In this document: piece by piece, positions 1-50,574 of the stretch
How positions within the stretch are numbered: position 1 is the stretch's first letter
Layout: each line of letters begins with the position of its first letter
IMG/VR virus record: IMGVR_UViG_3300009174_000247
Location: 1 to 50,574 of that record
Source: a virus
Direction: 5' to 3' (one strand)
Length of the DNA: 50,574 nt
Made by a program: the position numbers and the translations under genes
Notes under the pieces: generated by a model
The model's database searches: none
What the model was told of the DNA's origin: nothing
What the model saw: only the letters and a program-made list of their open reading frames with translations

Positions 1-906
1 TTACCCCCAGGACGAAATTAACTCTGCATCATCCGGATAAGCTGTAATCAAACTACGCACTCTGGCAATGGCACCATTAACGGCATTCAGTCCAGTGGTC
101 GCATTTAAGTACGTCGGCCCGATAAAAATGTACGCTGACTGGGTACTGATATCTGCTAAGGTACCGGTAGATGACGTCCCCGTTTGTGCAACAAGTCCGT
201 TTTGGTAACCAAACACTTTCCCATTTGCTGGATCGAACAAGCCAGCCGAGGGTACAAAATCAGCATACGGTACCTGCGTTGCCGCAACGTAGCTTCCGGC
301 GACTACGGGTATCTTGTTCGTACACGTGTACTTCCAGGGGTTAGATGTGCCACCAACTGTTTGACGGGTTTCACCAAATGCCAGCGTGCTCGATGCTGTG
401 CCAAAACCTACAGCAATACCCGCGTTATCACTCAGCGCGTTGTCTCTCAACAGAGTGCTTAATAGGAATAGGTCATTACTCCGGTTCTGTAGTTTAATAA
501 CAGATTCAGACTGCAAAAACCGACCGCCATTTGATAGCACTACATTAACAGCCGTCCGTGTCCCTGATGTATCCAAAGTCATAGGGTGAGATTCACCGGC
601 AACAGTGACAGCAACAAAATCTGGGCTATTTGCCAGCCCGTACAGTTTAGTGACATTACCTGAGCCGTCTTGTTTAACGCCCCAGTCTGGAGCGCAATAT
701 GCGCCAGTTCTATTCCACATGCCATTATTTACTAAACGCTGTATTTCAGTTAACAGTGAAGCCTCACGCGGCACCGTCCCGCCATCAGCAACAACTCGCG
801 CTTTATGTGCATTGAATAATGCTTCTGGATCAAGATATGCCGAGGATAAATCAATCAGTTGACGGCGACCGTTGTAGGGCTTATTTGTGTTTAATACTAC
901 AGCCAT
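1..906 (-). CDS. Tail-associated protein of unknown function
   Basis: Complete 301-residue reading frame; its stop codon is the first three bases of the window. The start is preceded by AAGGAG nine bases upstream. The sequence is rich in Gly, Ser, Thr and Asn and looks like a soluble beta-rich protein; I see no signal peptide, membrane segment or catalytic motif. It lies directly downstream of the tail spike gene (13 bases between them) and is the last visible gene of the late operon, which suggests a distal tail part, a receptor-binding or capping protein. I do not recognise the family; the structural role is inferred from position only. Confidence 0.7.
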   Translation of the reverse strand: MAVVLNTNKPYNGRRQLIDLSSAYLDPEALFNAHKARVVADGGTVPREASLLTEIQRLVNNGMWNRTGAYCAPDWGVKQDGSGNVTKLYGLANSPDFVAVTVAGESHPMTLDTSGTRTAVNVVLSNGGRFLQSESVIKLQNRSNDLFLLSTLLRDNALSDNAGIAVGFGTASSTLAFGETRQTVGGTSNPWKYTCTNKIPVVAGSYVAATQVPYADFVPSAGLFDPANGKVFGYQNGLVAQTGTSSTGTLADISTQSAYIFIGPTYLNATTGLNAVNGAIARVRSLITAYPDDAELISSWG

Positions 907-918
907 GATATTAACTCC

Positions 919-3213
919 TTAGTTGATCTGTATGCGGCACAATAAGCACCAGTTATATAAATTACGGACGGTGTACTTACTCATTCGTGGTGAGGTATCT
1001 CGAATGTTCACCAGAGGGAAAGTCCAGTTTTCATAAGGCGCAGGGAACCCAGCAGGGACATTATTATTAAAACCAATCCGCAAAATACTCCCGACTGGCG
1101 GGGCACTTGCAAAAACGACTCTGAATGTAAAATCACCGGTTTGAGTTACTGACGTCACCGCAACCGCACCACCCTCGATATCGAAGCCATGATTTGGGGC
1201 CGCGCCAAGCGTCGTCGTGTCTATTGTTAATGGGTATCCGAGAGGAGAGTCGAACGTGAGATCAAGAGTGCTCCCTGAAAGTGTCCACGATACTGGCTGC
1301 ACCGGCTTCCATTTGGCGTGCGTTGGGTTATTGACCGCATCGTAAAGCATCCAGTCGATCGCCTGCCCCTCATATTCCCCTGCCAATGCATAGCCAAGCG
1401 GCTTAAGATGTTGGATATCAAGCGGGTACAAAATATTTAGGGGGTATTTTGCGCATGACATAAACGCATCTGCGCGCGAGTTGGCAAATGTACGCTGGTC
1501 ATTGGCCACCCAATCGCCATAGATGACATCACCGGTGGTTGGGCTCACCGTTCTGATACGGGAACCCATCTGATTCACGCTTATTTTAGGCGGTGTCGCC
1601 TGTCCAGTCAGAGCTACATAGTCAGCTTGGTGATCGTTGGCCCACTCCTCAAGGTACCCGGCATATTGACCAGGGGCGGTCACTGATGCAGAGTCAAATT
1701 CACCATGAGTAATAGTCAGAGCATCGATCACAAGGGTTTTGCCGATTGAGGCTAATTGTCTCTTTGCCTCTGCAGCTTCAGTTTGCCCGTTAGCGTATGT
1801 TGGCGTGCCCTTTTTTAAAAGAGAATAGCCAGCCCCGCCAAAGCCATGCGTGCGTACAAGAAGTACAGGCTGATCACTTGCAGATACACCTCGGCTTGCC
1901 ATGTTGTTGAGCATGCGTTGAATGATTGGCGTTGCGATAGACTGTGTTGGTGGAGAGGCATCAGTTAAAGCACCCAGGCTATCGGCAGAAATAGCGTTCC
2001 CTGACACGTCCCCGCGATCCTGGCCCGCCCCGCTGAACATTAAAGCCCGCCCCGTCAATGCAGGGTCTTTCGGGGAAACTGTTGCTCCCTCTTGTCCAAC
2101 TGAGAGGCTTTGTCCTGTATTGGCAATCATATGCACGGTGGTCGTTGATGCGCTCAATTCGCGCGCCTTATATGCCCCCTTGGGCTCTGTGTCAGGAAGC
2201 ATGCTCGATTTAAGCGTAGTGCCGTTGTCATAAGTGAAAACAAAGCCACCAGATCCCAGCAACTTGACAGCACTAACCACTGGATAATCAGCCCATAGCG
2301 GAGCTGTCGCATCCTGAGAAGCAACGAGCGCTGGCTTATTGCTGAAGATTCGAATATAGCTTCCACCACCGCCGGAAGACCCATTCAGGATGTCCTGTAC
2401 TGGGCCTTCAACGCCACATAAAAACCAGTTTCCATCATCATCGAAGTAATCGAAGGCTTTAGTTTTATCATCAGATAGCGTAACAGCCTGGATGCCAGCC
2501 CCGGAGAGTATCTTTGCAATCTGCGTTTCAGAGATAACCTTCAGCCGGTCTTGTACAGCATCTTTCATATCAGCCAGGCGCAAGCCAGCATTGTCATCGA
2601 ACACAAAGAACCCGCCACGACCTGTAATCTCTGTGACTGCCATAGAAAATGCAGCGAATCGTTTTCTCGTTTCAGCATCAGTGACAACAGCGACGCGATC
2701 TTGAATGACGTCAGGCATTCCTGCAAAGCCGACACCGGCGTCATCATCGATAGTCATTAATCCGCCAAACTTATCGAGCGGTGTTAATGCAAATTGATGG
2801 TCGATAAGAGCGTTAGAATCGTTTTTTGAAATGACACTGTTTATATATTTTTGGGCTTTTTCTATAGATTCAATAAAAACATTTGACGGTAAAAACTGTC
2901 CAGTTGGCGTAGGAGTTCCAGCAACGTTAATATATTCATCTGCTATTGAATTTGGATTGTCTGACCAAATAAAGAAATGTGCGCCATCTTGAATCTCACC
3001 AGAGCTAATTGCAGCACTTGCTTGTTCTAATGTGTATGCCTTACCTAGTGGCGAAAGATTATTTCTTAGTCCTTGCAGTGTGAATCTTTCCATACCGAAT
3101 CTATCTTCGTATTTTTCAGCATCTGAGTTAACCACCTCGTCAATTTTTTCCGCGTTGAACTTTAAGTCGATAACATCATTACTTGGTACTGGTTTGGATG
3201 TTGGTGTTGTCAT
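919..3213 (-). CDS. Tail spike/fibre with SGNH-type esterase domain
   Basis: 764 residues. The first 60 residues resemble the N-terminal anchoring region common to enterobacterial tail fibres (a YEDRFG-type stretch near 35-41). A motif of the form DDxxGxxxxxxxDxxQDR occurs twice (about 157-173 and 206-222), with a degenerate third copy near 258-275. The second half carries the blocks of an SGNH or SASA-type esterase: GQSLS at 367-371 (Ser369 the likely nucleophile), THGEFD at 502-507, and DIQHL at 599-603 (Asp599/His602 pair). Such domains on phage spikes deacetylate surface polysaccharide. The gene abuts the tail tip gene, whose stop is immediately upstream. Esterase assignment is a motif inference; substrate unknown. 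Confidence 0.75.
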   Translation of the reverse strand: MTTPTSKPVPSNDVIDLKFNAEKIDEVVNSDAEKYEDRFGMERFTLQGLRNNLSPLGKAYTLEQASAAISSGEIQDGAHFFIWSDNPNSIADEYINVAGTPTPTGQFLPSNVFIESIEKAQKYINSVISKNDSNALIDHQFALTPLDKFGGLMTIDDDAGVGFAGMPDVIQDRVAVVTDAETRKRFAAFSMAVTEITGRGGFFVFDDNAGLRLADMKDAVQDRLKVISETQIAKILSGAGIQAVTLSDDKTKAFDYFDDDGNWFLCGVEGPVQDILNGSSGGGGSYIRIFSNKPALVASQDATAPLWADYPVVSAVKLLGSGGFVFTYDNGTTLKSSMLPDTEPKGAYKARELSASTTTVHMIANTGQSLSVGQEGATVSPKDPALTGRALMFSGAGQDRGDVSGNAISADSLGALTDASPPTQSIATPIIQRMLNNMASRGVSASDQPVLLVRTHGFGGAGYSLLKKGTPTYANGQTEAAEAKRQLASIGKTLVIDALTITHGEFDSASVTAPGQYAGYLEEWANDHQADYVALTGQATPPKISVNQMGSRIRTVSPTTGDVIYGDWVANDQRTFANSRADAFMSCAKYPLNILYPLDIQHLKPLGYALAGEYEGQAIDWMLYDAVNNPTHAKWKPVQPVSWTLSGSTLDLTFDSPLGYPLTIDTTTLGAAPNHGFDIEGGAVAVTSVTQTGDFTFRVVFASAPPVGSILRIGFNNNVPAGFPAPYENWTFPLVNIRDTSPRMSKYTVRNLYNWCLLCRIQIN

Positions 3214-5709
3214 TTATTCGGCAACCTCATAATTATACATTTCGTCGTTATATTCAGACATGGTTAACGAGGTGGTCCCGTCGCCATTAGGTTTCTTTTC
3301 GGTAATCGTCCACTTGGTCGAATCCATCTCTACTTGCGTAGCAATGACGTAACGAGAGGGGGACTGGACGTTATAGCCGTCGAAGATATTGAGGGTTATT
3401 TCTGGTAATGTTGCTGTGAATCCAAATATCGTGTCGCTACGAGGAAATGCCTGGATTCTTGCGGTTGGTGTGCCATTAGCATCGGTGACGATGACAAACA
3501 TGTCTCCCTGCCATTCAATGCGTTCGCTTGTGTCAAAATCATTTCCATTCCTGGCAACGATATACCCATCCTGCTGATTGGCATCGTAGATGTCAGGTAC
3601 CTGGACCATCTGCCCTACGTTTACCCATTCCCCATCTGACAAGGCTCTTATCGACATCGTTTGTCGGGAGTAAAGCAACCGTCTAACCTCTTTCAGCGCC
3701 CTATCACGCGCCTGATAAGAGTTTCTGACATAAAGCATGTCGAGTTTCTTCGCCTTGACTGGCTCCCCCTCTTCAATGGCTGAACCGGTGATCCGATAGC
3801 GAATGAATGCCTGTTTGTTTGTCGTGGGGTTCTTATAGGTGACCTGTACACCGTCAAATCCACCAGGGAGTGTCATGTCGTATGAGAGGCTGTAGTCCTC
3901 CGCCTTGGTGTTAGCACGGTTAAACACCGTCACCGCGTTAGGCTTGCGCTCGTCACGCGTAAACGACAACACCCCGTCATCCCAGAACGCAGTGACCGTG
4001 GCCGCGTCACAAATGGTCTGCACCCTTGCCCCAAGAGATATATCTTCATCGTCAAACGTGTAATCGAAGTAGCCTAGCCGCGAATCAGGAAGGGACGCTG
4101 CAATCGAATAAAGCTCGTAAATGTCGATGCTGGATTCAGCCTGCCCACCCATTTTTAACCAAGTGTGCAACACTGCATCTGCAAACGAGCGCGACGGCCT
4201 TTCGGTGTAATCGACAGTTTGGGTTGCAAGGTCATAACTGATAACGTGACGGGTGATGAGTGCGTTGTATTTCCTGTCGCGTGAACTTGTTGCTCTTTCT
4301 GTCGCTGTTACAGTGACCGTAACCAGCGTGTCATTCGGGTAAGTGACGTTGCTTCGCGTTCTGACAATATGAACAGCTTCTGCTTTCAGGACTGAGTGAT
4401 CGTTGCTGTTATTCGTTCTGACAAATTGCAAAGCGTAACGCCCGTAACCTGCGGCCGGTGTTACTTTGAACGTTCCGTATTTAGTGTCTGAATTTTCATC
4501 ATCATTGTTCAATCCGATGTTAAGGGATTCAGTTGTGCCGGGTATCTGGTTATTGTCATCATCAACTTTCCACCACGTCACTGTTGTCCTGGCATAATCA
4601 CCATGACCCAACTGAGCCTGAAGGTGTATCCAGAGCTGCTCCCCGGCCACTGGAGAGAAAGACGGGCCGATCACCAGAGGCTCGTTATCATTCAGCGTGA
4701 ATATCGTCGTGTTGATAACCGCATCACCTGGTATCTGCCCAATGTCATTGCCGCCCAGGTTTGAAAAAGTAAACTCATAAAAATGTTGTGGATCTACCGG
4801 AGCGCCGTCATCAGTAGTCGTAGCATTGGTTAGGTCAGCAAACACGGTGATATCCCGCGTTACTGGGCCAGATACCGTGTTGTAGGTGACGTTAACCACG
4901 AATGACACTGAGTGCGGTTTCGGCAGATCATAGAAGTAGTCGAAGTCACTATTTTGCTTAATCTTCACCTTGGCCTGACCGGCAACGAATTCTCCCGAAA
5001 CCATATCCGTGGTTGTCGTTGCCGTTTCGGCAGGGAAGTCTTCGCTCTCGTTTGGCCCTGGCAATTCCTGACCGTCGATATCATCGAATGCGAACCCTTC
5101 GTTGATGACCGGTATGTTTTGTCCTGGTTGGAAGATCTGGTATGAGGCACCCGCTAGCGCACCAAGATTCGACTCTGAGTAGCGAACAGACGTCACGTCA
5201 TACTTGCCCAGACCAAAGTTCATCCACTCGGTCACCTTTTTGATGTTATTGGTGTACTCGAATAGAGACTCCTGGATCAGGTCTGGAAACGCCCTCACCT
5301 GACCGTAGTTATCAGGTTTTGCCTCACCGTTACGGGCGATATTCGTTTGCCCTTTCAGGCTGTTGTTCGGTGAAGTCTTGGAGTTGTTTGTGGCCGCGTT
5401 AGCGCTGGGTTGCTTGATGAGTGACGAAAGGATTTTCTGGGTAAACTTTATCGGGTTGAAGTGTTCAAGCGGGTTCAAGATTGTGCCGAGTGCGCCACTC
5501 TTTGGCTGGTCAAACACGCTGATGATATCGCCCTGGTTCAGCGGAAAGTTAAGTTCATCATCAGGTTTAAGCTTTACTCCGTTCCTCAGTATCTCAACAT
5601 CACAATGCAGGTTGGCTGTTTTCAGCCAGGGGTAAAACATGCTACCTGCAGCGAGGTTATGTCGCTCTTTCGGTATCCCCGGCACGCGCTGAACTTCGAT
5701 CAACGGCAT
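3214..5709 (-). CDS. Tail tip protein, TipJ/host-specificity family
   Basis: 831 residues. Size, position after the NlpC/P60 gene and overall character match the central tail-tip proteins of siphoviruses (functional counterpart of lambda J). The N-terminus has a short domain with a buried-looking ILRNGVKL segment, followed by a Ser/Asn/Thr-rich linker near residues 100-125, beta-rich repeats in the middle and a hub-like second half. It would form the end of the tail that contacts the receptor and leads to DNA release. Its 5' end overlaps the NlpC/P60 gene by 53 bases, indicating translational coupling. Family recalled as TipJ; assignment by recognition of order and sequence style. Confidence 0.8.
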   Translation of the reverse strand: MPLIEVQRVPGIPKERHNLAAGSMFYPWLKTANLHCDVEILRNGVKLKPDDELNFPLNQGDIISVFDQPKSGALGTILNPLEHFNPIKFTQKILSSLIKQPSANAATNNSKTSPNNSLKGQTNIARNGEAKPDNYGQVRAFPDLIQESLFEYTNNIKKVTEWMNFGLGKYDVTSVRYSESNLGALAGASYQIFQPGQNIPVINEGFAFDDIDGQELPGPNESEDFPAETATTTTDMVSGEFVAGQAKVKIKQNSDFDYFYDLPKPHSVSFVVNVTYNTVSGPVTRDITVFADLTNATTTDDGAPVDPQHFYEFTFSNLGGNDIGQIPGDAVINTTIFTLNDNEPLVIGPSFSPVAGEQLWIHLQAQLGHGDYARTTVTWWKVDDDNNQIPGTTESLNIGLNNDDENSDTKYGTFKVTPAAGYGRYALQFVRTNNSNDHSVLKAEAVHIVRTRSNVTYPNDTLVTVTVTATERATSSRDRKYNALITRHVISYDLATQTVDYTERPSRSFADAVLHTWLKMGGQAESSIDIYELYSIAASLPDSRLGYFDYTFDDEDISLGARVQTICDAATVTAFWDDGVLSFTRDERKPNAVTVFNRANTKAEDYSLSYDMTLPGGFDGVQVTYKNPTTNKQAFIRYRITGSAIEEGEPVKAKKLDMLYVRNSYQARDRALKEVRRLLYSRQTMSIRALSDGEWVNVGQMVQVPDIYDANQQDGYIVARNGNDFDTSERIEWQGDMFVIVTDANGTPTARIQAFPRSDTIFGFTATLPEITLNIFDGYNVQSPSRYVIATQVEMDSTKWTITEKKPNGDGTTSLTMSEYNDEMYNYEVAE

Positions 5710-6088
5710 AGTCGTAAAACTCCACTTTGGTGAACACTTTTTCTAACGTCCGAAGCTTGTCGAAACGCACCTGTCCAGACTCACCGCGGCTATGGAATGC
5801 TTGGCCATTCACCACCAAACCAACATGCTTTGGCTCCGCACCGTAATACGCGATAAATATGCTACTGTCGGCGGCCTTCTCTGCCTGCCGCCAGAACACA
5901 ACATCACCCGCGAAACACGTCAGGAAGTCGCTACCGGCTTCGTAGTCCGGCGTTTGGTGTATCTCAATACCCAACACATGGCGGTAATACAAAACGACGA
6001 GCCCCCAACAATCAGCCGCCTCAAATGAACACGCCCGATCGCGCCACGGCTTACCCTCCATGGCGGACACAAAGTCAGTTTTATGCAT
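5657..6088 (-). CDS. NlpC/P60 tail assembly peptidase
   Basis: 143 residues. The motif ADCWGL places the catalytic Cys at residue 27, GDVVFW lies at 61-66 and the catalytic His at 88 in KHVGLV, the arrangement of the NlpC/P60 cysteine peptidase fold. Phage members (lambda K type) sit at the tail tip and are thought to cut peptidoglycan during DNA entry or to process tail-tip proteins. The gene overlaps the tail protein upstream by 8 bases and the tail tip gene downstream by 53 bases, a tightly coupled tail-tip cassette. Confidence 0.88.
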   Translation of the reverse strand: MHKTDFVSAMEGKPWRDRACSFEAADCWGLVVLYYRHVLGIEIHQTPDYEAGSDFLTCFAGDVVFWRQAEKAADSSIFIAYYGAEPKHVGLVVNGQAFHSRGESGQVRFDKLRTLEKVFTKVEFYDYAVDRSSARAGDTERAT

Positions 6089-6551
6089 TGGCTAGTCCTG
6101 GGAAGTCGGTTGTGTTGTAGAGGAAGGCGATGTTGTTGTTCAGCGGGTTCTGTAGAGTCAACGAGCATGTAACGTCGCTCTCATCCATCGACACGTCTTT
6201 CACGTACAACGTCCACGGCTTAAGCGGTGTATTCATGTCGGCAGCATCAAAACGCTGATAAGTGGCAGATATTGGCGTTATCCGAGAATAGGTGCGCCAC
6301 AACTTCAACTGCTGCTTAAAGTCCTGCGCAAGGCGTCCAAACTTCACCGTCGCATTGATTACCGGCGTATTGCTCTGCTGGCTCTCTGATACCTCCATCC
6401 GGCATGGGGTGTAAACCTGCCCCGCAAACGTCTTTGGGTAAATCTGGCGATTCACCAGACGGATATAGCCGAAGGTCAAGTGATAAAACGTCATGGTGTC
6501 GTAGAGAATTCGGTTGGGACGCTGAGACTGAAATTCGCGTAAAGTTGGCAT
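6081..6551 (-). CDS. Minor tail protein, DUF1833-like
   Basis: 156 residues. It begins MPTLREFQ and is beta-rich with no membrane segment. Position just before the NlpC/P60 gene corresponds to lambda L, the tail-tip collar protein, and the sequence fits the DUF1833 family seen in this place in many siphoviruses. The start codon directly follows the stop of the upstream tail gene (no gap). Function as a tail-tip ring protein is inferred from gene order. Confidence 0.75.
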   Translation of the reverse strand: MPTLREFQSQRPNRILYDTMTFYHLTFGYIRLVNRQIYPKTFAGQVYTPCRMEVSESQQSNTPVINATVKFGRLAQDFKQQLKLWRTYSRITPISATYQRFDAADMNTPLKPWTLYVKDVSMDESDVTCSLTLQNPLNNNIAFLYNTTDFPGLANA

Positions 6552-7019
6552 TTAAAACTCCGGCAAGTCGCGGTTAACCACCTCATCAATGATCCCCCAC
6601 TGGTTCGGCGGCAGCTCAACAATGACGTCTGAGAATTCATCATCCGGGTTGTAAACCTTCCGGGTGATAACGTTACCCGTCCAGGTCGCCGTGTTGCCGT
6701 TGATGCTTGTCTGTACCGGCGGGGCCACAAAATGCAGCTCCTGCATCTGCAGACCTGAGCCCCCCAGATTGCACAGCATGGTGAACCACTGGTTGCCGTT
6801 ATCGAGATAGCGCGGGCTGCGATACCACTGCTCAAATGCTCGGTCTTCCTGCAGCGTGAAAATCCAGTTCAGTGACCAGGTGGTTTTAAGGTCATCGGTC
6901 AGCCGCTGGAAGATGGGAGCGCCTACTGCAGGTTGGTCAGTGCGAAACCCCGCATCAATCGTGCGGCTCTTGTTGGCCTTCTGAGGAAGGGATAGCCAGT
7001 CGGGATAAGGTATTGCCAC
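6552..7019 (-). CDS. Minor tail protein (lambda M-like position)
   Basis: 155 residues, beta-rich, with several Trp residues and a conserved-looking WxxxFTLxxxxAxxFEQWY style segment around residues 50-67. It occupies the place of the lambda M/distal tail protein, directly after the tape measure gene and before the DUF1833-like gene. A terminator-like hairpin lies between it and the tape measure gene. Role as a distal tail protein is inferred from order. Confidence 0.72.
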   Translation of the reverse strand: MAIPYPDWLSLPQKANKSRTIDAGFRTDQPAVGAPIFQRLTDDLKTTWSLNWIFTLQEDRAFEQWYRSPRYLDNGNQWFTMLCNLGGSGLQMQELHFVAPPVQTSINGNTATWTGNVITRKVYNPDDEFSDVIVELPPNQWGIIDEVVNRDLPEF

Positions 7020-7032
7020 GGTTTTCTCCCGG

Positions 7033-7058
7033 TAATAAAAAACCCGCCGGAGCGGGTT
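7033..7058 (-). terminator. Intrinsic terminator after tape measure gene
   Basis: On the minus strand a 7-bp stem AACCCGC/GCGGGTT with a 4-base loop (stem arms 7041-7047 and 7052-7058) runs into TTTTATTA. It lies 18 bases past the tape measure stop and would cut late transcription unless antiterminated. Confidence 0.75.
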
Positions 7059-7075
7059 ATGAGGTGTGTTTTCTG

Positions 7076-10000
7076 CTATTCGGTAGCGCGGCGCGGGGCT
7101 TGATGATTCCTTGCGACTGATTGACTCATAGGCCCACCGTTATCCATGTCTGCCATGAAAGCATCAACGGTTAGCGTATTTCCTGACTGTGATACTTGGT
7201 AATCATAAGAATGCGAGCCTGATGAGTAGTCATTAAAGTTAACCACGACATTCATTCCTCCACCCTGCATGTCCTTATTGCTGATCACCTTCCCGTTATC
7301 GCCGGGGATCATGTACTGGCTGCCGTTCGATGCCTGGTAAATTTCAGGCATGCCACCCTCACCTACCTGATACATGCTGCCAGCAGACACTGGCCCGCCA
7401 TTCTTGCGCTTACCGGCCAATGCAATGCCAACGCCGTAAGCTGCAACCATGCCTGCAATACCAGCTACCGCTGCGCCACCAAATGTCGCAATGGACGCTG
7501 CCGCAGCAGCAGGAGCCCACGCAGTTGCCGTTTGGGTTGCAGCCATACTCGAGGAGTTTGCCTGCATTTTGTCGGCAATCATCGCCATTGCAGCATTTTT
7601 GAGGTACTGAATTCCAACCTCTACCAATGCCTGAATGACACTGTTTAGAATGGAGTTACCCAGATTCTGGAATGCCTCAGAGGCCGATTGAGTGCCATTA
7701 ATCAACCCAGTTAATGAGCTTGATGCTTGGCTGGCGAATCCATCTACAGCAGATGCCATTAGCTCATTCGTGACACTCTGGTTGCGGTACAGTTCCCACA
7801 TTGCATCCGTCCGCTGTTGCTCATATTGAGTATTGGCGGCATTTCTAAGGAGGATTCCTTGTTGTTCGGTGATGGTTTTGTTGGCTTCGTATTGCTGGAT
7901 AAGAGCTAATTTCTTGGCATTCTCGTTTGCTAGTTGCTGCACTGGGTCAACGGAACCGGCAGCTTCTGCCATTGGAGAAACAACTGTGTTGGCATTGGCC
8001 TGCGCGATTGCACTTGCGTGTTCTTGGGCCAATTTTAGGGACTCTTGGTTGTATTGTTGTTGGTCAACAATCCCCTCGTCATATTGGCGCTTCAGTTGCT
8101 TGGTAGCATCTGAATATGTTTTATCTGCATTGCGTACCGGATCAGCAGCAATGGCATCGTTTAAATCCTGCTGCTTCTGCTTGGCATCAAATAACGCCCC
8201 GGCAAGTTCACCAATCTCTCGCTTTTGCGACTCAGTGGCCTTACCCCCCGCAGCCGCCACTGCGTTATAAACAGCAGCTTCTCTACTGTTATCGTCGTAG
8301 CTAAGGTTCAAATACTGAAGCTGACGTTGAAGGTCTGCGATTTTCTGTGCGCCTTCGTCTGCCGTTTTTGCGCCAGTCTTAGCCCCTTTGCTACGCGCCA
8401 TCTCAGCTTGCTGCAGGTCATAGTTAGCCCCCGCCAGCTCCCCGAGTTGGTTGATGACATTCTGGTTGCCCTCACCAGCATTGATCGCTTCAAGCCTAGC
8501 TGCTTTAACTGCCCTCTGCCGTTTGTCGGTGATTTGGAGTAATTCATTCTCCTGAGTCAGTTGGTCAAGCTGCTTTTGTCCTGCTGCAGTAACACCAACC
8601 ATCAAGCTCTGTGAGTTGAAATTATCCTTTGCTTTAGCGGCAACGTTCAGCGCATCACTGAGCTGGTTAAATAGCCCAGCAGCAACACCGGCCTCATGCC
8701 CATCTCTCTTCAGCAGGTCTATACCTTGCGAGAAAGACCCATTGGCCTGAGCCCGCAATATACCGGACTTACTGACAGTTTGACTTAGCTTCGCTTGTTC
8801 TGATTCCACCTGCGCGGTTAATTGAACGTGTTCACTTTCGAGTTGATTAACTTTCGATAAAGCATCCGAGTAAAACAAACTCCCCTGTGACAACCCTGCA
8901 ACGGCAGCCTTAGCGTTTTCAAGGCGAGATGTTAAATCTGCTAGTCGCGCCTCGTTATTCTTAAGCTCATTGGATTGAACGTTTATTGATTTTGTTGCCT
9001 TGTCTATTTCAGCAGCTAGCTGGACGTTGCTCATGGTTCGCATCTTCGCGATCACGCCATCAAGTTTGTCCGCAAAATCGATAGCCTCTTGTTTTGCTTG
9101 CTGAGTTTTTTGATAAAAATAGAAGAGTGCAGCTCCAGCGATCATTGCGAATCCAGCAGGCCCGCCAATTAATGCCAATGCGTTCCTAGCCAGCCCGCCA
9201 ACCGTCATAGTCGCGGCTGCGGCAGCGGCTGTTGCCGTTTTTGTCGCTCCCGCCTGGACCAATTGAGCCTCAGCAAATAACGCTGAACGTTGGATGGCAA
9301 CTGACTTTGCTGAGTTAAGGTTTGCTAAGGCAAAAGCTTCAGCGTTAGTCCCCTTAGCCACATTGTATTCAGCCTGAGCGAGGGCAAGAGATGATAAGGC
9401 AGCCTCTTTATCCAGCATTGATTTTCTTGCCGTCACCGTAGCTGCTGTAGCCGCCGCTGAAGCTGACGCCGATATAGCTGCGGATTGCGCTTTTGCTGCC
9501 AGCATATCGCTTACTTTGGCCTGCGTAGCCAAAGCCAACGCTCCGGCGTATCTCCCGCCAAGAACCGCAGCAAAAACCGTTATGACTCCAGCCGCTATAT
9601 CAATGTTCTCACTTAACGAAATGACGGTATCATTGAATACTTTTAGACCAGACTGCACCGATGTTGACTCACCAACGAATTTGGTGATGTTGTTCCCTGC
9701 TACCTGGAATGCTTGCCCCATCGTTTGGATAGTGTTCCCAAACTCCTTGGCGATAGCATCACCTTGAGTTAGTAACCCTTTCACCACAACATCAGTAGTT
9801 AACTTACCCTGGGCCGCCATAGCCCTCAGTTCACCCTGAGTTACCCCCAGTGAATCAGCAAGAGCCACAGCCAAACGTGATCCATTCTCTGAAATGGAGT
9901 TGAATTCCTCACCACGCAGCACGCCGGAAGCAAGTGCCTGTGATAGCTGAATCATGGTAGAACTGGCTTCTGCTGCAGATGCACCTGATACCACCAAACC

Positions 10001-10441
10001 TTTGTTGATAGTAGATGTCAGCTTTGCAAGATCGGCGGTGCTAGTTCCTGCGCTACGCGTGGCACGCTCAAGCCGACCATAAAGTGCTGCAGTGGCTTCT
10101 AGCCCTGATCTAGTGTTCTGAGAAATATCAAATACCCGTTGAGTAACATCTGCCAGTTGCTCTGAAGGTCGCACCGCGTTTACCAGCTTGTTGCTAACGT
10201 CTACCCATGCGTTGGCATACTGTGCCACTTGCTGAACAGACAGTGCAGCCGTCAAACTTGCAGCTACGCGAGATAAGGAAAGGAAAGATTTTTCCGCAAC
10301 TCCCACCGCCTTTCCAGTAGAGTTAAATTTGTTCTCCATGTCATCAAGCCGCGTATTAACTTGCCTCTGACCGACAAGCAGGCCAGCAACATCCATTTCA
10401 ACTTGATAAACTATGTTCCCTTCCTGCGATTTCTCAGCCAT
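7076..10441 (-). CDS. Tape measure protein
   Basis: 1121 residues, by far the longest gene of the tail module. It opens with a short acidic region and a tape-measure N-terminal domain, then long Ala/Gln/Lys-rich helical stretches with coiled-coil character, a hydrophobic Gly/Ala-rich segment near residues 420-440, and a glycine-rich hydrophobic region near 975-1020. This layout is that of siphovirus tape measure proteins, which set tail length and enter the cell envelope with the DNA. By the usual rule of about 0.15 nm per residue the tail would be roughly 165-170 nm. An immI-like island separates it from the tail tube and chaperone genes that normally adjoin it. Confidence 0.92.
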   Translation of the reverse strand: MAEKSQEGNIVYQVEMDVAGLLVGQRQVNTRLDDMENKFNSTGKAVGVAEKSFLSLSRVAASLTAALSVQQVAQYANAWVDVSNKLVNAVRPSEQLADVTQRVFDISQNTRSGLEATAALYGRLERATRSAGTSTADLAKLTSTINKGLVVSGASAAEASSTMIQLSQALASGVLRGEEFNSISENGSRLAVALADSLGVTQGELRAMAAQGKLTTDVVVKGLLTQGDAIAKEFGNTIQTMGQAFQVAGNNITKFVGESTSVQSGLKVFNDTVISLSENIDIAAGVITVFAAVLGGRYAGALALATQAKVSDMLAAKAQSAAISASASAAATAATVTARKSMLDKEAALSSLALAQAEYNVAKGTNAEAFALANLNSAKSVAIQRSALFAEAQLVQAGATKTATAAAAAATMTVGGLARNALALIGGPAGFAMIAGAALFYFYQKTQQAKQEAIDFADKLDGVIAKMRTMSNVQLAAEIDKATKSINVQSNELKNNEARLADLTSRLENAKAAVAGLSQGSLFYSDALSKVNQLESEHVQLTAQVESEQAKLSQTVSKSGILRAQANGSFSQGIDLLKRDGHEAGVAAGLFNQLSDALNVAAKAKDNFNSQSLMVGVTAAGQKQLDQLTQENELLQITDKRQRAVKAARLEAINAGEGNQNVINQLGELAGANYDLQQAEMARSKGAKTGAKTADEGAQKIADLQRQLQYLNLSYDDNSREAAVYNAVAAAGGKATESQKREIGELAGALFDAKQKQQDLNDAIAADPVRNADKTYSDATKQLKRQYDEGIVDQQQYNQESLKLAQEHASAIAQANANTVVSPMAEAAGSVDPVQQLANENAKKLALIQQYEANKTITEQQGILLRNAANTQYEQQRTDAMWELYRNQSVTNELMASAVDGFASQASSSLTGLINGTQSASEAFQNLGNSILNSVIQALVEVGIQYLKNAAMAMIADKMQANSSSMAATQTATAWAPAAAAASIATFGGAAVAGIAGMVAAYGVGIALAGKRKNGGPVSAGSMYQVGEGGMPEIYQASNGSQYMIPGDNGKVISNKDMQGGGMNVVVNFNDYSSGSHSYDYQVSQSGNTLTVDAFMADMDNGGPMSQSVARNHQAPRRATE

Positions 10442-10458
10442 CTGCTTTCTCCAGGCAC

Positions 10459-10485
10459 AAAAAAACCCGGCATGCTAGCCAGGTT
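10459..10485 (-). terminator. Intrinsic terminator upstream of tape measure gene
   Basis: Minus-strand hairpin with 8 pairs including one G-U (arms 10464-10471 and 10478-10485, 6-base loop) followed by a run of seven T. It closes the immI-like island ahead of the tape measure gene and must be read through for tail production. Confidence 0.75.
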
Positions 10486-10509
10486 ATATAGTCAACACTT
10501 TCTTTACAT

Positions 10510-10944
10510 CTACCGACCCATAACAACTACAACCGTGATAAATAGGACTGCGATTACAGTTACGATTGTCAAAATTACTTTGCCACTTAAGAAGGGGCCA
10601 TTTCCTTTGTCATTAGTCTGTTGCAGGTTCAGGTCTGCTTCAGTTACGTCCATGGCATGATTAGACTGCGCCACTCTTTCTTCAGTGAAAATATCAGAAA
10701 TGGCCTTAGCTAGTGATCTATCTTTCACAACAATATGAGTCAACAACTCTACTGACGCGTCAGCAACATCTAGCTCAGCTTGGCGCTTATTTCCACCAGA
10801 AGAAACTATCTCTTTGTAAAATTCAATTTCTTGATCCACAAAATTTCTTATGGCGTTCCTATTTGGTTTTAGAAATTCGCCTTCGATACTTTTTTCTACA
10901 AAATACAAATCATCAGAACTACCTTTATAGTTAAACACTATCAC
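10510..10944 (-). CDS. Tail-anchored membrane protein, unknown
   Basis: 144 residues. The first 115 are charged and soluble; the C-terminal 25 form one strong hydrophobic segment (VILTIVTVIAVLF followed by more Val/Ile) ending in MGR, so a C-tail-anchored inner membrane protein is likely. It is read with the antirepressor genes, upstream of the tape measure gene, and is AT-richer than the tail genes. I do not recognise a family. Position in an accessory island and the membrane anchor make lysogenic conversion or exclusion possible, but this is speculation. Confidence 0.7.
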   Translation of the reverse strand: MIVFNYKGSSDDLYFVEKSIEGEFLKPNRNAIRNFVDQEIEFYKEIVSSGGNKRQAELDVADASVELLTHIVVKDRSLAKAISDIFTEERVAQSNHAMDVTEADLNLQQTNDKGNGPFLSGKVILTIVTVIAVLFITVVVVMGR

Positions 10945-10953
10945 ACCTCTCCA

Positions 10954-11340
10954 TCAGTCAGCCCAGCCTTCACGCTTTCTTTTCGTTTCTATTTCGGCGA
11001 GCTTATCAAAATCCTTACGTTTGCGTAGAATTATAGCGTACTGACGATAACCATGATGCGCTGGTAATTCAAAAGGCCATGTGTGCTCACTCATGCCATG
11101 CTTACGCTTCAAAGCATTAAGTTCCTCCCACTGATCATCGTGCTGCTTTCGCATAGCATCGGCAGTGAGTGGCGCTAATGCAATCTGCTGGATGCAAAGC
11201 TGGATAGCCTTCTCTAAGTTCTTACCTGTTTCACGAAGCTTGTAGTGCTTCTTTATTTTCTCTTGAAGCGTGAAGTGCGACTTCAGAATCATTTGCGGGC
11301 TTAAATGCCGCAACCCATCCAACCACTCTTCCTCAGTCAC
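10954..11340 (-). CDS. Hypothetical charged protein
   Basis: 128 residues, rich in Lys, Arg, Glu and His, mostly helical, with a HHGYRQYAIILRKR segment near residues 94-107. No membrane segment or known motif. It ends nine bases before the membrane-anchor gene, with which it is probably co-transcribed, and it starts downstream of the terminator that closes the Rha-like gene, so it may have its own promoter or depend on antitermination. Family not recognised. Confidence 0.65.
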   Translation of the reverse strand: MTEEEWLDGLRHLSPQMILKSHFTLQEKIKKHYKLRETGKNLEKAIQLCIQQIALAPLTADAMRKQHDDQWEELNALKRKHGMSEHTWPFELPAHHGYRQYAIILRKRKDFDKLAEIETKRKREGWAD

Positions 11341-11401
11341 ATCACTATCCCCACAAGTAAGTAATGGATAGATGGTAGCAGAGGGCGCGGCGGTGGCAAC
11401 G

Positions 11402-11425
11402 AAAAAACCCGCAGCTAAGCGGGTT
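11402..11425 (-). terminator. Intrinsic terminator after Rha-like gene
   Basis: Minus-strand stem AACCCGC/GCGGGTT (arms 11406-11412 and 11419-11425, 6-base loop) followed by TTTTTTC, starting about 24 bases after the stop of the upstream regulator. Confidence 0.78.
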
Positions 11426-11448
11426 GAGTTATTCGGTTTACGATGGCT

Positions 11449-12174
11449 TTATGCGACGTCAGCGCCGTGGATAAGGTGGCGCAATGCTTCAACACCATTG
11501 GCGTTGTAGCGGAACGCTTCAACCTGCTTTGAAGAGTGAGCTGACTTGTCTAGGAAAAACTTGCCAAACTCTTCGGTTTTGAGGTTATGTTTATTGGCTA
11601 TGCGGCCGATCTTGTTTGCCGACACATCCAGCATCTTGCCTACATCTCCCGCCGTGTAGTGATTCTCCTCCATCACCGGAAGTGGGATGGCATCGAAACC
11701 GGCTACCGGGTTGATGAGGCTGGCGGCAGCAACCTGCTTTGCCTCTGGTGCCAAATGAGGCATCAGGTCAAACAGATTCGTGACAGCTTCGACGGTGAGT
11801 TTCAATGTACGCGCCTTGCGATACTCAACAAGACCGGTGGCAGACTTACCGCTGGTAATGTGTGCTTCATGCATCGCCTCAAGCTTATCCACCAGAGAGC
11901 GGCGAACGGCTTTTGATTCTCGAGCGGCGACACGAAGAGATTGCTTGATAGTCATAGCGATCACTTCAATATCGTAGCCATTTTTGTGACCTACGAAAAT
12001 TTCGTAGGTCTCACCTTCAAGCTCATCTTTGATGCGATTGATAAAGTCATTATTACGTACTGGCCTCTCACTGCACTGCTTGCGAGCATCATTGACCATC
12101 ACCAGCAGAGACTGGCTATCGATGCTTTTCTCAGTGACAGATCCTAAGTTTTTTGCTAAAGTCAACTTAGTCAT
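11449..12174 (-). CDS. Phage regulatory/antirepressor-like protein (Rha-type)
   Basis: 241 residues. The N-terminal half (about 15-95) resembles Rha-type phage regulators: a DFINRIKDEL segment and a conserved-looking HKNGYDIEVIAM stretch. The C-terminal third (about 175-240) contains YTAGDVGKMLDVSANKIGR, a helix-turn-helix typical of the C-terminal domain of phage antirepressors. It follows the BRO-N antirepressor gene and is likely a second effector of the same operon, binding a repressor or DNA. The start is preceded by GGAGAT close to the ATG. Role assigned by domain resemblance. Confidence 0.7.
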   Translation of the reverse strand: MTKLTLAKNLGSVTEKSIDSQSLLVMVNDARKQCSERPVRNNDFINRIKDELEGETYEIFVGHKNGYDIEVIAMTIKQSLRVAARESKAVRRSLVDKLEAMHEAHITSGKSATGLVEYRKARTLKLTVEAVTNLFDLMPHLAPEAKQVAAASLINPVAGFDAIPLPVMEENHYTAGDVGKMLDVSANKIGRIANKHNLKTEEFGKFFLDKSAHSSKQVEAFRYNANGVEALRHLIHGADVA

Positions 12175-12205
12175 TTATATCTCCATTCGTTAGTAGATAA
12201 AGTTT

Positions 12206-12256
12206 GACATCCGGCCAGTGGTTACGACCCACTGGCTTTTTCATTTGCGGGATGTC
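12206..12256. repeat. Nested inverted repeat between two antirepressor genes
   Basis: Outer arms GACATCC (12206-12212) and GGATGTC (12250-12256) enclose a perfect 8-bp stem GCCAGTGG/CCACTGGC (12214-12221, 12229-12236). On the plus strand the inner stem is followed by TTTTTC and looks like an intrinsic terminator; on the minus strand it has no T tract and could act as an RNA processing or attenuation element. Confidence 0.6.
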
Positions 12257-12265
12257 AGCGCAAAT

Positions 12266-12850
12266 TTAATGTTGTAACCCTTTCAGTCCTGATGCCTTCT
12301 CCAATCCGTGCTTCACCCCACCGACAATGGCCGTGGCATCATTGATGCGATCGTAAAGCCTGACCGCCAATGGTGAGCCCAACTTTTTAAGTGCTGGGTG
12401 AAGTTCCTTCATCCAAGTGTCATGGATGTAGCTCATGTGGATGTACGCAACGTTGGCGTTATGCACATACATTTCAAAGTCGAAAGCCGGATGAGTGTTA
12501 CCCTGCGCAACTTCGCGGTCGAGGATGTCCAACACCCAGCGGCGGAACTCTTTGGCCATGTAGGTAGTAGCGAACATGGCGATCAGGTGGCACCCTCGAA
12601 GAGAGAACACGCGGACACTTTTTTCGCGTAAGTTGTTGTTTATTCCATTAGTCATCATTTTGATGACCATTGACATGCTGCCAGTGAACTCATCTGCGTT
12701 ACGTGAATAGATGTTCGAAACACTCTTACTTGATGCATAACCTAGCGCCCGAGCCAAATCGGAAGAGGAAAGCCAAATATCGTTCATCTGCGGAACTGGC
12801 GTCAGGTTAATGCCATGGAAGTTGAAGTCTGTTGTTGCTACAATATTCAT
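12266..12850 (-). CDS. ant: BRO-N domain antirepressor
   Basis: 194 residues from the ATG at 12850, chosen because GGAG lies nine bases upstream; longer in-frame starts exist but have poor ribosome sites. Residues 8-105 match the BRO-N fold: FNFHGINLTPV, then DLARALGYAS, a Ser/Arg-rich loop and LRGCHLIAMFA, ending in FRRWVLDIL. This is the DNA-binding or regulatory half of P22-type antirepressors, which inactivate the prophage repressor. The gene directly follows an Arc-like repressor, exactly the arc-ant order of P22 immI. The C-terminal domain is not recognised. Gene symbol is by analogy. Confidence 0.8.
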   Translation of the reverse strand: MNIVATTDFNFHGINLTPVPQMNDIWLSSSDLARALGYASSKSVSNIYSRNADEFTGSMSMVIKMMTNGINNNLREKSVRVFSLRGCHLIAMFATTYMAKEFRRWVLDILDREVAQGNTHPAFDFEMYVHNANVAYIHMSYIHDTWMKELHPALKKLGSPLAVRLYDRINDATAIVGGVKHGLEKASGLKGLQH

Positions 12851-12915
12851 GTTGGTTTTCTCCGAGATTACTGACATAGAGACCCCGTTAGTGTTAGCGC
12901 ACTTCGGGGTTTCGC
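12839..12915 (+). ncRNA. Candidate sar-like antisense RNA over ant start
   Basis: On the plus strand a TACAAT -10 box (12839-12844, weak TGGAAG -35 17 bases upstream) would start RNA near 12851, opposite the ant start codon. Downstream, ACCCCG (12882-12887) and CGGGGT (12905-12910) with inner AGTG/CACT form a hairpin followed by TTTCG, giving an RNA of about 65 bases. P22 sar RNA is about that length and covers the ant ribosome site. The terminator is weak; this is a hypothesis. Confidence 0.35.
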
Positions 12916-12917
12916 CA

Positions 12918-13088
12918 TTATTGAGCTTCACCACACACCTCTTCAGTCAGCCCATACGCCTTTTTCAACTGGTAAATCACCTCGGTATTAAACTGTCGGC
13001 ACTGTTTCTCACCATTTTTCTGTATCGCCTGGCAGATTTCCTCTGGGAATCGAATCTTGCGTTGGTACATGTCTTTTGCTTTTTGCAC
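12918..13088 (-). CDS. arc: Arc-like ribbon-helix-helix repressor
   Basis: 56 residues from a GTG at 13088, chosen because AGGAG lies seven bases upstream; the longer GTG at 13112 would put the ribosome site inside the gene. The segment YQRKIRFPEEICQAI, then a helix with QFNTEVIYQLKKAYG, matches the ribbon-helix-helix pattern of P22 Arc (53 residues): a DNA-contacting beta strand, then two helices. It precedes the antirepressor gene in the same transcript and is divergent from the Mnt-like gene. Expected role: shutting down the ant promoter after induction. Symbol by analogy with P22. Confidence 0.78.
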   Translation of the reverse strand: MQKAKDMYQRKIRFPEEICQAIQKNGEKQCRQFNTEVIYQLKKAYGLTEEVCGEAQ

Positions 13089-13109
13089 TTCCAATCTCCT
13101 TTCATGCCT

Positions 13110-13168
13110 CACCGTGGGGCAAAATAATTGTCACACCGTGCGTCATTGAAGTCAACCCCACGGTGGGG
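13110..13168. promoter_or_regulatory. Three Mnt-like operator sites
   Basis: Three copies of the core CACGGTG or its complement are spaced 24 and 25 bases apart (13110-13116, 13134-13140, 13159-13165). The third is the perfect palindrome CCCCACGGTGGGG (13156-13168). As I recall it, the P22 Mnt operator has the same CCACGGTGG centre. The sites sit within and beside both divergent promoters described here, as expected for Mnt control. Confidence 0.72.
13127..13155 (-). promoter_or_regulatory. Candidate Pant promoter (arc-ant)
   Basis: Minus-strand -35 TTGACT (13155-13150), 17-base spacer, -10 GACAAT (13132-13127). It would start RNA near 13120, about 30 bases before the arc start. An Mnt-like site lies in its spacer and another just downstream of the start. 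Confidence 0.65.
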
Positions 13169-13174
13169 CATAAT
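13146..13174 (+). promoter_or_regulatory. Candidate Pmnt promoter
   Basis: Plus-strand -35 TTGAAG (13146-13151), 17-base spacer that contains the palindromic operator, -10 CATAAT (13169-13174). Its -35 overlaps that of the divergent ant promoter, so the two are back to back and share operators. Confidence 0.65.
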
Positions 13175-13210
13175 TTCTAATATCATCTCTATTGCAATTT
13201 CTGGATCACA

Positions 13211-13639
13211 ATGAGCAGAGAAGACCCACAGCTGAGGATCAGGCTTCCAATTGATTTAAAAGAGAAAGTAGAGGATTCGGCGAAGGCAAACGGCCGTTCA
13301 ATGAATGCTGAAATAGTGCAGAGATTAGATGTTAGCTTTCTTGGTGAGATCCCAAGCGATGAGTTAATTTCTGCCAAAGATGCTATTCATATTGCCAATA
13401 AAGCCAAGGTAGAACTCTCAAACATCGTACTAAAAAGAACATTCTCTCTAATTAACAAAAAAATACGGATGGGCCATACAACTTTCTACGTTGACGTTTC
13501 TGACTTGGAACTTTCCGAGCTTAGCGAAGACGACTTTGTGTCAGTATTTAAGCCTACATTCAGTCGCTTAAAAGAACTTGGCTATGTTGTTCATGATGAG
13601 GAATGGGATGCTGAAGGTTTTATGATAGCAATCCCTTAA
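13211..13639 (+). CDS. mnt: Mnt-like ribbon-helix-helix repressor
   Basis: 142 residues. The start MSREDPQLRIRLPIDL followed by a helix and ANGRSMNAEIVQRL is close to P22 Mnt (ribbon-helix-helix; LRIRLP is the DNA-contacting strand). The protein is clearly longer than the 82-83-residue Mnt; residues 55-142 form an acidic tail of unknown role. It is the only plus-strand gene inside the late region and is divergent from arc-ant. Expected role: maintaining repression of ant in the lysogen, binding the CACGGTG sites upstream. It ends 27 bases from the convergent 3' end of the tail chaperone gene, with no visible terminator between. Confidence 0.82.
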   Translation: MSREDPQLRIRLPIDLKEKVEDSAKANGRSMNAEIVQRLDVSFLGEIPSDELISAKDAIHIANKAKVELSNIVLKRTFSLINKKIRMGHTTFYVDVSDLELSELSEDDFVSVFKPTFSRLKELGYVVHDEEWDAEGFMIAIP

Positions 13640-13666
13640 CTACTTCATTCCACCAACCAGGGCGGG

Positions 13667-14335
13667 CTACGCGGTTTTTGCCAGCCTACGAGCCTTCTTC
13701 TTCATGTATTCATCAGCCACAGCGTCATACTCTTCTGCGGTGAATCCTTTCTGCTCTGGGTATTTATTGTTTATCAGCAATTGAAACTCAGTCATGGTCA
13801 GTTGCTCGGCTTCCGCTCTCGGCATGCTGAAGTGGTTGCGAGCGGCGCTGATGTACTCGAAAGCGCTGAACTCGGCCACATAGGCGTTTGTTTCGTGGCG
13901 CTGCAGCCGCCTAACCTTTGCCTTGCCGATGATGCCATGGGTGATGAGTGACTGAGCCAGGATGATGATATCGTGTACCGGCAACTTCCCCATGCGGTAA
14001 ACAAAAGCCCTGCGACCACGCTTGCTTGGCACGAACTCGCCGACCAGCGGTGTTACATCATCTTCGCAGCACGCCTGCATAACAATCATGCCTGCCTTTA
14101 ACGCCTCTCCACCCATCGAATTTATATATGTGGCCAACCAGGAAGGAATCGACCCGTACGCCTCCATGGCGGACTTCATTATTCTTGGTGCTTCGCTATG
14201 GTGTAGCTCAGTAAATCGCTCCACAATCTCAGTGGGGGAGCCTATGCGCGTCATATTCGCGAATGATGGTCGAAAGAAGTAATCATGTGCGGCATCAGAT
14301 AGAGCCATCTCGCCGATTTCAGTAAGTACGGTCAT
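13667..14335 (-). CDS. Probable tail assembly chaperone (DUF6246-like)
   Basis: 222 residues, soluble and mixed helical, ending in a Lys/Arg-rich segment (YMKKKARRLAKTA). It lies just after the tail tube gene, the standard place of the siphovirus tail assembly chaperone (lambda G), which keeps the tape measure protein soluble while the tube forms around it. The sequence fits a family I recall as DUF6246. Tape-measure adjacency has been broken by the immI-like island. Near the 3' end the sequence GGCAAAAACC offers a run of five A where a -1 shift is conceivable, but evidence for a frameshifted form is weak. Confidence 0.68.
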   Translation of the reverse strand: MTVLTEIGEMALSDAAHDYFFRPSFANMTRIGSPTEIVERFTELHHSEAPRIMKSAMEAYGSIPSWLATYINSMGGEALKAGMIVMQACCEDDVTPLVGEFVPSKRGRRAFVYRMGKLPVHDIIILAQSLITHGIIGKAKVRRLQRHETNAYVAEFSAFEYISAARNHFSMPRAEAEQLTMTEFQLLINNKYPEQKGFTAEEYDAVADEYMKKKARRLAKTA

Positions 14336-14386
14336 ATTGGCCTCGAATAATTATCATCAAGGGCACATGCATGCCCTTTGTGATAG

Positions 14387-15145
14387 TTACGCGGTTACGG
14401 TGGCCGCGAATACGGCGGTAAATGCGCCGTCGTTTGCTTTAGCAGTAATGTTAGCCGCCCCCGCAGTTGCACTAGACGGAGCTGATACAGTCACGGTTAA
14501 TCCGCTTGCGGTTGCTGTAGCGCGCGCCGGCACGGATGAAACCAGCGTGAATGACTGATCGGTCGCATTAGCTGGAGCGAACACCACGTTAAATGTAGTC
14601 GTTGCACCGGCGGCTACCGTGCCACTGGTTGGGGTCAGAGTGATCCCAGTCACTGGAATATCAACCGGGGTGTCGATTACTTGGATGGTATCGGAGTCCG
14701 CCACTTTAAACTCGGTGGACAGCGTAACGATGTCGTTGGTGCCACCGTCAGAGCTTAGGGCTGTGATAACCATGTAGCCGATGAAGGTGATCGGGCCATA
14801 CTCCTCGCGCACCCATAGTGTCGGCTGGCGACCTGCCTTGATTTCGTCGTTGTAATACTTAACGAACTTAGCCACGCCGAACTGATCAAGCTTGTCGCGT
14901 TTGCGCACTTCGCCTTCAAAGCTCAGGGTAAAATCAGAGTTTGTGACCAAGTTTTCAACATAGCCCTTGGTATCATCCGCATCGGATGTCACCGTATTTG
15001 GGCTGAAATCGAATCCCTTGGATGTACCGGCGATCAGCGATTGCCATTCGCCCTCTGCTGGAACCGTATCCGGGCAGCCAAGAGCTACCTCAAGCACAAT
15101 TCCACGACCGAACAACTTACTGTTGTCAGTTGAGCAACCTTGCAT
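14387..15145 (-). CDS. Major tail tube protein with C-terminal Ig-like domain
   Basis: 252 residues. The first 160 or so residues are beta-rich, with features of tail tube subunits (a GPITFIGYMVITAL strand near 123-137 and an acidic loop). After a short linker, residues 165-252 form a BIG_2-type Ig-like domain: VTGITLTPTSGTVAAG followed by alternating strands and a final TAVFAATVTA. Such Ig-like additions decorate phage tails and may stick weakly to carbohydrate. The gene lies between the tail terminator gene and the chaperone. The Ig domain is well supported; tube function is by position and length. Confidence 0.85.
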   Translation of the reverse strand: MQGCSTDNSKLFGRGIVLEVALGCPDTVPAEGEWQSLIAGTSKGFDFSPNTVTSDADDTKGYVENLVTNSDFTLSFEGEVRKRDKLDQFGVAKFVKYYNDEIKAGRQPTLWVREEYGPITFIGYMVITALSSDGGTNDIVTLSTEFKVADSDTIQVIDTPVDIPVTGITLTPTSGTVAAGATTTFNVVFAPANATDQSFTLVSSVPARATATASGLTVTVSAPSSATAGAANITAKANDGAFTAVFAATVTA

Positions 15146-15170
15146 ATTTGCTTACCTCTTTGATTATTGA

Positions 15171-15554
15171 TTACTCGCCATACAGGCAAGCGAATTGCAG
15201 GCGATAAACTAATCGCCCTTCAGTTGTTGAGACTGGGGATGGGATGCCGCCGACGTTCTCTATGTGACCAATGCAGTCGTTTGGCATGGGGTTAGCCTGG
15301 ATATGGCTGATAATGGCCTGAGTGGCATTGTCGGCATCTTCGTCTTCGTTGATAGCGCCTACAACATCGACCATGACTAAATACTCGCTGCCCAGGTCAT
15401 TACGAATTGCGCTACCGCTGTTTGGCCTGAATACCAGGAACTTATCGACATCTTTCCCTGTGTCCCGCCAGCGAAGCATTTGCGTAATAAAGCCGGTAGT
15501 TAGTCCAGCATCCACAAAGTAATCACGAACTCGGCGATGCATAGCAGGTGTCAT
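15171..15554 (-). CDS. Tail terminator protein
   Basis: 127 residues, compact alpha/beta. It sits between the HK97 gp10-like neck gene and the tail tube gene, where tail terminators (lambda U-type) are encoded; a short protein with a central DxVxxxAI segment and a C-terminal strand RLVYRLQFACLYG fits. It would cap the tail tube and join it to the head. It overlaps the upstream gene by four bases (ATGA). Assigned mainly from order and length. Confidence 0.7.
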   Translation of the reverse strand: MTPAMHRRVRDYFVDAGLTTGFITQMLRWRDTGKDVDKFLVFRPNSGSAIRNDLGSEYLVMVDVVGAINEDEDADNATQAIISHIQANPMPNDCIGHIENVGGIPSPVSTTEGRLVYRLQFACLYGE

Positions 15555-15919
15555 AGCTGCATCTCCTTCTTAATGGCTCGGTCAATCTGCGCCTTGGTAT
15601 CTTCAAAGCCTTTGGTCAGGAACTCTTTCTTGGCAGTAGCTCGCCGGAATGTTTGCGGGATGTTCGGGTCATGAACATAAACGGCATAATTTGCTGAGTA
15701 ACCAACTCTTCCTGTTACTCTGGAGCCATTGACCGATATTTCTCGGTACTGGCTATTTAGTAGCGTGGAAGTGTCAATCGGGGTGTATAGCGCGGCTTGG
15801 TTGCCACCGATCAACAGAGCAGACTGAATAGCCCTTACTACCTTTCGCCCTCGGATGTCACCAATCAGCCGATCCAGATTAGCCTGGGCCTCTCTGACGC
15901 CTTTTACCTTAACGCCCAT
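15551..15919 (-). CDS. HK97 gp10-family neck protein
   Basis: 122 residues from the ATG at 15919, preferred because GGGGG lies just upstream and the upstream stop overlaps; a longer frame begins inside the preceding gene. MGVKVKGVREAQANLDRL at the N-terminus, the YTPIDTSTLLNS segment and VGYSANYAVYVHD are hallmarks of the HK97 gp10 family, a head-tail joining or tail completion protein. Position between the connector and tail terminator genes agrees. Confidence 0.82.
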   Translation of the reverse strand: MGVKVKGVREAQANLDRLIGDIRGRKVVRAIQSALLIGGNQAALYTPIDTSTLLNSQYREISVNGSRVTGRVGYSANYAVYVHDPNIPQTFRRATAKKEFLTKGFEDTKAQIDRAIKKEMQL

Positions 15920-15920
15920 A

Positions 15921-16271
15921 TCAAACCCCCGTAATAATGGCGTAGTCGTCGGCAATGCGGTCGAACGTGTCGGCGTAACGGACTATATGACGAACCTCAT
16001 CAGCCCCGGATACCTTTGTCGGGTCAAGCGCCGCAGATGCACCTATCAGGATGTAATCGCCCTGCTCTGCCTGAGCATATTCTGTCCAGTGCGTGTTTTT
16101 GACGACAAACTCCACACCGATGTCACCCAGCCGTGCAGTAGCGTCACCGCCGTAGTCGCACATGATGGAAATCGGAGCTAACCACTTCTGCTTTCCGTAT
16201 TCGTCTGGAGGCCCATCCTTTTTCCACACGGTAGCGAGTGCCGTGTAACTCCAATTTGCGGTAGCACTCAT
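15921..16271 (-). CDS. Head-tail joining (head closure) protein
   Basis: 116 residues, beta-rich, with several Trp and Tyr residues and a repeated GDYIL/YAIITG strand pattern. It lies between the connector adaptor gene and the gp10-like gene, where head closure or stopper proteins are encoded. The start ATG overlaps the stop of the 33-residue upstream gene (ATGA). Family not firmly recognised; function by order. Confidence 0.66.
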   Translation of the reverse strand: MSATANWSYTALATVWKKDGPPDEYGKQKWLAPISIMCDYGGDATARLGDIGVEFVVKNTHWTEYAQAEQGDYILIGASAALDPTKVSGADEVRHIVRYADTFDRIADDYAIITGV

Positions 16272-16369
16272 AGCTGATACTCACTGTATTGGTCAGGACA
16301 GCCAGGGCAATTTGGGCATTTTTCGCAGTCAGGTATCTCTTCTTTTTCGTCTTCTTTAGGCTCTAACAT
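16268..16369 (-). CDS. 33-residue Cys-rich peptide in head-tail cluster
   Basis: A small gene of 33 codons: a Glu/Lys-rich N-terminus, then CEKCPNCPGC (Cys 15, 18, 21, 24), a CxxCxxCxxC array suited to binding a metal ion. GGAGG sits six bases before the ATG, the start overlaps the upstream stop by one base, and its own stop overlaps the next start as ATGA, so translation is strongly coupled to its neighbours. No function is known to me. Candidate roles are a metal-binding virion peptide or an assembly factor. Confidence 0.72.
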   Translation of the reverse strand: MLEPKEDEKEEIPDCEKCPNCPGCPDQYSEYQL

Positions 16370-16749
16370 CAGCACCCTCCAACAACGTCAAAAAAGCCAA
16401 CCGATGGACCTGCAGATATTGGCAGAACACCCGTGCAACCAGCAGTATCCAGAGACAGCAGTGAATTGCGCAACCAGGTAACTGAATCCTCACCGTACTC
16501 GAATGACCTGCTTGCTCCTGACGGTGCGCTTTGAGATTTAATCTTCCTGGCACCGGATGAGGCAGACATTAGCGCAGCCGCATACATCATGATTAGTGTC
16601 TGCGTGCAGTCGTCATAGCCTGCCCCATCCAAGCAATCGATAATTGAGTTAACGCGGCAAAGGATTGGTGACAGCAAGGCGGATGGGATGGTATAGCCCA
16701 GCTCAGCGAGAAAGGCTTGAATATCTTCTGGCGTTAGCGGGGCTGCCAT
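16369..16749 (-). CDS. Head-tail connector/adaptor protein (DUF7370-like)
   Basis: 126 residues, helical N-terminus (LTPEDIQAFLAELG) typical of small head-tail adaptors that bind the portal. An interior Cys/Asp-rich stretch (DCLDGAGYDDC) and a C-terminus VGGC add several cysteines. It is located downstream of the capsid genes and before the neck genes. I recall this type as DUF7370. Adaptor role inferred from position and length. Confidence 0.7.
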   Translation of the reverse strand: MAAPLTPEDIQAFLAELGYTIPSALLSPILCRVNSIIDCLDGAGYDDCTQTLIMMYAAALMSASSGARKIKSQSAPSGASRSFEYGEDSVTWLRNSLLSLDTAGCTGVLPISAGPSVGFFDVVGGC

Positions 16750-16751
16750 CG

Positions 16752-17120
16752 TTACTTATCCTTCTTGATTGCTGCCGCTAGCGCCGCCTCTGCGTCATCA
16801 GCACGTTTTTTCTCTGCAGCCAGTGCTTCGGCATGTTGGGTCTCAACTGTAGCTGCTGCATCGGTCAGGGCTTGTACCTGAGTCAGTGCTTCAGCCAATT
16901 GAGATTGCAGAACAGAAGTGTCGGCAGGTACTGGAGCGGAAGGCGTTGCCACCTCAAACGTAAGCTTCTCGCCTTTTTTCTCGGTAGACTTCTCAGCCTT
17001 TCCGCTGGAGATCCACTTTTCAGCAACCGCGTCATCAACATCATACGACTGACCAACCTCCAGTTTCTGGAAGTTGGCACCGGCAAAAAGGTTTGCTACT
17101 AAAACTTTTACGAGTGCCAT
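16752..17120 (-). CDS. Small coiled-coil protein downstream of capsid gene
   Basis: 122 residues. The first 45 contain a compact fold (VKVLVANLFAG, then AVAEKWISSGKAE) seen in short phage proteins that follow capsid genes; residues 70-122 are an Ala/Gln/Glu-rich coiled coil ending in KKDK. It is likely a capsid accessory or connector-associated protein; I cannot name its role. Two bases separate it from the connector gene. Confidence 0.65.
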   Translation of the reverse strand: MALVKVLVANLFAGANFQKLEVGQSYDVDDAVAEKWISSGKAEKSTEKKGEKLTFEVATPSAPVPADTSVLQSQLAEALTQVQALTDAAATVETQHAEALAAEKKRADDAEAALAAAIKKDK

Positions 17121-17129
17121 GTTTTTTCC

Positions 17130-18194
17130 TTAGCTGGATGCGTGAATTACAGAGAAGTGACCGTTGATGTCTTGCTTAACCATCAAGCCAGCAGCACCCC
17201 ATGTACGCCACACGTAGTCAGAGTTGTAGAACTGGCGAGGATCGGCAACAGTACCGAAAGCCTGCCCAACGATTGGAGCAATGACACCGGCCTGTAGAGG
17301 AACAATCACGATTTCGTTGCCGGTCAGCTCGGCATCTTCTTTAATGGCTTCAATGCCCGACAGTTTCGAGATTTCTTCCAGCACGGTGCGCAGAGAGTTC
17401 ACGTCGAAGTACTGCTCCCAGTTGGACATGATTTCGCTGGAGACATACCACGTCTGCTTACCATATTGCAGGTTTTGCAGCTTCAGAACGTCACGCAGAG
17501 CAATAGCTGCCGCACGCATTGCTTTCGGGTCAGTACTGGTCGCGAAGTTCACTGTCAGAGTAACCTGGGCAACTCGCTCATCATGACGCAGGCCTTTCCA
17601 AGTCTTGTCATCGAATTTGATGTAATTGCCTGCCGCATCGCGGAAACCTTCCCAGATGTAGTCCACATACTGGCGACGAACATCATCAACGGAACCGGCC
17701 TGAGCATCAGCCAATGAAGCCAGTGCAGATCCTTTGTTGAACACCGGATCACGCCAGTTAAATTTAAAGCCACTGTCGTGGATCGGAACCATCGTACCGT
17801 CGAAGGTGTAGGATTTAGCATCCAGCGCCGCACCAATCTGACCTGACATGGACGTATGTGCCCAACCGCGACCGCCAGTGCGAGCGTATTCATACACTGA
17901 CTCTTCCAGGCGAACGGAGCGTGACAGTGGCATCAGGTCGTTCAGCAGCGTGAACTCAGTGTTTGGCTCAAATTCTTTCAGAACCGTCTGATCGTACGCC
18001 TTATACAAACGACGAATGTCATCGACCGCGTTAACTGCGTCCAATTTACCGAATTCACCCATGGTTGCTCTAGCCAAAAGATCTGCCACAGCTTGAGCGC
18101 TGGAGTTACGCGCGGCATCCAACTCTCGGAATTGAGCCGTGTTGGCCTCAAGGTTTCCGGACTCAGTCGCCTTCTTAGTGGAAAATGCAAACAT
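17130..18194 (-). CDS. Major capsid protein
   Basis: 354 residues from the ATG at 18194, chosen because AGGAG lies six bases upstream; an in-frame extension exists but lacks a ribosome site. The sequence has the character of HK97-fold capsid proteins (a helical N-arm, an extended E-loop-like Gly/Ser region near 95-115, and a spine helix) and sits after the decoration protein and protease/scaffold genes. It forms the icosahedral shell around the DNA. The exact family name (possibly DUF6260) is uncertain. Confidence 0.85.
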   Translation of the reverse strand: MFAFSTKKATESGNLEANTAQFRELDAARNSSAQAVADLLARATMGEFGKLDAVNAVDDIRRLYKAYDQTVLKEFEPNTEFTLLNDLMPLSRSVRLEESVYEYARTGGRGWAHTSMSGQIGAALDAKSYTFDGTMVPIHDSGFKFNWRDPVFNKGSALASLADAQAGSVDDVRRQYVDYIWEGFRDAAGNYIKFDDKTWKGLRHDERVAQVTLTVNFATSTDPKAMRAAAIALRDVLKLQNLQYGKQTWYVSSEIMSNWEQYFDVNSLRTVLEEISKLSGIEAIKEDAELTGNEIVIVPLQAGVIAPIVGQAFGTVADPRQFYNSDYVWRTWGAAGLMVKQDINGHFSVIHASS

Positions 18195-18204
18195 TCGGTG
18201 CTCC

Positions 18205-18645
18205 TTACTTGATGACAACGCGCAGGAGTTGGCCTGCTGTCGAAATGGTGTATGAACGGTCTTCTTCTACGTAGCAGCGGACCGATTCATCAGTGCCGAC
18301 GGCTTTAACACGACCATTGGCGATCGAAAGTGGCTGCCCTTTGGTGTAAGTGCCTGCTGCTGCTGGAACGTTGAAGAAAACTCCAGGTGTTGGGTGGAAA
18401 GCAACAACCCAGTCACCAGCCTTGATGACGTCATCTACGGTTTTGCAGCGCAAATAGTCATAGTTGGCTACGTAGAGGATTGCGGCTTCATTGCCATCTA
18501 CGGACGCGGTGAATTTCTTCGTGGTGTTATCAAAGAATCCAATCGTGCCAGGAGGGGTGTCAGCGGCTGCAGAACCTTCTCGATGAAGCTGTGGATTTGC
18601 GAAGATACCGCCCGCGTGAATTACGTGTTTCCCATCTTTAGCCAT
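18205..18645 (-). CDS. Probable capsid decoration/stabilising protein
   Basis: 146 residues, beta-rich with many Gly, Ala and Val, no membrane segment. The place between the protease/scaffold gene and the major capsid gene is where lambda D-like decoration proteins are encoded, and the GIFANPQLHREG start and a TYTKGQPLSIANG loop fit a small trimer-forming fold. Ten bases separate it from the capsid start. Function by gene order. Confidence 0.7.
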   Translation of the reverse strand: MAKDGKHVIHAGGIFANPQLHREGSAAADTPPGTIGFFDNTTKKFTASVDGNEAAILYVANYDYLRCKTVDDVIKAGDWVVAFHPTPGVFFNVPAAAGTYTKGQPLSIANGRVKAVGTDESVRCYVEEDRSYTISTAGQLLRVVIK

Positions 18646-18648
18646 TAT

Positions 18649-20046
18649 TTACTCCGGCATTTCGCTGAAAGTTTCATTGGAATTAACCTGACGGAAGGAG
18701 CCGTTCAGACCGGTAGAGGTTGAGCATTTAGCAAACAGCTCGTTCAGTGCCTCGCCATCAAGTGCGTTAACAGCCGTATCGGTCATGCCGAACTTGGCTT
18801 TCACTGCAGAACGCTTTTCGCCCTTCTCTTTGTCAGAGTTGGCGGTCAGTCCGGTTTCGATGGCGCTCAGTTTTTCTGCAAATGGTGTAAACCAGGCAGG
18901 TGCTTGCTCGCTGTTGTTCGCTTTGTCTTTTTCTGCTTTGTCGTCAGCCTCTTTCTGTAATCGAGCCGCTTTCTCTTCCGGCGTCTCAGTTTTTGCGGCC
19001 GCTTCCTCTGCATTCATTTGGTTGAAGGCATCGAAAAGCTCTGCGTCGGTCTTGCCTTCAGTCGGCTTACCTTTCGCTTTCAGTGCGTTAACAATCATGT
19101 CTTTCATCGGGTTATTAGCTCCGTTGGTTTTAATTTCGTACTCAGTTGGTTTGCGCACGACTTCTACAGGTTCGCCGACGAATTCAGCGGTGCCGTCATC
19201 GTCGATGAGGTACTTCTGTTGGTATGTTTTGCCCTCTTCGCTATAGATAAACTTGTCTGGCCACACCGAGTCAGGCCATGCATAACAGTCATCAGGCTTG
19301 CCTTCGCGAAGCTTCTGACTCAATGCTCGCTGGATATCGTCGAAGGAGAAGTTTGAGGCGTTAGTGAAGAAAAATTTGGTTTTGTTGATCAGGCCTTCTT
19401 TCGTGCAATCTGCACCGTCGGCAAGGTTTACTGTTTCGATTTGAAGTTGATCGCCTGCTGCGTTTACGAAGATGCCCACACCATCATTCGGGGTGGCTGC
19501 ACCGGGCTCATCAAGAAGAATAGCGATGTGGTCGAACTGCATGTTGCTAGCAATCCACGTGTATTTCTTGCCGCGCGACTCACCTTTGCTAGCCTGTTTG
19601 TTTAGTAGCAGCCCGGTTGAAATATGGATAGGCTCTACCTGCTCCTTGTTTACCATCGCATCAAGTCGCTCAAGCAGCTTCGCGCCTTTCGGGTGGGCTT
19701 CTGCATACCGGCGATTAACGGCCATATCCATGACAACCCGACCATCAGCTTTTGTTACGTTCATTGCGAACGCGCCGCCGTGGTAATCATTAACAGCCAC
19801 GGGGTCGTTAGCGCTGACATAATTCCCATCGACTTTAGGATGCCCGAGAGGCATGAGCTTTCGCTCCATTGTCCCGAACCCCTGGTTAATCTCTGCTGCC
19901 GGGTACAACCCGCCGTTCATCACCACGTCATCAACAATCGGCACAACGCCTTTCACGACGATATGCTCGCTACCATTGATGGTTTCGGTTGTAATGTTTG
20001 AGGCGGAGTTGATGACGGTCAGCACGTTGACGCTTTTACGCGACAT
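18649..20046 (-). CDS. Prohead protease-scaffold fusion (DUF2213)
   Basis: 465 residues from the ATG at 20046, preferred because AGAGGA lies upstream; an in-frame extension of ten residues exists. The N-terminal 190 residues match DUF2213: VVKGVVPIVDDVVMNGGLYP, LMPLGHPKVDGNYV and an EPIHISTGLLLN stretch followed by FDHIAILLDEPGA, a phage prohead protease. Residues 300-465 are a charged Glu/Lys/Ala coiled coil, the scaffold part. One polypeptide thus gives the maturation protease and the scaffold. Capsid assembly and cleavage role is well supported by family and order. Confidence 0.84.
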   Translation of the reverse strand: MSRKSVNVLTVINSASNITTETINGSEHIVVKGVVPIVDDVVMNGGLYPAAEINQGFGTMERKLMPLGHPKVDGNYVSANDPVAVNDYHGGAFAMNVTKADGRVVMDMAVNRRYAEAHPKGAKLLERLDAMVNKEQVEPIHISTGLLLNKQASKGESRGKKYTWIASNMQFDHIAILLDEPGAATPNDGVGIFVNAAGDQLQIETVNLADGADCTKEGLINKTKFFFTNASNFSFDDIQRALSQKLREGKPDDCYAWPDSVWPDKFIYSEEGKTYQQKYLIDDDGTAEFVGEPVEVVRKPTEYEIKTNGANNPMKDMIVNALKAKGKPTEGKTDAELFDAFNQMNAEEAAAKTETPEEKAARLQKEADDKAEKDKANNSEQAPAWFTPFAEKLSAIETGLTANSDKEKGEKRSAVKAKFGMTDTAVNALDGEALNELFAKCSTSTGLNGSFRQVNSNETFSEMPE

Positions 20047-20073
20047 GCTGTGTCCTCTTTGGTGGATTTCAGG

Positions 20074-20103
20074 CAATAAAAAAGGCCGCTATTAGGCAGC
20101 CTT
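20074..20103 (-). terminator. Intrinsic terminator between minor head and protease genes
   Basis: Minus-strand stem of eight pairs with one G-U (arms 20082-20089 and 20096-20103, 6-base loop) followed by TTTTATT. The hairpin overlaps the stop codon of the minor head protein gene. Confidence 0.72.
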
Positions 20104-21075
20104 CTGATATTCATCTTGCCACTGCTTTTTCTCTTCAATTAGCCGTGACACCAGTCCTTCGTTGATGACTTTACCGTCATCATCGACCAATACGGGGATG
20201 TTTGCGCAGTAGCAGTTGTAACGGTTGCCATTCTCGGCATAGAACGCCTTAACCTCTTCAGTGGTATACGTCCTTCCGTGCCTTGCAGCATGCCATGCTC
20301 GCGTTGTTGGCTTGAGAGCAGACAGCCACAGCACCTTCGTGTTTAGGCCAAGCCTATCCCGAGCCCAGTCTGTTTCTTGCCACTGCGCTTGCCTCAGTGC
20401 GCCTACTTGCTCTGTTTGAGCGATGACCTTGGCTTGCGTCATGCTTGCATCAAGGCGCTTGCTGACAATTCTTGCCGTTTCTCTCGGGTTTATTCCACGA
20501 CCGATGGCATCTGCAATAACATTGGCAAGGTCTGCCCTGGATTTATCGCTAACACCCTTCCAGTCGCTATAGGCTGATACGTATGCTGCGCCTATCTGGT
20601 TCTGGTATGCAGGGGATGATAGAAGCTGCACAAGCGTAGTTTGAGACTCATATATCGGCGATTGAGCGGATAGGTTGGTGTAGGCGTTTAACGTGCCTCG
20701 TTGATATTCCTCAGCGATGTACGTAAGCGCCCATATGTCCTGGCCAATACCTTCAAGCAGGTAGTCATCTAAAATCACCTGCACGCGTTCGAGCAAGTCA
20801 GCCAGCTGTTGCGCTGTCATGTCATAGATGAACGCCCCGGCATTGACCTGATAAATCGTCCCACCGTGCATGGCATGAGTCGCCTGTGCATTGCTTGCGC
20901 TCTCTCGCCCTACTAGCCGCTGATCGAATAGCACCCTAAGAGCATTTTTGATGCCAAGGTATCGAGATTCGATATCCCTGAACATCTTGTTGACTGCTCG
21001 ATAGGACTGCGTCGGGTCTGCTTTATTGCGCGGTACTATTGGCGTCCCGATTCGGGGTTTCGCTGTCGTTATCAT
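20092..21075 (-). CDS. Minor head protein (Mu F/SPP1 gp7-like)
   Basis: 327 residues. The C-terminal segment TRAWHAARHGRTY, then a GNRYNCYC motif with paired cysteines, is the signature of the SPP1 gp7/Mu gpF minor head proteins, which bind the portal and enter the capsid. The N-terminal two thirds are helical. It overlaps the portal gene by 53 bases, a common arrangement of this pair. Confidence 0.85.
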   Translation of the reverse strand: MITTAKPRIGTPIVPRNKADPTQSYRAVNKMFRDIESRYLGIKNALRVLFDQRLVGRESASNAQATHAMHGGTIYQVNAGAFIYDMTAQQLADLLERVQVILDDYLLEGIGQDIWALTYIAEEYQRGTLNAYTNLSAQSPIYESQTTLVQLLSSPAYQNQIGAAYVSAYSDWKGVSDKSRADLANVIADAIGRGINPRETARIVSKRLDASMTQAKVIAQTEQVGALRQAQWQETDWARDRLGLNTKVLWLSALKPTTRAWHAARHGRTYTTEEVKAFYAENGNRYNCYCANIPVLVDDDGKVINEGLVSRLIEEKKQWQDEYQKAA

Positions 21076-22483
21076 CTGTCAGCGGGTCCTTATCGGTGAG
21101 TTTCTCATCTGGGTTAGGCTTGGCTGGCTCCTTGATTGGCTCAAGCTCACCGGCTGCCCTGACCTCGTTAATTTCGACTGCTGATGATCCATACGCCTGT
21201 TGGGTTTTGTACGCCACGTCGGCCATCTTGCCCATATTGTCGAGTTTTTCGCTGTCACCTGGTGCAAGCAAATCTGACCAATCGACAGTGATTTCCCCGT
21301 TAGTCGGTTGAGGGATAACGCCGATATCACACCAACGTTCAATGACGGTCGTGATGATCCACGACATAAAGCTTCCGCGACGCTCGTTGCAAGTGGCCGC
21401 CCAGGCTTTCTTATCCTCGGTAGATGCCAAGTTGCCTGTTTGCTTTCCAAATAGGATATTGAACGGACAGCGGATGGTCGATGCGTAACTATTTGCTGAT
21501 ACCGTCCAGGTCGGTGTTGGGTCAGCTGCAGCCACTGATAGAACCGATGTCGTTCCTGATTGCGTTACCAGGGCTGAATCAGTACCTCGGTTAAGCTTGC
21601 TTATCTTGTCATTCATCGCTTCGCCGAGGTCTTTGTAGCCAGCCTTGGTCGCTTGATCGGCAATGAATTCCATATCGGTTTTATCGTCAAACTGAATGCC
21701 TAACTGACGGCTGGCGTTCTTCAGGAAGCCCTCGGCGCTACCACCTTTAGCCTTTTCAATGTCAAGCAGGTCATTATAACCAGCCTCATTTAGCGGAATA
21801 CCCGACAACATATTTTCGTCTTCTGAGCCTTCCGCCAGAATGATCACTCTACTCGGGTGAACAGTGACGCTACGGACATTGCCATAAGTGCCATCATCGC
21901 CAACTGGCTGCTCATTGAACGTGTAGTTGATTGGCTGCCCATAAGTATCCGACAGAGTATCAATGTCGTAGTTACCTGGCTTAATCTGCGATTCCCACGC
22001 GGGGATAAGCTTCACAAGCGCAGCCTCGCCAAGCTTAGCTACGAGGGCGGTATCTACCGGATCGGACCATGCCCGATTGTCTTTTATCTGCAGGATGATT
22101 GCCGAGTAATGCCCAACCATGTTGCGCCGGTCAGCATCTTTGATTTTCGCCCAGTGCTTCTTCAGTAACTTGGTAACTTTTTTTTCCCAGTCGGTTTCTT
22201 TCTTGGATTTATCCGCCACTGGGCCATCAATAATCACCGGCTTATCTACCCAGCAGGAATCCAACGTCTTATGGATACCAGCATATGCCGCAGAGTTACG
22301 CCGGTAAGCACGATAAAGCATGTCAAAGCTTACGATGTCCGGGTACCCGAATTCATCCCAAAGTTTGGTTCGCTTAGTGTTCCCGTTGAATTGTCCAGCA
22401 TACAAAGCTCGCTGGCGTCCCGCCGACATTGTTTCAGCGAGGGTATTTACGAGGAACTGAATCTCGTCTTTTTGTTCACTCAC
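21023..22483 (-). CDS. Portal protein (DUF1073 family)
   Basis: 486 residues from a GTG at 22483, with AGGAG eight bases upstream. WDEFGYPDIVSFDMLYRAYRR at the start, VSANSYASTIRCPFNILFGKQTGNL near the centre and the acidic tail after residue 440 match the DUF1073 phage portal family. The portal ring forms the DNA entry vertex, binds the terminase during packaging and the connector afterwards. Some databases give this family an anti-CBASS (Acb1) name, but I see no paired HxT/S phosphodiesterase motif here, so only the portal role is supported. Confidence 0.85.
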   Translation of the reverse strand: MSEQKDEIQFLVNTLAETMSAGRQRALYAGQFNGNTKRTKLWDEFGYPDIVSFDMLYRAYRRNSAAYAGIHKTLDSCWVDKPVIIDGPVADKSKKETDWEKKVTKLLKKHWAKIKDADRRNMVGHYSAIILQIKDNRAWSDPVDTALVAKLGEAALVKLIPAWESQIKPGNYDIDTLSDTYGQPINYTFNEQPVGDDGTYGNVRSVTVHPSRVIILAEGSEDENMLSGIPLNEAGYNDLLDIEKAKGGSAEGFLKNASRQLGIQFDDKTDMEFIADQATKAGYKDLGEAMNDKISKLNRGTDSALVTQSGTTSVLSVAAADPTPTWTVSANSYASTIRCPFNILFGKQTGNLASTEDKKAWAATCNERRGSFMSWIITTVIERWCDIGVIPQPTNGEITVDWSDLLAPGDSEKLDNMGKMADVAYKTQQAYGSSAVEINEVRAAGELEPIKEPAKPNPDEKLTDKDPLTDDNDSETPNRDANSTAQ

Positions 22484-22494
22484 TGAGTGGCTCC

Positions 22495-23967
22495 TTAGAA
22501 GAATACAGCGCCGACTTGTTTATGGTTATTCTTGGCTACAGCAAAGTAGCGGAACCCATCAGAGCCGTGAGATGTGTGATCGTGAAGTGGTTTGTCTTTC
22601 CAGCATCCGCGCTTGTCGTCCCATTCCTTACGGTACCCTTCCAGATGAGTGATACCTTCTGCACATTTCTCATCGTCAAAAACGCATTTCGGGAGGATTT
22701 CACGGACGGACTCAATACCGGTATCAACGCCAGTTTTCGGAACAACTTTGAATGTCATGGAATAAACCTGACCATCGATTTCGTAACCTTCTCGCGCCAG
22801 CTCCTTTCGGGATTTAGCATCAGAACCGAACTCCCGGTTTTCGATGTCATGCGGGCCCCAGTGGTCGCCGTACTCATAGCCGCGATCTTTCAGCACTTTC
22901 ATGTAATGCCGAAGGCCTTCGCCAGAGTTTTCGTAATAGTCGATGATGTGGAACTCTTCACCAACCTCACGCACGAACCAGATGGCCGTTGAGTCTCCCA
23001 CCCCGATATCCCAGAACGTGTGTACCGGCAGGTGTGAATTATCAGGCAGCGGCCCAATGCGCTTGTTGGTATACAGCCAGCGGAACTGCTTAGCGTAATA
23101 TGCACCTTCGACAGACTGCTGGAATGCCTCGGCCGGTATCGTCGGATATTCCCGCTTCATGTCGTCGCCGAGAGTCTTCTCTTTGGCGTAGTACCAGGCT
23201 TTCTGGCGATCGTTAAGGTTAACGCCGTGTTTGGCTTCCATCTCATCAAAATAATCAGCCAGGCGTTGCTGGAGCGGCTCTACCGGGTCGATTGCATAAT
23301 GCGGATTCTTCCACCAAGAGAAGAAGAAAAACTTCCAGTCGAGCGCCGATAGTTTCTTGCCCTGCAACTGAGCTTTCTCTGCCATCTGACAATAATCGAA
23401 GAAGTACCCAGATCGCCCCTCGGCTGTGCTTTCGATAGTAGCAAAGCATCCTGTTGATACCGCCTCAAACGCGCCGGTAACAATCTCACGCGCCTTGTCT
23501 GGATACTTGGCGCATATCTTGCCGAATTCAGAAACGTGCAGGTAACGCAGTGTGCCGCCACGGAATGAGGTACTGACGTATAGCGAGCCGCCCTTCTTGA
23601 ATACCAGCTCCCCGGCAGAGTCATTGCTCGATGGGTTGGCGGCTTTGATTTCATCAGGAAGATTGTCGTAGGCGTATTTCACCTTTTCGCGGAACAGGCG
23701 CTTGGCGTCGTTAAGCGTATGGGCTATCAGGGCGCACTTTGCAGACTCGAATAGCGCCGCGTCAAGTTGAATGATGCAAACCTCAGTCGTGAAGCCGAGT
23801 TGGCGAGCCTTAAGGATAATGTTTCGGGTGTGGATGCCTTCAAAGTATTCTCGCTGTTCAGGCGTCATCCTGAAGCGTATCGGCTTGCCTTCTTTGTCGG
23901 TAATCCAGTAAAGGTTATTCAGCCGCCAGTCTTTATCGGCTAACAGCTTTAGATGCTCAGGCTTCAT
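22495..23967 (-). CDS. terL: Terminase large subunit
   Basis: 490 residues from the ATG at 23967, which overlaps the stop of the small subunit. ATPase: KARQLGFT (53-60) is the deviant Walker A and LHVSEF (143-148) the Walker B with catalytic Glu. Nuclease: Asp320 in FWDIGVGDS begins the RNase H-like site, with a second acidic cluster DHTSHGSDGFRYF near the C-terminus. It pumps DNA into the prohead and cuts it. Packaging type (cos or headful) cannot be read from the sequence. Confidence 0.92.
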   Translation of the reverse strand: MKPEHLKLLADKDWRLNNLYWITDKEGKPIRFRMTPEQREYFEGIHTRNIILKARQLGFTTEVCIIQLDAALFESAKCALIAHTLNDAKRLFREKVKYAYDNLPDEIKAANPSSNDSAGELVFKKGGSLYVSTSFRGGTLRYLHVSEFGKICAKYPDKAREIVTGAFEAVSTGCFATIESTAEGRSGYFFDYCQMAEKAQLQGKKLSALDWKFFFFSWWKNPHYAIDPVEPLQQRLADYFDEMEAKHGVNLNDRQKAWYYAKEKTLGDDMKREYPTIPAEAFQQSVEGAYYAKQFRWLYTNKRIGPLPDNSHLPVHTFWDIGVGDSTAIWFVREVGEEFHIIDYYENSGEGLRHYMKVLKDRGYEYGDHWGPHDIENREFGSDAKSRKELAREGYEIDGQVYSMTFKVVPKTGVDTGIESVREILPKCVFDDEKCAEGITHLEGYRKEWDDKRGCWKDKPLHDHTSHGSDGFRYFAVAKNNHKQVGAVFF

Positions 23968-24569
23968 CACGCCCCCTGAGACAGTGAGTCCATCAGGTCG
24001 GAAAGTTTCTTAACAGAGTTGTCGCCTTCAGGGCCATCAATATCGTAGGCCTGCCGCTCAAGGCCGATGAGGTTTTTCAGAGCGTCGCTTAGTGCTTTCA
24101 CTGACTTCACGCGCTCAGGCATGCTGATGATCGACTGATACACCTCATTAAGGCGGTCACGGCCATTCTCATCAGGATCAAGCATCATCTCTCCCAGCTT
24201 ACGGAGTGATTCGACATCTGCACATTCAGCCCCAAGCTCATCAAACAGAGAGTTGGTAATTTCTCGTGCCCGGCGAATGTCGCCTCTGTGCTCCATCCTG
24301 ACGCTAGCTATAACCTCAGCAGTAGCTTCAACAAGTACGCGCTCGCTGAAACTGTTATCTGTGCGTACCTGTTTGCGTACCTGCGCTTTGCGTACCAAAT
24401 CATCCGCACGCTCTTTGACCTTTGCTGCTAAGTCGCGAGACCAATCATCGCGCTTTGCCCGCTTCCGTATTGCCCCCTCACTGATGCTGTGTTGAGAAGC
24501 AATTTCACGCAGAGACATCAAGCCAGCTCGGTATGCCGACTCGATGGCCTCCCAATCTGGTTTGGTCAT
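23967..24569 (-). CDS. terS: Terminase small subunit
   Basis: 200 residues from the ATG at 24569, because AAGGA lies seven bases upstream of it rather than of the earlier in-frame ATG. Residues 5-45 form a helix-turn-helix (IESAYRAGLMSLREIASQHSISEGAIRKRAKRDDW), the DNA-recognition part of this protein; the rest is helical and probably forms the ring. It recognises the packaging site and recruits the large subunit encoded next, overlapping by one base. Confidence 0.85.
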   Translation of the reverse strand: MTKPDWEAIESAYRAGLMSLREIASQHSISEGAIRKRAKRDDWSRDLAAKVKERADDLVRKAQVRKQVRTDNSFSERVLVEATAEVIASVRMEHRGDIRRAREITNSLFDELGAECADVESLRKLGEMMLDPDENGRDRLNEVYQSIISMPERVKSVKALSDALKNLIGLERQAYDIDGPEGDNSVKKLSDLMDSLSQGA

Positions 24570-24579
24570 TGCCATTTCC

Positions 24580-24774
24580 TTAATGAATTATCTGAGCAAG
24601 GTCTGCCAGAGCATAAAATGCTTCGTTACCTACGTTTCCGCCGATGTAGACTTCTCCACACTCCAGCCATACGTCAGTAACGTGAATTTTGATATCTGCG
24701 GAAGCAATCCACATGTCGCGTCCTATCAGTGGATGAGTTTCGAAATATCTGACTCCTTCGTCATATTCATCCAT
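24580..24774 (-). CDS. Hypothetical acidic protein upstream of terminase
   Basis: 64 residues from the ATG at 24774 (AGAGGTG six bases upstream). Acidic N-terminus MDEYDEGVRYFETHP, then short strands and a GGNVGNEAFYALADLA helix. No family recognised. It is ten bases from the terminase small subunit and probably co-translated. A longer in-frame extension to 24864 is open but has no convincing ribosome site. Confidence 0.68.
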   Translation of the reverse strand: MDEYDEGVRYFETHPLIGRDMWIASADIKIHVTDVWLECGEVYIGGNVGNEAFYALADLAQIIH

Positions 24775-25114
24775 AGGCACCTCTTTAGTTGGTTTCGCAG
24801 CGTTGCCACGCTTATCAGAGTTGCTAGGCCACTTGCGGCTTACCCGCCAGCAAGACGTGATCACCTCCTGCAGGGTTACACAGTCTTATTCCTTGTCGGG
24901 GGAATTCATACATTGAGTAGGGAGATGACAGGCGCTGTCACGGCAAGACACGATATTTCACGATGCGCCACTCATGGTGGTTGCCGCCGTCCCGACTAGC
25001 TCCCTTGTCAATGCATGCTCCGTTTCGTGGAGCTGACGGCCAGGTAGCTTAGCTCTGGCACCGATGCGGGATTTACTAAGGAAACAGTCCCGTTGTTACC
25101 CACTTCTTTTACAC
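24775..25114. other. Gene-free region before terminase; candidate packaging site
   Basis: About 340 bases with no convincing gene on either strand. It holds a perfect 6-bp inverted repeat TGACAG-GCG-CTGTCA (24926-24940) and a tandem CACGAT/TCACGAT repeat near 24949-24963. Non-coding space next to terS is where cos or pac sites usually lie, so a packaging site is possible. I cannot identify a cohesive-end sequence. Confidence 0.4.
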
Positions 25115-25330
25115 TTAACAAGTGGTCTGCTGCTGCAACCAACCTGGTAAGGTGAATTCTTGCTCTGATAATGTGCCAATGCCAGAGCATCCACCTCCAA
25201 CTGGGGGTGTTACTTTCACAAACACAGTCTGAAGATGCTCCTTGATGGATTGCCATTGAGCCTCTGATGGCATTTCTCCATAAAGCTCAATGAACCCTTG
25301 AAGCCAGTATGTGAATTGTTCTGATGTCAT
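25115..25330 (-). CDS. Small conserved phage protein next to lysis genes
   Basis: 71 residues. The opening MTSEQFTYWLQGFIEL is a start I recall from many enterobacterial prophage proteins of unknown function found beside lysis or terminase genes; the C-terminus is Gly/Pro/Gln-rich and less ordered. Its ATG overlaps the Rz1 stop (ATGA), so it is translated with the lysis cassette. Function unknown. Confidence 0.7.
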   Translation of the reverse strand: MTSEQFTYWLQGFIELYGEMPSEAQWQSIKEHLQTVFVKVTPPVGGGCSGIGTLSEQEFTLPGWLQQQTTC

Positions 25331-25647
25331 TTCTGCCTCTCTGCTTCAATCTTGCGGATGGCCGCCTTATCGCGATTGCAGTTATCAATCACGTCTAGCA
25401 ACTGGTCAGAGTAAGTAACCGCGCCACCGTAGGTTAATGGCTGCTCTGGTAGCGGAGGAATGCAGTTAGCGGTCAGGTTTGCCGGTATTGGCATTGCCGG
25501 GACCGCTACGTACTTTACTGGCGTGGTCGTACAGGCCGTTAGAGACATCGCTACTAACAGGAATGACAGCGCAGGGAGAGCTTGCCATCTTGGTTTTGTA
25601 CACCAAGCGGATTTTGTCGCCGGTGTCAGTGGTCTGTTGCTTTTCAC
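25327..25647 (-). CDS. Rz1: Outer membrane spanin Rz1 (lipoprotein)
   Basis: 106 residues from a GTG at 25647 with AGGAG six bases upstream. A hydrophobic signal segment LPALSFLLVAMSLTAC ends in a lipobox (Leu-Thr-Ala-Cys), then a Pro-rich region (VPAMPIPANL, PPLPEQP). Rz1 is lipidated, sits in the outer membrane and joins Rz across the periplasm to fuse the membranes at lysis. Most of its first half overlaps Rz in another reading frame, the standard nested arrangement; unusually the C-terminus extends about 45 residues beyond Rz. Confidence 0.87.
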   Translation of the reverse strand: MKSNRPLTPATKSAWCTKPRWQALPALSFLLVAMSLTACTTTPVKYVAVPAMPIPANLTANCIPPLPEQPLTYGGAVTYSDQLLDVIDNCNRDKAAIRKIEAERQK

Positions 25648-25876
25648 TTTCGACTCCTGCGGCAATGGTGTTGAACTGTTGGGCTTGCTGTATCTGCTTG
25701 GTGATGATGGATTGTTGGCTGGTTACCTGAGCTGATAATTCTTTGGCGTCTTTTTTGAGCTGCAGTGCTTTGGCATGGTAGTGACTAGCAAGCCAACATA
25801 CTGCGAGAAACGTGGACACCAAGACAGCCAGGGAAAACTGCTTCCAGTAGGCGCGAATAAACATGATGGCGCTCAT
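25466..25876 (-). CDS. Rz: Inner membrane spanin Rz
   Basis: 136 residues. One N-terminal membrane segment (FSLAVLVSTFLAVCWLA, about 14-30) and then a long periplasmic helix rich in Gln, Lys and Ala, as in i-spanins. The start overlaps the lysozyme stop (ATGA). Together with Rz1 it disrupts the outer membrane after lysozyme has cut the wall. The C-terminal 40 residues are predicted loop and overlap the Rz1 gene. Confidence 0.88.
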   Translation of the reverse strand: MSAIMFIRAYWKQFSLAVLVSTFLAVCWLASHYHAKALQLKKDAKELSAQVTSQQSIITKQIQQAQQFNTIAAGVESEKQQTTDTGDKIRLVYKTKMASSPCAVIPVSSDVSNGLYDHASKVRSGPGNANTGKPDR

Positions 25877-26313
25877 GACAAGAACAACTTACGTTCTGCT
25901 TCCCGGCGTTTAACCAAGCCATTCAACCGGACACCACCGGCATTTACCCATTTACCGAACTCTTCTGCAGCCCCCTGCTTATCGCCAGCATTGAGCTTGC
26001 GGAGCAAGGTGGACGTGCTGAGGGAGCGCAAGCCGAGGTTGTAGGCAAAGCTCACTAGCGCGTCGAACTGACCTTGAGTGATGATCACCTTTACCAGTTG
26101 GTTTACTCCCTGCTCGTATTGAACAAGGCCACACTTAAGCAAGCGCTCGGCCGTAGCCTGGTCAATTACCATTCCCGGGCCAATTTTTCTGCCATCAACA
26201 GGCTGAGTCCAACCATAGCCAATCGTCCATACACCAACACTGTCTTGGTAGGCTTTTAGCCTGCATCCTTCAAACTCTTTGATCAGGGAAATGCCAGCGT
26301 TGCTTATTTGCAT
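25873..26313 (-). CDS. Endolysin, GH24 lysozyme
   Basis: 146 residues. Catalytic triad spacing of T4-type lysozymes is present: Glu15 (FEG), Asp24 (YQDSVG) and Thr30 (VWTIGYG), i.e. E-8-D-5-T, and the FDALVSFAYNLG motif follows. It cleaves the glycan strands of peptidoglycan. There is no signal-arrest-release or signal peptide segment at the N-terminus, so release depends on the holin. It sits between the small membrane protein gene and Rz. Confidence 0.93.
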   Translation of the reverse strand: MQISNAGISLIKEFEGCRLKAYQDSVGVWTIGYGWTQPVDGRKIGPGMVIDQATAERLLKCGLVQYEQGVNQLVKVIITQGQFDALVSFAYNLGLRSLSTSTLLRKLNAGDKQGAAEEFGKWVNAGGVRLNGLVKRREAERKLFLS

Positions 26314-26326
26314 TTTGTTTACCTAT

Positions 26327-26647
26327 TCACTTCACGATGCGGCACATCTTTGTAGCCAGGTTTGGGCCACCGATGGCCTCGACGCGATCTATGGACTTTG
26401 CACAGAGAACTCGTAAAGCCCCAATCTGCGCACCCCATTCATCACGCTTCCATCGCTCAACCAGCGTTAATACTTCGTCGTCGGTTTTGGCGCTGATTAG
26501 CCCATAGGACACAACCGCTGATGGATAGGCATAAGCCGCGTCATCTGCACGCTGCATAATCTGAGCGATCAGCCAGCCTGCGATGAGGATTGCCATCACG
26601 TAAGGTGCGGATGCAGAACAAGCACCGATTACTCTTTGCTTAATCAT
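26327..26647 (-). CDS. Single-span membrane protein, possible holin partner
   Basis: 106 residues from the ATG at 26647, which follows GGTG and overlaps the holin stop by eight bases. One membrane segment APYVMAILIAGWLIAQIM (about 14-31), then a charged periplasmic or cytoplasmic part with two Cys residues. Placement between holin and lysozyme suggests an antiholin or holin modulator, but the family is not recognised and the role is inference only. Confidence 0.66.
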   Translation of the reverse strand: MIKQRVIGACSASAPYVMAILIAGWLIAQIMQRADDAAYAYPSAVVSYGLISAKTDDEVLTLVERWKRDEWGAQIGALRVLCAKSIDRVEAIGGPNLATKMCRIVK

Positions 26648-26975
26648 TCTTTTCACCATCGATGCCAGTTTTCTTGTTCATGAAGCGCAGTGCATACTCG
26701 CGAACCTTTTCGACACCGATGAAGCCAATAGCGCCACCGATAAACACGTCTGAGCCTTCAGGTAGGTTTAGTATCGCTGCGCCTTTGTAAACGCAAAAAG
26801 CCAGGAGCCCACAGAGAACGCATTCAATCCATTTATTCTTTCTATGCACACCATCGTGAATTAGCCTGGCGTAACATACAGCGCCCGCAATAAGTGATCC
26901 CCCCACTGCTGGCCAGATGGCTTTTAAAGCAGCCCAAATGCCTGGCCATAAATCCGGGTTATCTTTCATCTTCAT
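26640..26975 (-). CDS. Holin, lambda/Phage_holin_3-type
   Basis: 111 residues with three hydrophobic segments: about 20-36 (AVGGSLIAGAVCYARL), 49-66 (ECVLCGLLAFCVYKGAAI) and 75-90 (SDVFIGGAIGFIGVEK). The Cys-Gly-Leu-Leu centre and the GGAIGFIGVEKVRE end resemble the lambda-family holins seen with DnaB-type phages. It permeabilises the inner membrane at the lysis time. It is the first gene after the late leader. Confidence 0.8.
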   Translation of the reverse strand: MKMKDNPDLWPGIWAALKAIWPAVGGSLIAGAVCYARLIHDGVHRKNKWIECVLCGLLAFCVYKGAAILNLPEGSDVFIGGAIGFIGVEKVREYALRFMNKKTGIDGEKND

Positions 26976-27106
26976 ATTCCACCCCCTATTACGGGGATCT
27001 ATCAGATTAGTTACGTTGATATCTGAACAAATCCCGTTACACTCAATCAGTCTGTGCAGACTTGATGGGCCTTGGTTTTGTTCGTGATTCGAAGCATGAG
27101 CAAGAT

Positions 27107-27136
27107 GGCCGGTTGATATTCCACTATCATCCGGCC
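27107..27136. repeat. Strong 12-bp hairpin in late leader
   Basis: GGCCGG-T-TGATA (27107-27118) pairs with TATCA-T-CCGGCC (27125-27136) around a six-base loop, one T/T mismatch. Neither strand has a clear T run after it. It may be a processing site or part of a regulatory RNA. Confidence 0.65.
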
Positions 27137-27152
27137 GCCCATTTTCACGATG

Positions 27153-27180
27153 AACCCGCCATATGCGGGTTTCTTGCTTT
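27153..27180 (+). terminator. Terminator-like hairpin in late leader
   Basis: Stem AACCCGC/GCGGGTT (27153-27159, 27165-27171), loop CATAT, followed on the plus strand by TCTTGCTTT. It could end antisense transcription or act as an RNA structure. Confidence 0.5.
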
Positions 27181-27290
27181 TAGGGGATAGCCGTCACGCC
27201 GTAGTCACTCAGCGATAAGAGGGTGTTTGAAGTGATTGACTGTTTTGGCGTGGGGCTAAATGCAAAAAGGCCACGCAGTTAGCGCAGCCC

Positions 27291-27327
27291 TGAAATAGAA
27301 AAGCCCCGGCGTTAATAGCCAGGGCTT
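27291..27327 (-). terminator. Late leader terminator (tR'-like)
   Basis: Minus-strand ten-pair stem with one G-U (arms 27301-27310 and 27318-27327, 7-base loop), then TTCTATTTC. It lies about 140 bases after the presumed late start, as tR' does in lambda, and would be overridden by the Q-like protein. Confidence 0.7.
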
Positions 27328-27474
27328 ATTTGTTTGTGCAGACCTCTCAGCCTGCTTGGTTGGAGTCCCAGTCATTACGACGAAGTTACCAACTCGGCGG
27401 AATCAGTGTTCAGGAGCCGCCTCTTTGTTTCCTGAATCACCGCTCTTCGCTTTACGCTCCCGAGCATAGCTGAA

Positions 27475-27503
27475 AATATATACTCCAATTTCCCGTTTTG
27501 CAA
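27475..27503 (-). promoter_or_regulatory. Candidate late promoter (pR'-like)
   Basis: Minus-strand -35 TTGCAA (27503-27498), 17-base spacer, -10 TATATT (27480-27475). RNA would start near 27468 and reach the leader terminator about 140-175 bases on. It lies directly after the antiterminator gene, as expected. Confidence 0.65.
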
Positions 27504-27515
27504 CTTTATTTTCTT

Positions 27516-28130
27516 TTATGCTGAGATATGGAGAAATTCCTTCTCCATTTCACGCTTAATGGCATAAAACATTTCTTCTTCGAGTATTTCCTCACACCAA
27601 ATCACTCGCTTTCTCGACGCCTGTATATCAGCGCCAGTTTCTCGTTCAATCATTCTCGCAATGTCTTGCGGGCATTTGCGATCACAATATCGTTTAATGG
27701 CTACAGAGCGAATCGGGCTATCTCGTTTAATGGCCTTGCTCATCACAGATTCAACAAAAGCGGCATCATCAGATTCTTTGGCGAGAGCGATGATACTGCT
27801 TGCGGAAGTCCCAGGAATTACCAGTTCGCGTGACCGCTTAAAGAGCTCTTCCCCACGATATCCTTGTGAGTGCAGAGCTTCGACCACTTCAACAATTCGG
27901 TTGGATTGCCCCTCACTCCATTCTGTGCGAATCATCAGCCGGCCAATGACATTTACACAGCCAGCTGGCGAGTCGTCACCGCCGAGATGCCGCCCCCACA
28001 ACGTGAGCATATAACGGGTCCATACGCGCTGTGCTGGGGTGATCGTTTTCCTTCCTCGACACCAAACGCGGCGCAAATCAGATTGCTTGGCGACAATGGG
28101 GAGGAAATAAATCGCGTCCGTTTTTCTCAT
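27516..28130 (-). CDS. Late antiterminator candidate, DUF1133/Q-like
   Basis: 204 residues, basic, with no membrane segment. AQRVWTRYMLTLWGRHLGGD (about 33-52) and a long basic helical part fit the DUF1133 group, often placed where Q proteins are in lambdoid phages. It sits directly before the late promoter, and its ATG overlaps the upstream stop (ATGA). Expected role is to let RNA polymerase pass the leader terminator and the terminators inside the structural operon. Assignment by position and partial family recall. Confidence 0.68.
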   Translation of the reverse strand: MRKTDAIYFLPIVAKQSDLRRVWCRGRKTITPAQRVWTRYMLTLWGRHLGGDDSPAGCVNVIGRLMIRTEWSEGQSNRIVEVVEALHSQGYRGEELFKRSRELVIPGTSASSIIALAKESDDAAFVESVMSKAIKRDSPIRSVAIKRYCDRKCPQDIARMIERETGADIQASRKRVIWCEEILEEEMFYAIKREMEKEFLHISA

Positions 28131-28324
28131 GCAGCCACCTCGTCAGTGTTAACAGTGCCATGCTTGTCGTACCTGGTCGTGAACATCGGCATTATTCCGC
28201 TATAGGCTGGCTTCACTTTCATCACGTTTGTGCATTGAAATACGCCGTAGTCCCGGTGATATTTCTCACGCATAAATCGAGCCTCTTCGATTGCTGATTG
28301 GAGATCGGTAAACACAGTTGCCAT
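28127..28324 (-). CDS. Small hypothetical protein of nin region
   Basis: 65 residues. MATVFTDLQSAIEEARFMREKYHRDYGVF at the start, with an aromatic middle and an acidic end; no motif known to me. Starts at TAATG, overlapping the NinG stop, and ends within the ATGA that begins the antiterminator gene, so it is a tightly coupled gene of the nin-type cluster. Confidence 0.66.
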   Translation of the reverse strand: MATVFTDLQSAIEEARFMREKYHRDYGVFQCTNVMKVKPAYSGIMPMFTTRYDKHGTVNTDEVAA

Positions 28325-28944
28325 TAGGCTGCCCCCAGTTGTCTCTTGCGGAGTTTTTCGTAGTGCTTCGCCCGGCGCGTGAATACTGATTTCACCCGCT
28401 GCAGGTAAGCGATATCGAATTTCCGTGGTGTGTTGTCATGCTCGATTCGTTCAACGCGGAAAGCGCTAATCTTCTCGATGAGGTTTATTCGGTAGGGGAT
28501 CAGGTTTCCTGATAGGTCGCGGTTGCAATGAACGCACCCGGCATGATTGTTGAAAACGTTGAAGCGAAGATGCGGAGCTGCTCCCCTAGAACGATAATGA
28601 CTGGCATCTACTGCCCCGCCACGTACGCCGTAGTTAAGCGTTCTGCCACAGGCGATGCATGGCTTCCCATAGTCGCGCCAAAATATAAAGCGATTTACCG
28701 CTGCCTGAGCCTCTTTGTTCCATTCTGATTTTGTCTTTAACCTTTCCCTTCGCTGCCGTAGTTCATCGCGCTGTAGGCGCTCCTGCTTGCGTTTTTCACG
28801 CATGGCAATCTCTTCATCGCGCTTCTTGTTGAAGGCAATGGCGCATTTGTAGTTGTGGCAGACTTTCTGGATTGAACTTCGGGGAATGTATTCGACATTG
28901 CAGATGGGGCAGGTCTTGGGCTTCGGCACTTTGCCTTTAGCCAT
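28324..28944 (-). CDS. ninG: NinG recombination protein (Rap-like)
   Basis: 206 residues from the ATG at 28944, because AGAGG lies six bases upstream. A CPICNVEY zinc knuckle near the N-terminus, a charged helix of Arg/Glu/Lys (about 45-75), and CIACGRTLNYGVRGGAVDASHYRSRGAAPHLRF followed by a second Cys pair (CVHC) are typical of NinG/Rap, which binds branched DNA and promotes RecA-linked recombination in lambda. It is part of the nin-type cluster with NinB. Confidence 0.9.
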   Translation of the reverse strand: MAKGKVPKPKTCPICNVEYIPRSSIQKVCHNYKCAIAFNKKRDEEIAMREKRKQERLQRDELRQRRERLKTKSEWNKEAQAAVNRFIFWRDYGKPCIACGRTLNYGVRGGAVDASHYRSRGAAPHLRFNVFNNHAGCVHCNRDLSGNLIPYRINLIEKISAFRVERIEHDNTPRKFDIAYLQRVKSVFTRRAKHYEKLRKRQLGAA

Positions 28945-29056
28945 CGTCATCCTCTCCCGTCACTGATTCGATGAACTTGCGTTGCTCCTGGTCGCAGGAG
29001 TCGCATACATAAATTTCATCTTCCTGCAGTTCCTTTCCGCAATCGGTGCAGATCAT
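28937..29056 (-). CDS. 39-residue zinc-ribbon protein
   Basis: 39 codons: MICTDCGKEL, then EIYVCDSCDQ, giving Cys 3, 6, 18 and 21 (two CxxC pairs), a compact zinc ribbon, then an acidic tail GEDDDG. GAGGTG sits eight bases upstream of the ATG, and the ATG shares bases with the stop of the preceding gene (ATGA); its own end overlaps ninG by eight bases. A real coupled gene of the nin cluster; function unknown. Confidence 0.72.
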   Translation of the reverse strand: MICTDCGKELQEDEIYVCDSCDQEQRKFIESVTGEDDDG

Positions 29057-29223
29057 CGCATGCACCTCATCAATAAAAACAGAACGGCATTGCCGGGCCA
29101 TGAGAGGCTAAGCAGTAATGATTTAACCGTCGTTAGGCTTGGCTCGTTCTTGCTGAGGAATTCGAAGAACTGGCCAGCTACGAAGCAGTAAGCGCAGGCC
29201 AGTATGATTGCAGTAATTAACAT
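29053..29223 (-). CDS. Small two-span membrane protein
   Basis: 56 residues from the ATG at 29223 (AGGAGG five bases upstream). Two hydrophobic segments, LITAIILACAYCFVAGQFF (2-20) and about 36-51 (SLLLSLSWPGNAVLFLL). No family recognised. Overlaps both neighbours. Confidence 0.66.
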   Translation of the reverse strand: MLITAIILACAYCFVAGQFFEFLSKNEPSLTTVKSLLLSLSWPGNAVLFLLMRCMR

Positions 29224-29396
29224 GGATTCCTCCTGGCGCGGCGACGCAGCCACATGCTGTCTATCAGCGTCGTTGTATAGTTGTAAGTTGGGATTTCGGT
29301 TGGGATTAACTTCTTCTTGCGGGGAGTGCGGGTTGTTGGTTTGAATATCAGCTTCTCTTCTAGTCTGTCCCAGACTGATTTACGCCTTCGTGTCAT
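29217..29396 (-). CDS. Small basic protein of nin region
   Basis: 59 codons: MTRRRKSVWDRLEEKLIF, then a Thr/Pro/Lys stretch TTRTPRKKK and a basic C-terminus WLRRRARR. Highly positive, so it may contact nucleic acid. Starts in an ATGA overlap with the methyltransferase stop and overlaps the next start by seven bases. Function unknown. Confidence 0.66.
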   Translation of the reverse strand: MTRRRKSVWDRLEEKLIFKPTTRTPRKKKLIPTEIPTYNYTTTLIDSMWLRRRARRNPC

Positions 29397-29941
29397 GAGG
29401 CCATCCCCAATTTTATCGATGTTGCGCCATAGTTCATCAGCCCATCCCGATCTACAAAGCTTGTCAGCCCGGCACCTCGTCGCATGTGGTTGAAGATGAT
29501 TAACATCGAGCCTTTGTTATTTCCGTTCACCGATACGCCGGTATCCGCCCTTACAAACGATATACGGCCTCCAGTGATGAACCTGATTTCTGTTGCATGC
29601 TCCCTGGCGAGTTTGAACCAACCGACAGAGGGGTCAGCCGGTACCAGCATCACCACGCCATTACCATTGAATGCGGCTTCAATGGCTTTGGTGACCCATG
29701 GAGTGATGTCGCTATATGGAGGGTTGCACCACAGATAACCTGCACCGAATGAATGAAACCAGTCTGCAGACAATGCGTCATCCTCTTTGGTCAGGAACGC
29801 CGGATGAAGATGATTGAGATGGCTTCCAGCCACATCACCTACAAAATTGAACTCAGCATCCAGTGCCGCATACAGTTCTAGCGGCGTTCTCCATAGATCA
29901 CGTATCTCAACTGGGGTGTTACTTCCCGTGTAGTCACTCAT
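29393..29941 (-). CDS. DNA adenine-N6 methyltransferase, phage Dam
   Basis: 182 residues. DLWRTPLELYAALDAEFNF near the N-terminus and the catalytic NPPYSDI motif (about 74-80, in YLWCNPPYSDITPW) match the phage N6-adenine methyltransferase family (PF05869-type). It methylates adenine in phage DNA, likely shielding it from host restriction. The gene has no restriction partner nearby. Stop overlaps the next start as ATGA. Confidence 0.88.
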   Translation of the reverse strand: MSDYTGSNTPVEIRDLWRTPLELYAALDAEFNFVGDVAGSHLNHLHPAFLTKEDDALSADWFHSFGAGYLWCNPPYSDITPWVTKAIEAAFNGNGVVMLVPADPSVGWFKLAREHATEIRFITGGRISFVRADTGVSVNGNNKGSMLIIFNHMRRGAGLTSFVDRDGLMNYGATSIKLGMAS

Positions 29942-30384
29942 TACGCCACCTGTTTCTGTTTGAGTTGGTTGTACTCGCTATCAGCAGGAATCGTTAACCT
30001 GCAGCCGATGTTCAGCGCCCAGCCTTCAACCTGGTTCAGGTAGAAATGCATGTCGCCTGTATCGAGGTCTGCCGTGTGCCGAAGCGATCGGTTAATGGTT
30101 TTCTCACCCGTAACCACATCCACCATTTCGCGCTCTTCGTATCCGAGGTAAGTGTGTTTCATCGCATCCTTCACCCATTCTGGAGACGCAAAGGGCTTGC
30201 CACGCTTAATGAGATAAGCGCTTAGCTCTGCGTACCACATGTGTTGGAGTGAGTTCTGAGGAAGACTGCGCTTGTCGCGCCATTCGGATATTTTTACTCG
30301 GTAGCGTTTGCCGCTGGAGATGAGGTCGAAGAGTTGTTTGGTGAATTGGCCTAGGGTGGATTTATGGAGACAGAAGTCGTCCAT
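29941..30384 (-). CDS. ninB: NinB recombination protein (Orf)
   Basis: 147 residues from the ATG at 30384, because AAGGAG lies nine bases upstream. The order RVKISEWRDKRSLPQNSLQHMWYAELSAYL, with SLPQN and HMWY, is the signature of NinB/Orf, which in lambda replaces RecFOR in loading RecA and binds SSB. Neighbour of NinG in the same cluster. Confidence 0.9.
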   Translation of the reverse strand: MDDFCLHKSTLGQFTKQLFDLISSGKRYRVKISEWRDKRSLPQNSLQHMWYAELSAYLIKRGKPFASPEWVKDAMKHTYLGYEEREMVDVVTGEKTINRSLRHTADLDTGDMHFYLNQVEGWALNIGCRLTIPADSEYNQLKQKQVA

Positions 30385-30388
30385 TAAT

Positions 30389-30628
30389 TCACTCCTTGTA
30401 GTTTCCACACATGCTTAACAAGACGTAATCAGGTAAATATTCACTGACATCTGCAACGTGGGTGACGATCCGAGATACGTGGCGGCTAGTATATTCACCA
30501 TTCCACTCACAAAGCTGCAAGATGTCGCCCGCTTCAAATCGACGGTCGTTTTTACGCAGTTCTGCTAACTTCAAACCCTTGCTCACCGCATCAAAATGCG
30601 ATGGAAGTATTTTTAAGTGGTGCTCCAT
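30389..30628 (-). CDS. DUF3850-like small protein
   Basis: 79 residues from the ATG at 30628 (GGGGAG four bases upstream). HHLKILPSHFDAVSKGLKLAELRKNDRRFEAGDILQLCEW is the pattern of DUF3850, an ASCH/PUA-like fold thought to bind RNA; GDILQL forms the typical strand. Longer in-frame extensions exist but lack a ribosome site. Function in the phage unknown. Confidence 0.75.
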   Translation of the reverse strand: MEHHLKILPSHFDAVSKGLKLAELRKNDRRFEAGDILQLCEWNGEYTSRHVSRIVTHVADVSEYLPDYVLLSMCGNYKE

Positions 30629-30629
30629 A

Positions 30630-30896
30630 TCACTCCCCTTTGATTGATAGGCCGATAGAGCGGAGGGAATTGCGGCAAGCGCCAACTCCTTGATTAAATC
30701 CGTAAGCAACATCATCGGATGAACAGTTTCTCGCTTTGTCTTCCTTTTCTTCCGGAAGCTCAACCACGATGCTTGCTCGGCTTTGCTGATAGATTCTCCA
30801 GCATAAATCGGCAACTTCTTGGCTTGGGTGCTCGCCGGCTGGCCAGCCTGTTTCATTTTCAAAATCTTCTTCAAAATCTGCTCGTAGCTTATCCAT
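30630..30896 (-). CDS. Hypothetical protein of early right operon
   Basis: 88 residues, acidic N-terminus with a helical DADF-type start and a C-terminus YGFNQGVGACRNSLRSIG, a segment resembling the ends of Ea22-like phage proteins. No catalytic motif. Two bases before the next gene; overlaps the upstream gene by eight bases. Function unknown. Confidence 0.68.
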   Translation of the reverse strand: MDKLRADFEEDFENETGWPAGEHPSQEVADLCWRIYQQSRASIVVELPEEKEDKARNCSSDDVAYGFNQGVGACRNSLRSIGLSIKGE

Positions 30897-31155
30897 GGTT
30901 AACCTCGGGTGATTCGAATTTAATTAGGTCAAGTTCCCAGCCAGGCGATTGTTCGCATCGGCCCAGCTCGTCATATTGACCAGGAAACCAATTGCACTTG
31001 AATGTGTAATTTCCAGCTTCGTCCATGTCGTCGTGGTATTCGTTGATGTCCTTTTCAATTTCTTCCAAAGCGGAAATTGTGCATTTCCCGTTCACCTCGC
31101 AGATAAACGGCTCAATATCGGCGCAGATAAAAACTGTCACCTGTAGCTTATCCAT
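30889..31155 (-). CDS. Hypothetical acidic protein
   Basis: 88 residues, strongly acidic, with four Cys and a short FIC-like strand at the start ([20 protein letters not shown]). No motif known. Overlaps the ClpX-type zinc-finger gene start region by eight bases, so it is coupled to it. Function unknown. Confidence 0.66.
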
Positions 31156-31315
31156 GGTTATCTCCTTTGCGCGGCTCTACTCCCGCTAAAATTTCAATGC
31201 ATCCCACAACACATTCATTACAGATATGGGCATATGGCCCAGCAATTAACTTTTTAACCTCATGCTGGGTCTTGCTGCAGAAGTGACAACGCAGAACTGG
31301 TTTATCTTTATCCAT
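31148..31315 (-). CDS. Stand-alone ClpX-type zinc-finger protein
   Basis: 55 residues. Cys10, 13, 32 and 35 in the arrangement CHFC-x18-CNEC, followed by CVVGCIEIL, are the same spacing as the zinc-binding domain of ClpX (CSFC-x18-CDEC). There is no ATPase domain and no room for one. In ClpX this domain dimerises and docks substrates such as lambda O and adaptors. As the gene lies between DnaB and early genes, with its start in a TAATG overlap with the helicase stop, it may compete with ClpX for an adaptor or initiator. Function is hypothesis. Confidence 0.82.
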
Positions 31316-32718
31316 TAAAAACCGCCCTTCTGTTTCGATGACCGGCGCTCAGTTTCTGCCATTCTGGCTTTAGCTTGGTCTTGGTTGCAGTCGTAAATCG
31401 CACCATGGCGCTGCTCAACGAACACAACGCCAGACTGACCATGCCGGTTTAGTCTGAGTAGCAGCTCAGTGTCTTGTTGGTTCGCGTTCTCGTCATAGGC
31501 ACCTTCTCGGTAAATTCCAAGCCAGTAATCGCAGTCCTGCTCGATTTGCCCGGTATCGCGGGAGTCACTCGGGAGTGGCCGCTTATTGGTTCGCTTCTCA
31601 AGGTCGCGATTAAGCTGAGTAAGCAGAACGACGACGCAGTTAAGTTCCTTGGCAAGGTTCTTCAACCCCTTGGTGATCATGCCGTAAGCCAGATCGTTTC
31701 GTTCCGCCTTCTCAGCCTTCATGAGCGTCAGGTAGTCAACGAGTATCATCCCTACACAACCGCGCTCACGCTTAATCCTGCGGCTTTCAGCAACGATGTG
31801 AGCCAGAGACAGGCCGGGAGTGTCATCGATGTACAGGTTACCGCTCTGTGCGATTTCCAGCCCTTTCGCTGATGCCAGCGCGAACCGGTTGTCGTCGTAG
31901 CCGTCGAGATAGAAATTTGACGAACTGACTCCTGATGCTTGAGACAACGAGCGTTCGACGAGTTGCTCCTGTGGCATTTCTAGGCTGAAGGCTATCGCCG
32001 GTTTGTTTTCTTCCAATGCGCAGTTCAGCGCCATTTTCATGTAGAGCGTGGTCTTCCCCATCTTCGGCCGCGCACCCACTACCAGCAGTGAACCATTCAC
32101 CAGGCCTTTCGGGGCCAAGATGTCATCCAGCGATGGAATGCCTGTTGAAATCCCGACTGCGGTCGGATCATTACCGAGGCGCTTCTCGACAATTCCCACC
32201 CAAGAATCGAATGCCTCAGCAAATGGAACCGCACCGCGAACCGATCCTACGCGTGACTTGTCTGCGGTATGCATGGCCAGGGATTGCATGGCTTCAAGTT
32301 TTTCAGAAGTGGAAAGCGCTGACGGGGTATAGAACACCTCGAGCATCTTGTTTGCCTGCTCGATTGCGAAACGCTCCAGGGCGGAATCCTTAACTCGGTT
32401 TGCGTAGGCGATCACGTTTGCTGCGCTTGGCGTGTTTTTCGAAAGCTCAGCCAGGTATGCGAATCCACCAACGCCATCCAGTTCACCTGATGCTTCCATT
32501 CGGTCTGCCAAGGTCAGCAGGTCGATAGTTTGGCTTTTGCTGTTCATCTCGCGTACAACGCGGTAAATCACAGCGTGCTGCCGGGTGTAGAACATGTCTG
32601 CACTCAGGAAAGAAAAAACGCGCTGAACTCGGTCGCTCTGCGCGTCTAGTAGGATTGAGCCAAGCACTGATTGCTCAGACTCGATGCTGCTCGGCGGCAG
32701 CCGGTAATCAGACGTCAT
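31315..32718 (-). CDS. dnaB: Replicative DNA helicase DnaB
   Basis: 467 residues from the ATG at 32718, with AGGGG eight bases upstream. N-terminal domain ([15 protein letters not shown]) followed by a linker and a RecA-like domain with Walker [12 protein letters not shown] (about residue 220) and the Walker B DYLTLM region, then QLNRDLEKR. The hexameric helicase opens the fork and recruits primase; a phage DnaB in place of a lambda P-type loader means the phage brings its own helicase. It overlaps the initiator gene by 11 bases. Confidence 0.93.
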
Positions 32719-33607
32719 CACTGTTCCCCTCTCGAACCTTCAAATAAACCTCGTCGTTCAGCAAGTAATCAATATTCTTGCAGCGCCACGTCTTACCAGT
32801 CTTGGCATCAGGGCGATCACCCAGCATCCAGCGACAGCTAACCGAGATGTAAGCCAGGTAGTCTTCCCATGCCTTCATGCTGAAAGGCGCGTTGTCCAAC
32901 TGACGGGTAATCTTCCCTGCCTTCACCCAGAAGGTTTTGATCAGGTTCTTGCGCTTGTCGCTCAACGCTCGAACGCTAGGGCATTCCGGCAGTATCCGAT
33001 GGTAGGCATCGATAACGTCTTGGCATGAGTGGGTTGGTTTTTTCTGTTCAGGTTTTACGGCTGCTACGGCACTCTCTTTATCTTTAGATAAAGAGTTATT
33101 AGTTATATTATTGTTTATGGACAATCGTTGGACATCCGTTGGACAAACATCGCTGGAAGCCGCATTATTACTGGTGTTCGCGTTGGACAATCGCTGGACA
33201 TCCGTTGGACAATTTGGGAACTGAAAATCGTCATATTTTAGGATGGTTATCAGGCTAAATTTCCTGCCCATCGCCTCGACTTTTAGCATTCCTTTTGACT
33301 CGAAGCTGCGAAGTAAACTCTTCACTTTGTTGTCTGGGATGAATGTCTCAGTTACCAGGGTTGGGCGTCCGGTAATCATCTGCCCACGACCAACCATCAT
33401 CTCACCCACATCGGTGTTAACGACTGCAGGCGAGTAGTTTGCTTTAAGTATCAGATGGAGCCAGAGGTGTACTGCCTGTGAGTCCTTGTACAGTCTGCTA
33501 TCCATGAATTGACGGTGTATCAAGGCAAACCCCTTACCGGTTGCCTCCGGTGTCTCTACGTGGCGCTCCTGCTGCCTGTAGTCGGATAATTTTCTAACGA
33601 CGCCCAT
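32708..33607 (-). CDS. Replication initiator, O-like
   Basis: 299 residues. The N-terminal part has a winged-helix character and residues 135-180 contain the repeated segment CPTDVQRLS twice, encoded by the iterons of the origin. The C-terminal part (PFSMKAWEDYLAYISVSCRWML and TWRCKNIDYLLND) is that of the conserved phage replication proteins that follow O or DnaC-like loaders. It should bind the iterons and deliver DnaB to the origin, as lambda O does. The last 11 bases overlap dnaB. Confidence 0.82.
   Translation of the reverse strand: MGVVRKLSDYRQQERHVETPEATGKGFALIHRQFMDSRLYKDSQAVHLWLHLILKANYSPAVVNTDVGEMMVGRGQMITGRPTLVTETFIPDNKVKSLLRSFESKGMLKVEAMGRKFSLITILKYDDFQFPNCPTDVQRLSNANTSNNAASSDVCPTDVQRLSINNNITNNSLSKDKESAVAAVKPEQKKPTHSCQDVIDAYHRILPECPSVRALSDKRKNLIKTFWVKAGKITRQLDNAPFSMKAWEDYLAYISVSCRWMLGDRPDAKTGKTWRCKNIDYLLNDEVYLKVREGNSDDV
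33073..33213. other. Origin of replication: iterons plus AT-rich block
   Basis: Inside the initiator gene, the unit CGTTGGACA recurs at 33126, 33137, 33181 and 33203, with CGCTGGACA at 33192, TTATGGACA at 33115 and CGCTGGAAG at 33151. Units step by 11 bases within each array, and the two arrays start 66 bases apart. A flanking AT-rich stretch (33073-33118) completes a lambda-like origin. Confidence 0.75.
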
Positions 33608-33758
33608 CTTTCTTCACCCCTGCTTTAGCCAGTCTGAAAACGCCAATCAACCTTTCGGCGAATGGCTTATTGCATGCTGCTGTGTAGACAAGTCCGTCAG
33701 GTGAATCCGGATGCTGCCGTTCCTCTTCTTGCTTGAAATTTCTGCGTTTTCGTGCCAT
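33594..33758 (-). CDS. Small basic protein between CII and initiator
   Basis: 54 codons: MARKRRNFKQEEERQ, then an AERLIGVFRLAKAG helix and a basic end KKDGRR. GAGGTAAATA precedes the ATG. It overlaps the initiator start by 14 bases and follows the CII gene. Short basic proteins in this place are common in lambdoid phages; function unknown. Confidence 0.68.
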   Translation of the reverse strand: MARKRRNFKQEEERQHPDSPDGLVYTAACNKPFAERLIGVFRLAKAGVKKDGRR

Positions 33759-33766
33759 TATTTACC

Positions 33767-34072
33767 TCAGAAATTGATAGTGATTTGTTGTTCAGAAACC
33801 TCGGCTGCCACCGGGGTTTTCTTATTTTTAACGCCCACCGCTTTCACCACCTCCTGCACCATCATCCCCAGAGGACTAAATTCCAGTGACTTCTTGGCTA
33901 CACAGAGAATGGTTGCGATATAGCGCCAGTCTGTGCGGCTAATCTTCGATTCATGGCATCCAGCCATACGAGCGAACTCCCTGTTGCTGACCAGTGATAG
34001 CGTCAGAAGTAAGTCAGTCTCGGCCCGGTTAATCTCTTGCTCTGTTGGTTTGCTGTAGTTTGCTAATTCCAT
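33767..34072 (-). CDS. cII: CII-like transcriptional activator
   Basis: 101 residues. A helix-turn-helix (VSNREFARMAGCHESKISR, about 29-48) and a C-terminal tail EVSEQQITINF closely resemble lambda CII (EQIQMEF-type end). CII activates the establishment promoter for the repressor and the integrase promoter. Position between Cro and the replication genes and orientation agree. Residue pattern supports a CII fold; target sites were not found with confidence. Confidence 0.85.
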   Translation of the reverse strand: MELANYSKPTEQEINRAETDLLLTLSLVSNREFARMAGCHESKISRTDWRYIATILCVAKKSLEFSPLGMMVQEVVKAVGVKNKKTPVAAEVSEQQITINF

Positions 34073-34177
34073 TTCGTAGAATGTCCATGTTGGTTAAATA
34101 GTTACGTGCGGCATCCGTGGGGATTGCCACATAGATATTTGTTGGTTTTTATTTGTCACGTTCTCGGTGACGATGTA

Positions 34178-34205
34178 AGGCTTCATGCCTATTGTGAAAA
34201 GAGCG
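34178..34205 (-). promoter_or_regulatory. nutR-like site
   Basis: Minus-strand boxA CGCTCTTTTCACA (34205-34193) followed three bases on by the hairpin AGGC-ATGAA-GCCT (34190-34178) as boxB with a five-base loop. It is located between cro and cII, as nutR in lambda, and fits N-dependent antitermination. Confidence 0.68.
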
Positions 34206-34212
34206 GTGTTGC

Positions 34213-34440
34213 CTATGCTGCTTGCGGGTGTGGGAATAAGCTTGTCAGGTCAGGCCTAACTTGATACGCGGGAACCTCCCCGCCAGTAGCCACTTCAATG
34301 CGCTTGGCATTTTCGGCTGAAACTTTTTTCTTTCCGTGCAGCCACGCCCAGACTGAAGGCTGTTTAACCTCGCAGGCCTCGGCAAGCTTTTGCTGGCTAC
34401 CCAGAACGTCAATAGCCTTCTTGATTGCTTGGTTGACCAT
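34213..34440 (-). CDS. cro: Cro-like repressor (YdaS/Cro family)
   Basis: 75 residues from the ATG at 34440 (GGAGTG six bases upstream). IKKAIDVLGSQQKLAEACEVKQPSVWAWLHG is the YdaS/Cro helix-turn-helix, then a basic KKVSAENAKRIEVATGG and a short tail. It is the first gene of the rightward early transcript and competes with CI at the operators. Symbol by analogy. Confidence 0.85.
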   Translation of the reverse strand: MVNQAIKKAIDVLGSQQKLAEACEVKQPSVWAWLHGKKKVSAENAKRIEVATGGEVPAYQVRPDLTSLFPHPQAA

Positions 34441-34470
34441 AAAATCACTCCATCTCTTAAATTCAACCCG

Positions 34471-34540
34471 ATAATAGCTCAAGCTATTCATGATGTAAAT
34501 AGATGTAGCTATTTGATAATTTAATAGTCTCGGCTATAAG
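34471..34540. promoter_or_regulatory. OR region with PR and PRM
   Basis: Three operators of half-site AATAGCT: 34473-34488 (perfect), 34498-34513 (one mismatch) and 34523-34538 (weaker), centres exactly 25 bases apart. PR (minus) has -35 TTTACA (34499-34494), 17-base spacer, -10 TATTAT (34476-34471). PRM (plus) has TTGATA (34513-34518), 16-base spacer, TATAAG (34535-34540). Operators overlap both promoters as in lambda. Confidence 0.8.
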
Positions 34541-34548
34541 ATAGCGAT

Positions 34549-35253
34549 ATGAAAAAAATGACATTTTCAGAACGATTAAATCTGGCCATGAAAGAAAGTG
34601 GCTTCACTCAGGGCGCTCTTGCTGAGGCGGTTGGCATGGCTCAACCAAGCGTTTGGAAGCTTGTTAGCGGTGGTGCTAAGGGGTCAAAGAAAACAGTCCA
34701 GATAGCGAGTGTTCTTGGAGTTCGAGCCGAATGGCTAGCGGATGGTTCTGAACCCATGCGAGACGACACACCCCAACCTAAGCGGCAGGATTTAATTGGT
34801 CGCACCACGAGAGATTCCGATATTTATCGCATTGAGGTTCTGGACTTGGTAGTCAGTGCTGGCCCAGGGCGCTACATGCTTTCAGAAGCAGTTGAAGTAC
34901 TGAATGCCATTGAATTCACATCTGATCGCGCTAGGGCACTATTTGGCAGTCGATCGGCTGATGACGTAAAGGTTATGACCGTGGATGGCGACAGCATGTA
35001 CCCCACCATCAAATCAGGCGACAGACTGTTTTTCGATGTTTCTGTACGTGAGTTCACCACAGATGGTGTCTATGCATTCGTTTACGGGAAAACATTCCAC
35101 GTAAAGCGCCTGCAGATGCAAGGAACAAAGCTTATTGTTCTTTCAGACAACCCTAACCTTGAGCGGTGGGAAATCCTTGAGGATACGGAAGACCAGTTTT
35201 ACGTCATGGGCAAAGCGCTGCTGCATGAATCGATCATGTATGGAAAGCTGTAG
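34549..35253 (+). CDS. cI: CI repressor, HTH plus S24 peptidase domain
   Basis: 234 residues. Helix-turn-helix at about 16-45 (FTQGALAEAVGMAQPSVWKLVSG). Ala104-Gly105 is the RecA-stimulated cleavage site, and Ser149 (GDSMYP) and Lys186 (FHVKRL) form the catalytic pair of the LexA/S24 fold. The phage should be inducible by SOS. The ATG lies about two bases after the expected PRM start and has no Shine-Dalgarno, so the message is probably leaderless. A second ATG three codons on is possible. Confidence 0.95.
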   Translation: MKKMTFSERLNLAMKESGFTQGALAEAVGMAQPSVWKLVSGGAKGSKKTVQIASVLGVRAEWLADGSEPMRDDTPQPKRQDLIGRTTRDSDIYRIEVLDLVVSAGPGRYMLSEAVEVLNAIEFTSDRARALFGSRSADDVKVMTVDGDSMYPTIKSGDRLFFDVSVREFTTDGVYAFVYGKTFHVKRLQMQGTKLIVLSDNPNLERWEILEDTEDQFYVMGKALLHESIMYGKL

Positions 35254-35336
35254 CCAGTGGGCTGATGAGCTGGATAGAGAGATGCGAAGATTAGGCCAAA
35301 GCGAATCATACATACCGCAATACAATAATTAAGCAC

Positions 35337-35364
35337 TTGAAATAGAACGAAAATTTCATATAGA
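35337..35364 (+). promoter_or_regulatory. Candidate promoter ahead of HipA-like gene
   Basis: -35 TTGAAA (35337-35342), 16-base spacer, TATAGA (35359-35364), RNA start near 35372, about 15-20 bases before the HipA-like start. It lets the pair be expressed apart from PRM; a match of moderate quality. Confidence 0.4.
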
Positions 35365-35388
35365 AATCTTATAGGATTAGGAAGCAGC

Positions 35389-36234
35389 ATGAAATCGATC
35401 TGGGGGAGTGTAAAAGTGGAACAAGATGATGACTTTGAAGAGAATATCGAACCAGAGCAAGGTCACTTATTTGAACTAGAATTTAGCGATTACACCCCAT
35501 CAGGTCTAGGAACCGCTCATCTATCTGGATTTGCGATCGCTAGTGATGAAATGGAGTATGCAGTTAAAAGCACAGGTGGTAATACGCCATTCCCAGTCCA
35601 AAATCCTGCACAGGTTCCAGCCGCAGAATGGTTTTGTACAAACCTGGCGGAAAGGTGCGGTATCGCCACGCCAGTATGTAAAATATTGAAATGTGTAGCC
35701 AATGGAGAGTACGTTTTTGGCTCACGAATTGAACATGCAGCATGGAAGTCTGGGTTAAACGCTGCTCAATGGGTCCAATTACTCAGTAACGCCAATGAAT
35801 CACTAAAAAAGCAACTATGGGCTATCTATGCGTTCGATCAGTTCGTACACAACGTAGATCGGCATCTTAACAATTACCTTTACATGCATAATAGTCGTGG
35901 GCAAGTAATTGTAAAAACCTTCGACTTTAGCCTTAGTTCATTTGTTTTAGGGTGGCCACGGAGTACATCCGTTACCTTGCCATCGGATTCAAACACAAAC
36001 GTAAACTGGCGAGCGGCTAAGACGCTAATCGGAGAAACAGATGAGCTCAGATTGGTTGCACTTAATGTTCTTGACAGGCTTGAAATGATTGGTGTAGGTA
36101 CCATATCTGATATACTGGATACTATGCCAAGGGACTGGTTACCACCAATGCAAAAGGATTTGATTTTGCGATGGTGGGGCAGCCCAGAGAGAGTTGAGAG
36201 ATTAAATGCAATAAGATTGGAGATAACTTCATGA
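35389..36234 (+). CDS. HipA-like kinase domain protein
   Basis: 281 residues. FVHNVDRHLNNYLY (152-165) holds a catalytic Asp157 and metal-binding Asn162; Asp179 in TFDF binds metal; Lys60 in YAVKSTGG is a likely ATP-contact residue. This is the core of the HipA-like kinase fold (HipA_2 group) without the N-terminal subdomain of classic HipA. AGGAAG precedes the start. Its stop overlaps the DUF3037 start (ATGA), so the two are one unit. It lies downstream of cI, in the rexAB position. No HipB-type antitoxin is adjacent. Substrate unknown; toxin or defence role is inference. Confidence 0.82.
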   Translation: MKSIWGSVKVEQDDDFEENIEPEQGHLFELEFSDYTPSGLGTAHLSGFAIASDEMEYAVKSTGGNTPFPVQNPAQVPAAEWFCTNLAERCGIATPVCKILKCVANGEYVFGSRIEHAAWKSGLNAAQWVQLLSNANESLKKQLWAIYAFDQFVHNVDRHLNNYLYMHNSRGQVIVKTFDFSLSSFVLGWPRSTSVTLPSDSNTNVNWRAAKTLIGETDELRLVALNVLDRLEMIGVGTISDILDTMPRDWLPPMQKDLILRWWGSPERVERLNAIRLEITS

Positions 36235-37037
36235 AAACATTCAAGTACAGCTTAATCAGAATCACACCTAATCTAGAGAAAGGTGAGACGATTAATGTTG
36301 GTTTGATTGTGTACCATGATGCTAGCATTGACGTCAGAATGCTCAACTCCGTTTCAAAGTTGAAGGCGATAGATAAATGCCTAGACCTCGAGTACCTGGA
36401 GGAGGTGCATCAATCTTTTGTTGACCTATCCAATTCAATCGGTGATGTAACTCTGTTGCCAAAGTTGTTCAAGGGATCATTAACTATATCTGACTTTGGT
36501 GCGTTTACGGTTCAACCAGCTGAAAATTATGATAAAAAAGTTTCAGAACTAATGGACAGATTGGTGAACTCTCAGCGTGCTCGGCACAGAAGAGTGAATA
36601 GAAAGGTATTTTTTGACATTAAAGACACTTTTGTACAACACGGAATTTTCAGTAAGTTTGATGAAGACCTTTATCATCATAAGGTAGTTTCTAACTACCC
36701 CATCAGTGCCGATGAGGGACTGTCAGCAGACTTTTTGTTAAAGAATGGAAAATACCATCTTACGGAAACAATTGATTTCCGTTCAGAAAACATTAAAAAG
36801 CAGATGGGAGAAGCAGCTCTAAGTGCGCTCACTATTAGCAAGGCAATCGAGATTTTCCACTGCAACATTGACTCTTTCGTTATTTATGCCGCTGAGACCA
36901 CTGCGCAAGAGAAAGGAGCGCGGCACCAGCTGAACCTGCTAGAAAAGCACACGAACAACCTAATTAATGCCTTTAGTAAAGAAGATATGAATAAGTATTA
37001 TGAAAAAATGCTAAATGCCGCATCAATGATACAGTAA
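36231..37037 (+). CDS. DUF3037 protein, partner of HipA-like kinase
   Basis: 268 residues. The N-terminus MKTFKYSLIRITPN followed by KGETINVGLIVYHD is the DUF3037 signature. The rest has two basic segments (about 115-130) and a helical C-terminus with QLNLLEKHTNN. No catalytic motif is evident. Encoded directly after the kinase with a four-base overlap, both AT-richer than neighbours; DUF3037 and HipA-type kinases are often found adjacent, as I recall, but no function is known to me. Likely substrate, regulator or effector of the kinase. Confidence 0.8.
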   Translation: MKTFKYSLIRITPNLEKGETINVGLIVYHDASIDVRMLNSVSKLKAIDKCLDLEYLEEVHQSFVDLSNSIGDVTLLPKLFKGSLTISDFGAFTVQPAENYDKKVSELMDRLVNSQRARHRRVNRKVFFDIKDTFVQHGIFSKFDEDLYHHKVVSNYPISADEGLSADFLLKNGKYHLTETIDFRSENIKKQMGEAALSALTISKAIEIFHCNIDSFVIYAAETTAQEKGARHQLNLLEKHTNNLINAFSKEDMNKYYEKMLNAASMIQ

Positions 37038-37040
37038 CTA

Positions 37041-37066
37041 AACCCGGCCACCGAGCCGGGTTTTTT
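37041..37066 (+). terminator. Terminator after cI-HipA-DUF3037 unit
   Basis: Perfect 8-bp stem AACCCGGC/GCCGGGTT (37041-37048, 37055-37062), six-base loop CACCGA, then TTTT. It closes the repressor operon before the pL region. Confidence 0.88.
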
Positions 37067-37225
37067 GTGCCTGCCGATCCCCTAGCCCCCACCGCACCTG
37101 CACTAAATCCGACCTCCTGCACTTTTTCGCTGCCCCGACATGCCTATACACACCTGATTTTGGCTAGGTGCGATGGTTTTTTGATGGGTGAGGTGAAAAT
37201 AAATAACCTTGTATATCAACATAAT
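37067..37225. other. Non-coding stretch upstream of OL
   Basis: Between the terminator and OL I see no credible gene. Open frames here have poor starts and no recognisable motif. It is likely spacer and untranslated DNA. Confidence 0.5.
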
Positions 37226-37288
37226 AATAGTCAAAGCGATAATAATATAGTTATAGCTATTTACATGAAATATAACTGCGCCTATTAT
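37226..37288. promoter_or_regulatory. OL region with pL promoter
   Basis: Plus-strand promoter TTTACA (37260-37265), 17-base spacer, TATTAT (37283-37288), the same hexamers as PR. Operator-like sites AATAGCT-type lie at 37226-37241, 37246-37261 and 37271-37286. The last two overlap -35 and -10 by two and four bases, exactly as the PR sites do. Confidence 0.72.
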
Positions 37289-37355
37289 CAACCCATCGAA
37301 ACGAAACGCGATGCGGCAGACGGAACTACCAGCCGCGCCAGACATGAAGTCAGGC

Positions 37356-37385
37356 TGCTCATTGTAACAACGAGCTAGGAAGCTC
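37356..37385 (+). promoter_or_regulatory. nutL-like site
   Basis: TGCTCATTGTAACA (37356-37369) resembles boxA, and GAGCT-AGGA-AGCTC (37372-37385) is a boxB-like hairpin just after it. It lies between pL and N, as expected; the boxB loop is four bases and the boxA has an insertion relative to consensus. Confidence 0.55.
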
Positions 37386-37473
37386 TACGGAAGGTACCGA
37401 TAACGTACCGAACCTAACCGATTGGTGAGTGCCCTGTTGCGACAGGTCAGCCACCAATCATATAGGAGTCATC

Positions 37474-37800
37474 ATGACAACGATTAGCTATGGCAAGTCG
37501 GTAAAGCCTGCAAGAAAAGAGAACGCAGCAGCTCGCCGTCATCAACGCCGCGCAGCAGAGGCGATTGATAAAAAATTGGTTGAGTCGCGGATCTGCAAAG
37601 CTTTAGGGCAGAAACCGGAAGAAGTTACCAACGTGAAAAAGGTGGCAGTCAGTAATAAGCGCTCTGTATCAAGTCGTGCCGAGTTAGTGACGCTAACGCA
37701 CTTTGTTAAACCGGTAAGTAGCCCTGACAACCGGTGCCTGCCAGAGGTAGCAATGTTCGCTGCAGGGTTCCGCAAGAGCGAGAAAATAACGGCACGTTAA
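37474..37800 (+). CDS. N: N-type early antiterminator (P22 gp24-like)
   Basis: 108 residues from the ATG at 37474 (AGGAG seven bases upstream). MTTISYGKS at the start, an arginine-rich motif AARRHQRRAAE (about 18-28) for boxB RNA binding, and the C-terminus VAMFAAGFRKSEKITAR all match P22 N. It allows early transcripts to pass terminators. Located just after pL and nutL. Confidence 0.88.
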   Translation: MTTISYGKSVKPARKENAAARRHQRRAAEAIDKKLVESRICKALGQKPEEVTNVKKVAVSNKRSVSSRAELVTLTHFVKPVSSPDNRCLPEVAMFAAGFRKSEKITAR

Positions 37801-37816
37801 AATCTCGCTGTACGAA

Positions 37817-38308
37817 TTAGGACTTGTGATCACCTTTAAGTGTGGCAACAGGAATTTGATAAGTTGCTTTACATAAATGGCATAACAAATATGCCACTCC
37901 ACTCATAGGTGCGACCTGTCTTTGAAACTGAAGCACAGATTTTTTTCGGTTATTGTGACATGCGGTACAAAGATAAATTACGGGTTGATCGCCCTTCTCA
38001 GATTCTTTAATGCGGTAGAGAAAAGAGCCAGGCGTAGGACTTATAAGCTCATACTTAGAAGATTCGAGTTCCCAATTCTCTTTCTGTTTTTTCTCATCTT
38101 CAAGCTCAATAATTCTCTCCTTAGCAGATATGAGTAGTGACTGGATATCCATTAGCTTTGTAAGTAAATCAAACGTCTTTTCCTTGACGTTATAGTCTAC
38201 ATGCAGCGCCTGAATGTCCTTTACGGCATCAACTGTTGCTTTTATAGCGCCGCCTGCACCTGAAACAGCATCCGTAATTCTACTAACTATGCCTTTATTC
38301 TCTGACAT
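37817..38308 (-). CDS. Zinc-binding moron, unknown function
   Basis: 163 residues from the ATG at 38308. The N-terminal 100 residues are helical with an IVSRITDAVSGAGGAIKATVDAVKD segment (possibly membrane-interacting) and a coiled-coil-like ERIIELEDEKKQKENWE. The C-terminal part has CTACHNN and CHLCKATY, a CxxC...CxxC zinc ribbon. It is opposite to the N operon, in the place of lambda sieB, and AT-rich. Its direction and position suggest a prophage-expressed gene, possibly for exclusion; there is no direct evidence. Confidence 0.66.
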   Translation of the reverse strand: MSENKGIVSRITDAVSGAGGAIKATVDAVKDIQALHVDYNVKEKTFDLLTKLMDIQSLLISAKERIIELEDEKKQKENWELESSKYELISPTPGSFLYRIKESEKGDQPVIYLCTACHNNRKKSVLQFQRQVAPMSGVAYLLCHLCKATYQIPVATLKGDHKS

Positions 38309-38324
38309 TTTAATCACTCTCTAA

Positions 38325-38368
38325 CTGTAGGGGTGATTGAAGTTTATCCGATTTCTCGCTGTAGGGGT
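38325..38368. repeat. Direct repeat upstream of zinc moron
   Basis: CTGTAGGGGT occurs at 38325-38334 and again at 38359-38368, 34 bases apart, just ahead of the minus-strand gene. It may be an operator for that gene. Confidence 0.55.
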
Positions 38369-38470
38369 ACAACGGGAATCCTCGCCGCCTGAGAGGATTA
38401 ACAAAGCAGGCAACTAATTATATTCATTGCGAATTAACACGGATGTTATGTCTGGGGAAAGCGCAAGCAC

Positions 38471-38494
38471 AAAGCCTCTTCGGAGGCTTTTCTT
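38471..38494 (+). terminator. Terminator in left operon
   Basis: Stem AAAGCCTC/GAGGCTTT (38471-38478, 38483-38490) with UUCG loop and T-rich tail. It lies after N and would be read through only with N. Confidence 0.75.
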
Positions 38495-38512
38495 TTAACT
38501 GGAGGGTGCAGC

Positions 38513-38608
38513 ATGACTTACAACGAGAAGGTTTGGTTTTGGGTTCTGGCAGGCTGCGCCCTCTTCTGGTCCGTGGCGATTATTATTCTGATTGGAGTAG
38601 CAAAATGA
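38513..38608 (+). CDS. 31-residue single-span membrane protein
   Basis: 31 codons: MTYNEKVWFWVLAG followed by a hydrophobic stretch ending in LIGVAK. GGAGGG lies ahead of the ATG. Its stop overlaps the next start as ATGA. Function unknown; small membrane peptides in left operons can affect lysis or host physiology. Confidence 0.68.
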   Translation: MTYNEKVWFWVLAGCALFWSVAIIILIGVAK

Positions 38609-38832
38609 GCAAAGAAACAGGCGGGCCTGCGTTCCCTGACCATGGAGGTCAATATGATTACACGGGAGGTATGACATTGCGTGACTACTTCGCCGCAAAG
38701 GCCATGCATGCCATCATTCGCAGGTATGACGGGCATAGTTTTGGCGGTGGTCCAGAATCGCCTCAATACAAAGAATTGTCTGAGGATGCCTACCATATTG
38801 CTGACGCCATGCTGAAAGCTCGCAACCAATGA
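38605..38832 (+). CDS. Conserved phage protein, GGPAFP motif
   Basis: 75 residues from the ATG at 38605 (GGAG eight bases upstream). GGPAFPDHGGQYDYTGGMTLRDYFAAKAM is a pattern I recall in many phage early proteins of unknown function. Start overlaps the upstream stop (ATGA). Function unknown. Confidence 0.75.
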   Translation: MSKETGGPAFPDHGGQYDYTGGMTLRDYFAAKAMHAIIRRYDGHSFGGGPESPQYKELSEDAYHIADAMLKARNQ

Positions 38833-38842
38833 GGGTTATGTG

Positions 38843-39166
38843 ATGAGTGAATTTAAAGGTACGCCGGGGCCATGGCTAATTGATCGCTATGGAAAGGTGG
38901 TTGATTGTCGAGGAATGACAGTTGGTGTTAGTGGCGTAGCGCTACCAATGACCCGTGACACAGAGTGTGTTGCAAATGCACATCTTGTAAGTGCGGCTCC
39001 TGAGCTTCTTGAAGCGCTTCAGGAAACAGTTAAGGACTTGGTCGCATACCAAGTAAATGCACGGAATGCAGCAAAGATAAATAACCGCTGGGAAGGCGTC
39101 GCAGATGCGGTGCAACCATCTATTGATAGGGCAAGAGAATCCATCAACAAGGCATTGGGTCGCTGA
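38843..39166 (+). CDS. Ead/Ea22-like TPGPW protein
   Basis: 107 residues from the ATG at 38843. TPGPWLIDRYG at the start and NAHLVSAAPELLEALQE in the centre are typical of a widespread phage family, also represented by the gene at 46696. Soluble, helical C-terminus. Role in the phage not known. Confidence 0.75.
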   Translation: MSEFKGTPGPWLIDRYGKVVDCRGMTVGVSGVALPMTRDTECVANAHLVSAAPELLEALQETVKDLVAYQVNARNAAKINNRWEGVADAVQPSIDRARESINKALGR

Positions 39167-39241
39167 CCATCCCAAAGCTCGTTATCTAGCGGGCTTGATG
39201 ATGTACCAGTAAGAAGACATAACCCCTCTTATCATCACTTC

Positions 39242-39268
39242 GGGCTGCCTTGTGCGGCCCATTTTTTT
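39242..39268 (+). terminator. Terminator before recombination genes
   Basis: Stem GGGCTGC/GCGGCCC with one T-G pair (39242-39248, 39254-39260), loop CTTGT, then ATTTTTTT. Another N-dependent barrier in the left operon. Confidence 0.78.
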
Positions 39269-39335
39269 ACCCATCGCTAAGCCAATTTACGAGTTGGTTC
39301 AGCAATGAATACCTATCAATAAAAGGAGAGATGCC

Positions 39336-40304
39336 GTGACCGAGTCGACCGATTTAACCGTTATCGAAATTAAGCCGGAACAAGCACCGGCTCTGTATAT
39401 CCCAAATGGTCTTGATGCATACCTGGAGCATATCAAGGCAAGCGTGAATGAAACGCCAGACCTGAGCACTAAGAAAGGACGTGATCGGGTGGCGTCTCTT
39501 GCGGCGCAGGTAAGCCGTAGCAAGACGGCAGTAGAAAAACCCGGGCGTGAGTATCTGAAGCGACTTAAAGAGGCTGTGAAGCCTGCTGAGCAAGAAATTA
39601 AGCGCTTCGTTGATGCCTGCGATGCTCTTCGCGATGAAACGCGCCTACCACTAACCGAATGGGAAGCCGAGCAAGAGCGTTTAAAAGCTGAAGAAGAAGC
39701 AAAGCGACAGGCTGAAGAACTAGCCAATCAGGTTGAAGCCGATCACGAAATCGCACTCCTGCTTAATGAGAAATTCGACCGTGAAATAGCAGAGGCAAAA
39801 GCTGAAGCCGAGCGTCAGCGCATAGCTCATGAAGAAGAGTTAAAGCGCCAAGCAGCAGAATGGGCTCGTATCGAAGCTGAGCAGAAAGCCAAGGCTGAAC
39901 TTGAAGCCGCTGCACGCCGGGAAGCAGAAGCGCAAGCGGCAAAGGAGCGCGCAGAACGTGAAGCCAAAGAGGCGGCTGAGTTAGCAGATCGCCAGCGTGT
40001 CGAAGCGCAACAGAAAGCGGAGCGTGAGAAGCAGGAAGCTATCGCAGCAGAACAACGCAAAGCTCAGGAAGCGGCTGACAAGGTTAGGCGCGAAGCAGAA
40101 GCGAAAGAAAATGCGCGGCTGGCAGAAGAAAAACGCGTTGCTGATGAAGCCGCAAAACGTGCCGCAGATGTTGAGCATCGCAAGGCGATAAATAACCAGG
40201 CACTGGCTGACCTAGTAGCCGCTGGCGTGCCGGAAGATTGTGCCAAGAAGTGCATCACCGCAATCGCCAAAGGCGAAGTATCAGCAATCCGCATTACCTA
40301 CTAA
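39336..40304 (+). CDS. Long coiled-coil protein of recombination operon
   Basis: 322 residues from a GTG at 39336 (GGAGAG five bases upstream). Residues 100-270 are almost wholly Glu/Ala/Lys/Arg/Gln coiled coil with about 20 short repeats such as EAERQ and AKER; residues 1-95 and 280-322 look globular. Proteins like this precede Rad52- or Erf-type genes in lambdoid phages and are sometimes misnamed TolA-like. I infer a DNA-metabolism accessory role; no enzyme motif is visible. Confidence 0.72.
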   Translation: MTESTDLTVIEIKPEQAPALYIPNGLDAYLEHIKASVNETPDLSTKKGRDRVASLAAQVSRSKTAVEKPGREYLKRLKEAVKPAEQEIKRFVDACDALRDETRLPLTEWEAEQERLKAEEEAKRQAEELANQVEADHEIALLLNEKFDREIAEAKAEAERQRIAHEEELKRQAAEWARIEAEQKAKAELEAAARREAEAQAAKERAEREAKEAAELADRQRVEAQQKAEREKQEAIAAEQRKAQEAADKVRREAEAKENARLAEEKRVADEAAKRAADVEHRKAINNQALADLVAAGVPEDCAKKCITAIAKGEVSAIRITY

Positions 40305-40331
40305 TCAAATTAAATTCTAAAGGAACTAGCC

Positions 40332-40463
40332 ATGCAATATGCCGTTGCAGGGTGGCCTATTGCTGGCTGCCATAACGAATCCCTACTCGAAATTATCACT
40401 CGCCGTATGCGCTGCATTGGCCGGTGGTTGAAAGACACTCTCAATCAGCGAGGTGATCCCTAA
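40332..40463 (+). CDS. 43-residue hypothetical protein
   Basis: 43 codons with AAGGA upstream; Cys at 13 and 27 and a C-terminal amphipathic LKDTLNQRG helix. Ends in TAATG shared with the next gene. Function unknown; the coupled start supports it as a real gene. Confidence 0.58.
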   Translation: MQYAVAGWPIAGCHNESLLEIITRRMRCIGRWLKDTLNQRGDP

Positions 40464-40570
40464 TGGACCTAACCAGAACAATGCAGCTTCTCGCCCTGCT
40501 CGCCAAAGAGAAGAACGACAACATGCTTTTCCAATTAGCTAATTCACTTTTCTATCGGGGGATGAAATGA
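40463..40570 (+). CDS. 35-residue hypothetical protein
   Basis: MDLTRTMQLLALLAKEKNDN, then MLFQLANSLFY; an amphipathic helix-rich peptide. It begins at the overlapping TAATG of the preceding gene and ends at ATGA with the next. A kil-type small protein is possible but there is no sequence resemblance. Confidence 0.55.
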   Translation: MDLTRTMQLLALLAKEKNDNMLFQLANSLFYRGMK

Positions 40571-40737
40571 GCCTCGCAACCACTCTCGAGCAAAGCAAAA
40601 CTAACCGGCGTAGCCATGTGCTTGATGCATTGCATTACAGGCGGAAGGGAATGCACAAGGCTGTTCAAGCAAGTCTGAACCTTTCAATGCTGGAAAAGAT
40701 GAATCAGCGTTATTTCTTGGGCTCAGCGCCATTCTGA
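40567..40737 (+). CDS. 56-residue hypothetical protein
   Basis: MSLATTLEQSKTNRRSHVLD and a basic helix ALHYRRKGMHKAVQ. Start overlaps the upstream stop (ATGA). Positively charged; may contact nucleic acid. Function unknown. Confidence 0.6.
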   Translation: MSLATTLEQSKTNRRSHVLDALHYRRKGMHKAVQASLNLSMLEKMNQRYFLGSAPF

Positions 40738-40745
40738 GGTGATTT

Positions 40746-41423
40746 ATGGATTTAGCAAAACTTGATGAGCCTTTCGCTGTTGAAGACATTGAATGGCGGG
40801 TTCAGCAGTGTGGTATGGCAAGCAATGGTCCGTGGGCAATGGTGCTCTGCTACGTAACGAACCGGGCGATCATGAAGCGCCTGGATGAGGTATGCGGCAA
40901 GACAGGCTGGCGTAACGAGTTCCAGCCATCACCGAGCGGAGGAGTATTGTGTGGGATATCGATCAAGCACGAAGGGGAGTGGATCACAAAGTGGGACGGT
41001 GCAGAAAACACGCAAGTCGAGGCGGTCAAGGGCGGCATATCTGGCGCAATGAAACGCGCTGCCGTTCAGTGGGGCATTGGCCGGTACCTGTATCTGCTTG
41101 AAGAACGCTTCGCAGTATGCAGCACCGAACGCAACAACCAGTGGAATAAAGCTGCATACAAAGACAAATCGAATAAATACGTGAATATCTGGTGGCAAAC
41201 ACCTGATTTACCTACTTGGGCTTTACCGCCCTCCCCGCCATCCCCAACCCTTGATGAAATAACTCTAGCCTTCAATGAGGAAGCTTCCAAGGCAACCACA
41301 GAGGAACAATTGACGGTTTTGTATAAGGCGGCGTGGGCTGCTGTAGGTGACTCAAAGTTACACCAAGACCAGGTAATCGACATCTTCAAACATCGTAAAT
41401 CAGACTTCAAAAAGGCGGCATAA
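40746..41423 (+). CDS. Rad52-type single-strand annealing protein
   Basis: 225 residues. The N-terminal 130 residues fit the Rad52/Rad22 fold: a basic WRVQQCG-type beta strand start, DEVCGKTGWRNEFQP and GGISGAMKRAAVQWGIGRYLY, the last being highly characteristic. The C-terminus (about 165-225) is a small helical domain. It anneals complementary single strands in phage recombination, with the SSB gene directly downstream (no gap). Confidence 0.9.
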   Translation: MDLAKLDEPFAVEDIEWRVQQCGMASNGPWAMVLCYVTNRAIMKRLDEVCGKTGWRNEFQPSPSGGVLCGISIKHEGEWITKWDGAENTQVEAVKGGISGAMKRAAVQWGIGRYLYLLEERFAVCSTERNNQWNKAAYKDKSNKYVNIWWQTPDLPTWALPPSPPSPTLDEITLAFNEEASKATTEEQLTVLYKAAWAAVGDSKLHQDQVIDIFKHRKSDFKKAA

Positions 41424-41891
41424 ATGGCCAGTAAGGGCGTAAACAAAGTAATTTTGGTGGGGAATTTGGGGAAAGACCCAGAGGTTCGCTACCTCCCCAA
41501 TGGTGGCGCAGTTGCCAACATTACCCTAGCAACCTCCGAAAGCTGGCGTGACAAGGCGACCGGCGAGCAGAAAGAAAAAACTGAGTGGCACCGAGTGGTG
41601 CTGTTCGGGAAGTTGGCTGAGATTGCTGGCGAATATCTGCGAAAAGGCTCGCAGGTGTACATAGAAGGAAAACTGACTACGCGAAAGTGGGCGGACCAGG
41701 CTGGCGTGGAAAAGTACACCACAGAGATTCATGTCAACGTCGGCGGTGTTCTACAGATGCTCGGCGGCCGTCAAGGAGATGGGGCTCCGCAGCCAAACGG
41801 GAAGCAGCAACGCGCAGTACCGGCGCAAGGCACTAACAACAGTGAACCACCGATGGACTTCGACGATTACGATTCTGATATACCATTCTAA
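41424..41891 (+). CDS. ssb: Single-stranded DNA-binding protein
   Basis: 155 residues. OB fold with [17 protein letters not shown] near the start, [16 protein letters not shown] in the middle, and the acidic C-terminal tip DYDSDIPF by which SSB binds partner proteins. Encoded directly after the Rad52-like protein, its usual partner in this operon. Confidence 0.95.
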
Positions 41892-41900
41892 GGGGGCTGC

Positions 41901-42344
41901 ATGCCTTACAAGATATGTAGCAGATGCGGATTTGAGCAGGAGCTAAGCCAATTCCAAGTAAGGAGGGCCTCCACGGACGGGTATACTGCAGCCTGCAAAT
42001 CATGCCTGAGTCAATACGACCGTAGTAGAGCAAATCACCCCCACCGAGTTGAAGCTCGAGCAGCTTACCTAAAAACAGAGGGCGGAAAGGAGAAGTCAAA
42101 TGGAGCAAAACTCAGGTTTATTGAGAGAAACCCCATCAAGAGAAAAGCCCACACCTTAGTGGGAAATTTTTTGCGAGACGGAAAGTTATCACGGCCCGAC
42201 CGGTGTGAAATGTGCGGTGATGAATGCAAGCCGCAGGCGCACCATTGTGATTACACAAAACCTTTAGAAGTGATGTGGCTCTGCAAGCGTTGCCATACTG
42301 AATGGCACAAATATCACACCCCCATATGTGGCGAAGTAGCCTAA
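41901..42344 (+). CDS. HNH-type zinc-finger protein
   Basis: 147 residues. Four Cys pairs (CSRCG, CKSC, CEMCGDEC, CKRC) and the HHCDYTKPLEVMWLCKRCH motif near the C-terminus fit the HNH-like zinc-finger family frequent in phages. It may nick or bind DNA during replication or packaging; catalytic competence not established from the sequence. Confidence 0.75.
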   Translation: MPYKICSRCGFEQELSQFQVRRASTDGYTAACKSCLSQYDRSRANHPHRVEARAAYLKTEGGKEKSNGAKLRFIERNPIKRKAHTLVGNFLRDGKLSRPDRCEMCGDECKPQAHHCDYTKPLEVMWLCKRCHTEWHKYHTPICGEVA

Positions 42345-42368
42345 CCTCACTCCCCGCAGGTAACACCA

Positions 42369-42746
42369 ATGACCAAACAAGAGCTATACACTGCAATCGC
42401 GGTGGACGTCCTCGCGGCCATGGACTGTGCCGAACGGGGAGAATCACACTGGCGAGTTAACGGAATGATGGCAAGGACTGCCGCTCATTTCGCAGCCTTC
42501 AACCCACCATGCCCCGATCATCTCCTACCACTTGAACGCAGGCCGTTCAGTAGGGATAACCCTTGCACACCTAAAGCAAGTGAACCAGCCGGACAAATAC
42601 AGACGGTTGTTCGGATTGTTGGTACCTGCTGGGAGTTTCCTGACGGCACGAGAATCCCAAAATTTTGGGCCGCAGACCAGAAAGCCAAGTCACTCGGAAT
42701 GGTGCTGGAGAAACGCAAAGACTGGCGATTCAGCGTCAACGAATAA
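42369..42746 (+). CDS. Hypothetical early protein
   Basis: 125 residues, with four Cys and several Trp residues, and a central Pro-rich loop (PCTPKASEPAG). No motif recognised. Sits between the HNH-like protein and the HTH protein and is probably co-transcribed with them. Confidence 0.66.
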   Translation: MTKQELYTAIAVDVLAAMDCAERGESHWRVNGMMARTAAHFAAFNPPCPDHLLPLERRPFSRDNPCTPKASEPAGQIQTVVRIVGTCWEFPDGTRIPKFWAADQKAKSLGMVLEKRKDWRFSVNE

Positions 42747-42765
42747 CTCCACTCCGGAGGTCATC

Positions 42766-43605
42766 ATGAGCACTCACCCTCTTCATGCGAATAACTTTCG
42801 TAGGGAAGCCCTTTCTCGCGGAAACGTGATGACGTCTCCGGGGAAGGTTATTTCTGCATTCAAGCTGGAGAATCTCAGCCGAGAGTCACCACTAGCTCAA
42901 CTAGGCTGGACGCAGTACCTGCCCGTAGATGGACTGCACTCCCCTGACGGAAATTACACCTACGTCTATCAGCTATTCACTGACAGCTACAGGGTGATTC
43001 ACACGGTCGTCAAAGAGGATGACCTACCCTGCAGCAAGCTGATGCCTGGTGAAGTCCAGTACCTGAACCATCTACTGATTAACGTAGGCAAAGACATGCC
43101 AGACATGGCTGAGCTGCGTTTTAAGGCATCCATCTTCCTTGGCGAAGAACTGGCGTCAATCGTCAATCCATTCTCGTTTAACGCAGCCATTAAAAACGCT
43201 ATCCAGCGCGGATATCGGCTAACGCCAACCCAGATAGAGCAGCAGCTGGTTAGCTTTGACGGCTACTCAGCTGAAGAAATCAAGTTCATCACCGAGCGAC
43301 TCGGCAAGGTATCCGCTGCCGAAATAGCCAAGGTCTGCCAGCGTCCCTATCAGTCGATTGTTAAATGGGCTAACGAGCATGGATTCTCCTCGGCATTCCA
43401 CTATCAAGCGTGGAGCCATGACGACGAAAACCAGCTCGCGACCCTCTATCAGGCCGGTTACCCCATCAGCCAAATAACCGAGATTATGAGCCGAGATTCC
43501 AAGCGAATCGTTAGTCGCATTGCCGTGTTAATCGCCAGCGGCCGGTACCCAGATATGAAGCCAAGGCCACGCGGCCGTATGCCAAAAATCAAACACGAAA
43601 ATTAA
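42766..43605 (+). CDS. HTH/Myb-like early protein
   Basis: 279 residues from the ATG at 42766 (CGGAGG six bases upstream); longer in-frame extensions lie in the upstream gene. The C-terminal half has two repeats of helix-turn-helix character: GYSAEEIKFITERLGKVSAAEIAKVCQRPYQSIVKWAN and AWSHDDENQLATLYQAGYPISQITEIMSRDSKRIV, like Myb-type domains, ending in a basic KPRPRGRMPKIKH. A DNA-binding role, perhaps regulatory, is likely. Confidence 0.7.
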   Translation: MSTHPLHANNFRREALSRGNVMTSPGKVISAFKLENLSRESPLAQLGWTQYLPVDGLHSPDGNYTYVYQLFTDSYRVIHTVVKEDDLPCSKLMPGEVQYLNHLLINVGKDMPDMAELRFKASIFLGEELASIVNPFSFNAAIKNAIQRGYRLTPTQIEQQLVSFDGYSAEEIKFITERLGKVSAAEIAKVCQRPYQSIVKWANEHGFSSAFHYQAWSHDDENQLATLYQAGYPISQITEIMSRDSKRIVSRIAVLIASGRYPDMKPRPRGRMPKIKHEN

Positions 43606-43614
43606 GGGTGAACA

Positions 43615-44085
43615 ATGAACGTATACGAAATGGAAGGATTCCTGCACGGAAAGTGTATGCCAGGTGATTTGTTGGTTGGTGAAAGCACAGCGGCATATCT
43701 GGTCAGGAAACTGAACGAAGCGACCGCAGTAAAGGCTGAGCGCGATGCGCTGGCCGTGGAGAATGCGGCGCTGAAATCTGCGCACCCACAACCATTTGGC
43801 CGAGAAATGATGAAGGCACTGGACGCCTACGAGAAGCATCAAGACGAAGTACCTGAGACGGGGATGTTAGATGCGTTTTTCATCTTGCGCGACAGCATCA
43901 GGGTAGAAACCCCAGCCACTGACACCGCCCTTGCCGCTATCGAAGCGCGGGGAGTGAAGAAGGCCGCAACTGCACTTGATGCCCTTTCGAAGTTATCAGC
44001 GTCAGCTACCAGCCAAGCAAACTTCAGAGCATCAGCAGTGTATCTGCGCACAGAGGTTATGCCAGGAATCGGGGAGGCAAAATGA
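43615..44085 (+). CDS. Ead/Ea22-like protein
   Basis: 156 residues. VKAERDALAVENAALKSAHP and EARGVKKAATAL are the coiled-coil and C-terminal segments found in Ea22-type phage proteins. Ends in the ATGA of the ASCH-domain gene. Function unknown. Confidence 0.7.
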   Translation: MNVYEMEGFLHGKCMPGDLLVGESTAAYLVRKLNEATAVKAERDALAVENAALKSAHPQPFGREMMKALDAYEKHQDEVPETGMLDAFFILRDSIRVETPATDTALAAIEARGVKKAATALDALSKLSASATSQANFRASAVYLRTEVMPGIGEAK

Positions 44086-44702
44086 AAGAGCGCCCTATCA
44101 TCTTCAACGGCGACATGGTGCGCGCCATTCTCTCCGGCCGCAAGAGCCAGACCCGGCGTGTTATCGCCAATGTAGGCGCTGATAACTGCATTCCACTACA
44201 GAAGCAAACCAAAACCAAAGACGGGATTTATACGTACGTCATGGATGCGCCGATGTATGGGCTGTGTCCATTCGGCCAGGTAGGCGACCGGTTATGGGTG
44301 CGCGAAACCTTCGCCGGTCACTATCTCGATGATGACCAAATTCAGGACATCAAAGATGGCAGATGCAAAGCGAAAGACCTTTGTGAGTATCGCTCGGATT
44401 ACGGAGATGATGCTGACTGCGCGGACGGATGGACGCCATCAATCCACATGCCGCGCTGGGCATCCCGCATCCTGCTGGAAATCACCGCCGTGCGTGTTGA
44501 GCGCCTGAACGATATCAGCGAATCGGATGCCAGGGCTGAGGGCTACCCAGTGGGGCGTGAAGTGGATGGTGGCGCACATGACCCATGGCTGTGGTTCCGT
44601 GACCTATGGGATGGGATTTACCCAGATAACACTTTCAAAGTGAACCCGTGGGTGTGGGTGATCGAGTTCAAGTGTGTGGAGGTGCGTGATGCCAGCAAAT
44701 GA
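44082..44702 (+). CDS. ASCH-like domain protein
   Basis: 206 residues. RPIIFNGDMVRAILSGRKSQTRRV near the start and CPFGQVGDRLWVRETFAGHY later form the ASCH/PUA-like fold; ARAEGYPVG and a WDGIYPDNTFKVNPWVWVIEF end follow. Proteins of this type are common in phage left operons and may bind RNA. Overlaps the upstream gene by four bases. Confidence 0.8.
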   Translation: MKERPIIFNGDMVRAILSGRKSQTRRVIANVGADNCIPLQKQTKTKDGIYTYVMDAPMYGLCPFGQVGDRLWVRETFAGHYLDDDQIQDIKDGRCKAKDLCEYRSDYGDDADCADGWTPSIHMPRWASRILLEITAVRVERLNDISESDARAEGYPVGREVDGGAHDPWLWFRDLWDGIYPDNTFKVNPWVWVIEFKCVEVRDASK

Positions 44703-44964
44703 ACTGAAGCTTCAGAGCGGTAGAACCTATCGCGGCAAGCGCCCACGCAACACTATGGGGTTGGTTAACGACAGAACGATCCTGCATATCGGCGCTACCA
44801 CCGTGCAATACGACAGCCCATCCGTTTCTTTCGGGCGACATTACCCATCAGTCAGTCGCGAGAAGTTCTTGGCTTGGGCTGAGCGGGATGTGACCGATGA
44901 ACTGCCTGCTGGCGAGTTCGCTACATGGCCTATTGGCAGCGCTAGGGAGGTGGAGCGTGGGTAA
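44689..44964 (+). CDS. Hypothetical protein before methyltransferase
   Basis: 91 residues from the ATG at 44689, with GGAGG seven bases upstream. LQSGRTYRGKRPRNTMGLVNDRTILHIG and REKFLAWAERDVTDELP; no motif known. It overlaps the methyltransferase start by eight bases and the ASCH-like gene by 14 bases. Confidence 0.65.
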   Translation: MPANELKLQSGRTYRGKRPRNTMGLVNDRTILHIGATTVQYDSPSVSFGRHYPSVSREKFLAWAERDVTDELPAGEFATWPIGSAREVERG

Positions 44965-46009
44965 AGCCTACTACAACGAAATCGACCCATACGCTGCGCA
45001 GTGGCTGCGCAACCTGATAGCCGCCGGCCATATCGCGCCTGGTGATGTTGATGAACGCTCGATCGAGGATGTGAAACCTGATGACCTACGAAACTACACA
45101 CAATGCCATTTCTTCGCCGGGATCGGAGTCTGGTCATATGCCCTCCGCAACGCAGGATGGCCTGACGATAAACCGGTCTGGACAGGTTCTTGTCCGTGCC
45201 AACCTTTCAGCGCGGCAGGCAAAGGCAGCGGGTTTGATGATGAGCGGCACTTGTGGCCTCATTTCCATTGGCTCATCAGCGAGTGCCGACCTCAGCACAT
45301 TTTTGGCGAGCAGGTTGCAAGCGGCAACGCAAATGCTTGGTTCGACCTTGTACAAGCTGACCTGGAAGCAATGGACTACGCCTTCGGGCTTGTCCCGTTT
45401 CCGTCTGCGGGCGTCGGCGCTCCGCACATCCGAGATCGAGCGTACTGGGTGGCCCACCCCAACAGCGAACGATTACAAGGGCAGCGGCCCAACAGTGATC
45501 CGGAAAGATGGCAAGGATCGGACGTTCGACAGACTGGATTATGCGACAGAGCAGGGTTTGCTAACGGGGTGGCCGACCCCGAACGCCAGCAACACGAAGA
45601 ATGCCTATCAGGATTGGCAGAAGGTATTAGCGAGGAAGGAGGCAGGAAGGCAGTCAAACCTACAGGACTTCGCTTGCCTTACAGGCTGGCCGACACCAAC
45701 AACAATCGACAACAATCAGGTTCGCGGGGAAGCTGCGGCGGCGAATGCTCCACAGAGGGGGACAACCATCGGGGGAGCTGCGAGATTGACGCTCAATTGC
45801 CCAGCCCGACTAACGGTTTTTGGCGTGATGCTGACTGGTTGCTCTGCCGGGATGAAAAGTGGCGGCCAGTTAGACCCGGCTCATTCCCGCTGGTTGATGG
45901 GGCTACCGCAAGAGTGGGACGACTGCGCGCCTACGGTAATGCCATCAACGCGGAAGCGGCAAAAATCTTCATAGCCGCTTATTTGGAGGCCCAGCATGAT
46001 CGCCGCTAA
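44957..46009 (+). CDS. DNA cytosine-5 methyltransferase
   Basis: 350 residues from a GTG at 44957 (GGGAGG seven bases upstream). Motif I FAGIG (53-57), motif IV SCPCQPFS with catalytic Cys81, motif VIII HIRDRAYW, and a C-terminal RLRAYGNAINAEAAKIF with motif X. The motif VI Glu is present as FGEQV rather than ENV. It methylates cytosine in a specific sequence, probably to protect phage DNA from restriction. A second reading frame, 45081-45974, runs through the whole second half (listed separately). Confidence 0.92.
   Translation: MGKAYYNEIDPYAAQWLRNLIAAGHIAPGDVDERSIEDVKPDDLRNYTQCHFFAGIGVWSYALRNAGWPDDKPVWTGSCPCQPFSAAGKGSGFDDERHLWPHFHWLISECRPQHIFGEQVASGNANAWFDLVQADLEAMDYAFGLVPFPSAGVGAPHIRDRAYWVAHPNSERLQGQRPNSDPERWQGSDVRQTGLCDRAGFANGVADPERQQHEECLSGLAEGISEEGGRKAVKPTGLRLPYRLADTNNNRQQSGSRGSCGGECSTEGDNHRGSCEIDAQLPSPTNGFWRDADWLLCRDEKWRPVRPGSFPLVDGATARVGRLRAYGNAINAEAAKIFIAAYLEAQHDRR
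45081..45974 (+). CDS. Overlapping ORF inside methyltransferase gene
   Basis: A 297-codon frame, one base out of register with the methyltransferase, opens with MTYETTHNAISSPG and contains GWPTPTANDYK, GWPTPNASN and GWPTPTTIDNN, then a C-terminus GQLDPAHSRWLMGLPQEWDDC. Such sequences, including the same start, are annotated in other phages as far as I recall, and LMG-P-W recalls the end of certain phage methyltransferases. No convincing ribosome site is visible. Whether it is translated is uncertain. Confidence 0.42.
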   Translation: MTYETTHNAISSPGSESGHMPSATQDGLTINRSGQVLVRANLSARQAKAAGLMMSGTCGLISIGSSASADLSTFLASRLQAATQMLGSTLYKLTWKQWTTPSGLSRFRLRASALRTSEIERTGWPTPTANDYKGSGPTVIRKDGKDRTFDRLDYATEQGLLTGWPTPNASNTKNAYQDWQKVLARKEAGRQSNLQDFACLTGWPTPTTIDNNQVRGEAAAANAPQRGTTIGGAARLTLNCPARLTVFGVMLTGCSAGMKSGGQLDPAHSRWLMGLPQEWDDCAPTVMPSTRKRQKSS

Positions 46010-46208
46010 CTACACGGCGCATCTGTATTGCGATTGTGCAGATTGCGACAAGCAATCATGGAAGATGCCGGTTAATCAAGAGTTTATTGGTAACTCATGG
46101 TCTGAATGCGCCAGAGAGGCGCGCGAAGATGGTTGGCTTATCAGTGCTGACAGGCAGAGATGCTATGCGCCAGGCCACAAGATTAACCGAGAGGTAACCA
46201 ATGGATAA
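45996..46208 (+). CDS. Small Cys-rich protein
   Basis: 70 residues. CDCADC at 12-17 and further Cys and Trp residues suggest metal binding. It starts inside the methyltransferase 3' end (14-base overlap) and ends overlapping the next start. Function unknown. Confidence 0.68.
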   Translation: MIAANYTAHLYCDCADCDKQSWKMPVNQEFIGNSWSECAREAREDGWLISADRQRCYAPGHKINREVTNG

Positions 46209-46485
46209 GCGTAAGAGCAACATCATCGAAAGCGCATGCAGTTGTGGTGAGCCTATCAGTATCGAAATCAACTGCACTCAGCGCATCGGAAGGAATGATG
46301 GGAAGCGGCCATTTTATCCAGACGAAAGTGTTGCAGAGACATTGGCCGGGACAAACCTTGACCCCAAAAACTACCCAGAGAACGGCGTGACCACCTACCG
46401 TTGCCGCGGGTGTGGTTCGTGGCTAGCAGACACTGTTCCCGGTGCAGAATTTGAACGGGCTGAAGCCCAGGAGAAATCATTATGA
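46201..46485 (+). CDS. Zinc-ribbon protein
   Basis: 94 residues. CSCGEP near the start and CRGCGSW at about 68-74 form a CxC/CxxC zinc ribbon. Overlaps the upstream gene by eight bases and the next by four. Function unknown. Confidence 0.68.
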   Translation: MDKRKSNIIESACSCGEPISIEINCTQRIGRNDGKRPFYPDESVAETLAGTNLDPKNYPENGVTTYRCRGCGSWLADTVPGAEFERAEAQEKSL

Positions 46486-46706
46486 GCAATGAAGAAAAGA
46501 AAACTACCGTATCTGTTGACTGGCTTGATGACTGCCCCGCCTGCGGTCATGGCATCGCATCAGTAACCGGTCATGGAATTGACAATAATTGGCTGCATTT
46601 CGGTGACGCGGTGCTGTGTGATAAATGCGGGCACGCTGGAGAAATTGACGTGGATGGCGAAAACGCCTGGGTTGATTGGGAAGAGGCTGCCGCGAATGGA
46701 CAATAA
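46482..46706 (+). CDS. Zinc-ribbon protein, Lar-like arrangement
   Basis: 74 residues. CPACGHG (18-24) and CDKCGHAG (46-53) are two CxxCG knuckles of a small zinc ribbon, as in restriction alleviation protein Lar-like proteins. The resemblance is weak; role in opposing restriction is only an idea. Start overlaps the upstream gene by four bases. Confidence 0.66.
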   Translation: MSNEEKKTTVSVDWLDDCPACGHGIASVTGHGIDNNWLHFGDAVLCDKCGHAGEIDVDGENAWVDWEEAAANGQ

Positions 46707-47280
46707 GCTGAGCGAACTGAAAGCGGCTGCAATGGCCGCAACTCCGGGGCCGTGGATTTTAGATGATGACTCATGGAGTGACGGCGACAACGCCAACGTT
46801 TCTACAGAAGAGCGATACGACGGCCATTTTATCAGTATCGCCCAAATAGAAGGTGGTGGTTCAGAATCTGGCCTTGACGAGCCATTCAGCGCCGAGCAAC
46901 AGGCAAACGCGCGTTACATCACTGCCGCCAACCCTGATGTCGTTCTCGCCCTGCTGGCAGAGCTGGAAGCGAAGGATAAGCGCATAGCTAACTTGGAGTT
47001 CGAGCAAGGCGGGTACGGATACAGCGTACTTGAAGACCTTAATGGGAAAATTAAGCACATTGCTGAGCTGGAAGCCTATAACGCAAGACTGAGAGATTGG
47101 AATCTAGGTTTAGCGCAGGAGTCCTGTGAACTACAAGCCAAGCTGTCTACGCCGGTGCGGTTGCCTAGCAAGAATGATGATGAATTTTGGTTCGATGGTG
47201 TGTTCCAGGTGGCGAGGTTTGACCGCGCAGTTGAACGGGCTGTCAGTGCCGCTGGATTCAAGTTTGTGGGGGAAGAATAA
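46696..47280 (+). CDS. Ead/Ea22-like TPGPW protein
   Basis: 194 residues from the ATG at 46696, 11 bases inside the upstream gene. MDNKLSELKAAAMAATPGPWILDDDSW and NARYITAANPDVVLALLAELEAKD are the Ea22-like signature, followed by coiled coil. Paralogous in style to the gene at 38843. Function unknown. Confidence 0.75.
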   Translation: MDNKLSELKAAAMAATPGPWILDDDSWSDGDNANVSTEERYDGHFISIAQIEGGGSESGLDEPFSAEQQANARYITAANPDVVLALLAELEAKDKRIANLEFEQGGYGYSVLEDLNGKIKHIAELEAYNARLRDWNLGLAQESCELQAKLSTPVRLPSKNDDEFWFDGVFQVARFDRAVERAVSAAGFKFVGEE

Positions 47281-47738
47281 TGTTAACGACTGAGCAGTTG
47301 AGAGCGCGCGCTGAATCGCTGGGACTGGATTTCTTCATCGAACGACGAGCCGGGATTTGGGTGAAAGAGTGGCTTAACGATGGATGCAGCTCGGCAACCG
47401 CTGAAGAGGTAATGATGTGGTCAATATTGGCTAACCGGGAGGCGCAGCCGGTGGCATGGACAAACCAGCGATCATTGAACACTAAGTGCAAAATAGTAGC
47501 ATTCACTGATGATATGAGCGCACTTGACTATGGCGTTACTCATGGATGGAAAGATATTGTTGAGCTCTACACCGCACCTCCAGCGCCAGCAGTGCCGGAT
47601 GAGTACGAAATACTGAAGCAGGCCGGTGGAGTTCAGATTGCAGTTAAAGATAGCGTTACTAAAAATCATCTTTACGGTTTGGGCTGGAACGCCTGCCGCG
47701 CCGCAATGCTGGCAGCAGCACCGGAGGGTGGCAATTGA
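47280..47738 (+). CDS. Ead-like protein
   Basis: 152 residues. AQPVAWTNQ and LYTAPPAPAVPDE with GLGWNACRAAMLAA at the C-terminus are typical of Ead-type phage proteins. Starts by a TAATG overlap. It ends about 58 bases before the SOS-controlled gene. Confidence 0.74.
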   Translation: MLTTEQLRARAESLGLDFFIERRAGIWVKEWLNDGCSSATAEEVMMWSILANREAQPVAWTNQRSLNTKCKIVAFTDDMSALDYGVTHGWKDIVELYTAPPAPAVPDEYEILKQAGGVQIAVKDSVTKNHLYGLGWNACRAAMLAAAPEGGN

Positions 47739-47778
47739 CTCCCGCTCAACCATAATTATACTGTATGCATAAACAGTA
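47735..47778 (+). promoter_or_regulatory. SOS promoter with LexA box
   Basis: -35 TTGACT (47735-47740), 16-base spacer, -10 TATACT (47757-47762). The palindrome TACTGTATGCATAAACAGTA (47759-47778) is a near-consensus LexA site (CTGT-N8-ACAG) covering the -10. The gene downstream should be induced by DNA damage. Confidence 0.85.
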
Positions 47779-47795
47779 TTTATTGTGGTGTAAGC

Positions 47796-48056
47796 ATGAC
47801 AACAAAAAACGGCCTCGGCTATCAAGTCGTCTATCGCGGTGAAACCCTCCCCAATTTCGTAGAAGGCGGCTGGGTGTTCTTCCAGCGCCTCAAGGAGTAC
47901 GGCGGCGGATACTGGCTCGGGCGCACATACAACGATGCGTTCATATTCGGGCTTGAGCGGCCAACGTCGCTATTTGAAGGTATCCAATTCATCCTGGCTT
48001 CAAGGTCAGTCGAGCGAAACGCAGATCAGTTTGACGACAATTTCGAGCTGTTCTAG
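47796..48056 (+). CDS. LexA-controlled protein of unknown function
   Basis: 86 residues. MTTKNGLGYQVVYRGETLP, then GWVFFQRLKEYGGGYWLGRTYNDAFIFGLERP; aromatic and Gly-rich, no membrane segment or known motif. It has its own SOS promoter just upstream, the only gene in this operon with one. SOS-controlled phage genes often act on repressors or host repair (DinI, Tum, anti-restriction), but the sequence does not resemble those. Function unknown. Confidence 0.75.
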   Translation: MTTKNGLGYQVVYRGETLPNFVEGGWVFFQRLKEYGGGYWLGRTYNDAFIFGLERPTSLFEGIQFILASRSVERNADQFDDNFELF

Positions 48057-48076
48057 TCCACCCGGGTACCAAGAAG

Positions 48077-48097
48077 CCCCGCCATGCGAGGGTTTTT
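48077..48097 (+). terminator. Terminator after SOS gene
   Basis: Stem CCCCGC/GCGAGGG with one bulged A (48077-48082, 48086-48092), triloop CAT, then TTTTT. It separates the SOS gene from the following genes. Confidence 0.62.
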
Positions 48098-48122
48098 ATT
48101 ACTCAAATTCCAGGAGCACATC

Positions 48123-48284
48123 ATGACAGACACTTTCGAAAAGTGGCTGGATGAGCTTATCAAAAATCCAGCGACAGGATTAATCGAGGCGCGGCGCAGA
48201 GTGCTGAGCATTCCACGCGCAGACTTTGCCCGCGAAGTATGGAGCGACTGCCTCAAAGCCAGGAAAGGTAAATCAGCCAAGTAA
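48123..48284 (+). CDS. 53-residue hypothetical protein
   Basis: Starts at the ATG at 48123 with AGGAG upstream. Helical: FEKWLDELIKNPATGLIEARRRVLS and a basic tail LKARKGKSAK. Function unknown. Confidence 0.66.
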   Translation: MTDTFEKWLDELIKNPATGLIEARRRVLSIPRADFAREVWSDCLKARKGKSAK

Positions 48285-48304
48285 CCTATCTAGGAGTATC
48301 CCTT

Positions 48305-48484
48305 ATGACAATTCACAACCTACCTACTGAGAAGCGATTCCCAGTAGAGCGTGAGCTTGGCCTGCGTATAGCCGAGCTAATCAGCGAATACCACGGCCAG
48401 TTGTCATTGGTGGCCACCGTCGGAATTTTAGAAGTCGTCAAAAACGATTTGTTGAATAAAGGTGGAAAAGAAAATGTGCGATGA
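48305..48484 (+). CDS. 59-residue hypothetical protein
   Basis: MTIHNLPTEKRFPVERELGLRIAELI and a hydrophobic-ended helix VGILEVVKNDLLN. AGGAG is upstream, spaced a little far. Overlaps the next start by 11 bases. Function unknown. Confidence 0.6.
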   Translation: MTIHNLPTEKRFPVERELGLRIAELISEYHGQLSLVATVGILEVVKNDLLNKGGKENVR

Positions 48485-48689
48485 ATTCGAAGCAGCAAGC
48501 GAGTTGGAAACATTTTTGCGTGATGTGGCCCTGGCAAACAGAAAGCCACCGGTGACGTTTACCGGGTTCTGTGCCAGTGAGTGGTGCGGGGAAAAGATAG
48601 CTAAAGGGATGTTCTGTGATGAGGGGTGCCGGGAAGATCACCGGCTACAACAACTGGAGAAGATAAACAAACGGAGGGTGGCAGCATGA
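48474..48689 (+). CDS. C4 zinc-finger protein
   Basis: 71 residues from the ATG at 48474. The Cys pattern FCASEWCGEKIAKGMFCDEGCREDH gives two Cys pairs and a following basic helix (QQLEKINKRR). It resembles small C4-type fingers of phages (partial similarity to TraR/DksA type). Function unknown. Confidence 0.68.
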   Translation: MCDEFEAASELETFLRDVALANRKPPVTFTGFCASEWCGEKIAKGMFCDEGCREDHRLQQLEKINKRRVAA

Positions 48690-48778
48690 TTATCAAAAGC
48701 TCATGTCTGGATGCGGTGGTTATCGTGGCCCTGCTGGTGATTTGTGTGATCGTTCTGGGGTGGGGATTCTATGGATAG
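48686..48778 (+). CDS. 30-residue single-span membrane peptide
   Basis: 30 codons with GGAGGG upstream; a hydrophobic helix DAVVIVALLVICVIVLGWG spans nearly the whole peptide. Overlaps the zinc-finger gene by four bases (ATGA-type). Function unknown. Confidence 0.65.
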   Translation: MIIKSSCLDAVVIVALLVICVIVLGWGFYG

Positions 48779-48787
48779 GATGCTGCA

Positions 48788-49011
48788 ATGGATACAACGA
48801 TAGAGAACGCTATTAGGTCTGTAGCCCGACGATGCAGGACTGAAATCATCGCCCAGACGAAGGAAAGCCGAAGCAACTGCACGACCCAATCACCACTGAA
48901 ATCCTTAACCATCACGCCAAGAAAATCACCGCAATTCCTCCAGGTAAATTCAGCGCCAAGTTGTGGCTGAGTTATTACGTGCATCTCATAGATAAAGAAG
49001 CGAGGCAATAA
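48788..49011 (+). pseudogene. Frameshifted small gene before excisionase
   Basis: An N-terminal part MDTTIENAIRSVARRCRTEIIAQTKE starts at 48788. The likely C-terminal part, KQLHDPITTEILNHH and further FSAKLWLSYYVHLIDKEARQ, lies in the frame one base back and ends at TAA 49009-49011, which overlaps the excisionase start. Only joining the two frames yields one protein of about 74 residues, so I read it as broken by a frameshift near 48860 or, less likely, by a sequence error. Confidence 0.5.
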
Positions 49012-49259
49012 TGAGCAATGTTTTGCAAATAACCCCTAACAAGTGGGTGACCGAAGAGCTGCTAATGAGCATTAGCGGAATGACCAAGCACATGATCCAG
49101 CACGCTCGAAGAACCACATGGATGGAGGGCCGGGAGTACCGGCACGTAGCACCAGACCTCAATCCAAAGATGAACAGCCCCATAATGTATAACAGAGAAG
49201 CGATCGACCAATGGATTGAGCGACAAAGACCGGCGATCCGCCGCCGGATTTCTGCTTAA
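49011..49259 (+). CDS. xis: Excisionase
   Basis: 82 residues. ITPNKWVTEELLMSISGMTKHMIQHARRTTWMEGREYRHV and YNREAIDQWIERQRP match the enterobacterial prophage excisionase family (winged-helix DNA-binding). It directs excision together with the integrase 31 bases downstream. Start by a TAATG overlap with the broken gene. Confidence 0.9.
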   Translation: MSNVLQITPNKWVTEELLMSISGMTKHMIQHARRTTWMEGREYRHVAPDLNPKMNSPIMYNREAIDQWIERQRPAIRRRISA

Positions 49260-49290
49260 ATACCCTCCCCACTCAACCTAGAGGTGCTAC

Positions 49291-50574
49291 ATGACGAAAT
49301 ACCCAACCGGGGTGGAGAACCATGGCGGATCATTGCGCATATGGTTCATCTACCAAAAGCAAAGGGTAAGGGAAAATCTTGGCGTTCCCGACACCCTAAA
49401 AAACAGAAAGGCCGCATCAGAACTACGTACGTCAATCTGTTACTCAATCAAAACTGGAAACTTTAATTATTCAGCAAGCTTCCCCCAGTCCCCGAACTTG
49501 AAGAAGTTTGGGTTTGTGCAGGAAGGTATCAAGGTGGGAGATTTGGCGGAGAAATGGCTAGAGCTAAAAAGAATGGAGATATCTCTTAATGCTCACAAGC
49601 GCTACCGTTCTTACATCAAGATATGCTGCGAAATCCTGTCTCCTGATCGCATGGTGTCATCGATAACCCATGAGGACATTTTGACTGTTAGAAAGGAGCT
49701 GCTTACCGGGTTTCAGTTGCTTGGTAATTATCAAAAGAACAGGTCCGCCAAGAAGGGCCGAACCGTTCGCACGGTGAACGTCTACATAACGTGCCTGTCA
49801 GCATTGTTTGAGTTTGCCGAGCGAAATGGATACATCAGCAAGTCGCCATTCCAAGGAGTAGACCCGTTACGAAAGAGCAAGTCTGAACCCAACCCGTTAA
49901 GTTATGAAGAGTATCAACGTGTGATAGATGCAGCTCCATCGCAGCAGATCAGAAATCTGTGGGTGCTTGCCGTTCATACCGGCATGCGCCACGGTGAAAT
50001 CTGCGCCCTCGCCTGGGAGGATATCGATACACGCAACTGGTCTATCACCATAAGTCGTAACATGGCGTTAAAGGGGCATTTCACGCCACCTAAAACTGAA
50101 AGCGGAAACAGGACCATAAGCTTAACCGAGGTTGCTATTCAGGCCCTGAAAAGCCAAATGGAGTACACCAGGGTAGGAAGGCCTCGACAGGTTGAAGTTA
50201 ACCTGCGTGAGTTTGGCAGGAAGAGGATAGATCAGTGCACGTTTGTCTTTGTGCCGAGATTAACGGCAAGGAATGGTTGCGGTGGTGATTGGTATGCGCC
50301 AGGGTCAATTAGCGGAACGTGGAGCAGTATGCTAGCACGTGCTGGGGTTAAGCATCGGAAAGCCTATGAGTCTAGGCACACTTATGCATGCTGGGCGTTA
50401 AGTGCCGGTGCAAACCCCAACTTCATTGCTAACCAGATGGGCCATACGTCAGCCCAAATGGTATACAGCGTTTACGGTAAATGGATGAGTGACAACAATC
50501 ATGATCAGCTAAGCATTTTGAACGCTAATTTCGGTGGGAATGCCCCACATATGCCCCAAGCGATTTCCTACTGA
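49291..50574 (+). CDS. int: Integrase, tyrosine recombinase
   Basis: 427 residues, complete to its TGA at the window end. N-terminal arm-binding domain (first 90 residues, DUF3596-like), core-binding domain about 80-190, catalytic domain 205-400. Arg233 (TGMRHGE), Arg362/His363 (ESRHTYAC), His385 (MGHTS) and Tyr395 (VYGKW) make up the active site; the usual first His of box II is replaced by Tyr. GAGGTG precedes the ATG. Inserts and excises the phage genome. The attachment site is not visible and probably lies beyond the edge. Confidence 0.95.
   Translation: MTKYPTGVENHGGSLRIWFIYQKQRVRENLGVPDTLKNRKAASELRTSICYSIKTGNFNYSASFPQSPNLKKFGFVQEGIKVGDLAEKWLELKRMEISLNAHKRYRSYIKICCEILSPDRMVSSITHEDILTVRKELLTGFQLLGNYQKNRSAKKGRTVRTVNVYITCLSALFEFAERNGYISKSPFQGVDPLRKSKSEPNPLSYEEYQRVIDAAPSQQIRNLWVLAVHTGMRHGEICALAWEDIDTRNWSITISRNMALKGHFTPPKTESGNRTISLTEVAIQALKSQMEYTRVGRPRQVEVNLREFGRKRIDQCTFVFVPRLTARNGCGGDWYAPGSISGTWSSMLARAGVKHRKAYESRHTYACWALSAGANPNFIANQMGHTSAQMVYSVYGKWMSDNNHDQLSILNANFGGNAPHMPQAISY

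What the first reader, a model, noticed from the sequence alone, without database searches (positions are those of the whole stretch)
35389..37037. HipA-like kinase plus DUF3037 pair in the rexAB position
The two genes overlap by four bases, follow cI directly, and end at a strong terminator. Lambda keeps its exclusion genes rexAB in the same slot, expressed from the repressor promoter in the lysogen. The kinase keeps its core motifs (Asp157, Asn162, Asp179) but has no HipB-type antitoxin beside it and lacks the N-terminal part of classic HipA. DUF3037 has no known function to me. Together they could be a prophage-encoded phage-defence or toxin-antitoxin unit. Role is inference.
Basis: partly seen in the sequence, partly recalled or inferred. 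Interest (0 to 1): 0.82.

Follow-up and report, generated by a model that had tools for sequence, protein, structure and literature searches.

The report
HipAD kinase-antitoxin pair beside cI
A prophage-like virus genome carries, in the spot where phage lambda keeps its exclusion genes, a kinase toxin plus its probable neutraliser of a kind (HipAD) that others have recently shown to protect bacteria from phages, so it is a new copy of a known defence system in a known cargo slot.

Summary
A 281-aa HipA-like kinase (35389-36234) and a 268-aa DUF3037 protein (36231-37037) overlap by four bases, follow cI, end at a terminator hairpin, and lie before a pL-like site and an N gene: the rexAB slot. 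The window pair belongs to a divergent branch: its kinase scores 31 bits against Pfam HipA_2, a second lineage 258. The pair is tightly linked (35 of 36 viral contigs found by the kinase; 14 of 14 full-length DUF3037 hits in 394 genomes) and follows a repressor gene in 32 of 35 contigs. Two E. coli prophages with 97-99% identical flanks carry the two HipAD lineages (20-25% identical) in exactly this slot. Added here: that swap, slot counts, and a predicted PD-(D/E)XK-like domain in the DUF3037 protein lacking the usual catalytic lysine. No function was tested for this copy; trigger and kinase target are unknown. Verdict: new member of a known kind, moderate interest.

The parts
34213..34491 (-). 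Cro-type regulator (YdaS/P22_Cro-like HTH), divergent from cI
   Evidence: Pfam YdaS_toxin 5e-19, P22_Cro 7.9e-7; PHROG_35 'transcriptional repressor' 5.3e-23
34549..35253 (+). CI-type repressor (HTH + S24 peptidase), first gene of the presumed lysogenic transcript
   Evidence: Pfam Peptidase_S24 8.4e-15; PHROG_4 transcriptional repressor 2.4e-55
35389..36234 (+). HipA-like Ser/Thr kinase, presumed toxin (HipAD 'A')
   Evidence: HipA_C 1.1e-7, HipA_2 2.4e-7; PHROG_3162 1.4e-52; AlphaFold2 model pLDDT 84.1, pTM 0.83 matches CtkA, HipA, HipT, PI4KII; K60, D157, N162, D179 conserved
36231..37037 (+). DUF3037 protein, presumed neutraliser and possibly sensor (HipAD 'D'); N-terminal DUF3037, C-terminal (about 122-267) predicted PD-(D/E)XK-like fold
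   Evidence: DUF3037 8.4e-10; PDC-M66B 6.8e-9; PHROG_5137 7.7e-59; model pLDDT 84.7, pTM 0.54; VIA-align PspGI Z 10.1, BsoBI Z 9.5
37040..37063 (+). Intrinsic terminator hairpin followed by TTT (37064-37066), end of the cI-kinase-DUF3037 unit
   Evidence: fold -16.9 kcal/mol, z -3.12; not listed by the consensus scan
37260..37288 (+). pL-like promoter (TTTACA-17-TATTAT) in a stretch sharing short words with the cro/cI intergene (possible OL)
   Evidence: consensus match only, not above shuffle expectation
37429..37800 (+). N-type antitermination protein; marks the far edge of the cI-N slot
   Evidence: Pfam N_peptide PF25694 1.5e-16

Best explanation
The pair is a HipAD (PDC-M66) type anti-phage toxin-antitoxin unit carried as lysogen-expressed cargo in the cI-N slot of a lambdoid prophage. 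Inferred working: in the lysogen the two genes are transcribed with cI and stop at the terminator; the DUF3037 protein binds the kinase and keeps it quiet; infection by a competing phage upsets the complex, perhaps because the nuclease-fold domain of the DUF3037 protein meets phage DNA or a DNA-protein intermediate; the freed kinase phosphorylates an essential host protein (for HipA and HipT the targets are aminoacyl-tRNA synthetases) and the cell stops growing before the phage matures. Shown here: gene content, order, overlap, terminator, kinase core, tight linkage of the two genes, recurrent location behind repressors, cassette replacement. Shown by others on relatives: kinase needed for defence, DUF3037 deletion toxic, kinase mutant inactive. 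Inferred: transcription from the repressor promoter, sensing step, target, that this particular copy is active.
For: Kinase+DUF3037 = PDC-M66; functional data on relatives, passages read (PMC12548924; PMC13092281). Linkage: 35 of 36 IMG/VR kinase loci have the DUF3037 gene directly downstream; 14 of 14 full-length PHROG_5137 hits among 394 genomes of one order have the kinase directly upstream. Location: repressor upstream in 32 of 35 pairs, repressors in 10 clusters at 50% identity; 5 of 5 E. coli loci opened and the K. pneumoniae phage-plasmid likewise. Intact kinase core in 22 aligned kinases and HipA/HipT/CtkA-like fold. Two HipAD lineages exchange in the same slot with 97-99% identical flanks.
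Against: No experiment on this copy. DS-6B is described as DUF3037+DUF1829, and no DUF1829 match was found in the window, in the 9 members of A1, or in the other relatives scanned. PDC-M66A is only a weak hit for the kinase (3e-4), and PDC-M03A scores better (2.5e-5). Neither protein is found in 50,697 INPHARED phages. The tested trigger phage and the host target are not known for any member from what I read.
Confidence: 0.8

Rival explanations
1. A toxin-antitoxin module that mainly keeps the prophage in the population (addiction or lysogeny maintenance), with phage defence a side effect or absent.
For: The TA-like arrangement (co-translated kinase and partner) and the reported toxicity of DUF3037 deletion in a relative would serve addiction as well. 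Location in a lysogen-expressed slot suits it.
Against: Relatives defend against phages in plasmid tests. The slot in sister phages holds other defence-like genes, among them BstA-type.
Confidence: 0.12
2. The DUF3037 protein is itself the effector, an active nuclease with a PD-(D/E)XK-like domain, and the kinase regulates it.
For: The C-terminal domain model ranks with restriction enzymes PspGI and BsoBI (Z 10.1 and 9.5) and CRISPR ancillary nucleases Can2/Cdn1; an acidic residue at 167 and E179 are kept in 22 of 22.
Against: The usual catalytic lysine two residues after E179 is Ile or Leu in 22 of 22. In relatives the kinase mutant loses defence and loss of the DUF3037 gene is toxic, the opposite of an effector. 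Fold match without a Foldseek hit at E 0.001, pTM 0.54.
Confidence: 0.04
3. A regulator pair for the lysis-lysogeny switch rather than a defence unit, as reported for lambda RexA.
For: Position beside cI and a predicted DNA-binding-like domain in the DUF3037 protein; RexA is described as a DNA-binding protein that biases the switch (abstract listing of PMC11077077).
Against: The pair works with repressors of 10 different clusters and also occurs away from any annotated repressor, on a Rahnella and a Komagataeibacter plasmid, the latter beside a type I restriction system.
Confidence: 0.04

Closest known systems
HipAD / DS-6 (DefensePredictor; PMC13092281, passages read)
   Same: Two genes, HipA-like kinase followed by a DUF3037 protein without HipB similarity; reported as prophage defence by Brenes and Laub 2025 (reference 35 there; that paper was not held and nothing of it was read).
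   Different: DS-6B is described as DUF3037+DUF1829; DUF1829 was not detected in the window protein. Sequence distance to DS-6 is unknown.
PDC-M66 (PADLOC) and the HipA/DUF3037 pair beside Retron-Sda1 (PMC12548924, passages read)
   Same: Same two families; PDC-M66B hits the window protein at 6.8e-9; toxin-neutraliser logic.
   Different: Window kinase is only a weak PDC-M66A hit (3e-4); no retron genes are known beside it; Sda1 partner is said to have a C-terminus like the DNA-binding protein of type III-A1 retrons.
HipA_2/DUF3037 lineage B in E. coli lambdoid prophages (L199, L215; 288 of 5426 genomes)
   Same: Same two families and the same slot; identical repressor protein accession as in L033.
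   Different: About 25% (kinase) and 20% (DUF3037) identical to lineage A, the window's lineage.
HipBA (E. coli HipA) and HipBST
   Same: Kinase fold and core residues; HipA rows at VIA Z about 10.6-12.2 including Shewanella HipA, HipT 10.3-12.1.
   Different: No HipB or HipS gene, no HipA N-terminal part, different partner family.
RexAB of lambda and BstA of BTP1
   Same: Same position, between cI and N, in the presumed repressor transcript (PMC8585504 passages).
   Different: Unrelated protein families.

Membership tests
HipAD / PDC-M66 | HipA-like kinase gene | tested here: met
   HipA_C and HipA_2 over their cut-offs; fold match to HipA/CtkA/HipT. PDC-M66A itself only 3e-4
HipAD / PDC-M66 | DUF3037 gene directly downstream | tested here: met
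   DUF3037 8.4e-10, PDC-M66B 6.8e-9, four-base overlap
HipAD / PDC-M66 | Intact kinase catalytic residues | tested here: met
   K60, D157, N162, D179; equivalence to HipA K181, D309, N314, D332 by motif spacing; the HipA numbering is recalled and the letters were checked in the fetched sequence. Sequence profile alignment to HipA alone was weak (probability 8.4)
HipAD / PDC-M66 | C-terminal DUF1829 / DNA-binding part of DS-6B | tested here: inconclusive
   No DUF1829 match; a PD-(D/E)XK-like fold is predicted there
HipAD / PDC-M66 | Defence against phage, kinase toxic without partner | not testable with these tools
   Reported for relatives only
HipBA toxin-antitoxin | HipB-type HTH antitoxin gene beside the kinase | tested here: not met
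   Neighbour is DUF3037; HipB tblastn against the window best E 0.65 elsewhere
HipBA toxin-antitoxin | HipA N-terminal subdomain | tested here: not met
   281 aa, Pfam lists only HipA_C and HipA_2; model aligns mostly to HipA from residue about 121-125 on
RexAB | RexA and RexB protein families | not tested
   No RexA or RexB sequence was compared; the two proteins have other family matches. Only the location is shared

The most novel reading that the evidence does not exclude
The DUF3037 protein is antitoxin and phage sensor in one: its C-terminal domain is a restriction-enzyme fold that lost its catalytic lysine and now reads phage DNA (or a DNA end or protein-DNA intermediate) and releases the kinase. 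Two long-separated HipAD lineages have settled in the same cI-N slot because only lysogen-timed, repressor-linked expression lets a prophage carry a kinase toxin without killing its own lytic cycle.
Probability: 0.2. Interest if true: 0.6.

Novelty: new member of a known kind. Interest (0 to 1): 0.36.

Why it matters
It adds a divergent, prophage-borne branch to HipAD, gives clean cassette boundaries for cloning, and shows two HipAD lineages replacing one another in otherwise near-identical prophages, a natural matched pair for asking what each lineage protects against. The predicted lysine-less nuclease fold gives a testable idea for how HipAD senses phage, which the passages I read leave open.

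Tried and rejected
Retron link: I did not search the window for a retron RT or ncRNA gene; nothing is claimed beyond the absence of such a gene between cI and N in the ORF list. DUF1829: looked for and not found.

Solved relatives by sequence: none significant for either protein (best E 0.73 and 0.99).

Conserved promoter or operator in the cI-kinase gap: alignment of nine upstream regions showed no block shared by all. dN/dS: synonymous sites saturated, no ratio obtained for five of six comparisons, not used. Rfam on 33500-38500: no match up to E 1.

Weak neighbours in the fold search of the DUF3037 model: Rag GTPases, CheY-like and ERCC1/XPF-type chains also appear at Z 7-7.7, so only the rows above about 8 were leaned on. 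Families missing from the fold lists are not treated as excluded. The complex of the two proteins was not modelled (the two structure jobs went to the single proteins).

Kinase profile hits without a partner: 68 of 394 genomes match PHROG_3162, but only 14 have PHROG_5137; the other 54 match at 5.1e-17 or weaker and are presumably HipA-like kinases of other systems; this was not followed. In one search a fifteenth genome (G079) matches PHROG_5137 over 64 positions at 9.2e-4 inside a 936-aa frame and was set aside as unrelated. L130 has a kinase cut short and no DUF3037 gene.

Full report
What is there. The window is a 50,574-base IMG/VR virus record with siphovirus-type head, tail and tape-measure genes on the minus strand, and an integrase at the other end. 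Around 34-38 kb it has a lambdoid immunity region: cro-like gene (34213-34491, minus), cI (34549-35253), kinase (35389-36234), DUF3037 gene (36231-37037), terminator hairpin (37040-37063; z -3.12), pL-like site (37260-37288; the scan as a whole finds no more sites than shuffles), N_peptide gene (37429-37800; 1.5e-16). The pair therefore lies between cI and N, where lambda has rexAB. Escherichia phage HK639, whose CI is 59% identical, has the same annotated layout with other genes in the slot: cI, three unknown genes, terminator, pL.

The two proteins. Pfam gives HipA_C 1.1e-7 and HipA_2 2.4e-7 for the first, DUF3037 8.4e-10 for the second; NCBIfam gives none; PADLOC gives PDC-M66B for the second (6.8e-9) and, weakly, PDC-M03A (2.5e-5) and PDC-M66A (3e-4) for the first. 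In alignments of 22 relatives each, K60, D157 and N162 of the kinase are invariant and D179 is kept in all 21 with a letter there. The kinase model (pLDDT 84.1, pTM 0.83) matches H. pylori CtkA (Foldseek 6.6e-8), HipA (7.0e-7) and Legionella HipT (1.5e-5), VIA Z 15.3 for CtkA and about 10.6-12.2 for HipA entries, with PI4KII and CotH kinases between. The N-terminal part of HipA is missing.

The DUF3037 protein model (pLDDT 84.7, pTM 0.54) has two parts. Residues 122-267 rank with PD-(D/E)XK-type enzymes: PspGI Z 10.1 (rmsd 3.0, 121 aligned), BsoBI Z 9.5, VC1899 8.6, Can2 8.4. Foldseek alone gives nothing at E 0.001 or better (best 2.0e-3), and GTPase and CheY-like chains appear at Z 7-7.7, so this is a prediction. 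At the expected active-site positions, 167 is Asp or Glu (8 and 14 of 22) and E179 is invariant, but position 181, where the lysine would be, is Ile or Leu in 22 of 22. I read this as a nuclease fold used for binding rather than cutting. It agrees with the AlphaFold3 DNA contact reported for DS-6B.

Linkage. A scan of IMG/VR with a 9-member kinase alignment gave 36 contigs. In 35 the next gene is the DUF3037 gene, overlapping; the exception, L130, has a truncated kinase. Several of these contigs are near-duplicates. In 394 genomes of the order of G001 (the genome of the Citrobacter youngae locus), 14 have a full-length PHROG_5137 match, and in all 14 a PHROG_3162 match lies directly upstream on the same strand (one, G180, has a TAG inside); a fifteenth PHROG_5137 match is a 64-position hit set aside. 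PHROG_3162 alone matches 68 of 394, the other 54 at 5.1e-17 or weaker. Three plasmids of 72,556 carry a DUF3037 relative at E 1e-5, each with a kinase gene beside it. No INPHARED phage record does, so the family is seen in prophages and viral contigs, not in that isolate collection.

Location. Taking the longest + strand ORF that ends within 450 nt upstream of the kinase, 32 of the 35 paired contigs have a repressor-like protein there. These proteins form one BLAST component of 25 distinct sequences, window included, in 10 clusters at 50% identity; eight representatives were checked and carry HTH_3, six of them also Peptidase_S24. The three exceptions have a DinI-like gene (L110), an SRAP gene (L116) and no recognisable gene (L119). 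Five E. coli loci opened (L032-L034, L215, L216) and a K. pneumoniae phage-plasmid show repressor, kinase, DUF3037 in this order; the Rahnella and Komagataeibacter plasmids do not.

The slot. From 80 IMG/VR contigs with a CI related to the window's (56-85%; the best 80 of 154 kept) plus the window, four were too short after cI; among the remaining 77 the first + strand gene within 400 nt belongs to 36 different clusters, and 8 contigs have none of at least 80 aa. The window's pair is in 4 of 77. Three others (L199-L201) carry a second kinase+DUF3037 lineage: HipA_2 3.1e-77, DUF3037 1.1e-24 (best of the two members matching), PDC-M66A 2.1e-13. Among 67 cluster representatives PADLOC also reports BstA (2 members), PDC-S13, PDC-M63, PtuA- and OLD-like ATPases, and Pfam reports HicA, HicB and YafO (counts per family only, first 25 of 153 and of 29 families seen). 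That the cI-N region of lambdoid phages is a mosaic hotspot and that bstA and rexAB sit there is already in print (PMC8585504, passages), so this part extends known facts.

Cassette replacement. E. coli B19374 (L033, lineage A) and EC9 (L215, lineage B) carry the same repressor protein accession. Their DNA is 97.4% identical over 3.6 kb up to four bases before the end of cI, and 98.5% over 4.0 kb starting 18-27 nt after the DUF3037 stop codon, with no match between. The kinases in between are 25% and the DUF3037 proteins 20% identical over aligned positions. L032 and L033 show the reverse: the same HipAD with the cro-cI part exchanged. Lineage A is in 24 of 5426 complete E. coli genomes and lineage B in 288, by blastn at E 1e-5.

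What is known. Of three papers holding 'DUF3037' two are relevant, both read in passages. PMC12548924 describes HipA-like kinase plus DUF3037 beside Retron-Sda1: defence against Bas51 is lost without the kinase, does not need the retron parts, and deletion of DUF3037 is toxic. PMC13092281 describes DS-6, renamed HipAD, with kinase and DUF3037+DUF1829 proteins; a kinase mutation abolishes defence; it says the system had been found independently in E. coli prophages by Brenes and Laub 2025, a paper not held of which I read nothing. It may well report this slot. Whether the tested pairs are lineage A, B or another is open.

Mechanism. The most likely reading is a HipAD toxin-antitoxin defence unit expressed with the repressor in the lysogen. 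Gene content, order and conservation are shown here; toxicity, neutralisation and defence are shown by others for relatives; transcription from the repressor promoter, sensing through the nuclease-fold domain and the kinase target are inference.

Verdict. The finding is correct and its functional guess is well supported, but it is a member of a named and tested system in a known cargo slot. What is added is a divergent branch, the lineage swap, the slot census and a structural idea for sensing.

Noticed in passing
L199:4795-6368 (also L200, L201): A second, far diverged HipA_2+DUF3037 pair in the same cI-downstream slot of phages with a related repressor; its E. coli relatives are in 288 of 5426 genomes.
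   Followed up: partly
L135-L214 and the window, downstream of cI: 36 different first-gene clusters in 77 contigs with related repressors; many of the 67 representatives scanned are unannotated by what was shown, a pool of untested candidate defence genes.
   Followed up: partly
window 37817-38317 (-): 166-aa protein on the opposite strand just past N: PHROG_1244 (3.1e-31, unknown function), C-terminal cysteine pairs, only weak zinc-ribbon hits.
   Followed up: no
L031:5218-6807: Kinase and DUF3037 genes beside a type I restriction system on a Komagataeibacter oboediens plasmid; here the two genes do not overlap.
   Followed up: no
L110:531-1838 and L116:3199-4789: HipAD pairs preceded by SOS-linked genes (DinI-like; SRAP) instead of a repressor.
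   Followed up: no

Follow-up and report, generated by a model that had tools for sequence, protein, structure and literature searches.

The question raised by this locus is whether a second, long reading frame inside a phage cytosine methyltransferase gene is itself a gene and, if so, what its product contributes. The window analyzed is the whole stretch of DNA, 50,574 nucleotides, of IMG/VR record IMGVR_UViG_3300009174_000247; coordinates refer to the window, and all features described in it are on the + strand. The source is a temperate phage of Enterobacterales, judged by its relatives (Erwinia phage vB_EhrS_59; a P22-type CI-like repressor region).

Two overlapping reading frames

The outer gene, alpha (44957..46009), has a GTG start and encodes a C5-cytosine methyltransferase subunit of 350 aa. 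It is preceded by a strong Shine-Dalgarno (SD) sequence, GGGAGGTGG (44945-44953), and the anti-SD duplex of the start has an energy of -13.0 kcal/mol. Residues 75-174 match PF00145 (E=6e-13), residues 3-347 match phrog_363 (E=5e-95), and features expected of PF00145 members were identified (the PCQ of motif IV, an ENV-like motif VI, a QxRxR-like motif VIII and the GN of motif X). Motif IV (SCPCQPFS; 45188..45211), which contains the expected catalytic cysteine, is invariant or nearly so in a 92-row alignment (A2). Also present are motifs VI (FGEQV) to VIII (GAPHIRDR) at 45302..45439, and motif X (RVGRLRAYGNAINAEAA; 45911..45961), which aligns with motif X of single-chain methyltransferases. 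We did not find motif IX in the alpha frame; it sits in the +1 frame instead.

The motifs of alpha do not follow the canonical order I-II-III-IV. A motif II-III block (YYNEIDPYAAQWLRNL...GDVDERSIEDV; 44969..45073) lies ahead of motif I (FFAGIGVWSYALR; 45110..45148). In profile alignments, alpha from residue 3 onward corresponds to single-chain relatives from residue 26 onward, with alpha motif I falling in a gap, and a sub-profile of alpha residues 46-72 aligns with residues 9-23 of canonical-order relatives. Read along 44969-45211, the order is the II-III block (YYNEIDPYAAQWL...GDVDERSIEDV), motif I (FFAGIG) and then directly motif IV. Natural permutations reported elsewhere are of another kind, with motifs IX and X ahead of I-VIII (PMC5944983).

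The nested frame, beta, runs from ATG 45081, which is codon 42 of alpha, to a stop at 45974 (297 codons, +1 relative to alpha; ORF listing). The preliminary description had drawn attention to this frame and to its repeated WPTP motifs, which we confirm at 45450, 45570 and 45687. A +1 frame of this length arose in 35 of 20,000 synonymous recodings of alpha and in 66 of 20,000 permutations of its own codons. With a chance rate of 0.2-0.3%, the long frame is suggestive when judged from this single sequence.

Conservation of the nested frame and selection on both frames

Homologues were collected from 160 IMG/VR loci, half fetched with the alpha protein as query and half with the beta protein. Each of the 132 distinct alpha homologues has the +1 frame open over more than 70% of the length of alpha. 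Among the other four alternative frames, +2 is never open that long and only one of the three reverse frames is, in 2% of cases; thus, chance is ruled out. An opening by chance or codon bias arises in one sequence at the rate given above, but is next to impossible as an account of frames open throughout the homologues, depleted in stops and with beta omegas of 0.2-0.35. Beta is also in +1 relative to alpha at 85 of 86 scored loci in a GTDB genome set that includes a few phage records fetched alongside. At two loci (L163 and L215), the alpha frame is broken in or near the dual-coding or linker region while beta is intact; these breaks may be sequencing errors, or alpha may be made there as two pieces.

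Stops in the +1 frame are strongly depleted relative to synonymous recoding. Only one sequence has a +1 stop in codons 42-79 (45080-45193; 1 of 130 homologues, 64.6 expected) and none has one in codons 94-165 (117.8 expected), whereas stops in the +2 control are near expectation (126 versus 120.8 and 133 versus 131.2, respectively). Upstream, in codons 5-40, +1 stops occur in 124 sequences (123.2 expected). Because stops are as expected there and depleted from codon 42, we place the start of beta near codons 38-42. A start codon is present at 38 or 42 in 129 of 133 homologues, with no single one conserved in all. The preliminary description had found no clear ribosome site. This holds only in part, as a weak SD-like GAGG (-6.5 kcal/mol, compared with -13.0 kcal/mol for alpha) is present 12 nt upstream of ATG 45081 (45065..45068).

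A TTG-ATG-ATG cluster at 45234..45242, with AAAGG upstream, is a possible internal second start of beta, although the model proposed below does without it. TTG is found at this position in 123 of 133 homologues, with a mean anti-SD energy of -6.6 kcal/mol. TTG 45234 was favored early as the beta start, given its good SD and the constraint beginning nearby, and was demoted because stop depletion shows translation from about codons 38-42. The conservation of TGCCARCCTTTCAGC was also considered as a frameshift site, an SD-sequestering hairpin or a +2-frame leader; these candidates were set aside, as beta coding explains it well enough.

Selection on each frame was estimated from 53 independent pairs, in which NN, NS, SN and SS changes were counted, with the pooled SS rate as the omega baseline, SS sites being few. 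Over codons 5-79 alpha is constrained (omega 0.06-0.11) and the beta sequence is nearly free (0.76-0.83). The first 38 codons of beta (45081..45194; omega 0.76, 0.59-1.02) are kept open yet are free to vary, as are its last residues. Constraint on beta sets in sharply at alpha codons 80-81, with a conserved N-terminal part (RANLSARQAK...LGSTLYKLTWK..TPSG..FRLRAS.RT; 45195..45449). Across codons 80-165, which encode alpha motifs IV-VIII, both frames are constrained (beta about 0.3, alpha 0.16); for the dual-coding stretch from motif VI to VIII, the values are 0.16 (0.12-0.23) for alpha and 0.34 (0.27-0.45) for beta. Codons 166-285 (45452..45811) encode an alpha linker that is open but neutral (0.92, 0.74-1.20) and a constrained part of beta, its variable or recognition region (0.31, 0.20-0.49). 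Both frames are again constrained over codons 286-322 (beta 0.21, 0.16-0.29; alpha 0.18), and over codons 323-342, which hold motif X, only alpha is (0.09, compared with 0.87 for beta).

Purifying selection on beta spans about 45194-45922, with dual constraint over about 45236-45451 and 45812-45922, and a codon-position profile agrees with these omegas. The +2 control omega is lowered too in regions 3-6 (0.39-0.52), because constraint on beta slows the third positions of alpha; therefore, the +1 frame was judged jointly with stop depletion. We conclude that the 297-codon frame is a real, conserved gene. Overprinting, one of two suggestions in the preliminary description, is borne out by constraint on both frames and by the stop-free +1 frame of the homologues; the other, a fossil, is contradicted by current purifying selection on beta. 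The frame survived the tests that had been named there, namely a search for stops in homologues and for synonymous behavior matching the methyltransferase frame only.

Division of motifs between the two frames

Beta matches phrog_1008 (E=7.3e-37) and phrog_31772 (E=3e-34), two families that carry the label DNA methyltransferase. Sequence comparison of beta with Pfam and PDB returned no significant match. AlphaFold2 gave no confident fold for beta alone (pLDDT 61.6), and Foldseek with this model found no significant structural match. Beta is linked to known enzymes by single-chain relatives from actinobacterial phages (Mycobacterium phage Rita type), in which one frame encodes the core, a set of [L/W]PTP repeats, motif IX (FSEWMMGWP) and motif X. 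In the numbering of one of these (L290), alpha residues 3-174 align by profile with residues 26-165 (E=1.8e-19), positions 74-228 of the beta fragment used align by hhalign with 194-343 (E=1.4e-7), and the motif X stretch at 350-378 is matched by the alpha C-terminus, in an alignment that is weak by itself. The order of alignment is alpha (I-VIII), beta, alpha (X), so beta carries the part missing from alpha between VIII and X. The earlier comparison of beta to a methyltransferase C-terminus was therefore apt, since beta aligns with the VIII-to-X region of these relatives. Its WPTP repeats (45450..45698), variable and presumed to form the target-recognition region, align by profile with the [W/L]PTP repeat region of the single-chain proteins, and motif IX (LDPAHSRWLMGLPQEWDDC; 45870..45926) aligns by hhalign (E=1.4e-7 over beta profile columns 74-220). 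In contigs related to the single-chain type, the FSEWMMGWP motif lies in the +1 frame instead; thus, both layouts occur within one family.

Enzymes of this class made of two chains are known. M.EcoHK31I and M.AquI are natural two-polypeptide C5 methyltransferases, and artificially split ones have also been described (PMC3404938). In M.EcoHK31I, motifs I-VIII and X are on alpha and motif IX is on a separate small polypeptide, and in M.AquI the large subunit has I-VIII and the small subunit has the distal variable region and IX (PMC3404938). Given the division of motifs at our locus and these natural and artificial precedents, a division of labor between alpha and beta is proposed. We consider it probable (at roughly 0.88) that a DNA (cytosine-5) methyltransferase made of two polypeptides is encoded here, each read from its own frame of the same DNA. 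Alpha would supply the SAM-binding and catalytic core (motifs I-VIII) plus motif X. Its middle 120 residues would be a neutral linker, open only because beta occupies the same DNA. Beta would start independently, most likely at ATG 45081, and would supply the variable WPTP-repeat region for target recognition and motif IX. A single mRNA would serve for the translation of both chains, and these would assemble into one active enzyme, which may methylate a specific cytosine site, presumably shielding phage DNA from host restriction. This protective role is suggested by what is generally known of phage methyltransferases. The alpha segment opposite motif IX is constrained (omega 0.18), and alpha possibly has a role in that part of the enzyme as well.

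Alpha could instead be a complete methyltransferase by itself, with beta a regulator or an unrelated overprinted protein of other function. The constrained alpha segment (WLLCRDEKWRPVRPGSFPL) just before motif X and the lack of a Pfam family for beta are in keeping with this reading, but in single-chain methyltransferases it is the recognition-IX region to which beta aligns, and the middle region of alpha is neutral. In addition, Mycobacterium phage Hades has an alpha without room for a recognition domain, because it is only 237 residues long, and a +1 beta with a recognition-like region and motif IX. We regard a self-sufficient alpha as improbable.

Alternatively, a programmed +1 ribosomal frameshift near motif VIII could append the C-terminal part of beta to alpha, so that I-VIII, the recognition region and IX end up in a single chain. 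Single-chain relatives show the same order of modules, and natural in-frame fusions of the alpha N-terminus to the beta C-terminus occur at two loci (L221 and L383). However, beta is stop-free from codon 42 and constrained in sequence from codon 80, well upstream of motif VIII, and a shift after motif VIII requires neither; a shift before codon 80 would cost motifs IV-VIII. The frameshift product would also be without motif X, yet motif X is constrained in alpha. The fusion at L221 differs from its near-identical unfused counterpart (L021) around a run of seven G, so that an indel error or degeneration of this copy may account for it. A frameshift is thus very unlikely, and two separately initiated chains are preferred.

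If the same bases do encode both halves of an active enzyme in two frames, neither frame can evolve without being limited by the other. The locus would then allow overprinting, and the origins of split enzymes, to be tested in an unusually clean setting.

Known systems, variants and annotation

By sequence, the pair resembles M.EcoHK31I (YGGCCR)/M.EaeI, with motifs I-VIII and X in alpha and motif IX in beta. The nesting of a small subunit inside the gene of the large one, in another frame, is also found here. Lee, Kam and Shaw (1995) reportedly located the coding sequence of the M.EcoHK31I small chain within the alpha gene but in a different frame, and activity is said to need both chains. The recognition domain of M.EcoHK31I, compared by description, is reported in the large subunit, whereas here the variable region is constrained in beta and neutral in alpha. 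In a further difference, an unsystematic look near our locus revealed no restriction partner. M.AquI has motif X in the small subunit, whereas here it is constrained in alpha only. An M.AquI-like division, though overlapping, is seen in Gordonia phage GordTnk2 (L251:979-1850), where alpha ends after motif VIII (179 aa), the +1 frame holds IX and X, and alpha alone is annotated. To our knowledge, nesting of the M.AquI genes in different frames has not been reported. The two chains here belong to the phage 'DNA methyltransferase' families phrog_363 (alpha) and phrog_1008/phrog_31772 (beta), and together they have the modules of the Rita gp76 type of single-chain actinophage methyltransferase, in which all are in one frame and in canonical I-X order.

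Motif IX on a second chain was already known from M.EcoHK31I, as, reportedly, was the nesting of that chain. New here are the widespread and probably ancient occurrence of the arrangement in phages, selection on both frames, and the location of the presumed recognition region in beta, opposite a neutral stretch of alpha. Our literature searches returned no paper that describes such nesting in phage methyltransferases or treats the pair as one enzyme.

The arrangement extends to alpha proteins of canonical motif order. In an independent family typified by Paenibacillus phage Kiel007, motif IX is in +1 in 51 of 52 scored sequences, with 1 +1 stop (50.6 expected) over motifs IV-VIII and 2 (36.7 expected) over the linker. 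Nesting is also found in Bacteroides phage BKO1-TP3 and in Mycobacterium phage Hades. It is likely that frame-split C5 methyltransferases, with the recognition region and motif IX in the nested frame, form a large, ancient and mostly unrecognized class in phages of Pseudomonadota, Bacillota, Bacteroidota and Actinomycetota, and that some lineages moved between split-frame and single-chain forms. If so, many phage 'Dcm' annotations cover half an enzyme.

Most records annotate just one of the two frames. Alpha only is annotated in N15 (gp58), BcepC6B (gp33) and the E. coli RefSeq record inspected, and the PMG1 record has beta only, as a hypothetical protein. Two overlapping methyltransferase CDS are annotated in the PhiXhv-28, K1H and Kiel007 records. 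Gene-calling programs that report a single frame at each locus discard either the catalytic half or the recognition half. Phage genes of this kind could then test falsely negative when cloned, and forecasts of whether a phage resists restriction would be wrong.

Several loci depart from the common layout. The fusion in a Klebsiella michiganensis prophage (L221:2224-3333) joins the alpha N-terminus and the beta C-terminus in one frame and agrees with the unfused L021 to 98% over the core fragment and 94% over the beta fragment; the difference may reflect an indel error, a decayed copy or a switching site. AlphaFold2 gave this fusion a pLDDT of 62.0, with no confident fold beyond the catalytic core, for which the best structural match is HhaI (Z 10.7 over 142 residues by VIA-align, only the core being covered, so that the lack of a match elsewhere carries no weight in either direction). 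In a Paenibacillus contig (L383), a deletion fuses motifs I-VIII in frame to the WPTP and IX part of beta, without motif X. In a Pseudodesulfovibrio contig (L218:2215-4120), two methyltransferase genes that differ in type lie side by side, and both contain a beta-like +1 frame. EBPR siphovirus 2 (L256:802-2331) has an intein-like sequence in the alpha frame directly before motif IV (ending ...DGDESYTVDGIVVHNCQPFS), as if an intein had been inserted ahead of the catalytic cysteine.
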